Assembly: GCA_905234505.1 (NCBI GenBank)
Contig: CAJOIA010000026.1
Location: forward strand, 1 to 33,178
Direction of reading: 5' to 3'
DNA length: 33,178 nucleotides
DNA from: an uncultured Selenomonadaceae bacterium
GTDB lineage: Bacteria > Bacillota > Negativicutes > Selenomonadales > Selenomonadaceae
Below, in pieces: positions 1 through 33,178 of this stretch (position 1 is its first letter; each line of letters begins with the position of its first letter). The notes beneath the pieces are model-generated. The model saw only the letters and a program-made list of their open reading frames with translations, made no database searches and was not told the origin of the DNA. The translations under genes and the position numbers were made by a program.

Positions 1-1008
1 AGCCTCAAATTTTTTCTGTAAATCGTCTATAAAAAGCGGCTCAATGACTTTGTGAATATTTTCCGGCGCGGTGTAATGAATGCCACCTTCGCGGCGAATG
101 TCCTGAGTTTTATCGGTCAATTTTTTATCCTTGCTGGGGTGCAGCGTTGCCTCAAATACAGCGCCAAAAATCGTGGGCGAAATATCCTGCCAACGCAAAT
201 TGCAAAGTTCATTGAATAAAATCTCGCGCAGTTCATATGTAGTTTCTGGAAAATCCAATTCTTTATCGAAAAGCCCGCCGTCAACGTACGGGAAATTTTT
301 CAAATCGTCGCCGAGATATGGACTGCGTTTTTCAAGCGGCGTATTCAAAGTTTTAAATAATTCAATGAGCGCGCTCCGAAAACTGAGTCTGTCATTTTTA
401 AATTTGCAGAGGTATTCAGTAAACATCTTGTGCTCTTTGAAAACATCGGCGCTTTCTGCATAGAGGCAAAAAACTAGCCGCACGCAAAGCTTATTCAAAC
501 TTTCAAAAGTTTCTCGGCTGTACGGGTCATAATATTGCTTTTTGAGTTTCAAATAAAACTTCTGGATAACTTGACCGGCTTTAGCGGATAAATTTTTTTC
601 TTTAACAAAGTCGCGCTTTTTAATGAGAAATTTATCGGGCAAATCGGAAAGCAAAATTTTAGTCGGCGGCTCCAGCGTGGACATATTATAAATTTGAAAT
701 TCCTGGAAGTTGCAAGTTACAATCCAACGAGCCTTTCTTGGCAAATTCAGCGCGTTGTCATATTTTTTCGCCTGCTGATAAACCGCGTCGTCAAGTTTAA
801 CATTCAAACTTTTTTGTTCGATAATTACGCGAGTATCCTTCAAATAAGCGTCAATAAAACCGCTGGATACTGGCATTTCAAATTTGATAACATCATCCTT
901 GCCGGAATAATTTAAAACGTCGCGCAGGAATTGTCGCCAAAAATCTTGAGCCTCGCCTCTTTCGTAGCCGCGACCTGTCCATCTTTCAACAAAACTTTTT
1001 ACATTCAT
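1..1008 (-). CDS. MmeI-like type IIG/IIL restriction-modification enzyme (5' part)
   Basis: Open reading frame of 336 codons with no stop before the left window edge, so the C-terminal part is missing. It starts at ATG 1008 with an AGGTG Shine-Dalgarno about 7 nt upstream. Residues 51-67 hold D53-x10-E64-Q-K66, a PD-(D/E)xK nuclease signature like that of the N-terminal domain of MmeI-type single-chain enzymes. Around residues 305-325 the frame reads GGIHYTAPENIHKVIEPLF, the conserved lead-in to the methyltransferase domain in this family; the SAM-binding and NPPY motifs would lie outside the window. The family cleaves DNA and methylates one strand using one target-recognition domain (established for MmeI). 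No separate methylase or endonuclease gene is visible beside it, which suits a self-contained enzyme. Family assignment is from motif reading; the specificity cannot be read. Confidence 0.8.
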   Translation of the reverse strand, partial: MNVKSFVERWTGRGYERGEAQDFWRQFLRDVLNYSGKDDVIKFEMPVSSGFIDAYLKDTRVIIEQKSLNVKLDDAVYQQAKKYDNALNLPRKARWIVTCNFQEFQIYNMSTLEPPTKILLSDLPDKFLIKKRDFVKEKNLSAKAGQVIQKFYLKLKKQYYDPYSRETFESLNKLCVRLVFCLYAESADVFKEHKMFTEYLCKFKNDRLSFRSALIELFKTLNTPLEKRSPYLGDDLKNFPYVDGGLFDKELDFPETTYELREILFNELCNLRWQDISPTIFGAVFEATLHPSKDKKLTDKTQDIRREGGIHYTAPENIHKVIEPLFIDDLQKKFEA

Positions 1009-1035
1009 AAAAATCACCTGCGCCGATATTACCAT

Positions 1036-1066
1036 AAAAAAAAGCCCTTGCCAATTTTGCAAGAGC
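1036..1066 (-). terminator. Intrinsic terminator after gpmA
   Basis: On the minus strand an 8-bp stem (GCTCTTGC / GCAAGGGC, one G-T wobble) with a 7-nt loop is followed by eight T. It lies 27 nt past the gpmA stop and upstream of the restriction enzyme gene, so it ends the sucC-sucD-gpmA side and separates it from the restriction gene. Confidence 0.85.
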
Positions 1067-1092
1067 CGCATTTTAAAATTTTACTTAGTCAA

Positions 1093-1839
1093 TTATTTCT
1101 TCTTGCCTTGATTCGCCACTGCCGCCATCTTAGCCTTAATAGCTTCCTGGTCGCCAAGATAATAATGATTAACCGCCTTCATATTATCGTCGAACTCATA
1201 AACGAGCGGAACGCCGGTTGGAATATTGACGCCGACAATGTCAGAGTCGCTGATATCGTCGAAGTATTTAACCAACGCGCGCAAAGAATTTCCGTGAGCC
1301 GCGATAATTACGCGTTTGCCAGCTTCCATATCTTTCTTGATAACTTCATTGAAATATGGAACAGCGCGCTCAATCGTGATTTTGAGACTTTCGCACTTGG
1401 GCAGGAGCGCAGGATCTACGCCGCGATACATGGGCTGATTGTGAGCCGCGCGTTCGTCATCGTCAGCAAGTGGCGGGGGCGTTACGTCGAAGGAACGGCG
1501 CCAAATCTTAACTTGCTCTTCGCCGAATTTTTCAGCTGCTTCACTCTTATTTTTGCCCTGCAGGTCGCCATAATGACGCTCATTGAGTTTCCAGCTTTTA
1601 ACAACCGGCAACCAATTTCTGTCGAGCTCATCGAGAATATGATTCAGCGTATGAATGGCGCGCTTAAGGTAAGACGTATAGCACACGTCAAAATCGTAGC
1701 CTTCAGCCTTCAAAAGTTTGCCGCCTTCAATAGCTTCTTGATGTCCCTTTTCGCTGAGGTCAACGTCAGTCCAGCCGGTAAACAGATTGAGTTTGTTCCA
1801 TTCGCTTTCGCCATGACGAACCAAAACCAATTTTGTCAT
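1093..1839 (-). CDS. gpmA: 2,3-bisphosphoglycerate-dependent phosphoglycerate mutase
   Basis: 248 aa, the usual length for the cofactor-dependent enzyme, which interconverts 3- and 2-phosphoglycerate in glycolysis/gluconeogenesis through a phosphohistidine. The phosphate-accepting [10 protein letters not shown] motif is at residues 6-15 (His9). The second catalytic His is in [16 protein letters not shown] near residue 183, and the ERHYGDLQG segment supplies the acid/base Glu near residue 88. ATG 1839 follows an AGGTGATG Shine-Dalgarno. The C-terminus ends in GKKK, a common basic tail. It has its own sigma-70-type promoter at 1886-1914 and its own terminator, although read-through from sucD is possible because no hairpin separates them. 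A 328-codon open frame on the opposite strand is a shadow of this gene. Confidence 0.97.
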
Positions 1840-1885
1840 ACAATCATCACCTTTTCTAAAAACACAGTGAACTTTAACTGCTCAT

Positions 1886-1914
1886 ATTATACAGGCAATG
1901 ATAACTATTTGCAA
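1886..1914 (-). promoter_or_regulatory. Sigma-70-type promoter of gpmA
   Basis: TTGCAA (1909-1914), 17-bp spacer, TATAAT (1886-1891) reading on the minus strand, about 47 nt upstream of the gpmA ATG. The -10 box is perfect and the spacer ideal. Confidence 0.75.
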
Positions 1915-1923
1915 TAAAAAATT

Positions 1924-2829
1924 TTAGCAAGTGTGGCAGGCGTCATAAATACCGGCTTTTTTGAGTGTTTCAACTACAGTCGCGCCGATATGTGCAACGG
2001 TATCAGCCACTTGGATACCGACAGAATTTAACGCTTTAATTTTGTCAGCAGCTGTACCTTTGCCGCCGGAGATAATTGCGCCGGCGTGCCCCATACGCTT
2101 ACCAGGAGGCGCCTGGCGCCCCGCTATGAACGCTGTGACAGGTTTATTCGGCATATTCTCAGAAATCCATTTAGCGGCGTCTTCTTCGGCACTGCCGCCA
2201 ATTTCGCCAATCATTAAAACGGCAAGGGTTTCATCGTCATTTTTGAAAAGTTCGAGCGCGTCAATAAAATCAGTGCCCTTGACTGGATCTCCGCCAATAC
2301 CCAGCGAAGTTGTAATACCAATGCCCGCGTTCATAAGTTGGAAAGCTGCCTCGTACGTCAAAGTTCCACTGCGCGAAACTAAACCAACACGCCCGCGCTT
2401 TTGCACATTGCCAGGAATAATACCAAGCTTGCATTCGCCAGTCGTCATAATGCCAGGACAATTTGGACCAATCAGCCGAGTTTTTTTGCCTTCCATATAG
2501 CGGCGAACTTTAATCATATCTTGAACCGGAATATGTTCAGTAATGCAGACAACCAAATCTAAGCCTGCGTCGACGCCTTCCATAATTGAATCAGCCGCAA
2601 ATCGCGCAGGCACATAAATAACTGAAGCCGTCGCGCCCGTTGAATTAACCGCGTCAATCACAGTATTAAAAACCGGAACGCCTTCAACAGTCTGCCCCGC
2701 TTTGCCAGGTGTCACGCCGCCAACAATTTTTGTGCCGTAAGCTATCATTTGTTTTGTATGAAAAGTAGCCTGCTTGCCGGTGATACCTTGCACGATAACT
2801 TTTGTATCTTTATTAACCAAAATGCTCAT
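1924..2829 (-). CDS. sucD: Succinate-CoA ligase (ADP-forming) alpha subunit
   Basis: 301 aa. With SucC it converts succinyl-CoA + NDP + Pi to succinate + CoA + NTP reversibly; in fermentative Negativicutes the reaction can feed succinate/propionate pathways (inference for this organism). The N-terminal CoA-binding Rossmann part reads [24 protein letters not shown] is near residues 121-128 and the phosphohistidine is His248 in [13 protein letters not shown], equivalent to His246 of the E. coli enzyme. ATG 2829 is preceded by GAGGTGATAAAGTT, in which the Shine-Dalgarno overlaps the TGA stop of sucC, so the pair is translationally coupled with 12 nt between reading frames. The C-terminus carries two Cys (ACHTC). 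Confidence 0.97.
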
Positions 2830-2841
2830 AACTTTATCACC

Positions 2842-4032
2842 TCACGCTGTAGCTTCATTGACAAGCCGCACAATTTCTTCGGCGCCGCTTTCCATAGTTT
2901 CAGCCATTATAACATTTTTAATCGGCGAATCTTTTAAAATCTGCCGCCCAATTTCAACGTTTGTGCCTTCCAATCTTACAACGACCGGCACGGGAATTGA
3001 TTTACCGTCTTCAGAAATAATCTTAGCCGCCTCGACAATTCCGGAAGCGATCGCGTCACAGCGATTTATCCCGCCAAAAATATTTACAAAAATACCCTTA
3101 GCCTGCCCGCCGTCCAACATAATCTTGAAAGCAGTAGCAATTTTTTCTGGCGTAGAATCGCCGCCCACGTCAAGGAAATTAGCAGGATTGCCGCCGTAAT
3201 ATTTCAGAATATCAACCGTCGCCATAGCCAAGCCCGCGCCATTAACCATACAAGCGACGTTGCCGCCAAGATTAACATAGCTCAAACCTTCCTTAGCCGC
3301 CGTGCGTTCTTTCGGGTCTTCTTCAGATTCGTCGCGCAGTGCTTCAATATCAGCGTGGCGGAAAAGCGCGCTATCGTCGAAATTCAATTTAGCGTCAAGG
3401 GCGATAACTTCATCTTCAGCCGTCACAACCAGCGGATTAATTTCAGTTAGCGAGCAATCTTCACCAACAAAAACGTTATACAACTTCATCATAAACGCAG
3501 AAGCTTTGCGAATGACAGCCGCCGGAAAATTCATTCTGTAAGCCATCCTCGACGCCTGGAAGGGCATTAAACCAACAGCAGGGTCGATATATTCGCGGAA
3601 AATTTTATCGGGCATTTCAGCGGCAACTTTTTCAATTTCCATACCGCCTTCTTCCGAGCCCATCATAACCACGCGCGCCGTTGTCCTGTCAATGACAAAG
3701 CTAAGATAATATTCTTTTTTAATGTTAGATCCTTCTTCAATGAGCAGGCGATTAACTTTTTTGCCGTCCGGACCGGTTTGGTGCGTGACAAGAATTTTTC
3801 CGAGCAATTCAGCTGCGTAATTTTTAACTTCCTCAAGATTTTTCGCCAACTTGACGCCGCCAGCTTTACCGCGCCCGCCCGCGTGAATTTGCGCCTTGAC
3901 AACTACAACAGGCTTATTCAATTCCTGCGCGACGGCAACTGCCTCGTCAACGCTAAAAGCAGGTTTACCATTTGGAACCGGCACGCCGTAGCGTTTGAGA
4001 ATTGCCTTGCTTTGATATTCATGGATATTCAA
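2842..4032 (-). CDS. sucC: Succinate-CoA ligase beta subunit
   Basis: 396 aa, typical length for the beta subunit, with an N-terminal ATP-grasp domain ([20 protein letters not shown] and [18 protein letters not shown] near residues 46-63) and a C-terminal ligase domain ([17 protein letters not shown]). It binds the nucleotide and works with SucD immediately downstream. The start is TTG 4032: the strong AGGAGGGAG Shine-Dalgarno sits 7 nt upstream, and the family begins at exactly this MNIHEYQ sequence. A promoter lies at 4064-4092 in the 113-nt region shared with the divergent glycosyltransferase gene. Confidence 0.97.
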
Positions 4033-4063
4033 ATTTTCTCCCTCCTAAAAAATACTCGATAAT

Positions 4064-4092
4064 ATTTTAAACCAATTTTCTAAACTGAGCAA
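4064..4092 (-). promoter_or_regulatory. Promoter of sucC-sucD
   Basis: TTGCTC (4087-4092), 17-bp spacer, TAAAAT (4064-4069) on the minus strand, about 32 nt upstream of the TTG start codon. Good fit to the sigma-70 pattern. Confidence 0.6.
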
Positions 4093-4097
4093 GTGAT

Positions 4098-4126
4098 TTT
4101 ACTCGAAATGGTAAATGTAGTATAAT
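4098..4126 (+). promoter_or_regulatory. Promoter of the glycosyltransferase gene
   Basis: TTTACT (4098-4103), 17-bp spacer, TATAAT (4121-4126). The predicted start of transcription lies only a few bases before the GAGGTGG ribosome site, so the leader would be very short. The -35 boxes of this and the divergent sucC promoter are about 5 bp apart. Confidence 0.5.
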
Positions 4127-4145
4127 AATTTTTGAGGTGGACTTG

Positions 4146-6407
4146 ATGGATTTTAAGATGACAATCTACAATACGCTGACAAGTGAAAAAGTTAGAAATT
4201 TAGTTAGGCGTGTTGATGGCTTCTGCGCGAGGAAATTGCCCAAATTTCACGAAAAAGTTTTTTTGCCGGTGAAGTTAATGGCAAAATCCGCACTGCTCAA
4301 AATGATAATGGAACAACCCGAACCGGTAGAATTGCCACCGCAGCCTGCTCAATCTGAACAAACTGAACAAATTCAAACGCCAGCACGCGCGGCACTTTGG
4401 CAATATTCAAATCGAGCTAACGATAAATTTCAGCCATTGGTTAGCGTAGTTGTGCCGAATTTCAATCACGCTGAATATTTGCGGCAAAGATTAGAAACTG
4501 TTTACAGTCAAACCTATAAAAATTTTGAAGTAATTTTGCTTGACGACGCGTCCACCGATAACAGCCTTGAAATTCTGCGCGAATTTTATAATCTGCACAA
4601 AAAAAATACGCGCCTCATTCCCAATAAAAAAAATTCCGGCAACGTATTTAATCAGTGGCAGAAAGGAATTGACGCAGCGAATGGCGATTTGATTTGGATA
4701 GCCGAATCCGACGATTACAGCGCTGAAAATTTTCTTGAGACGCTCATTGGCGCATTTATCGATGAATCTTTGCAATTGGCGTTTGTGCGCACGGATTTTA
4801 TTCAAGACGGCGTTAAAATTTACGACACCGAACATTATTTATCGGATATTCCGGATTTCGATTGGCAAACAAATTTCACTGTGTCCGCTGCAAATTTTGT
4901 TGCGCGCGGTATGGCGATTAAAAATATTATTCCTAATGTCAGCGGTGTAGTTTTCCGCAAACCTTCTCTAATTCGCGCAGAGATTATTAATATTTGGCAG
5001 AATATGAAACTTTGCGGAGATTGGCTTTTTTATCTTGAAATTATGAAGGGCGGCTGTGTGCATTATAATCCCGCCGCCACGAATTTTTATCGCGTTCATC
5101 AACAAAGCACCTCTCTAAAAATCCAGAAAGAATATCGTTACTACGAAGAACACGAGCGCATTGCTGAATTTATCGCGCAGAATTATAACGTCCCTGCTGA
5201 AGCCCATATGCTTCATTTGCACCAACTTGAAGAGCATTATTTGAGTTATTTTGGCGGTCTTGACAAGGCTGACGTTTCTAAATATTTCAGTTTGGAAAAA
5301 ATTTTGAGCGTTAAGCGCAAGCCCAATATTCTAATGTGTGTTTTTTCAATGTGCATAGGCGGCGGCGAAACTTTCCCGATTATTCTTGCAAACGAAATGC
5401 ACCGCAAAGGTTATCCTGTCGCCGTGCTGGATTTTCAAATGTCTGACGATCTGCCGGAAATTCGCAAAAAAGTTCTGCGCGGCATTCCATTTCTGCGATT
5501 GAAAGAAATTCAGCCGCTCTCTGAAGTTATCGAACAAATGAAAATTGACATTGTTCACAGTCATCACGGTTCGGTTGACGAAGCCATAACACATCTGACA
5601 TCGCCGAGTATTCGTCACATTGTTACACTTCACGGAATGTATGAGGCAACCGTTCAGCCGCATTTGAATAATCTTTTGACGCGCACTAAAAAAAGTGTTA
5701 GCGCCTTTGTTTATATTGCTGATAAAAATTTGCAGCCGTTCGTTGATTTTAATTGGCAGCCGGACGAACATTTTTACAAAATCGGCAACGGTCTTGAAAA
5801 TTTTCCCATCCATCCAATTTCAAGAAAGAGTCTTGATATTCCTGAGAAATCTTTTGTTTGTTGCGTAGTAAGCCGCGCAATTCCAGAAAAAGGCTGGCAA
5901 GCCGCCATTGACGCCGTTGAACTTGCCAATAAAAAATCTTCGCGCAGAATTGATTTGATTCTTGTCGGCGCGGGCGAAATGTACGATAAATTGAGCGGCA
6001 AAGTTTCAAAATTTGTGCACTTGACCGGCTTTAAAAGTAATGTTCGAGATTATCTTGCAGCGGCTGATATTGGGCTTTTGCCGAGCGAATTTGCGGGTGA
6101 AAGTTTTCCGCTAATGATTATTGACAGCTTTTTTAGCGGCAAGCCCGTTGTTTGCTCAAATTTGGGCGAAGTTGTGAATATGGTAAAAGATTCGCAAGGC
6201 AATTTCGCGGGCGTAGTTTTTGATTTGGTTGACGGCAAAGTCCCTGTTGAAAAGCTCAGTAAAATTTTGAGTCGCTTAGCTAATTCGGGCGAATATAAAA
6301 AAATTGCTGCGCGAGTGCCTAGTGCCGCTGAAAAATTCTCTATCGACTGCGTGACCGATAAATATCTCACGGTTTACAATGAGGCATTGCAACAAAAAAG
6401 ACCGTAG
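4146..6407 (+). CDS. Two-domain glycosyltransferase (GT2 fused to GT4)
   Basis: 753 aa. After a short N-terminal segment and a Gln/Glu/Pro-rich linker (about residues 57-80), a GT-A domain of family 2 begins (LVSVVVPNFNHAEYLRQ at about 98; the LLDDAST nucleotide site; IAESDDY as the DxD-like metal site). From about residue 390 a GT-B family 4 domain follows (GGGETFPIILANEMHRKG, VHLTGFKSNVRDYLAAADIG, GESFPLMIIDSFFSGKPVV). In the GT4 motif the usual E-x7-E reads E-x7-D. The frame opens at GTG 4137, but that codon lies inside the GAGGTGG Shine-Dalgarno, so ATG 4146 (5 nt spacing) is preferred. Likely role: transfer of sugars to lipopolysaccharide, another surface polymer or flagellin; donor and acceptor cannot be read from sequence. 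Cytoplasmic; no membrane segment seen. Confidence 0.88.
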   Translation: MDFKMTIYNTLTSEKVRNLVRRVDGFCARKLPKFHEKVFLPVKLMAKSALLKMIMEQPEPVELPPQPAQSEQTEQIQTPARAALWQYSNRANDKFQPLVSVVVPNFNHAEYLRQRLETVYSQTYKNFEVILLDDASTDNSLEILREFYNLHKKNTRLIPNKKNSGNVFNQWQKGIDAANGDLIWIAESDDYSAENFLETLIGAFIDESLQLAFVRTDFIQDGVKIYDTEHYLSDIPDFDWQTNFTVSAANFVARGMAIKNIIPNVSGVVFRKPSLIRAEIINIWQNMKLCGDWLFYLEIMKGGCVHYNPAATNFYRVHQQSTSLKIQKEYRYYEEHERIAEFIAQNYNVPAEAHMLHLHQLEEHYLSYFGGLDKADVSKYFSLEKILSVKRKPNILMCVFSMCIGGGETFPIILANEMHRKGYPVAVLDFQMSDDLPEIRKKVLRGIPFLRLKEIQPLSEVIEQMKIDIVHSHHGSVDEAITHLTSPSIRHIVTLHGMYEATVQPHLNNLLTRTKKSVSAFVYIADKNLQPFVDFNWQPDEHFYKIGNGLENFPIHPISRKSLDIPEKSFVCCVVSRAIPEKGWQAAIDAVELANKKSSRRIDLILVGAGEMYDKLSGKVSKFVHLTGFKSNVRDYLAAADIGLLPSEFAGESFPLMIIDSFFSGKPVVCSNLGEVVNMVKDSQGNFAGVVFDLVDGKVPVEKLSKILSRLANSGEYKKIAARVPSAAEKFSIDCVTDKYLTVYNEALQQKRP

Positions 6408-6424
6408 CATTTTCGCCACAGTCT
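6393..6424 (-). terminator. Terminator of lpxD overlapping the end of the convergent glycosyltransferase gene
   Basis: On the minus strand a 10-bp stem (6399-6408 with 6415-6424, two wobble pairs, 6-nt loop) is followed by six T. On the plus strand the same sequence has two A-C mismatches, so it is optimised for the lpxD direction, although AAATTTTTTTT follows it on the plus strand too. The TAG stop of the glycosyltransferase is inside the stem. Confidence 0.75.
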
Positions 6425-6433
6425 AAATTTTTT

Positions 6434-7456
6434 TTATTTATCGTCAAGTTGCTTTTCGAGCTGGCGGATTCGCTTAATCAGTTCGGGAATTTTTTGCATT
6501 GACGCCTGCATTCTTAACCAATCGCCATGAGGTTGAACTGGAAAGCCTGATCCGAAAAATCCTTCCGGCATATTTTTAGTAATACCAGAGCGCCCCGCGT
6601 AAACCGAATTGCCGCCGATTTTTATATGACCGACAGTCCCAGTTTGCCCACCGAAAGTCACATTATCGCCGACAATAGTTGAGCCGGAAATTCCTGTCTG
6701 CGCGACGATTAAACAATTAGCGCCTATTTTGCAGTTATGCCCAATGTGAACGAGATTATCAATTTTCGTGCCGTGCCCAATGACAGTTGAACCCATCGCC
6801 GCGCGGTCAATTCCGACGCACGCGCCAATTTCAACGTCATCTTCCACAATCACATTGCCAATTTGCGGGACTTTCGTATGAACGCCGTTTTTGGTCGTGA
6901 AACCAAATCCATCAGCGCCTATAACTGCCGAACTATGAATCACGCAACGCGCGCCAATTTCGCAGTATTCGCGAACCGTCACATTTGAATAAATGATTGT
7001 GCCAGCGCCAATTTTTACATTCTGCCCAATATAAACGTGTGGATAAATTACCGCGCCGGCGTCAATTTCCACGTTATTGCCGATATACGCCAGCGCCATA
7101 ATCTTAGCACTAGGTGAAATTTTTGTATTCCTGCCAATTTCAGCTTTATCGCTGATACCGGCGGGAATTTCAATTTTCGGCATAAAAATTTCCATCAGTT
7201 TAGCAAATGCAATTTTGGGTTCAGCAGATTTTATGCAATTTGCGGGAAGTTCGCCGCTAAAATTCATGGGAATTATAATCGCAGACGCCGCGCTTTTCTT
7301 TGCTAGTGCTGCGTGATTTTCATCAGCAAAAGTTATATCGCCGGCTTTCGCAGTATCAAGACTGTCAAGACCGGTGATTTTTATTGCGCCGTCTCCAATT
7401 AATTTACCGCCGATTATTTCTGCTATTTCGCGCAGAGTTTTATTAACGCCGCTCAT
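6434..7456 (-). CDS. lpxD: UDP-3-O-(3-hydroxyacyl)glucosamine N-acyltransferase
   Basis: 340 aa, standard LpxD length. It adds the second acyl chain from acyl-ACP to UDP-3-O-acylglucosamine in lipid A synthesis (cytoplasmic, trimeric). The N-terminal uridine-binding domain (about 1-100; [15 protein letters not shown]) is followed by left-handed beta-helix hexapeptide repeats (about 103-300; [18 protein letters not shown] and many similar). The catalytic His is H240 in HIGHN, followed by [15 protein letters not shown] short C-terminal helix ([13 protein letters not shown]) ends the protein. Its ATG overlaps the stop of the upstream OmpH-like lipoprotein gene by 4 nt, the classic ompH-lpxD linkage of Negativicutes and Proteobacteria. 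Direct evidence that this organism makes an LPS outer membrane. Confidence 0.97.
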
Positions 7457-7875
7457 TGCAATTTCTGGATGACTTCATCGGTAACATCGATACCGCCTTT
7501 CAAAATAATTGGTTGCTCGCCGGAACTGTCTATAACCACATCAAGCTTTTTTTCCTGCGCGATAACCGAAAGAACTTCGTCAAGTTTGTGCTTAAATTGC
7601 GTGGCGTAGGCTTGGTCAATGCCCAAAATCTTTCGTTGAACATCGGCTTGAGCTTTGCTGATTTCTTCGTCGGTCCAATCTGGATTATTTTCCAATTCAG
7701 TGGCGGCCGCAGTTTGAATTTCAGTCATTTTCTGCGCGCCCTCGTCCATAATCGCCTTCACTTGCGGAGCATCAGTCATAACCTTATCGATATCAATAAC
7801 GCCAACATTAGCTTCACTGCCGCAGCCCGTCATTAACAATGACGCTATTATCAGCGCGGCTATTTTGCATTTCAT
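7453..7875 (-). CDS. Skp/OmpH-like periplasmic chaperone, lipoprotein type
   Basis: 140 aa. A signal peptide ends in a lipobox LMTGC (Cys about residue 18), so the mature protein should be lipid-anchored with Gly at +2. The body has the OmpH pattern: [22 protein letters not shown], a helical arm, then [11 protein letters not shown] and a C-terminal [14 protein letters not shown]. The family holds unfolded outer-membrane proteins in the periplasm; that role here is inferred. The frame opens at GTG 7887, but AGGGTGA would then overlap the start, whereas ATG 7875 has it 8 nt upstream. Coupled to lpxD by a 4-nt overlap and driven by the promoter at 7909-7937. Confidence 0.88.
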
Positions 7876-7908
7876 TAATAACTTCACCCTTTAAAATTTT
7901 ATTCACTT

Positions 7909-7937
7909 ATTCTATCAGTATAAAAAGAAATTGTAAA
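7909..7937 (-). promoter_or_regulatory. Promoter of the OmpH-like lipoprotein-lpxD pair
   Basis: TTTACA (7932-7937), 17-bp spacer, TAGAAT (7909-7914) on the minus strand, in the 65-nt gap before the ATG. Five of six matches in each box. Confidence 0.7.
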
Positions 7938-7940
7938 GAA

Positions 7941-8981
7941 TCACCGCCGCAACGCCTTTAGCAAATCCTTAGTTAAATCTTTCGCGCCTTTGCCAGCGAT
8001 AATCTTTGCATTTCTCTTTTGCTCAAATTTAATATCCATATTGCCATAAAAAAGTTTTTCCTCAAAATAAGAACTTTCGCGTTTAACAAAAATCATTTCC
8101 AATTTATTGAGCGCGCCTAATTTTCCCGCTTCGTCGACAATCGAATTTAAAATTTTATCTTCAAGTTCTGCGCGAGCATTGGAAGTTTCTTCAAGCTCAT
8201 TTAAAATTTCCCGCCGCCGACGCTGCCGAAAAGCAATTTCATTAGTCGCCGCCTCCATCAAAGCGCGGTTCCTATCCTGCAATTCTCGAATTTTCGCCAT
8301 AGCTTCGTCGTTATATTTATTGTAAGTCTCTTCAGCCTCGCGCTTAATCCGTGACTCTTCATCTGCAAATTGCGCATTGGCATAATCATTAATCTCCGCC
8401 GTCCATTCTTCAAGCAAAACTCGCTGAACTTCATTTCGCTTAATAACGAGGTCGTCAAGCCGCTTTTCCAATTCTTGAATTTGCTCCGGCGACAAACGCA
8501 AAATATCAGCATTTCGCAACTTCATTGCAATGTTAAATGATTCGTTCAAATATTCGTCGCGAATGGCGTCGCGCTTTTTAATATAATCCGGCTCGGTCTG
8601 TTTCTTGTATTCCTCAGCGGCGCGCTGTTTTTTAGCTCGAATTTCCGAAAGCTGGCTAATTAAATTTTGCATATTTTTTTCGCGCGCGGATTCTTCAAAA
8701 GGCGTAATGTCAATTTCCGGCAATTTCGGCGGCATAACTGGACGCATAACTTCATTCAATTCAAGTTTAAGGCGAATTTCCCGCGCGTTTAACTCTTTCA
8801 ATTCGTCACCAGCAGGATTATTTTTTTGAATTTGCTCAAGGTCAATTATTCCAAAACCATGCACAGCATCTGTTTCTTCAATCGGTTTAGGTCGTTCGAC
8901 TTTGACAGGCTCATAAAAATACAATCCGCCGCCTATCATCAAAGCCATTATCGCCGCCGCCGTTAGCCTGTAATGCGACAC
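7941..8981 (-). CDS. Long OmpH-like membrane-anchored coiled-coil protein
   Basis: 346 aa, about twice the normal Skp/OmpH length. An N-terminal uncleaved-looking hydrophobic anchor (LTAAAIMALMIGGGLYFY, about residues 6-23) is followed by a segment like the OmpH N-terminus (GFGIIDLEQIQKNNPAGDELKEL). A long Glu/Lys/Arg-rich alpha-helical coiled coil spans about 60-290, and the tail reads AKIIAGKGAKDLTKDLLKAL. The coiled coil is the tentacle-like part in Skp; here it is greatly extended. The frame opens at TTG 8990 directly against AAGGA; GTG 8981 has a 9-nt spacing and is preferred, but the start is uncertain. It lies between the other two ompH-like genes on the same strand. Specific function unknown; periplasmic chaperone or envelope spacer are both possible. 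Confidence 0.7.
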   Translation of the reverse strand: MSHYRLTAAAIMALMIGGGLYFYEPVKVERPKPIEETDAVHGFGIIDLEQIQKNNPAGDELKELNAREIRLKLELNEVMRPVMPPKLPEIDITPFEESAREKNMQNLISQLSEIRAKKQRAAEEYKKQTEPDYIKKRDAIRDEYLNESFNIAMKLRNADILRLSPEQIQELEKRLDDLVIKRNEVQRVLLEEWTAEINDYANAQFADEESRIKREAEETYNKYNDEAMAKIRELQDRNRALMEAATNEIAFRQRRRREILNELEETSNARAELEDKILNSIVDEAGKLGALNKLEMIFVKRESSYFEEKLFYGNMDIKFEQKRNAKIIAGKGAKDLTKDLLKALRR

Positions 8982-9001
8982 CGCTATCAATCCTTCTGCA
9001 T

Positions 9002-9036
9002 AAAAAAAGGAAAGACTTCAACGCCGCCTTTCCTTT
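9002..9036 (-). terminator. Intrinsic terminator/attenuator between ompH and the long ompH-like gene
   Basis: Perfect 9-bp stem on the minus strand (AAAGGAAAG / CTTTCCTTT, 9006-9014 with 9028-9036), 13-nt loop, followed by a run of T. The next gene starts about 21 nt later and no separate promoter is visible for it, so this probably reduces, rather than abolishes, downstream expression. Confidence 0.75.
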
Positions 9037-9060
9037 GGAAATATTTTTGCCAAATCAATT

Positions 9061-9531
9061 TTATTTTTTATTGAGTTGCGAGATAACATTTTGGGTAATG
9101 TCAGTGCCGCCGTAAATTACAACTGTATCATCGATAACAACGCTTAAACCTTTGGAATCCGCAACTTTTTTAATTGCCGCGTCAATGGATTTGGTAATGG
9201 GTTCCATAAGCTCAAGTTGTTTCTGAGCAAAACGTTGCTGACACTGTTGGAAATAATCGGATTTTTCTTGGTCGCTCATACCAGCTGCTTTATCTTCGAA
9301 ATCTTTTCTAATTTCGTTATAAGCCGCTTCTATTTGTCCTCGCACTTTTTGAATATCGGGATGTTGCGAGCCAATCTGCTGATAATTAACTTTGCCAACG
9401 TTAGCAGAAGCTGCCGCTGAGGCAATACCGCTGCCGGTCTGGGTCAACGCTATTGCAACTACACTGCCTATAAACATAAGCGCAATTGCAATACTGATAA
9501 ATTTCACGTGCTTCTTCTCCAATTTGAGCAT
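9061..9531 (-). CDS. Skp/OmpH family periplasmic chaperone
   Basis: 156 aa, normal OmpH length. An N-terminal signal sequence (hydrophobic stretch about residues 11-30, ending near SAAASA) precedes NVGKVNYQQIGSQHPDIQKV, a helical arm, and GLSVVIDDTVVIYGGTDITQNVISQL at the C-terminus (quoted in part; residues about 128-154). The family binds unfolded outer-membrane proteins in the periplasm. ATG 9531 has an AAGGAG Shine-Dalgarno 9 nt upstream. It is the first of three ompH-like genes leading to lpxD and has a strong promoter at 9567-9595. The C-terminal GGTDIT motif is shared with the lipoprotein paralogue. Confidence 0.9.
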   Translation of the reverse strand: MLKLEKKHVKFISIAIALMFIGSVVAIALTQTGSGIASAAASANVGKVNYQQIGSQHPDIQKVRGQIEAAYNEIRKDFEDKAAGMSDQEKSDYFQQCQQRFAQKQLELMEPITKSIDAAIKKVADSKGLSVVIDDTVVIYGGTDITQNVISQLNKK

Positions 9532-9566
9532 TCTATCAAGTCTCCTTTAATTTTCAAACTTTATTC

Positions 9567-9595
9567 ATTATATCAAACTCATTTTGTCTTTGCAA
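9567..9595 (-). promoter_or_regulatory. Promoter of ompH
   Basis: TTGCAA (9590-9595), 17-bp spacer, TATAAT (9567-9572) on the minus strand, about 35 nt upstream of ATG 9531. Near-consensus and likely strong. Confidence 0.8.
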
Positions 9596-9603
9596 GATAA
9601 TTT

Positions 9604-9861
9604 TCAAACTCGCCAAATTCCACCCAATAGCAAGAAACAGATTGTAAGTAACCCAATGCATCCTGCCATTAAAAGTACCCAGTCCGGCAGATATTTCCAG
9701 ACTATATCAGCCGTTAATTTTTCCAGCGGTATTTTCGATTCGTAATGCGCCACCGGCAAATAAATCACTGCGCCCATTACCACGCCTATTGCCAGGATAC
9801 TTGCAAAACCCATTAGCACGTCAATTCGTGGCAGGTACGACAATATCACGTCCAAATCCAT
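9604..9861 (-). CDS. Small two-helix membrane protein, function unknown
   Basis: 85 aa. Two hydrophobic segments (about residues 16-37 and 61-82) are separated by a short polar loop (AHYESKIPLEKLTADIVWKY). I do not recognise the family. The ATG lies 41 nt inside the 3' end of nrdG in another frame, and a clear AGGAG Shine-Dalgarno 9 nt upstream supports it as a real overlapping gene. It should be co-transcribed with nrdG. No terminator is visible after it; the ompH promoter follows directly. Confidence 0.65.
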   Translation of the reverse strand: MDLDVILSYLPRIDVLMGFASILAIGVVMGAVIYLPVAHYESKIPLEKLTADIVWKYLPDWVLLMAGCIGLLTICFLLLGGIWRV

Positions 9862-10315
9862 TTAACCAACTCCTAACTTCAATGATACGCTGATTTTTTG
9901 AGCCGCGAAAATCCAGATCCCAATCGCGCAGTTCCTCGATATATTCGCCGTCAACTAGAATATCGACAAAATTTAAAAGCTCCATTGCTGCCGCCGGAAT
10001 TTCTTCAATCTTATAACCGGTATAACACCAAACATTTAAACCGAGATTTTTTGTAGCCTTAGCAATTTCAATAGACGCCGGAATTTGTAAAAGTGGCTCG
10101 CCGCCCGTCAGGGTAACGCCCATTAGCAATGGATTTTTTTTAATATCAGAAATAAGTTCAGCCGTGTCGATAATTTTTCCGCCGTTAAGCGCGTGCGTCG
10201 CCGGATTGTGGCAGCCTTTGCAATTTCTTAAGCAACCCTGCATAAAAATCGCATAACGTATACCCTCGCCGTCAACATAAGATTCTGGAACCACGCCCGC
10301 AATTCTCACCTCCAA
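9821..10315 (-). CDS. nrdG: Anaerobic ribonucleotide reductase activating protein (radical SAM)
   Basis: 164 aa. NrdG uses a [4Fe-4S] cluster and SAM to put the glycyl radical on NrdD, allowing anaerobic dNTP synthesis. The cluster motif C-x3-C-x2-C reads CLRNCKGC (residues 28-35), preceded by DGEGIRYAIFMQG and followed by CHNPATHALNGG; the SAM-binding TLTGGEPLLQ is near residue 90. The frame opens at GTG 10324 inside the GAGGTG Shine-Dalgarno; TTG 10315 has 6-nt spacing and gives the family-like start MEVRIAG, so it is preferred. nrdD is not adjacent, which is unusual since the two are commonly paired. The promoter is at 10334-10362. Confidence 0.92.
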   Translation of the reverse strand: MEVRIAGVVPESYVDGEGIRYAIFMQGCLRNCKGCHNPATHALNGGKIIDTAELISDIKKNPLLMGVTLTGGEPLLQIPASIEIAKATKNLGLNVWCYTGYKIEEIPAAAMELLNFVDILVDGEYIEELRDWDLDFRGSKNQRIIEVRSWLNGFGRDIVVPATN

Positions 10316-10333
10316 ATTAATCACCTCAAGCTT

Positions 10334-10362
10334 AGTATAAGCAATAAAATTTTATCAGTCAA
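10334..10362 (-). promoter_or_regulatory. Promoter of nrdG
   Basis: TTGACT (10357-10362), 17-bp spacer, TATACT (10334-10339) on the minus strand, 18 nt before the TTG start codon. Good sigma-70 fit. A weak inverted repeat (CAACC / GGTTG) touches the -35 box; no regulator site can be assigned. Confidence 0.7.
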
Positions 10363-10378
10363 CCGGTTTAATGGTTGT

Positions 10379-12034
10379 CTAATCACTATCCACATAAACT
10401 GTCCGCTGATTCGTAAAAATTACAAAGCCAGGTTTCGCGCCCGAAGGTTTCTTTACAAATTTGCACAGCGTATAATCCACCGGCACATTTGAAGAGCCGC
10501 TAGCCTTAGAAAAATTCACAGCCAGTTTCGCAGCATAAAGTAAAGTTTCAGCAGAAGGTTCAACACCGCCGCATCGAATTATCACGTGCGAGCCGGTAAT
10601 TTCTTTTGTGTGCAGCCAGATATCATTGTCATCAGCAATTTTAAAAGTTAAGCGGTCATTCTGCGCGTTATTCTTGCCGATAAGAATTTCAGTACCGTCC
10701 GGCGCAATGAATTTAAAAGGCTCAGGCTTTTTGCTAAGCGCAGTACGTTTGCGATTTTCTTTCAAATAGCCGCCGCTTAAAAGTTCTGCGCGAATCTCCT
10801 CAATATCAGCCAAAGTCGCGCTTGCCGTCAATGAATGTTCGACACTTTCAAGGTAAATAATTTCTTCGTGGCACTTGTCAATTTGCCCCAAAATGTGACT
10901 GGTTGAGCGTTTCAGTTTGTCGTACTTCTTATAAAAATTTTGAATGTTGGCGGTGATTGTAAATTTTTTATCCAGCTGAATTGTAATTTCTTCGCCGCTC
11001 TCGCTGTAAATATTTTCAACCGTCACAGAATCATCGGCGTGGTCTTTGAATTGATACCGGTAAGTTGAAAGATTATCCGCGCGAACCCGCCAATCATCGG
11101 CATTTTCAGCGGCGGCAAGTTCGTTTTCCAACACGCTAATTTTATTCGTGGCGCGTTTCAGCTCATTGTGTACCAGCTTAGAAAATTTTTCCTTGTCGGG
11201 CGGAGTATAACTGCCAATCAGCGTGTCAGCCTCTTCAAGCATTTCAGAAATTGTGTTGAAAGTTTTAACCGCCTGCGAAAAATAATTCAGCCGAATAGCC
11301 GAAATTGCTAAAACTTTTCCGCCATCTTCAACAAGGCATGGCTCAGACTTTGCGTCGCGAATTTTTATCAGCGCGTCGGTTAAATTCGTCAAGCTCGCTT
11401 GATAAATAACTTCCTTAACAGTTTGCGGACCGAATCCTTGACAAACCTCCATTATCGCCTTGTCAATTCGCGCAGGACTGGCATTAATCCTTTCAACAAC
11501 TTCATCAATATTCGCCGAAAAAATATCCAGCTTATTTTGAGCGGGCGGCATTTGGTAAATCTGATTTGGCAAAACAGTTCGGACGCGGCTTGAATTTGTG
11601 CCAATTTTTTTCAGTGCGTCAATAATTTTCCCGTCCGCAATTAAAATAATATTGCTGTATTTGCCGATAAGCTCAATCGCCAGCGTCACGGTTTGAATTT
11701 TGCCGCCCGCGCCGATTGTATCAATATCTATAAAAATAATTCTGTCGCGCTCAAATTGGCGAATGTCAGCAATTCTGCCGCCTTCAAGATTTTTTCGCAA
11801 TACCATACAAAAAGTTGAAGGTTCGGGCAGATTTTCAAGCGAATTTTTCACAGCGTAAATTGCGGGATTTTGCGGCGCGACTGAAATTCTTATCGCGTGG
11901 CTTTGATATAAATTTCTAACAGTGAGCGTGAAATTTGCTTTATTCTGCTGAGTAATTTTTTCGACGCGCCCGCCAATCAAAATTTCGGCAAGTTCGGCAG
12001 TCAACGCGCGCATTGAAAAGCCGTCAAGATTCAT
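10379..12034 (-). CDS. rqcH: Rqc2 homologue RqcH (NFACT family)
   Basis: 551 aa, close to the usual 560-580. RqcH binds the stalled 50S-peptidyl-tRNA complex and directs C-terminal Ala tailing in ribosome quality control. The NFACT-N domain begins MNLDGFSMRALTAELAEIL, and residues D97-R98 (in ERDRI) match the Asp-Arg pair needed for tRNA recruitment in B. subtilis RqcH. A central helical/coiled-coil region spans about 280-420. The NFACT-R domain contains DIWLHTKEITGSHVIIR near residue 465. ATG 12034 has GAGGTG upstream. In older annotation the family is called fibronectin-binding protein FbpA. It sits 18 nt past the terminator of the flagellar operon and no promoter is obvious, so read-through or an internal promoter is likely. 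Confidence 0.93.
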   Translation of the reverse strand: MNLDGFSMRALTAELAEILIGGRVEKITQQNKANFTLTVRNLYQSHAIRISVAPQNPAIYAVKNSLENLPEPSTFCMVLRKNLEGGRIADIRQFERDRIIFIDIDTIGAGGKIQTVTLAIELIGKYSNIILIADGKIIDALKKIGTNSSRVRTVLPNQIYQMPPAQNKLDIFSANIDEVVERINASPARIDKAIMEVCQGFGPQTVKEVIYQASLTNLTDALIKIRDAKSEPCLVEDGGKVLAISAIRLNYFSQAVKTFNTISEMLEEADTLIGSYTPPDKEKFSKLVHNELKRATNKISVLENELAAAENADDWRVRADNLSTYRYQFKDHADDSVTVENIYSESGEEITIQLDKKFTITANIQNFYKKYDKLKRSTSHILGQIDKCHEEIIYLESVEHSLTASATLADIEEIRAELLSGGYLKENRKRTALSKKPEPFKFIAPDGTEILIGKNNAQNDRLTFKIADDNDIWLHTKEITGSHVIIRCGGVEPSAETLLYAAKLAVNFSKASGSSNVPVDYTLCKFVKKPSGAKPGFVIFTNQRTVYVDSD

Positions 12035-12051
12035 ATTTGCACCTCTTTACA

Positions 12052-12084
12052 TAAAAAAATAGCTAGCGGCTTTCGCCACTAACT
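12052..12084 (-). terminator. Terminator of the chemotaxis/flagellar operon
   Basis: On the minus strand a 10-bp stem (12061-12070 with 12075-12084, two wobble pairs) closed by a GAAA tetraloop is followed by A and seven T. It begins 10 nt after the stop of the SwrB-like gene and precedes rqcH. Confidence 0.85.
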
Positions 12085-12093
12085 TTTTGATAT

Positions 12094-12858
12094 TCAGCTC
12101 CGCTCCAGTTGTCGACGCATCATCTGTTGCACTAATTCTATTGCGCTACGCCCCAATTTTGTTTTTCGCGAAACTTCTTCAATCGTCATTCCGGATAATA
12201 GCATATCGCGGATTGTTACCGAATCGGTTACAACGTCAATTTTTTTTACGACCGGCGGCTTAAACGGTACAACTTTTTTTTCTGCAGGATTTGAAGGTTC
12301 CGGCGCCTGCATTGATTGCTCTAAAACTTTTGCGAAGTTTTCAGCCTGCGTAGCTCGGACTTCGATTGGCTTTGAAATTGGCGGTGCGGTTTCCTGCGCT
12401 TTTATCGTTACTGTTGGCGGTTCAATTTGCGCGGGCTCGGCACTTGGTAAAGGGAGTTTTTGAACTGCTTGCAATTTCCGCTCGACTAATTCAATTTGTC
12501 TTTTCATTAATGAAACGTCTTCAACCGCGTCGTCCAGCCGCCCCAGCAGATCTTTAATTTCAGTCGATTGCCCTTCAGTTTTTTTCAGCAGTTTTTTCAA
12601 TTCGACAATGCGCCCTTCCAACTGCGTCCTGTCTCGCGTGGTATCGTCTAATAAATTTTCGATTTGTGAGGCTTGCCCTTCCATTCGATTGATTATTTCG
12701 TTTGCTGTGCTTTCCAAATCTTTTTTAAATCGTTCGGTTGAATCTGCAATTTCCTTCCGCTCTAACTCTTTATTTTTGCGCCGCCGGTTGCTTATCCACA
12801 CCAATAAAACTATCGCCGCTCCGACCGCCGTCGTTATTATCATTAATTCAGTTATCAC
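12094..12858 (-). CDS. SwrB/DUF6115-like flagellar-operon membrane protein
   Basis: 254 aa. One N-terminal membrane helix (about residues 6-22) is followed by basic NRRRKNKELERK, a coiled coil (about 45-130) and a Pro/Glu-rich linker (about 135-200). The C-terminal helix-turn-helix-like segment is IRDMLLSGMTIEEVSRKTKLGRSAIELVQQMM (about 217-248; quoted in parts: MTIEEVSRKTKLGRSAIEL). This architecture and its place after the sigma-28 gene match SwrB (YlxL) of B. subtilis, which promotes flagellar assembly, and related DUF6115/DUF2802 proteins. It starts at GTG 12858, overlapping the previous stop by 4 nt with no strong Shine-Dalgarno, suggesting translational coupling. Family by analogy only; sequence identity cannot be measured here. 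Confidence 0.65.
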   Translation of the reverse strand: MITELMIITTAVGAAIVLLVWISNRRRKNKELERKEIADSTERFKKDLESTANEIINRMEGQASQIENLLDDTTRDRTQLEGRIVELKKLLKKTEGQSTEIKDLLGRLDDAVEDVSLMKRQIELVERKLQAVQKLPLPSAEPAQIEPPTVTIKAQETAPPISKPIEVRATQAENFAKVLEQSMQAPEPSNPAEKKVVPFKPPVVKKIDVVTDSVTIRDMLLSGMTIEEVSRKTKLGRSAIELVQQMMRRQLERS

Positions 12859-13178
12859 AGCGAAATATCCAACAACCTTCCGCGTCTTGGGTCAATTGCT
12901 AATTGAGCTTCGGGCTCTTCATCGTTTTGACGCCTTTTAGTCGCCTTGTAATAATATCCGCCGCCACGACTGCGCCGCTCTGGATCATCTTTAATAGTGC
13001 CGCCTTCAGCGTCTGATTTATTCCGAACCTGTGTTTGCTTAAGTTCGGCGTCTTTTTCTTGGCGCGTAGTTTCGTAGCCTTGCTGTACTGCCGCTTCGTG
13101 ATTCAAATTGTGTTGCACTTGACTTGCATTCGCCGCGTTGGCGTAAGTCATTTGCATTCCTACTGGCGCTATCTCCAT
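12855..13178 (-). CDS. Small hydrophilic protein of the flagellar operon, function unknown
   Basis: 107 aa, rich in Gln, Asn, Lys, Arg and Asp, with no signal peptide or membrane segment; predicted to be largely unstructured. After MEIAPVGMQMTYANAANASQ comes a charged stretch with RRSRGGGYYYKATKRRQ (about residues 69-85) and a C-terminal IDPRRGRLLDISL. I do not recognise a family. The frame opens at GTG 13187 inside the AGAGGTG Shine-Dalgarno; ATG 13178 is 6 nt downstream of it and preferred. It lies 12 nt after the FapA-like gene and overlaps the SwrB-like gene by 4 nt, so it should be made together with motility proteins. Confidence 0.65.
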   Translation of the reverse strand: MEIAPVGMQMTYANAANASQVQHNLNHEAAVQQGYETTRQEKDAELKQTQVRNKSDAEGGTIKDDPERRSRGGGYYYKATKRRQNDEEPEAQLAIDPRRGRLLDISL

Positions 13179-13190
13179 TTCAATCACCTC

Positions 13191-14864
13191 TTAATAAGCC
13201 CCTAATACAATTTCGCCGTCCTCCAAATGCATTGTGCAATGATGATATTCTTCCTGCACATTTTTAACTATCGAATTAACCGACAACCGCACGCCTGGAT
13301 AAATCACATCGTCCGCGCGAATTCTGCCGTGCTTCATTTCCGCCAATTTCGCTTCCAATTCCAATATGCGCTTTTCATCGCGTTTCAACTGTCCGGCTAT
13401 AGGAAATTGTGAACGCGTCAGTGCATTTAATTGATTAAGTCTTTCTTGCGGAATTTTGCTCATATCAATTTTTGAAAGTGTATTTAGTGTTTGCGTGATA
13501 TGCAGAAGTTTTTTCTTGCCTTCCTTGTAACTCTTGCAAACCGCGTGATATTCTTTCTGCAAATTTGGATCTACGCCGACAGAAACTCTCGTAATAACAT
13601 AAGCCTCATTGCCGATAACTTTTGCTTGAACTTCTTCACCAGAAACCGCCAATCCGCCCATAATCTGACCGTGCTTGCCTTCAACGATAATTCGCTTGCC
13701 TGCGCGAAGAGTCGAATGTAAAGCCACGTCAACCACGTAAATATCCTTGCCAGCTTCAATAACCGCATTTTCAGCAAAAGCAATTCTAACGTCGCCCTGC
13801 GCGACAACTTTACAGCGATTAGCGCCCGTCACACCGCCGCCTATCGCAACGTTGCGTCCTTCGACTTCGCCGCCATTGACGCTGCCTTTAATTTCAATAT
13901 CGCCCGTCGCTTTGACTTTGAAACCTTGCTTAACATCGCCGCCAATAACAACCGCGCCGTCAAATTCAATATCGCCCGTCGCCACGCCAACTGAGCCTTT
14001 TATTGTAAGTTGAGGCTCAACGCTAATTTTTGTTCCGGTATCAACAATTTGCCCGTTTATCGCCGCGATTAATTGATTTTCGCCCAAAACGATTGTATTT
14101 TTACCATTTGGCATTGGAATAGGGCGACCATTTTGCGCGGGTACTGTATCGCCGAAAATATTTTTGCCAGGTGTGCCTTTTGTCCAAGGAATTCTAATTG
14201 CGAGCGTGTCATTTGCCTTAACCAATACAAACAAATTCAAATTTTTATAATCAACGCGGTCGTATTCGTCCATAACCGGACGCCCCTTGACGCCAAGATT
14301 AAACTTCCTGTCAATGTAGGCATTTTCACCTGGAATTGGAGCATCACCTTCCGCCGCCACGAACATTGAAAAATGTGTTACGCCCTCTTCAATAGCATCA
14401 TCGTCAATTCCGTAAACAACGCCTTTTTCTTTGAGCGCCTCTTTAACCATGTCAGCCGTCGGTAATTTTGAACCGTTTTTAGTATCGAATTTAACTGTGG
14501 CTTTCATTTTATCGCGGGTAATTTCTATTACTATTCGCGCGTATTCGTCTTCTTCGCTCACAAGTTCAGGTTCAGGTTGATTAAATTTCTGTAATTCTTC
14601 TTCGCTAATTTCTATCGGCTCGGCAATTTTTTGAGGTTCGCCGCTTGCTTCACGTACTGAGCGCGCCAATAACGCCACGTCATAATCCAACACGCCATAA
14701 TCTTTCAATATTTGGCGCATATCTGAAAGCTCGAATAGCAGTTCATCTTCCACTGGATATACCGTTAAATATACTCCGTCCGGTCGAAATTCATATTTAT
14801 AGCCCGATTCTGGACCGCCTATAGATGGATATTCTGCCACTTCGTCACCCGTCCTTTCACTCAT
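13191..14864 (-). CDS. FapA/DUF342 family protein
   Basis: 557 aa. The centre (about residues 180-430) is a run of Gly/Asp/Ile-rich short beta-strand repeats typical of the DUF342 (flagellar assembly protein A) beta-helix, for example TGDIEFDGAVVIGGDVKQG and TGDIEIKGSVNGGEVEGR. A C-terminal helical hairpin follows (about 435-515) and then a small beta-rich end (PGVRLSVNSIVKNVQEEYHH). The N-terminal 100 residues are acidic. No signal peptide, so cytoplasmic. FapA proteins are linked to flagella/surface polymers in several bacteria, but the biochemical role is unclear. ATG 14864 lies inside the last codons of fliA (8-nt overlap) with no strong Shine-Dalgarno, so coupling is likely. Confidence 0.85.
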   Translation of the reverse strand: MSERTGDEVAEYPSIGGPESGYKYEFRPDGVYLTVYPVEDELLFELSDMRQILKDYGVLDYDVALLARSVREASGEPQKIAEPIEISEEELQKFNQPEPELVSEEDEYARIVIEITRDKMKATVKFDTKNGSKLPTADMVKEALKEKGVVYGIDDDAIEEGVTHFSMFVAAEGDAPIPGENAYIDRKFNLGVKGRPVMDEYDRVDYKNLNLFVLVKANDTLAIRIPWTKGTPGKNIFGDTVPAQNGRPIPMPNGKNTIVLGENQLIAAINGQIVDTGTKISVEPQLTIKGSVGVATGDIEFDGAVVIGGDVKQGFKVKATGDIEIKGSVNGGEVEGRNVAIGGGVTGANRCKVVAQGDVRIAFAENAVIEAGKDIYVVDVALHSTLRAGKRIIVEGKHGQIMGGLAVSGEEVQAKVIGNEAYVITRVSVGVDPNLQKEYHAVCKSYKEGKKKLLHITQTLNTLSKIDMSKIPQERLNQLNALTRSQFPIAGQLKRDEKRILELEAKLAEMKHGRIRADDVIYPGVRLSVNSIVKNVQEEYHHCTMHLEDGEIVLGAY

Positions 14865-15585
14865 TAACTTTATTTCGCGCCAAATAGGTGCGCATTCTAA
14901 ATATTGCTTTTGTATGCAACTGCGATATTCTTGCCTCGCTCAAATGCAATATCAAGCTTATTTCTTTTAATGTCAATTCTTCATAATAATACAATGATAT
15001 TACCGTGCGCTCTTTTTCTGGCAAGCGGTCAATCGCCTTTGCAAGCATATCTTTCATTTCAAGAAATTCTATTGAATCTGCCGGATTTGCGTCAACTGCT
15101 TCCTGCGTGTCGGTTTGTAAATATTCTTCCAGCGGTATTATTGTTGCCGCGTTACTCTGTCCAATGAGCGTGTGCAATTCTTCAAGAGTTATACCAAGTG
15201 CTTCTGCCACTTCCGCGTCAGTTGCACTGCGCCCTAGTTCATTTTCAAGCTTGTAAACTGCTTGCTCGTATTTGCGAATTTTTTGCCTTAACGTTACCGG
15301 TATCCAATCTTTGGAGCGTAAATAATCTATCATCGCTCCGCGTATCCGAACGCCTGCATATGTTTCAAATTTTATATTCCTGCTTAAATCAAATCGGTCA
15401 ATTGCGTCAAGTAAGCCAAAAAAGCCGCTACTCATTAAATCGTCGCGGTCAAGGTGTGGCGGTAAACTTATTGCCAATCGTCCGCCGACTATTTTTATTA
15501 ATGGCAAATAATGCTCCGCCAAAATATTTCGCAACTCTACAGATTTTGTCGCCTTGTACTGCTTCCATACTGTTAAAATATCCAT
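14857..15585 (-). CDS. fliA: RNA polymerase sigma-28 factor (FliA/SigD/WhiG type)
   Basis: 242 aa, normal for this class. It directs RNA polymerase to late flagellar and chemotaxis promoters. Region 2 is visible as MSSGFFGLLDAIDRFD...IKFETYAGVRIRGAMIDYLR (about residues 50-92), region 3 as DWIPVTLRQKIRKYE, and region 4 as LTLKEISLILHLSEARISQ (about 203-221), a helix-turn-helix. The frame opens at ATG 15591, overlapping the previous stop by 4 nt, but GGTGGTGA is only 1 nt from that ATG and 7 nt from ATG 15585, so the latter is preferred. In B. subtilis sigD also follows cheD; here a small membrane-protein gene is inserted between them. No anti-sigma FlgM gene is in the window. Confidence 0.95.
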   Translation of the reverse strand: MDILTVWKQYKATKSVELRNILAEHYLPLIKIVGGRLAISLPPHLDRDDLMSSGFFGLLDAIDRFDLSRNIKFETYAGVRIRGAMIDYLRSKDWIPVTLRQKIRKYEQAVYKLENELGRSATDAEVAEALGITLEELHTLIGQSNAATIIPLEEYLQTDTQEAVDANPADSIEFLEMKDMLAKAIDRLPEKERTVISLYYYEELTLKEISLILHLSEARISQLHTKAIFRMRTYLARNKVNE

Positions 15586-15587
15586 TA

Positions 15588-15938
15588 TCATTCACCACCC
15601 GCACGCGGTAAATTATTTACATTCATCGGTTGAAAGCCTTCAGGCGGCGGAGAATTTTCTTCGTTTTTGTTTTGTTCAGTACTAGTATCAGACCCTGCAC
15701 TTGCATTTTCAGCTGGTTCAAGTTCCGCCTTCAACTTTTGTAATTTTTTTTCGCGCAGTTCCATATACAAATCAAACAGCATCATAAAAAAATAACTAGA
15801 AACCCCTGCAAATGCAAAGGCAAATACCGTGCGGTAAATTATCGTTCCAATTCGTACTACGCCGCTTGTTATGCCCGAAATTAATACAATGAGCATGCAG
15901 ATTATTGCTATTAACAGCGCTATCAATATTACCTTCAT
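15588..15938 (-). CDS. Small two-helix membrane protein in the che-fliA operon, function unknown
   Basis: 116 aa. Two hydrophobic segments (about residues 3-27 and 33-56) are followed by a charged helix (LYMELREKKLQKLKAELE) and an acidic/Ser/Pro-rich tail ending PRAGGE. ATG 15938 has AGGTGATG a few nt upstream. It lies 10 nt after cheD and overlaps the fliA frame by up to 4 nt. I do not recognise the family. Position suggests a motility-linked membrane protein, or a protein controlling or anchoring a neighbour (inference). Confidence 0.7.
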   Translation of the reverse strand: MKVILIALLIAIICMLIVLISGITSGVVRIGTIIYRTVFAFAFAGVSSYFFMMLFDLYMELREKKLQKLKAELEPAENASAGSDTSTEQNKNEENSPPPEGFQPMNVNNLPRAGGE

Positions 15939-15948
15939 AGCGCATCAC

Positions 15949-16434
15949 CTAAATTTCCTTTTCACCGCGATCTATCGTTTTAACCTTGTATGCGCCGTTT
16001 GTCAAATCAATTTGAACCGTGCGCCCGTAATTGCCGCCGGTATCTTCAGCAATAACTCTAATTCCATTTTTGCGCAAGATTTGTTTAACAGCTTCAGCAT
16101 TTCTATTGCCGACGCGCATTATGTCGGTTGCATTAGCAAACGCAAACATTTGAGCGCCGCCTGCCAATTTAGCCACAAGCCGTCCCTTAGCCGCGCCCAA
16201 TGCTAATACGTCATTCAACATTAGCGGAATTCCGGTATCTGCAAATTTTGCAGGATTATCACTAGCTCGCGCTTGAGTGGAATCTGGGAGCATGATATGC
16301 AACAGTCCGCCAATTTTAGTCTGCGGATCGTACAATGAAACTCCTATGCACGAACCCAAGCCGTAGCTGATAAGAGTAGACGGACTGCGACCGACCTTGT
16401 AGTCAGCCATGCCGACTTTGATAAGGTCTGCCAT
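15949..16434 (-). CDS. cheD: Chemoreceptor glutamine deamidase CheD
   Basis: 161 aa. CheD deamidates specific Gln residues of methyl-accepting chemotaxis proteins and, when bound to CheC, raises its phosphatase activity. The catalytic Cys29 lies in GLGSCIGVSLYD and His46 in GGLLHIMLPDS, 17 residues apart as in the T. maritima enzyme. The third active-site position, usually Thr, is Ser23 here. KIGGNAEMF-like receptor/CheC surface: AKLAGGAQMFAF. ATG 16434 is preceded by AGGAG within the end of cheC. Confidence 0.95.
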   Translation of the reverse strand: MADLIKVGMADYKVGRSPSTLISYGLGSCIGVSLYDPQTKIGGLLHIMLPDSTQARASDNPAKFADTGIPLMLNDVLALGAAKGRLVAKLAGGAQMFAFANATDIMRVGNRNAEAVKQILRKNGIRVIAEDTGGNYGRTVQIDLTNGAYKVKTIDRGEKEI

Positions 16435-16436
16435 TT

Positions 16437-17051
16437 TTATTCAACTCCTACTGCTTTTATCAACGTTCCTAGTGAACCAGGATCAGGCACTAAGAAAAAA
16501 TGTCCGTTAATACCTTCGTCCTCAGCAAGAAATTCAGTTTCAATAACCATAGCTTTATCGCCCATCTGCCCAAGCTGCACTAAAATTACATTCAGAATAG
16601 CGCCAGCAAAATCTATTGCCAAAGCCGGAATACTGGGTAACATCGAGATATGGGTAAAATTGAAGAAAGCATTTAAATAAGCGCCCGAAAGAATATTGCC
16701 AATCTCCATAAGTGCCGATTGATCCATTGAATCGAGAGACTGAGTGGTACCGCGAGGGCGTCCCATAAGAGTATCGACAAGATAAAAAGCACTATGCTGA
16801 GGCATTAAAAACAAAATATTTGAAGGTGCTTTGCCATAAACGCGAAGGAAAATACCAGCAACGACCGTATCAGCACCTCCAACTAAATCGGGAACGTCTT
16901 CAATTGGAATAAAGGCAACTTTCGGGACATTCATATCAATGCGTTTGTTGATAATTTGAGAAAGGGCAGTAGCGGAATTGCCCGCGCCGATATTGCCAAT
17001 TTCGCGCAAGGCGTCAAGCTGAATGGGCGTTAAATCAAATTCGTCTTTCAT
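16437..17051 (-). CDS. cheC: CheY-P phosphatase CheC
   Basis: 204 aa. CheC removes phosphate from CheY-P and partners with CheD in adaptation. Both symmetric phosphatase motifs are intact: E17-x2-N20 in REIGNIGAGNSATAL and E116-x2-N119 in LMEIGNILSGAYLNAF. The frame opens at GTG 17057; ATG 17051 has the AGGTGG Shine-Dalgarno 7 nt upstream and gives MKDEFDLTPIQLDAL, so it is preferred. It lies 12 nt after cheW and 2 nt before cheD. The pair cheC-cheD is a feature of Firmicute-type chemotaxis and absent from enteric bacteria. Confidence 0.96.
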   Translation of the reverse strand: MKDEFDLTPIQLDALREIGNIGAGNSATALSQIINKRIDMNVPKVAFIPIEDVPDLVGGADTVVAGIFLRVYGKAPSNILFLMPQHSAFYLVDTLMGRPRGTTQSLDSMDQSALMEIGNILSGAYLNAFFNFTHISMLPSIPALAIDFAGAILNVILVQLGQMGDKAMVIETEFLAEDEGINGHFFLVPDPGSLGTLIKAVGVE

Positions 17052-17063
17052 ATTCACACCACC

Positions 17064-17540
17064 TTAAGCTGGCAAACCAACAATCTCTTCTAAATTGAGC
17101 ATAATAACAAGACGCCCGTCGATATTACCAATGCCACTTAAAAATTTGCCAATGTCTTTGTCGTTAATTGCTTTTTTGGTATCGACCAATTTGCTGCGAA
17201 TTGTTAAAACCTCGGTAACGCTATCAACCAGCATGCCAACGGGCAAATCGCCGACCGTAACGGTAACAATTCTGGTTTTATCAGTGTATGGGGTAGATTC
17301 AAGCCCCAAGCGTTTTTTTAAATCTATAACCGGCAAAACAGAGCCGCGCAGATTAATAACGCCTTTAATGTAACTGGCGGAGAATGGAACGCGGGTAATA
17401 TCAACCAGGTTGCGAATTTCCTGCACGTGAAAAATATTAACACCGTATTCTTCGTCGCGCAATTTGAAAGCAACAACCTGCATGCCCTCGCCCATGCTAA
17501 TATCTTCGCCCAAATCGTTAGTCAAAGCTTCTTTAGCCAT
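17064..17540 (-). CDS. cheW: Chemotaxis coupling protein CheW
   Basis: 158 aa, single CheW domain (about residues 20-155): VVAFKLRDEEYGVNIFHVQEI, TRVPFSASYIKGVINLRGSVLPVIDLKKRLGL (quoted in part: YIKGVINLRGSVLPVIDL). It links methyl-accepting receptors to CheA in membrane arrays. ATG 17540 has AAGGA 9 nt upstream. Twelve nt separate it from cheA and 12 nt from the cheC ATG. Confidence 0.96.
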   Translation of the reverse strand: MAKEALTNDLGEDISMGEGMQVVAFKLRDEEYGVNIFHVQEIRNLVDITRVPFSASYIKGVINLRGSVLPVIDLKKRLGLESTPYTDKTRIVTVTVGDLPVGMLVDSVTEVLTIRSKLVDTKKAINDKDIGKFLSGIGNIDGRLVIMLNLEEIVGLPA

Positions 17541-17552
17541 ATTAACACATCC

Positions 17553-19691
17553 TTACTGCATCATAGTAGCAACGTCGAGAATGAGAGCAATTCTGCCGTC
17601 GCCAAGAACAGTTGCGCCGGAGAACATTTTCAAGCCCATAAATAAATTGCCGAGTGTCTTAATAACAATTTCCTGCTGACCAATCAATTTATCGACAACC
17701 AAGCCTGCTTTAGCCTCGCCGCTATGAACAACCACAACAAAAATTTCGTCCCAGTCTTTAACGTGCGGCACAGCAAGCGTTTCTTCCATTCTAATAATCG
17801 GAATAATTTCACCGCGCAAAACAATAACTTCGCGATTTTGCACAGTTTTAATATCTTCCGGCTGAATAGAAATTGTACTGTCAATAGAACCGAGCGGAAT
17901 AGCATACATTTCGTCTTGAACACGAACCATCATTGCTTGAATAATAGCAAGGGTAAGCGGCAATTTAATTTTAAAAATAGAGCCTTCATTAACGTGGGTT
18001 TCAACGTCAACGTGACCGGAAAGTGCTTCGATTTTGGAACGAACAACATCCATACCGACGCCACGACCGGAAATATCGGAAATTTTTTCAGCTGTAGAAA
18101 AACCTGGCAGGAAGATAATTCTAACTGCGTCTTGGTCATCCATTCTTTCAACTTCGTCTTGAGTGTAAAGTCCTTTTTCGACGGCTTTTTTACGAATAAC
18201 ATTAGCGTCAATACCTTTGCCATCGTCAGTAACCATAATGACAACGTTATTGCCTTCGTGGCGGGCGATTAATTTAACTTCACCAACGCGGGGCTTACCT
18301 TTAGCAACGCGGTCATCGGGCATTTCAATGCCATGATCGAGTGAATTTCTGAGCAAATGCATGATGGGGTCGCCGATTTCGTCAATAACGGTACGGTCAA
18401 GTTCGGTTTCCTCACCTTCAATGGTAAGGTTAATTTCCTTGTTCAGTTCCTTAGTAACGTCGCGAACCATACGCGGGAAGCGGTTAAACACTTGGCTGAC
18501 CGGAACCATACGAACCTTCATAACGATATTCTGCAAATCGGTAGTAACTCGATCCATCTGTTCGAGCGTTTCAGTGAGTTCAGCTATTCTATGCGTTTGT
18601 CCAATTTGTTCAATGCGAACTTTATTAATAACCAGCTCGCCCATTAAATTCATCAAAATATCGAGTTTATCAATATCGACGCGGACGGATTGGCTAGCAT
18701 GGCTTTTTTTCTGAGCACCGGCACCGCCACTAGCATTAGCAGGAGCAGCAGGTTTAGCCGCTGGTTTTGGAGCAGGCGCCGGAGCATTAGCAGGAGCGGC
18801 AGGAGCAGCAGCTGGCGCGGGTGCAGGAGCAGCAGCGGCAGCAGGCGCTGGGGCAGGAGCGGCAGCTTTTTTAGCGTCGGGGTCAACTACATAAGTTACC
18901 GCGCTTTCAACTTCAGAAACATTCATAGCCGCTTCTTTAACAGCGGATTCTTCGCCGTCCGTGATTAAAAGCACGTCGAACGAGCGATCAAATTTTTCTT
19001 GTTCAAGTTCCTCAGCGGCTGGTACAGATTTTATAACTTCTCCGACTTCGTCAAGGGCATTCATAACCATGTATGAACGCGCAGATTTGAGCAAGCAGTT
19101 TGCAGCAAGCGTAACCACCAAATGGATACCTCGAAGACCGCTAGTCGTTGCCTCGCGAATAACTGTTTTTTCAGTTTCAGTCAAATCAAGAACTTCATTA
19201 GGATCTTCAGCCGCCGGTTGAGCAGCCGGTGCAGTTGCCGCAGGTTGAGCCGCTGGAGCAGCCGCCGCCGCTGGTTGAGGTATTGGTGCTGGTGAAGAAG
19301 GTGCTCCGCCGCCTTTTAAAATCGAAGATAACTTTGCAACCAAATCTGAAACGTCAACGAGATCTTCGGGGTCGCCGTTGCCGACGTTATCAATCATTTG
19401 TTCGAGTGAGTCAACGCATTTAAAAAGCGTATCAACGATATCTTCATTGATTTTAAGTTGTTCTTTGCGAAGGGCGTCAAGGACGTCTTCCATTTCGTGA
19501 GTAAGTTCGGCAATTTTGTTATATCCCATAGTGGCGGACATACCTTTAAGAGTATGAGCATTACGGAATATTTCATTGAGCACAGACAAATCACTGGAGT
19601 TATCTTCTAGACCGAGCAGACCGTCGTTAAGGGATTGTAGATGTTCGTGCGATTCGTCCAGAAACATCTCCATGTATTGATTAGTTTCCAT
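17553..19691 (-). CDS. cheA: Chemotaxis sensor histidine kinase CheA
   Basis: 712 aa with all CheA domains. The Hpt domain (1-105) has phospho-accepting His46 in NAHTLKGMSATMG. A CheY/CheB-binding P2-like domain spans about 165-272, flanked by two Ala/Pro low-complexity linkers (129-162 and 273-327). The dimerisation helices (about 335-400) read DIDKLDILMNLMGELVINK. The HATPase domain (about 400-565) has HLLRNSLDHGIE, DDGKGID and SGRGVGMDVV. A C-terminal CheW-like domain follows (about 570-712). It phosphorylates CheY and CheB in response to receptors. ATG 19691 has AGGAGG 7 nt upstream. The 86-nt leader after cheB contains a heptad-repeat hairpin. Confidence 0.97.
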   Translation of the reverse strand: METNQYMEMFLDESHEHLQSLNDGLLGLEDNSSDLSVLNEIFRNAHTLKGMSATMGYNKIAELTHEMEDVLDALRKEQLKINEDIVDTLFKCVDSLEQMIDNVGNGDPEDLVDVSDLVAKLSSILKGGGAPSSPAPIPQPAAAAAPAAQPAATAPAAQPAAEDPNEVLDLTETEKTVIREATTSGLRGIHLVVTLAANCLLKSARSYMVMNALDEVGEVIKSVPAAEELEQEKFDRSFDVLLITDGEESAVKEAAMNVSEVESAVTYVVDPDAKKAAAPAPAPAAAAAPAPAPAAAPAAPANAPAPAPKPAAKPAAPANASGGAGAQKKSHASQSVRVDIDKLDILMNLMGELVINKVRIEQIGQTHRIAELTETLEQMDRVTTDLQNIVMKVRMVPVSQVFNRFPRMVRDVTKELNKEINLTIEGEETELDRTVIDEIGDPIMHLLRNSLDHGIEMPDDRVAKGKPRVGEVKLIARHEGNNVVIMVTDDGKGIDANVIRKKAVEKGLYTQDEVERMDDQDAVRIIFLPGFSTAEKISDISGRGVGMDVVRSKIEALSGHVDVETHVNEGSIFKIKLPLTLAIIQAMMVRVQDEMYAIPLGSIDSTISIQPEDIKTVQNREVIVLRGEIIPIIRMEETLAVPHVKDWDEIFVVVVHSGEAKAGLVVDKLIGQQEIVIKTLGNLFMGLKMFSGATVLGDGRIALILDVATMMQ

Positions 19692-19708
19692 TCATATTCC
19701 TCCTGTTT

Positions 19709-19768
19709 AGGTTATAGGCTACAGGCTATAGGTTAGGAAAGGAACTCTAAATCCATAACCTAAGACCT
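19709..19768. repeat. Heptad tandem repeat with inverted arm in the cheB-cheA gap
   Basis: Four head-to-tail 7-mers of pattern AGGYTAN (AGGTTAT, AGGCTAC, AGGCTAT, AGGTTAG at 19709-19736) are followed after 18 nt by inverted copies (ATAACCT 19755-19761, AAGACCT 19762-19768). The inner arms can pair over 8 bp with one bulge. It fills the gap between cheB and cheA. A similar heptad array occurs at 25902-25980. Confidence 0.7.
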
Positions 19769-19777
19769 AAAACTATT

Positions 19778-20929
19778 TTAACGTCGAACAGCTTCAACGA
19801 TAGCCTCCGCGATTTTAATAAGTGGTTGAATTTCATCAGCGAGTCCCGCATCAACAACAGATTTTGGCATTCCATAGACAACGCAACTTTGCTCGTCCTG
19901 CGCGATGGAATACCCGCCGCAAGCCTTAATTTTTTTCATACCTTCGCAACCGTCCGAGCCCATTCCGGTCATAATTACAGCAACTAAATCTTTGCCGAAT
20001 TGTGCGGCGGAATCGTACATAACATTAACTGCGGGGCGATGGTTGCCAACGGGCGGCTCTTGACTTAAAACTATTTTTCTATTATTCGCCATTGGAGCAA
20101 TACGCAAATGAAAATTACCGGGCGCTATATATACTTGCCCGTCCTTGATAATTTCGTCATTTTCGGCTTCTTTAACAGCAATTTCACTAATTGAATTAAG
20201 CCTGTCAGCCAAAGATTTTGTGAAACCGGCAGGCATATGTTGAACGACGACTACTCCGCAGGGTAAATTTCCCGGTAAACGTGTTATAACGGCTTGCAAA
20301 GCTTGAGGACCGCCGGTTGAAGTACCAATTACCACAAGCTTTTTTCCTGTCGGGGCTAATGGCGCGGTAACTTTTGTTGCCATTATTGACGATGTAAAAG
20401 TGGGTTTTTGCCCCAGTGTCAATCCGGTTCTCCGCCTGGATTCTATAAATTTCTGAACTGCTGATTCTGAACCTTTTGTCTTTGGTGTATAAATCAATGG
20501 TTTAGTATCGGCGGAATTAGCTCTGCCTTTTGATACGTGAGCCTGAGCTGCTTCACGGCATTTTTCGAGAATTTCATCTTGAATACTATCTATCTTAGAA
20601 ATTGGTCCGCCAGCTTTACTAACGAAATCTACAGCACCCAAAGCCAACGCCCTAACCGTGGCGTCTGTGCCGTGTTGTGTCATGCTGCTAACCATAATTA
20701 CCGGCAGAGGGCAATCTTCCATTATCACTGCCAAAGCTTCGAGTCCGTCCATTACTGGCATATTTACATCAAGCGTTAATACATCTGGCTTTAATTTTTT
20801 TACTTTATCGATTGTGTCTTTCCCGTTGACTGCTGTGCCAACAACTTGGAAGTCGCTTTGCCCGTTGAACATATCGGACAAGACTTTTCGCATAAATGCC
20901 GAGTCGTCAGCAATCAATACACGAATCAT
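19778..20929 (-). CDS. cheB: Chemotaxis response regulator, protein-glutamate methylesterase CheB
   Basis: 383 aa. The N-terminal receiver (1-120) has the acidic pair ADDSAFM and phospho-acceptor Asp54 in LTLDVNMPVMDG. The C-terminal methylesterase domain (about 195-380) carries the Ser of GTSTGGPQAL, the His of VVVQHMPAGFT and the Asp of TGMGSDGCEGM. It removes receptor methyl groups during adaptation. The frame opens at GTG 20938, but AAAGGAG lies 8 nt before ATG 20929, which is preferred. It is the first gene of the chemotaxis run. Upstream (20930-21029) only a weak promoter-like TACAAT at 20976-20981 is seen, so read-through from the HAD gene is possible. flhA/flhF, which precede cheB in B. 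subtilis, are not here. Confidence 0.97.
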   Translation of the reverse strand: MIRVLIADDSAFMRKVLSDMFNGQSDFQVVGTAVNGKDTIDKVKKLKPDVLTLDVNMPVMDGLEALAVIMEDCPLPVIMVSSMTQHGTDATVRALALGAVDFVSKAGGPISKIDSIQDEILEKCREAAQAHVSKGRANSADTKPLIYTPKTKGSESAVQKFIESRRRTGLTLGQKPTFTSSIMATKVTAPLAPTGKKLVVIGTSTGGPQALQAVITRLPGNLPCGVVVVQHMPAGFTKSLADRLNSISEIAVKEAENDEIIKDGQVYIAPGNFHLRIAPMANNRKIVLSQEPPVGNHRPAVNVMYDSAAQFGKDLVAVIMTGMGSDGCEGMKKIKACGGYSIAQDEQSCVVYGMPKSVVDAGLADEIQPLIKIAEAIVEAVRR

Positions 20930-21029
20930 CAGCGTCACTCCTTTTCCTAACGCCGCGACAACATTTCAAACAATTATTGTATACTATTCGCCTGTCTTAA
21001 AAAAGTTCCTTCATTAATTCAACAAATTT

Positions 21030-21668
21030 TTAACGAATAGCCTTTGCTGCGTCGCTTAAACTGGCGTAAATCCCTGTACAAAGTTTCTTAATTTCGTCAT
21101 TTGGCTGATTGGTATCGGGAATCATAATTGCTGCGCAACCCGCTCTGTACGCTCCGCGAATCCCATTAAATGAATCCTCAAAAACGTAGCAATCTTCCGG
21201 TGGCAAATTAATAGCTTCAGCCGCTTTCAAAAAAATGTCGGGCGCGGGTTTCCCGTTTTTTATATTGTCGCCGCCGATTATCGCGTCAAAATAATTTCTG
21301 ATATTAGTCTTAGTCAAATTCTGCTCCACAAGCCACGCGGGCGAGGAACTTGCCACAGCTATTTTTACGCCATTGTCTTTGAATAACTTCAAAATCTCTT
21401 CCACGCCAATCATCAATTCAACGCCATTTGCAAAAATACTTTGCGCTGAATCTACCACGTGCTTAAAAAATTTTTCAATGTCAATTTCAGGATAAAATTC
21501 TTGAATCATCTGCCTACAATATTTATCGCTGCCGCCGCTCACCTTCGACGCCAATTCAGCACCATTATCTTTACCAAAAATTTTAGCCGTATCAATCCAC
21601 ACTTGCCTATAAACTTTCTCGGTATTAAAAAGCAAACCATCCATATCAAAAATTGCGCCTTTTTTCAT
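21030..21668 (-). CDS. HAD superfamily (subfamily IA) sugar-phosphatase/beta-phosphoglucomutase-like hydrolase
   Basis: 212 aa. Motif I is DMDGLLFNTE (residues 8-17, nucleophile Asp8 and acid Asp10). A helical cap follows (about 15-85), then motif II VASSSPAW near residue 105, motif III Lys in NGKPAPDIFL and motif IV VFEDSFNGIRGA near residue 161. Such enzymes act on small phosphorylated metabolites; beta-phosphoglucomutases and sugar phosphatases share this layout and cannot be told apart here. ATG 21668 follows AAAGGAG by 8 nt. It lies upstream of cheB on the same strand with a 100-nt gap; a functional link to chemotaxis is not evident. Confidence 0.88.
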   Translation of the reverse strand: MKKGAIFDMDGLLFNTEKVYRQVWIDTAKIFGKDNGAELASKVSGGSDKYCRQMIQEFYPEIDIEKFFKHVVDSAQSIFANGVELMIGVEEILKLFKDNGVKIAVASSSPAWLVEQNLTKTNIRNYFDAIIGGDNIKNGKPAPDIFLKAAEAINLPPEDCYVFEDSFNGIRGAYRAGCAAIMIPDTNQPNDEIKKLCTGIYASLSDAAKAIR

Positions 21669-21860
21669 GGTAATCTCCTTTCAAAATGTTAATCGGCATT
21701 TCTTTCTTTTTGTAAAAATAAAGAAACGCCTGTCAAAGAAAGAAAAACAAAATAGGATCGGTTCCGCGAGATCAGACAAGAGCGATTAAAAAATAACATA
21801 CAGCCGCGCAAATTTTCAATCCTGAAAATGGCGCGGACGGCGCGCGTCCCTGCGCGCCTC
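21669..21860. repeat. Intergenic stretch with degenerate hairpin repeats
   Basis: Between tsaC and the HAD gene, with no coding frame. It holds a near-perfect hairpin at 21695-21730 (GGCATTTCTTT paired with AAAGAAACGCC, extended by TTTTT/AAAAA) and a nearby purine run (AAAGAAAGAAAAAC). There is also a TTTTCA/TGAAAA mini-hairpin about 21812-21829, and overlapping GC-rich inverted repeats at 21835-21858 (GGCGCGC / GCGCGCC and GGACG / CGTCC). The GC-rich part lies just past the tsaC stop but lacks a T run, so I do not call it an intrinsic terminator. Confidence 0.55.
21709..21736 (-). promoter_or_regulatory. Possible promoter of the HAD gene
   Basis: TTGACA (21731-21736), 16-bp spacer, TACAAA (21709-21714) on the minus strand. 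The -35 box is perfect, the -10 box weak, and the whole overlaps the hairpin repeat at 21695-21730. Confidence 0.4.
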
Positions 21861-22478
21861 TTAATCACATAGGGATTTATTTATGTCAGATATACTAATT
21901 GTACCTTGACGCAAAACTTTTATTCCATCTGTTAAGTCTAATACTGTTGAAGATATTCCTACCAAACATTCGCCACCATCCAAAATCATCCGTACCCTGC
22001 CGCTTAAATTATCAAAAACCTCTCGCGCAGTAATAGGCGCCGCCTCTCCAGAAATATTCGCACTCGGCGCTGCTATAGCTCTGCCTGATATCTTTATCAA
22101 GTCCTGCGCGATCTTATTATCAGGAAAGCGTATACCTACACCCTTACTGCCGCATGTTACAAAATCAGGTACAATATCTTTTTTCGGTAATATTAATGTC
22201 AATGGTCCAGGACAAAATTTTTTAATCAATTTCTCTGCCACCGACGATATTTCCGCCAATTCCGCTATCTGAGTAAAATCAGCAACATGCAATGTTAACG
22301 GCTTATTCTGCGGTCTCCCTTTCGCTATGTAAATTTTTCGGCAAGCCTCTACATTCAAACCATCAGCGCCGAGCCCGTAAACAGTTTCAGTTGGAAACGC
22401 AACCAATTCACCGCGCCTAATCATTTCACCTGCGCGAAGCATATTTTCAGTGGTCGGCAAAAATATTTCTGTCGTCAT
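21861..22478 (-). CDS. tsaC: L-threonylcarbamoyladenylate synthase (YrdC/Sua5 family, short form)
   Basis: 205 aa, a single YrdC domain without the extra Sua5 C-terminal domain. It makes threonylcarbamoyl-AMP from Thr, bicarbonate and ATP for the t6A37 tRNA modification. Recognisable segments are RGELVAFPTETVYGLGADG (about 18-36), KGRPQNKPLTLHV (about 50-62), GIRFPDN and AAPSANISGEAAP (about 133-145). The frame opens at TTG 22487; ATG 22478 forms a 4-nt ATGA overlap with the prmC stop and is preferred. It completes the prfA-prmC-tsaC run. Confidence 0.94.
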   Translation of the reverse strand: MTTEIFLPTTENMLRAGEMIRRGELVAFPTETVYGLGADGLNVEACRKIYIAKGRPQNKPLTLHVADFTQIAELAEISSVAEKLIKKFCPGPLTLILPKKDIVPDFVTCGSKGVGIRFPDNKIAQDLIKISGRAIAAPSANISGEAAPITAREVFDNLSGRVRMILDGGECLVGISSTVLDLTDGIKVLRQGTISISDINKSLCD

Positions 22479-23332
22479 TTTTTCCAAGCCGCTACAACCC
22501 TATCAATATTTGCCAAGTCTTTCCAAATTTGAATAGCGCCAAAGCTGCCGTTAGCCTTCAACAATTCAATAACCGGTTCAGATTGATCTATGCCCACTTC
22601 AAAAACTATAAAGCCCTTGTCATTGAGAAATTCGGGCGCAGTGTCAATAATTTGCTTGTAAAAGTCTAAGCCGTCCGTGCCGCCATCAAGTGCACCATGT
22701 GGCTCAAATGAAATTTCCGGCTGAAGTGTTTTAAATTTGCCGCTTGGAATGTACGGCGGATTCGAGACAATTACGTCAAATTTTTGTCCATTCAGCGGCT
22801 CAAGCAAATTACCCTCATAAAAATTAATTCTGTCAGACACGTTAAATTTTTCCGCGTTAAATTCGGCAACGTCCAGAGCATTTCTTGAAATATCAACAGC
22901 CGCAGCCGTGATTCTATCAATGTATTTCAAAATAGAAATGCAAATAGCGCCGCTACCAGTGCCAATGTCAGCTAATTTCAAGTCGCCGCTGTATTCTTGC
23001 AAATGTTCAATTACGCCCTGCGCGAGTACTTCGGTATCTTGGCGAGGAATTAAAACGTCGTTTGTCACGGCAAAATTCATTCCCATAAATTCTTTGTGCC
23101 CCGTCAAGTAAGCCACCGGAATATGTTCAAGGCGGCGGGCAATTAATTTGTCGTAGCGAACAATCTGCGCTTCTTCTAAATCTCGCGCAATGTGGACATA
23201 AAGAGCAAGTCTGCGGGTGTTTAGAACGTAAGCAAGCAAAACTTCGGCGTCAAGGCGCGCATTTTCAATTCCAACTTCAGTAAGCTTTGCTGTCGCCTCA
23301 TTCAATTTTTGAGCAATAGTCATTCCGTTCAA
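22475..23332 (-). CDS. prmC: Release factor glutamine methyltransferase
   Basis: 285 aa. PrmC methylates the Gln of the GGQ motif in release factors, and its target RF1 is encoded directly upstream. The helical N-terminal domain (1-85) is followed by a SAM-binding Rossmann domain with LADIGTGSGAICISIL (near residue 120) and the catalytic VSNPPYIPSG (about residue 190). The start is TTG 23332, with AGGAGG 8 nt upstream; the next Met (23323) is too far from that site. Confidence 0.95.
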   Translation of the reverse strand: MNGMTIAQKLNEATAKLTEVGIENARLDAEVLLAYVLNTRRLALYVHIARDLEEAQIVRYDKLIARRLEHIPVAYLTGHKEFMGMNFAVTNDVLIPRQDTEVLAQGVIEHLQEYSGDLKLADIGTGSGAICISILKYIDRITAAAVDISRNALDVAEFNAEKFNVSDRINFYEGNLLEPLNGQKFDVIVSNPPYIPSGKFKTLQPEISFEPHGALDGGTDGLDFYKQIIDTAPEFLNDKGFIVFEVGIDQSEPVIELLKANGSFGAIQIWKDLANIDRVVAAWKK

Positions 23333-23356
23333 AATATTTCCCTCCTTAAAAAAACT

Positions 23357-24433
23357 TTAAATCATATCGTCGCTAATCGATAATTTCTTCGACTGGTCGG
23401 CGGTAATAAGCGCGGAAATTAATTCGTCAAGGTCGCCATTTAGCACGCTGTCCAATTTGTAAAGCGTCAAATTTATTCTGTGGTCGGTAACTCTACCTTG
23501 CGGAAAATTATATGTTCTTATGCGCTCGCTGCGATCGCCGCTTCCCACTTGATTTTTTCGATCGGCGGCTATGGCTTCATTTTGCTCACGCACGGCTAAA
23601 TCTTTAACTCTGGCGCGCAATACGCGCATAGCTTTTTCCTTATTCTTAAGCTGAGATTTCTCATCTTGACATTGAACAACAATTCCGCTTGGCAAATGCG
23701 TAATGCGAATGGCGCTTTCAGTTTTATTAACATATTGCCCTCCCGCGCCGCTCGCGCAGTACGTATCAATTCTCAAATCTGCCGGATTTATTTCAACTTC
23801 AACTTCTTCTGCTTCCGGCAAAACTGCAACAGTTACCGCGCTGGTATGTATTCTTCCGCTAGATTCAGTCACAGGCACTCGTTGCACGCGGTGAGTTCCA
23901 CTTTCATATTTCAATTTACTGTAAGCGCCGACGCCGTCAACTGTAAACGAAATTTCTTTGAAACCGCCAATCGTCGTAGCATTTGAATCGACAATATCAA
24001 CTTTCCAGCCTTGCCGCTCGCTGTAGCGCGTGTACATTCTGAATAAATCGCCAGCGAAAAGTGCTGCCTCTTCGCCGCCAACTCCGCCGCGTATTTCCAC
24101 GATAACGTTTTTGTCGTCATTTGGATCTTTCGGCAAAAGCAAAATCGGCAATTCCTTATCAAAGTTAGCCTTTCTTTTTTTCAATTCATTCATTTCTTCG
24201 GCGGCAAGATTTTTCAGCTCTTCATCTTCGGCGGTTTCGATTAAATTTTTATCTTCGTCAATCTGCGCGAGGATTTTTTTATATTCGCGGATTTTCTGAA
24301 CAATCGGCTCTAAACTGGAAAGTTCGCGCGTCAATTTGGTAAATCTGTCCACTTCAGAAATAATTGTAGGGTCTCCGAGTTGCGATTCAATTTCGCGAAA
24401 TCTATCTTCAACTTTTTGCAATTTATCAAGCAA
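23357..24433 (-). CDS. prfA: Peptide chain release factor 1
   Basis: 358 aa. RF1 recognises UAA/UAG through the PxT motif ([13 protein letters not shown]) and releases the peptide with GGQ ([13 protein letters not shown]), whose Gln is the PrmC target. The N-terminal helical domain and the C-terminal [14 protein letters not shown] are standard. The frame opens at GTG 24442 inside the AGAGGTG Shine-Dalgarno; TTG 24433 has 6-nt spacing and yields [12 protein letters not shown], the usual RF1 start, so it is chosen. Promoter at 24471-24499. Confidence 0.97.
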
Positions 24434-24470
24434 GTGCGTCACCTCTTTTCAAAAAAATTATAATGAATAT

Positions 24471-24499
24471 ATTCTACACTTTTCACGGCAATTAGGCAA
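24471..24499 (-). promoter_or_regulatory. Promoter of prfA-prmC-tsaC
   Basis: TTGCCT (24494-24499), 17-bp spacer, TAGAAT (24471-24476) on the minus strand, about 38 nt before the TTG start. It is divergent from the paaK promoter 25 bp away. Confidence 0.6.
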
Positions 24500-24523
24500 T
24501 TATCAATCTTTCTAAAAAAAATC

Positions 24524-24552
24524 TTGAAACATAGCGCAGCAGGAAATATAAT
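24524..24552 (+). promoter_or_regulatory. Promoter of paaK
   Basis: TTGAAA (24524-24529), 17-bp spacer, TATAAT (24547-24552), about 47 nt upstream of ATG 24600. Strong match. Confidence 0.75.
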
Positions 24553-24599
24553 ACGCGCGGTATAAGTTCTAGCTTTATTTTTGAAAGTGAGGCAGATTT

Positions 24600-25901
24600 A
24601 TGGAAAGATATTTCCAAGAGGAAATTGAATGCGCGCCAATTGAAAAAATACGTGCAATTCAAAATGAAAAACTTGTTAAACAGGTTCGGCACGTTTGGGA
24701 TAATGTCCCTTACTATCGCCAGAAAATGCAGGAAAAAAATTTGACGCCGGATGATATTCAATCGATTGATGATTTGTACAAATTGCCGATGTTGTCGAAG
24801 GCAGATTTAAAGGCGGCTTATCCTTATGGTTTATTGGCTTGCCCGCTGAAAGATTGCGTGCGTATTCAATCAACTTCTGGAACTACCGGCAAGCGCGTTG
24901 TAGCTTTTTACACGCTCAAAGATATTGATATTTGGGAAGAATGCTGCGCGCGGGCGATTGTTGCGGCTGGCGGTACTAATGAAGATGTTTGCCAAGTTTC
25001 CTATGGCTACGGTTTATTTACCGGCGGACCTGGTTTGAATGGCGGCAGTCATAAAGTTGGTTGCTTGACTATACCGGCTAGCTCTGGAAATACCGAGCGA
25101 CAGATTATGTTCATAATGGATTTGAGCGCGACGATACTTTGTTGCACTCCGAGCTATGCGGCTTACTTAGGCGAAACTATGAAAGAAATGGGCTTGACGC
25201 CTGAGCAAATTCCATTAAAGGCTGGAATTTTTGGCGCTGAAGCTTGGTCTGAAGAAATGCGTCGTGACATTGAAAAAACTCTCGGAATTAAAGCCTATGA
25301 CATTTACGGCTTAACTGAAATTTCTGGTCCTGGCGTTTCATTTGAATGTTCCGAGCAACACGGCATGCACATTAACGAAGATCATTTCATTGCCGAAATT
25401 ATTAATCCCGACACCGGTGAAGTTTTGCCGGAGGGTACTCAAGGCGAATTAGTTTTCACTTCATTGGACAAGGAAGCTTTTCCGCTTTTGCGCTATCGTA
25501 CTCGTGATATTTGCACCCTTACGCGAGAAAAATGTTCTTGCGGCAGAACTCATATTCGTATGTCGAAACCTAAGGGGCGTTCTGACGATATGCTGATCAT
25601 TCGCGGCGTTAATGTTTTCCCCAGCCAAATTGAAACTGTTTTGCTCAATAATGGCTACGCGGCTAATTATCAGATTATCGTTGACAGAATTAACAACACG
25701 GATACTTTCGATATCAACGTGGAAATGACGCCTGATATGTTTACTGATAATGTTGGTGAAATTCAAGCGCGCAAAAAAGTTCTTGAAGACGGTTTGAAGT
25801 CCATGCTTGGTATTAAGGCGAAAGTTACATTGGTTGCGCCGAAAACTATTACTCGCAGTGAAGGTAAAGCTGTTCGCGTTATCGACAAGCGCAAGATTTA
25901 G
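24600..25901 (+). CDS. paaK: Phenylacetate-CoA ligase family enzyme
   Basis: 433 aa, usual PaaK length; an adenylate-forming enzyme that activates an aryl acid to its CoA thioester using ATP. The phosphate-binding loop is STSGTTGKRVV (near residue 98). The adenylate-binding segments are YDIYGLTEISGPGVSFEC (near residue 236) and LLRYRTRDICTL (near 299), and the C-terminal hinge/lid is KGRSDDMLIIRGVNVFPSQIE (quoted in part: GRSDDMLIIRGVNVFPS). ATG 24600 has a TGAGG Shine-Dalgarno. It is followed by an ACT-domain gene, a pairing often seen with indolepyruvate oxidoreductase genes in anaerobes, which suggests aromatic amino acid derived acids as substrates (inference). Confidence 0.92.
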   Translation: MERYFQEEIECAPIEKIRAIQNEKLVKQVRHVWDNVPYYRQKMQEKNLTPDDIQSIDDLYKLPMLSKADLKAAYPYGLLACPLKDCVRIQSTSGTTGKRVVAFYTLKDIDIWEECCARAIVAAGGTNEDVCQVSYGYGLFTGGPGLNGGSHKVGCLTIPASSGNTERQIMFIMDLSATILCCTPSYAAYLGETMKEMGLTPEQIPLKAGIFGAEAWSEEMRRDIEKTLGIKAYDIYGLTEISGPGVSFECSEQHGMHINEDHFIAEIINPDTGEVLPEGTQGELVFTSLDKEAFPLLRYRTRDICTLTREKCSCGRTHIRMSKPKGRSDDMLIIRGVNVFPSQIETVLLNNGYAANYQIIVDRINNTDTFDINVEMTPDMFTDNVGEIQARKKVLEDGLKSMLGIKAKVTLVAPKTITRSEGKAVRVIDKRKI

Positions 25902-25980
25902 GGGCTAGTGAAAAGGGAATAGGGAATAGGGAATAGTGATTTTTACCCTAATCCCTAACCACTAACCCCTAACCCCTAAA
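25902..25980. repeat. Heptad repeats in inverted arrangement between paaK and the ACT gene
   Basis: Three GGGAATA units (25915-25935) face five units CCCTAAT, CCCTAAC, CACTAAC, CCCTAAC, CCCTAAA (25946-25980). The outer GGGGCTAGTG (25902-25911) can also pair with CACTAACCCC (25960-25969). The whole makes a long imperfect hairpin directly after the paaK stop. It has no T-run typical of an intrinsic terminator. Confidence 0.75.
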
Positions 25981-26004
25981 AAACGACTGAAAGGAGTTTT
26001 TTCA

Positions 26005-26430
26005 ATGAGCGTAAATCAAGTTTCTGTTTTTCTCGAAAATAGACCTGGCACACTTAACAAAATGACTGAAATTCTTGCAAATCACAATGTCAATATTCGC
26101 GCGTTGTCTCTTGCCGATACCAATGATTTTGGAATTGCGCGGCTGATTGTTAATGACGTTTACGAGGCTACTAATGTTTTGAAGGAAGAAAATTTTGTAG
26201 CGACTTTCACACCGGTTTTAGTTTATAAAATTTCCGACGAAACCGGCTCACTCAATAAACTTTTGCAATCTTTCACTGAGGCGGACGTCAATATTGAATA
26301 TATGTACGCTTTTGCTGGCAAAAAAGACGCCTATATGATTTTCCGCGTTAAAGACACAAAAAATGCCGAATCAGTTTTGATCGGCAAAGGTTTAAAATCT
26401 CTCACGCAAGAAGAAATTGCAGAGGTTTAA
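26005..26430 (+). CDS. Tandem ACT-domain protein
   Basis: 141 aa made almost entirely of two ACT domains (about residues 3-67: VSVFLENRPGTLNKMTEIL; about 71-137: VYKISDETGSLNKLLQSF). ACT domains bind amino acids and often regulate enzymes of amino acid metabolism; there is no catalytic or DNA-binding domain here. ATG 26005 has AAGGAG 8 nt upstream. Its partner is probably PaaK just upstream, but the ligand is unknown (aromatic amino acids are the natural guess). Confidence 0.9.
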   Translation: MSVNQVSVFLENRPGTLNKMTEILANHNVNIRALSLADTNDFGIARLIVNDVYEATNVLKEENFVATFTPVLVYKISDETGSLNKLLQSFTEADVNIEYMYAFAGKKDAYMIFRVKDTKNAESVLIGKGLKSLTQEEIAEV

Positions 26431-26450
26431 TTTATATTTGCAAGCTTGAT

Positions 26451-27080
26451 TTATCTAAACCAAGAACGAGTTTTTTCAGCTTGTACTGTAGTTGGCGGCG
26501 TATGTCCGGAGAGCAATATTGTTTCTTCGGGCAACGTCAATATTTTTTCCTCGATATTTTTAAATAATGTTTGCGCGTCGCCTCCATAAAAATCAGTGCG
26601 ACCAATGCTGCCATTGAAAATCGAATCCCCTACAAATGCGGCGTTGTCTTTTGCGCTGTAATACATCGCGCCGTCTGTTGTATGTCCGGCAATCGGAATA
26701 ATTTTCAACTTAAAATTCGGATTGGCTGCTAAAATAATTTCGCTGTTATCATCCAAGTACGTCACATTGTCAAGCGTAATATCTAACCCACAAGCTAGCG
26801 ACAAATTCCAAACCGGATTTTCAACATAAGCGCGACCGTTTTTCTGCATGCAAATTGGAATATTCAACGCCTGTTGAATTTCATTAGCCGCGCCGATGTG
26901 GTCAAAATGCCCGTGCGTCAACAAAATTTTTTCAATGGTAAATTTTTGCTTATCAATTATCTGCAGAAGTTTTTTAGCTTGCGCGCCCGGGTCAATCAAA
27001 AAACCGCTGTGGGTTTCGTCGTCAATGTAAAAATAGGCATTGGTGGCAAAAACGCCGCGCACTTCAACCGGATAAATCAT
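26451..27080 (-). CDS. Metallo-beta-lactamase fold hydrolase (glyoxalase II-like)
   Basis: 209 aa. The metal-binding HxHxDH motif is THGHFDHIGAA (near residue 55). Further ligands are the His of IAGHTTDGAM, the Asp of FVGDSIFNGSIGRTDF and the His of LLSGHTPPTT near the C-terminus. Family members hydrolyse thioesters such as S-lactoylglutathione or act on other substrates; the substrate cannot be fixed here. ATG 27080 is 27 nt from the divergent hxlR-type start. No terminator is seen between this gene and the convergent ACT gene (20-nt gap). Confidence 0.88.
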   Translation of the reverse strand: MIYPVEVRGVFATNAYFYIDDETHSGFLIDPGAQAKKLLQIIDKQKFTIEKILLTHGHFDHIGAANEIQQALNIPICMQKNGRAYVENPVWNLSLACGLDITLDNVTYLDDNSEIILAANPNFKLKIIPIAGHTTDGAMYYSAKDNAAFVGDSIFNGSIGRTDFYGGDAQTLFKNIEEKILTLPEETILLSGHTPPTTVQAEKTRSWFR

Positions 27081-27107
27081 TTTAACACCGCCTCAAGGAA
27101 GATATTT

Positions 27108-27425
27108 ATGGAAACGAAATTTGCTGATAAAGATTGCCCGCTTGAGCGCGCCGTTGACATTCTAAGCGGCAAATGGAAAATCAAGCTCATTTGGATTATT
27201 TATGAGTACAAGACAATTCGATTTAATCAGCTGAAACGCGAATTGCCAGGAATTACCGATTTAATGTTGGCGAAAATCTTAAAAAACCTTGTCGCTGAAA
27301 ATATCGTACACCGCGAGCAGTTTAATGAAATCCCGCCGCACGTTGAATATTCACTGACTGAAAATGGAATAAAATTAGTTGAATCCTTATCGGAAATTCG
27401 GCAATGGATACGCGCTCAAGATTAA
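27108..27425 (+). CDS. HxlR-family winged-helix transcriptional regulator
   Basis: 105 aa, typical HxlR length. The family signature is complete: CPLERAVDILSGKWKIKLIW near the N-terminus (Cys10), a winged helix with RFNQLKRELPGITDLMLAK, and the end HVEYSLTENGIKLVESL. In characterised relatives such as HypR the N-terminal Cys senses electrophiles or oxidants. A longer open frame extends to 26874, but ATG 27108 with AAGGAAG 6 nt upstream is the proper start; the upstream part is antisense to the MBL gene. Likely regulates itself, the divergent hydrolase and/or the convergent FrnE-like gene. Confidence 0.9.
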   Translation: METKFADKDCPLERAVDILSGKWKIKLIWIIYEYKTIRFNQLKRELPGITDLMLAKILKNLVAENIVHREQFNEIPPHVEYSLTENGIKLVESLSEIRQWIRAQD

Positions 27426-28102
27426 CCGTCGAACCTGCAGCCATTTGGACCGCAAGTCATACCGTCAAGCGCGGTTTCCGAAATATAATCTTCAATCGCC
27501 TGCTTAATAATTTGCGTAGGTTGCGCGCCGCTCAATGTATATTTTTCGCCGATAATGAAAAACGGCACGCCGTGAATACCGAGCATAGCAGCTTCGCGTT
27601 CGTCGGCTCTGACTTCGGCGGCGTATTTATCGCTGTTCAAAACTTCGGCAACTTCATTAGAATCAAGTCCGCATTCAGCGGCAATTTTTTTGAGTACGTC
27701 AAAATCTGCAAGTTCGAGATTTTTTGTAAAGTAGGCGTCGAAAAGTTTTCCGATAATTTCAGTGTGCCCTTTGTCCTGCGCGAATTTGGTAAGGCGCAAA
27801 GCGTCAAAAGTATTCGTGTATTGCGTCGTGGCGTATTTAAAATCAATTCCCTCGCGGCGTCCCATTAAAGAAATCTGCTCGATTCTGTCAGCCGCCTCAG
27901 TTTTGCTCAAGCCGTACTTTTCAGCAAATCTGTCTACGGTATTTGAAACAACATTTTTGCTGGCGGTGGGGTCGAGTTCAAAGCTCTTAAAAACCACTTC
28001 GATTTTGTCAGCGTCCGGAATTGCGGCAAGTGCTTTTTCAAGGCGTTTTTCGCCGATATAACAAAACGGGCAAGCATAATCTGAATAAATTTCAATCTTC
28101 AT
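27422..28102 (-). CDS. FrnE-like DsbA-family thiol-disulfide oxidoreductase
   Basis: 226 aa. A thioredoxin fold with inserted helical domain: SDYACPFCYIGEKRLEKAL (CPFC at residues 11-14), VFKSFELDP, and the family's GIHGVPFFIIGEKY cis-Pro region near residue 175. The C-terminal CGPNGC pair (about 218-223) resembles the second Cys pair of FrnE proteins. No signal peptide, so cytoplasmic. The frame extends back to 28141, but that codon lies within the promoter at 28133-28160, so ATG 28102 (GGAGG 11 nt upstream) is used. Its TAA stop and the stop of the convergent HxlR gene share the palindrome TTAA. Confidence 0.88.
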   Translation of the reverse strand: MKIEIYSDYACPFCYIGEKRLEKALAAIPDADKIEVVFKSFELDPTASKNVVSNTVDRFAEKYGLSKTEAADRIEQISLMGRREGIDFKYATTQYTNTFDALRLTKFAQDKGHTEIIGKLFDAYFTKNLELADFDVLKKIAAECGLDSNEVAEVLNSDKYAAEVRADEREAAMLGIHGVPFFIIGEKYTLSGAQPTQIIKQAIEDYISETALDGMTCGPNGCRFDG

Positions 28103-28132
28103 AGTGCGTTCAACCTCCAAAAATTTTCTGTC

Positions 28133-28160
28133 ATTATACATTTACTAAAATTTTTAGCAA
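28133..28160 (-). promoter_or_regulatory. Promoter of the FrnE-like gene
   Basis: TTGCTA (28155-28160), 16-bp spacer, TATAAT (28133-28138) on the minus strand, 31 nt upstream of ATG 28102. Confidence 0.6.
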
Positions 28161-28175
28161 GAACGCAGTTTTTAT

Positions 28176-29024
28176 TTAGATACTATACAAAAGTTTAGTA
28201 GCGTTTTCACCGAGAATTTTATTTTTATCGGCGTCGCTGATTGGCAGATTTTTTATAAATTCAATTGAAGTATCGAGGGCACTCCAAGGGCTGTCAGTTC
28301 CAAATAAAATTTTATCAGCGCCAAAAATTTTATACAGCGTCATAAATCCGCTTTCGTCAAGCAAATTTAAATCAGCAGCCGCCCAATTAAAATCACTTCG
28401 CGCAGGAATTTTGCCAGTCGAAAATGCGGTATCAATAAAAATATTCGTACCTGCAAGCGCGGGAACTTCAGCCCAACTTTTCCAACCGCCCATATGCGCC
28501 AAAATAAATTTAAAATCACCAATTTCTTTAACGACATTCAACGCCATTTGCGGAGTACAACGCACAACGCCAGGAAAGCCAATGTCAAGTCCCGCGTGCG
28601 TCACGACAATTAAATCAAGTTCGGCGGCGCGTTCAATTATTCGCAGAAACTTTTTATCGTCCAGATCGGTATCTTGATAAACCGGATGAATTTTAATTCC
28701 GCGCAAGCCCAAATTTTTAATGCGGCTGAGTTCTGCGCGATAATTCGTAAAATCCGGATGAATGCAACCAAAACTGATAACGCCTTGCGCGCTGAAATTT
28801 TCAGTGAGATTGGCGGAAGCGTCATTAACTTTTTCAACTTGTCGCGTATTGGTGGCAACCGGCAAAACCACTGAAAGCTCAACGCCAAATTTTTTCATAG
28901 AATTTAAAAGCCCGCTCAAAGTGCCGTCGGTGAAGGCGCGCGATTTGCTCGTGCGACTGAGTTTGTCGATAACTTCGGCGGCAATTTTATCTGGGAAAAT
29001 GTGCGTGTGCATATCTATAATCAA
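28176..29024 (-). CDS. Amidohydrolase family metal-dependent hydrolase
   Basis: 282 aa, TIM-barrel amidohydrolase_2 type. Metal-site residues appear in order: HxH in IDMHTHIFPD (residues 3-12), His in VVTHAGLDIGFPG (near 140), His in ILAHMGGWKSW (near 178) and Asp in FGTDSPWSAL (near 245). Substrate unknown; relatives decarboxylate or hydrolyse small acids. The frame opens at GTG 29033, but AGGAG has 8-nt spacing to TTG 29024, giving MIIDMHTHIFPD as in relatives. It is divergent from the symporter gene with only 27 bp between starts. Confidence 0.85.
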   Translation of the reverse strand: MIIDMHTHIFPDKIAAEVIDKLSRTSKSRAFTDGTLSGLLNSMKKFGVELSVVLPVATNTRQVEKVNDASANLTENFSAQGVISFGCIHPDFTNYRAELSRIKNLGLRGIKIHPVYQDTDLDDKKFLRIIERAAELDLIVVTHAGLDIGFPGVVRCTPQMALNVVKEIGDFKFILAHMGGWKSWAEVPALAGTNIFIDTAFSTGKIPARSDFNWAAADLNLLDESGFMTLYKIFGADKILFGTDSPWSALDTSIEFIKNLPISDADKNKILGENATKLLYSI

Positions 29025-29051
29025 AAAAATCACTCCTGGAGGTAATACAAT

Positions 29052-30587
29052 TTGAAAATCGCTCTACTAGTTTTATATTTCGCCTTGCTGATTGGAATTG
29101 GCTTGTACTGCCGCAAAAACGCCACTGATGTTAATGGATTTGTTTTGGGCGGACGCAGCGTCGGTCCCTGGCTAACTGCCTTTGCATATGGCACGAGTTA
29201 TTTTTCTGCGGTTGTTTTCGTAGGTTACGCCGGTCAATTTGGTTGGCGTTATGGAATTGCGGCAACTTGGGCGGGTATCGGCAATGCTTTAATCGGCTCG
29301 CTGATGGCTTGGTTTATTTTGGGGCGTCGAACTCGCATTATGAGCCAGCATTTGGATTCAGCTACTATGCCACAATTTTTTGGTAAAAGATTTGGCTCAA
29401 CCTCATTAAAAATCGGCGCGTCAATCATAATTTTTATTTTTATGATACCCTACACCGCGTCATTGTACAACGGTTTATCGCGGTTATTCGGTATGGCGTT
29501 TGATATAGATTATTCGCTGTGTATCGCGCTTATGGCAATTTTAACGGCAATTTACGTTATCGCGGGCGGCTATATGGCAACTGCAATTAATGACTTCATA
29601 CAGGGCTTGGTAATGCTTGTAGGTATCTCTGCGGTAATTTATGCAGTGCTTGAGTCGAAAGGCGGTTTTATGGGCGCACTGGACGGCTTAGCTCGAATCA
29701 CTGATGAAAAAGTTGCAAATACGCCTGGAATTTTCGCGTCATTTTTTGGACCCGACCCGCTCAATTTATTATTCGTGGTAATTTTAACCTCACTTGGAAC
29801 TTGGGGCTTGCCTCAAATGGTACAGAAATTCTACGCTATTAAAAACGAACAATCAATACAAAAGGGCACAATCATTTCAACATTATTTGCGTTTGTGGTG
29901 GCGGGCGGCTGTTATTTTTTGGGCGGCTTCGGCAGATTATTTTCCGACCAAATCGACATTGCGGCAAACGGCTTTGACTCAATTATTCCAACAATGCTGT
30001 CCGGCTTATCGGCGGGAATGATCGCGCTGGTTGTAATTTTAGTATTATCGGCGTCAATGTCAACATTGTCTTCATTAGTTATCGCGTCAAGTTCCACTCT
30101 GACAATCGATTTGGTGAGCGGCACCATTGTAAAAAATATGAGCCAATCCGCGCAAGTGCTTTTAATGCGAATCTTGATTGTGGTATTCATCGCAATTTCG
30201 GCATTTTTAGCGCTCGTGCAATATAAAAGTTCGGTTAACTTCATCGCGCAGTTAATGGGTATATCTTGGGGCGCAATGGCGGGCGCATTTTTAGCGCCGT
30301 TCATGTATTCGCTTTACTCTAAAAAAGTTACAACCGCTTCATGCTGGGCGTGTTTCTTATTCGGAACAATTTTAATGACGGCAAATATGTTTATTCGTCC
30401 GGAATTTCCGCCAATAATGCAGTCGCCAATTAATAGCGGCGCTATCGCAATGCTCGCAGGTTTAATCATTGTGCCGGTTGTCAGCTTGTTCACACCTGCG
30501 CCCGATAAAAATTTAGTCGACCAAGCTTTTGCCTGCTACGACAAAGAAACTACCGTTCCGCAGAGCGTCGCACTTGGCAAAAAATAA
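29052..30587 (+). CDS. Sodium:solute symporter (SSS/PutP-like)
   Basis: 511 aa integral membrane protein with about 13 hydrophobic segments, the usual size for the SSS family (Na+-coupled uptake of proline, pantothenate, sugars and other solutes). Signature parts are FVLGGRSVGPWLTAFAYGTS with YFSAVVFVGYAGQ after it (about residues 31-65) and, in the TM8 region, SASMSTLSSLVIASSSTLT (about 330-349), whose Ser/Thr residues form the Na2 site. TTG 29052 is the start, with GGAGG 9 nt upstream. The substrate cannot be read; the divergent amidohydrolase hints at a shared catabolic route (inference). Followed by a two-hairpin terminator. Confidence 0.92.
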   Translation: MKIALLVLYFALLIGIGLYCRKNATDVNGFVLGGRSVGPWLTAFAYGTSYFSAVVFVGYAGQFGWRYGIAATWAGIGNALIGSLMAWFILGRRTRIMSQHLDSATMPQFFGKRFGSTSLKIGASIIIFIFMIPYTASLYNGLSRLFGMAFDIDYSLCIALMAILTAIYVIAGGYMATAINDFIQGLVMLVGISAVIYAVLESKGGFMGALDGLARITDEKVANTPGIFASFFGPDPLNLLFVVILTSLGTWGLPQMVQKFYAIKNEQSIQKGTIISTLFAFVVAGGCYFLGGFGRLFSDQIDIAANGFDSIIPTMLSGLSAGMIALVVILVLSASMSTLSSLVIASSSTLTIDLVSGTIVKNMSQSAQVLLMRILIVVFIAISAFLALVQYKSSVNFIAQLMGISWGAMAGAFLAPFMYSLYSKKVTTASCWACFLFGTILMTANMFIRPEFPPIMQSPINSGAIAMLAGLIIVPVVSLFTPAPDKNLVDQAFACYDKETTVPQSVALGKK

Positions 30588-30598
30588 TTTAATACACG

Positions 30599-30624
30599 AA
30601 AAAAGGCGCCCAAGGATGGGCGCC
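30599..30624 (-). terminator. Terminator of tsf (minus-strand hairpin)
   Basis: Perfect 7-bp GC stem (GGCGCCC / GGGCGCC, 30605-30611 with 30618-30624) with a 6-nt loop. Reading on the minus strand it is followed by six T (30599-30604). It is the second hairpin met by the tsf transcript. Confidence 0.85.
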
Positions 30625-30629
30625 TCAAT

Positions 30630-30678
30630 GCGGCGAACTAGTCGCGTGACGCGACTATCTGAGCCGCGCTTTTTTTTT
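30630..30678 (+). terminator. Terminator of the symporter gene (plus-strand hairpin)
   Basis: Compound stem: outer GCGGC / GCCGC (30630-30634 with 30663-30667) around a perfect inner 8-bp hairpin TAGTCGCG-TGA-CGCGACTA (30639-30657). GC and nine T follow (30670-30678). Confidence 0.88.
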
Positions 30679-30697
30679 AAAGAAATGCCTATTTTAT

Positions 30698-31699
30698 TTA
30701 CTTAAGTTGAGCTGCAACTTCCGCCGCGAAATCAGATTGTTTCTTTTCGATACCTTCACCAAGTTGGAAGCGCGTAAACGCCAAAACCTTAACATTGCCG
30801 AGAATATCTTGGACTGATTTATCGGGGTCTTTAACAAAAACCTGTTCTACAAGGCAAACTTCCTTGTAGAATTTCTTAATGCGCCCTTCAACCATCTTGT
30901 CAACGATATTTGCGGGTTTACCTTCTTCAAGAGCTTGCTTGCGGAGAATTTCTTTTTCGTGTTCGAGTTCCGCCGCGTCAACGCTGTCGCGATCAATTGC
31001 TGAAGGATTCGAAGCCGCAATTTGCATAGCAACATCTTTGCCGAGTTCGTCAGAGCCGCCGCTCAACGCAACCAAAACGCCGATTTTGCCGCCCGCGTGA
31101 ATGTAGCTAACAACTTTGCCGCCGGTCTGGTAGCGGGTGAAACGACGCACGGAAATTTTTTCGCCAATCGTAGCAGTAGCTTCAGTTACAAGGTCGTTAA
31201 CGGTTTTGCCATTTTCGATAACGCTTGCATTGAGAGCGTCAACATCCGCCGGATTTGATTTAGCAATGAACTCGGTGATTTTCTTAACCAACGCGCGGAA
31301 ATTTTCATTATTCGCCGTGAAGTCGGTTTCGCAATTAATTTCAGCAACCGCGCCTGTTTTGCCGTCAGCTGAAACATACGCCGCACAAGCACCTTCAGCC
31401 GCGATTCTGCTGGATTTTTTTGCCGCCTTAGCAATTCCTTTTTCGCGCAGATAGTCAATCGCCTTTTGCATATCGCCGCCGGTTTCAGTCAATGCTTTTT
31501 TGCAGTCCATCATTCCAGCGCCGGTCTTTTCGCGCAGGTCTCTAACCATTGCCGCACTTATTGCCGATTTTTCAGCAGGTTTCTCTGCAACTTTCTCAAC
31601 TGGTTTTTCTACAGGTTTTTCAGCAGCCTTTTCAACAGGTTTAGCAGTTTCTTTTTTAGGTTCAGCGGTATTATTAGATTTCTTAGATTTCTTAGACAT
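30698..31699 (-). CDS. tsf: Elongation factor Ts with N-terminal Lys/Glu/Pro-rich extension
   Basis: 333 aa. EF-Ts recycles EF-Tu by releasing GDP. The canonical protein begins at about residue 46 (AISAAMVRDLREKTGAGMMD, a UBA-like domain), followed by the EF-Tu contact INCETDFTANNENF (the usual TDFV reads TDFT) and the dimerisation/core domains. Residues 1-45 are extra: a basic start MSKKSKKSNN and repeats of KPVEK/KPAEK type. The start is well supported by GGAGG 7 nt before ATG 31699, and there is no better internal start. It lies 15 nt after rpsB in the usual rpsB-tsf order; pyrH and frr, which often follow, are replaced by the terminator at 30599-30624. Confidence 0.96.
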   Translation of the reverse strand: MSKKSKKSNNTAEPKKETAKPVEKAAEKPVEKPVEKVAEKPAEKSAISAAMVRDLREKTGAGMMDCKKALTETGGDMQKAIDYLREKGIAKAAKKSSRIAAEGACAAYVSADGKTGAVAEINCETDFTANNENFRALVKKITEFIAKSNPADVDALNASVIENGKTVNDLVTEATATIGEKISVRRFTRYQTGGKVVSYIHAGGKIGVLVALSGGSDELGKDVAMQIAASNPSAIDRDSVDAAELEHEKEILRKQALEEGKPANIVDKMVEGRIKKFYKEVCLVEQVFVKDPDKSVQDILGNVKVLAFTRFQLGEGIEKKQSDFAAEVAAQLK

Positions 31700-31714
31700 T
31701 ATTAAGCCTCCAAA

Positions 31715-32497
31715 TTATTCCTGTTCATTCGCGTCTTTATCGACGTAGTCTTCTTGATTAACTTCTTCTTCAGCATAATCAGCATTTGCCGGAGTATAAT
31801 CAACCGCGCCGCCTTCGCCTTGATTGCCTTCAATAATCGCGTCAGCCATTCTTGCGGTCAAAAGTTTTACTGCGCGAATCGCGTCGTCATTGCCTGGAAT
31901 TACATAATCAATTTCATCCGGATCGCAGTTAGTATCGACAATAGCCACAATCGGAATATTGAGCTTGCGAGCTTCTGCCACTGCAATTCTTTCTTTGCGC
32001 GGGTCAACTACGAAAAGCGCGCCTGGAAGTTTATTCATTTCCTTGATACCGCCAAGATATTTTTCAAGGCGGCTCATTTCGTGCTTAAGTTGCATAACTT
32101 CTTTTTTGGTAAGCACGTCGAAAGTTCCATCTGCCTGCATTGTTTCAAGTTCTTTCAAGCGACGGATACGTCTTTGGATAGTTTGAAAATTGGTGAGCAT
32201 ACCGCCGAGCCAGCGCTCATTGACGAAAAATTGTCCTGCGCGAATAGCTTCTTCTTTAACTGCTTCCTGAGCCTGCTTTTTAGTGCCGACAAACAAAATT
32301 GTCTTGCCCTCTTCGGCGATACTGCGAATGAACATATACGCTTCGTCAACTTTTTTAACAGTTTTCTGAAGGTCGATAATGTAAATTCCATTGCGCTCCG
32401 TGAAAATGTACTTCGCCATTTTCGGATTCCAGCGGCGGGTTTGATGCCCAAAATGCACGCCAGCTTCCAAGAGCTGTTTCATTGAAATAACTGCCAT
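31715..32497 (-). CDS. rpsB: 30S ribosomal protein S2
   Basis: 260 aa. Begins [20 protein letters not shown] and contains [32 protein letters not shown] and [10 protein letters not shown], all standard for S2, plus [20 protein letters not shown] near residue 160. The last ~30 residues are an acidic tail ([18 protein letters not shown]). ATG 32497 has AGGAGG 9 nt upstream. First gene of rpsB-tsf, with promoter at 32599-32628 and a GC-rich ~95-nt leader. Confidence 0.98.
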
Positions 32498-32592
32498 TTA
32501 AAAAATCCTCCTGTTCAAACTTTCGCGGGGAATTTACGCGCCGTTAAACCATTTGGCACAGGTCGACGCTCCGCCCCGTGTTTTTTTCAACG
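32498..32592 (-). promoter_or_regulatory. Structured 5' leader of rpsB
   Basis: The predicted transcript leader is about 95 nt. CGGGG near its 5' part can pair with CCCCG near its 3' part (about 32527 and 32576), enclosing GC-rich segments. S2 is autoregulated through its leader in some bacteria; whether this leader does so is only a suggestion. Confidence 0.35.
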
Positions 32593-32598
32593 CCGCAA

Positions 32599-32628
32599 AT
32601 TATAGCACAACGCACTTTCATATTGCAA
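32599..32628 (-). promoter_or_regulatory. Promoter of rpsB-tsf
   Basis: TTGCAA (32623-32628), 18-bp spacer, TATAAT (32599-32604) on the minus strand, with an extended -10 (TGCTATAAT). Confidence 0.75.
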
Positions 32629-32640
32629 GATTTTCAGCGC

Positions 32641-32673
32641 AAAAAAATTCTCTCGAACGTTTTCAGTCGAGAG
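32641..32673 (-). terminator. Intrinsic terminator upstream of the rpsB promoter
   Basis: Perfect 7-bp stem on the minus strand (CTCTCGA / TCGAGAG, 32650-32656 with 32667-32673), 10-nt loop, then AA and seven T (32641-32647). It ends a minus-strand transcript arriving from the flagellin side, about 400 nt past the flagellin stop. Confidence 0.8.
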
Positions 32674-33072
32674 GAAACTAACAATAACAATGGTGTAATT
32701 ATATGATACGCGGACTCACTCGTCAGCAAATTCGCGATATCAACTGATTTATTAAAACGATTAAATCGGTTGTTTGAAAAAGAATGCGGGTCTATTCCCT
32801 CAAGAATAAACTCCGACTATTGGTAGTAAAAAACTTTTAAATATCGCAACCTGAGCTCGGGACTCGAGGCTGCGGTATTAGCGATTTATAAAACAATAAT
32901 TAAGATGATTGCAGAGCGGGAAACCGCCTTGACGATTCCCCGCCAATTTAGGTTTGCGTATAAATTATTCTTGACACATTGTAATTTCGTTCGGCTTATA
33001 TATTCTTGCCGACTGTAACATGTTTGTAAATTCTACCAAAGAGCCTCACATTCGACTCGGAGTTATTTTAAA
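32674..33072 (-). other. Gene-free structured region between flagellin and rpsB (candidate RNA or long 3' UTR)
   Basis: About 400 nt with no plausible coding frame on either strand. Several inverted repeats occur. 32705-32741 pairs GATA(T)CGCG with CGCGTATC. 32741-32772 is an 11-bp hairpin. 32845-32874 is CGCAGCCT..AGGTTGCG on the minus strand, with a G-U pair where the plus strand has a mismatch. 32916-32943 is an 8-bp GC stem, also better on the minus strand. Two of the repeats therefore favour a minus-strand RNA, though the 32741-32772 hairpin is better on plus. A terminator closes the region. Function unknown. Confidence 0.45.
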
Positions 33073-33178
33073 TTACTGGAGCAAGCTCAGTACTGCGCTG
33101 GAATTTTGGTTAGCCTGCGCGAGCATTGATTGAGCTGCCTGCAAGAGTACGTTGTTCTTCGTGTAGTTGGTCATTTCC
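33073..33178 (-). CDS. fliC: Flagellin C-terminus (partial)
   Basis: Only the last 34 codons are inside the window; the gene continues past the right edge. The translation ends EMTNYTKNNVLLQAAQSM then LAQANQNSSAVLSLLQ-stop, which is the conserved C-terminal D0 helix of bacterial flagellins (NYTKNN.L.QAA.SMLAQAN......LLQ). Flagellin is the exported filament subunit, normally transcribed by sigma-28, which is encoded at 14857-15585. No terminator follows directly; the next one is at 32641-32673. Confidence 0.92.
   Translation of the reverse strand, partial: EMTNYTKNNVLLQAAQSMLAQANQNSSAVLSLLQ

Follow-up and report, generated by a model that had tools for sequence, protein, structure and literature searches.

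Sequence analysis suggests that, in one group of uncultured rumen bacteria, flagellin genes silence one another by means of RNA. We analysed a window of 33,178 nt, the whole of contig C26 of genome G000, in which the 3′ untranslated region (UTR) of a flagellin gene carries an element complementary to the translation start region (TIR) of a sibling flagellin gene. At a probability of roughly two-thirds, our preferred reading is that such UTRs encode a trans-acting antisense network through which sibling flagellins would mutually repress their translation.

The flagellin 3′ UTR in the window is 432 nt long on the minus strand, from the stop at 33073 to an intrinsic terminator at 32673–32641 (stem 32673–32650, T run 32647–32641), which gives it both the location and the terminal signal of a regulatory 3′ UTR. 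The initial annotation had described the stretch from the stop to the terminator as gene-free, with at least four inverted repeats, an asymmetry favouring the minus strand and no recognised RNA class, and each of these points held. No ORF of 80 aa or more lies within 33072–32674. The predicted minus-strand fold reaches −112 kcal/mol (z = −3.46; 0/100 dinucleotide shuffles as good), compared with z = −1.77 and 5/100 for the plus strand. An inverted-repeat search returned one 11-nt pair at 91% (32741–32772) together with palindromes and weaker pairs; the predicted minus-strand fold contains more than six helices, so that the count of repeats had been, if anything, too low. Rfam scans gave no family at the gathering threshold (best sub-threshold E, 1.8–2.6), and a simple terminator scan did not list the terminator at 32673–32641. 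A candidate internal promoter at 32726–32698 was dropped, being by eye not kept in paralogs and having its pattern inside a hairpin (unit C, below). The gene past the terminator, at 32497–31715, we take to be rpsB-like. The metagenome contigs C26, C31, C36, C53, C60 and C82 of G000 end within flagellin genes, which are therefore split over contigs. The parts of the UTR and its flanks are as follows:

33073..33178, minus strand: C-terminal end of the flagellin, truncated by the contig end; the stop ends at 33073
33019..33040, minus strand: sense ‘mimic 1’ of a flagellin start, UUUGGUAGAAUUUACAAACAUG, whose GGUAG pairs with the unit B anti-start element in the predicted fold
32956..32983, minus strand: sense ‘mimic 2’, UACAAUGUGUCAAGAAUAAUUUAUACGC, resembling the GUC-AAG class of flagellin starts
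32916..32943, minus strand: hairpin A, GCGGGGAAUCGUCAAGGCGGUUUCCCGC, in the predicted fold
32884..32912, minus strand: linker with the recurring motif GCAAUCAU, found by eye in paralogs
32837..32881, minus strand: unit B hairpin, AAUACCGC...GCGAUAUU, in the predicted fold
32822..32834, minus strand: unit B anti-start element, GUUUUUUACUACC, complementary to GGUAGUAAAAAAC, codons 3–7 of class I flagellins
32787..32816, minus strand: remnant of the unit B terminator-like hairpin, in the predicted fold
32702..32743, minus strand: unit C hairpin with a GACG loop; 11 of 18 pairs have changes on both sides among 14 sequences
32669..32699, minus strand: unit C anti-start (anti-RBS) element, predicted to pair with the C53 flagellin start of G000
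32641..32673, minus strand: intrinsic terminator, CUCUCGA...UCGAGAG plus T run, whose 5′ arm overlaps the unit C anti-RBS element

DNA searches located UTRs of this type downstream of further G000 flagellin genes (C20, C31 and C36) and in relatives; those relatives that have names are uncultured Selenomonadaceae of ruminants. We folded 15 UTRs from G000, G005, G007, G008, G012 and G024, to which seven from G065 and G069 were added later. They are modular: hairpins at the 5′ end are followed by a sense segment resembling GGUAGUAAAAAAC, by hairpin A and by the GCAAUCAU linker, and then come one to three units, each consisting of a hairpin, an anti-start element and a terminator-like hairpin. A near-exact tandem duplicate of a whole unit is present in the C36/C40 UTRs (L004, L036), and the G065C9 UTR (L136) has three units. 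In an alignment of 14 unit C sequences, 94.0% of pair cells are kept (0/500 shuffles as good) and the double-sided changes in the hairpin were likewise matched by 0/500 shuffles; sliding one partner by 1–3 columns lowered pairing to 36–44%. The conservation and covariation raised by the initial annotation are thus present: the hairpin covaries, and other flagellin genes are followed by paralogs and orthologs of the region. It is well supported by sequence that the region is a structured, conserved RNA belonging to, or processed from, the flagellin transcript. That idea, too, was already in the annotation and gains from the structure, conservation and covariation; the antisense match to sibling starts, and with it the involvement of several genes, had escaped it.

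This arrangement is narrowly distributed. A covariance model of unit C (R1) matched 15 sites in seven of 66 genus genomes, namely the 14 training sequences and a further, weak one in a UTR of G005; it found no other genus among 97 genera (300 class genomes) and no copies away from flagellin genes, in a search that may miss weak relatives because the model includes the anti-start element and the filters were stricter. G008 has unit-B-like UTRs only, so that the arrangement occurs in seven or eight of the 66 genomes. Flagellin UTRs outside the genus are at background: random four-start sets scored against 43 UTRs gave a mean of 18.4 and a maximum of 29, and own-start scores in named other genera were 21 or lower.

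The window element at 32669–32699 is predicted to form 29 pairs, 25 of them contiguous and with a single bulge, with the start of the sibling gene C53 (−41.7 kcal/mol), spanning the Shine–Dalgarno sequence, the start codon and on to codons 5–6. Against the presumed start of its own gene (C60), only −26.3 kcal/mol is predicted. Opening the UTR would cost about 9.4 kcal/mol, and the duplex energy net of this UTR-side cost is still favourable. Across predicted folds, opening the anti-start elements costs 4–21 kcal/mol, and their accessibility shows no excess over the rest of the UTR. The local alignment score of the window element, 41, was reached by 0/500 shuffles (mean 18.8, maximum 35) and by none of the 2,594 75-nt segments of the window. 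For the wider comparison we used four flagellin starts each from G000, G005, G065 and G012, two from G069 and one each from G024 and G008. Ten of 15 UTRs exceed all 500 shuffles; the other five do not (G000C36, 4; G008C36, 5; G024C8, 13; G008C37, 76; G012C107, 90 of 500), the G007 UTRs, which have no known start, having been scored against starts of other genomes and the G008 UTRs against one start that is possibly not the relevant one. Null windows that scored high (38 for G024C161) are matches to other parts of the UTR. The elements fit the TIRs of their own genome and those of other genomes about equally well, except for G024C161.

The start region was picked as the target after the match had been seen by eye, a choice to which the genome scans and the self/non-self permutation below are least exposed. 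With the window element as the pattern (22 fixed bases, up to 3 mismatches), a scan of 1.79 Mb gave four matches, namely the element itself and the starts of C53 (0 mismatches), C20 (2) and C60 (3); the reversed pattern gave none. The C20 element gave eight matches and its control none: the starts of C60 and C82 (0 mismatches), the C31 element and the start of C53 (1), the start of C20 (2) and three more at 3 mismatches, so that the best five are all flagellin starts or a sister element. When whole flagellin mRNAs of G005, G065 and G069 were scanned, the top site fell at the TIR in 29 of 30 non-self UTR–mRNA pairs. Complementarity to the TIRs of other mRNAs therefore goes beyond chance, as is looked for in trans-acting sRNAs derived from 3′ UTRs.

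The UTRs avoid their own start. Scored against the starts within each genome, the own start had the single lowest score in 11 of 14 rows, shared the lowest score in two and ranked second-lowest in one (a fifteenth row, G065C32, lacks a known own start). By duplex energy of the whole UTR, it was weakest in 11, tied in one and second in two. Permuting the assignment of UTRs to starts in G005, G065 and G069 gave P = 0.00087 (1/1152, the smallest possible value) with both loose alignment and duplex energy, and P = 0.0017 with strict alignment; some G065 and G069 UTRs had been cut somewhat past the terminator. G000 alone, an orthologous near relative, showed the same pattern (1/24), its UTR–TIR pairs having been assigned by orthology to G005, as three of the four genes are split over contigs. 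Of 22 units taken singly, 15 had the own TIR as their weakest target or tied for weakest; the exceptions are C31_B, C31_C, C42_B, C42_C, C10_B, C10_C and G065C9_B2, and for C31_B and G065C9_B2 the own TIR is even the strongest. These figures come from metagenome assemblies with contigs broken at flagellin genes and from a small number of independent genomes, with the main permutation based on three.

The starts fall into classes that correspond to the units behind them. Class I starts (GTA AAA AAC AAC; C20, C12, G069C9 and G065C14) belong to genes whose UTRs have unit C only, antisense to GTC AAG-like starts (GTT AAG-like for G065C14). Class II starts (GTC AAG AAC AAT; C82, C40, G069C22 and G065C4) belong to genes whose UTRs have unit B only, antisense to class I starts. 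UTRs of classes III and IV have both units (in the stretch of the G024C8 UTR that was read, only B). Over codons 2–9 of classes I and II, synonymous third positions are kept at 36/36 and 36/36 across four species, compared with 144/236 and 148/238 (0.61–0.62) over codons 11–60; paralogs within one genome share only 0.50–0.72. Flagellin starts are also synonymously conserved in other genera (576/754 vs 2,801/5,155; 0.76 vs 0.54), and start conservation alone therefore proves little. It is the class-specific difference, rather than conservation as such, that fits a role of the starts as labels.

Sense segments resembling starts lie upstream in the UTRs, and their likeness to the own start exceeds random assignment (P = 0.016–0.028), which points weakly to a resemblance of each mimic to its own gene. 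The mimic score of the window UTR by itself was reached by 29/500 shuffles and is thus not above them. In some UTRs the mimic pairs with unit B in the predicted fold, and its likeness to a start may there follow from that pairing. In the C20, C12 and G065C14 UTRs, mimics are present with no unit B as partner, which favours a role for these mimics as decoys.

Taken together, the sequences provide structure, complementarity, genome-wide specificity, self-avoidance and conserved, class-specific starts. From these we infer that transcription runs through the UTR and that the resulting RNA represses siblings and may carry decoys. In the mechanism that we propose, each flagellin mRNA would bear a 3′ UTR built from duplicated units (a covarying hairpin, a TIR-complementary element and a terminator-like hairpin), and the anti-start elements would pair in trans with other flagellin mRNAs of the same cell, at their TIRs. 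The acting form may be the whole mRNA tail or an sRNA derived from the 3′ UTR; Hfq is encoded in the genome. The elements are predicted to cover the Shine–Dalgarno sequence, the start codon and codons 2–9, so that ribosome binding would be blocked and/or a double strand for RNase III would be made. Since the own TIR is the poorest match for these UTRs, repression by a flagellin mRNA would fall on its siblings and not on the mRNA itself. The upstream sense copies of the own TIR may serve as a cage for the anti-start element and/or as a sponge for the siblings’ antisense. The outcome would be mutual repression leading to exclusive or ordered flagellin expression.

Bacteria with several flagellins need to choose or order them, and a circuit of this kind, if real, would give a stable or ordered choice in the absence of proteins. 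We hold only tentatively, at rather less than even odds, the fuller version in which the mRNA tails form a protein-free mutual-exclusion circuit, each tail combining a silencer of paralog ribosome-binding sites with a decoy of its own start, and synonymous ‘address labels’ in codons 2–9 distinguish self from non-self. Coding mRNAs would then appear to regulate their paralogs directly by antisense tails, with self and non-self read from synonymous codons and spacers, which would amount to a simple RNA-based rule by which members of a gene family exclude one another; comparing 3′ UTRs with paralog start sites offers a way to find similar circuits.

The nearest known systems are, by mechanism, the FliX, icaR and hok 3′ ends and, by outcome, FljA. 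Escherichia coli, the host of FliX, belongs to a different phylum from the organism of the window. FliX derives from the E. coli fliC 3′ UTR, pairs inside the fliC coding sequence and with ribosomal-protein mRNAs, and lowers flagellin (PMC10578931). What it shares with our prediction is pairing with flagellin mRNA by an RNA from the 3′ UTR of a flagellin gene; the window-type elements differ in being complementary to the starts of several sibling genes, in avoiding self and in coming as repeated units. In Staphylococcus aureus, the icaR 3′ UTR is likewise complementary to a Shine–Dalgarno region, but in cis, through a 7-nt motif and on the same mRNA (PMC3868564), whereas the flagellin element is about 30 nt long and has its own mRNA as the worst target. 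The 3′ end of hok mRNA also folds back onto a translation start region, in cis and for a single gene (PMC5502269). FljA of Salmonella phase variation represses fliC mRNA (PMC2652032), so that there, as predicted here from pairing, the expression of one flagellin blocks translation of another’s mRNA; that system uses a protein repressor and DNA inversion, unlike the proposed one, which would be RNA only, reciprocal and shared by several genes. A dual-function flagellin mRNA in the CsrA–FliW network of Campylobacter jejuni (PMC4894983) similarly has a role besides coding, although it acts in a CsrA network and the available part of that paper contains no sibling antisense. Regulatory 3′ UTRs are already known; the principle here is possibly new, as we found no description of flagellin 3′ UTRs antisense to paralog starts, judging from titles and abstracts with thin coverage of subscription papers and preprints.

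Among other explanations, the most serious is cis autoregulation, in which the 3′ UTR would fold back on its own start and close the mRNA. The mechanism is known from icaR (PMC3868564) and from hok and icaR together (PMC5502269), in several UTRs the score for the own TIR remains quite high (G005C12, 37; G000C20, 40; loose alignment), and in another set of genomes within the genus a short UTR motif, CAUGUUGUUCGAUACUA, resembles the antisense of codons 4–9 of the same gene (15/17 bases). An icaR-type 3′ UTR would prefer the start of its own mRNA; here, no other start scored below the own one in 13 of 14 rows (P = 1/1152), and we consider this explanation unlikely. Slightly less probable still is a purely structural or stabilizing role, whereby a structured 3′ end would protect an abundant mRNA or supply tandem terminators, with the similarity to starts as a by-product: it accounts for the strong folds, the covarying hairpins and the tandemly duplicated units, with their terminators, of C36/C40, and leaves unexplained the 25 uninterrupted pairs with a ribosome-binding site, the genome-wide specificity and the self-avoidance.

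Two further explanations seem to us highly improbable, and equally so. Read on the plus strand, the anti-RBS element looks like a flagellin start with AUG (C26:32671-32694:+), as might be expected of a recombination site or of flagellin 5′ ends that were duplicated in inverted orientation and then decayed; the similarity ends around codon 9 with no ORF after it, however, and such a relic would explain neither the self-avoidance nor the repetition as units that include covarying hairpins and terminators and that occur exclusively downstream of flagellin genes. The RNA might instead be a trans-acting sRNA with mainly non-flagellin targets, for which pairing with flagellin mRNA is secondary, much as E. 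coli FliX also acts on ribosomal-protein mRNAs (PMC10578931). In the genome scans with two elements, by contrast, flagellin sites were the only or the best matches. Mutual antisense repression among sibling flagellins in trans thus remains the reading that we prefer.

This other set of genus members (L017, L019–L023, L025–L027, L147 and others) has a short 3′ UTR in which, within roughly the first 110 nt after the stop, a conserved hairpin is followed by CAUGUUGUUCGAUACUA and a terminator, the motif being approximately antisense to the gene’s own UAGUAAAGAACAACAUG (codons 4–9). The motif is present in 27 UTRs, for 20 of which a start was available; in eight of those 20, the start scored above all other windows of the gene, which is no more than suggestive of an antisense to the own start. 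In L115, L155, L143 and L144, the first 150 nt after the stop contain CACCAUUG or UACC...ACCAUUUA immediately upstream of the terminator, anti-start-like in appearance and with scores not above background. The flagellins with tails of the window type in G005 and G065 are large, with open frames of about 740–1,090 aa, and flagellin 5′ leaders (L085–L092) have a common GACGGTC...TTATTA pattern upstream of the Shine–Dalgarno sequence.
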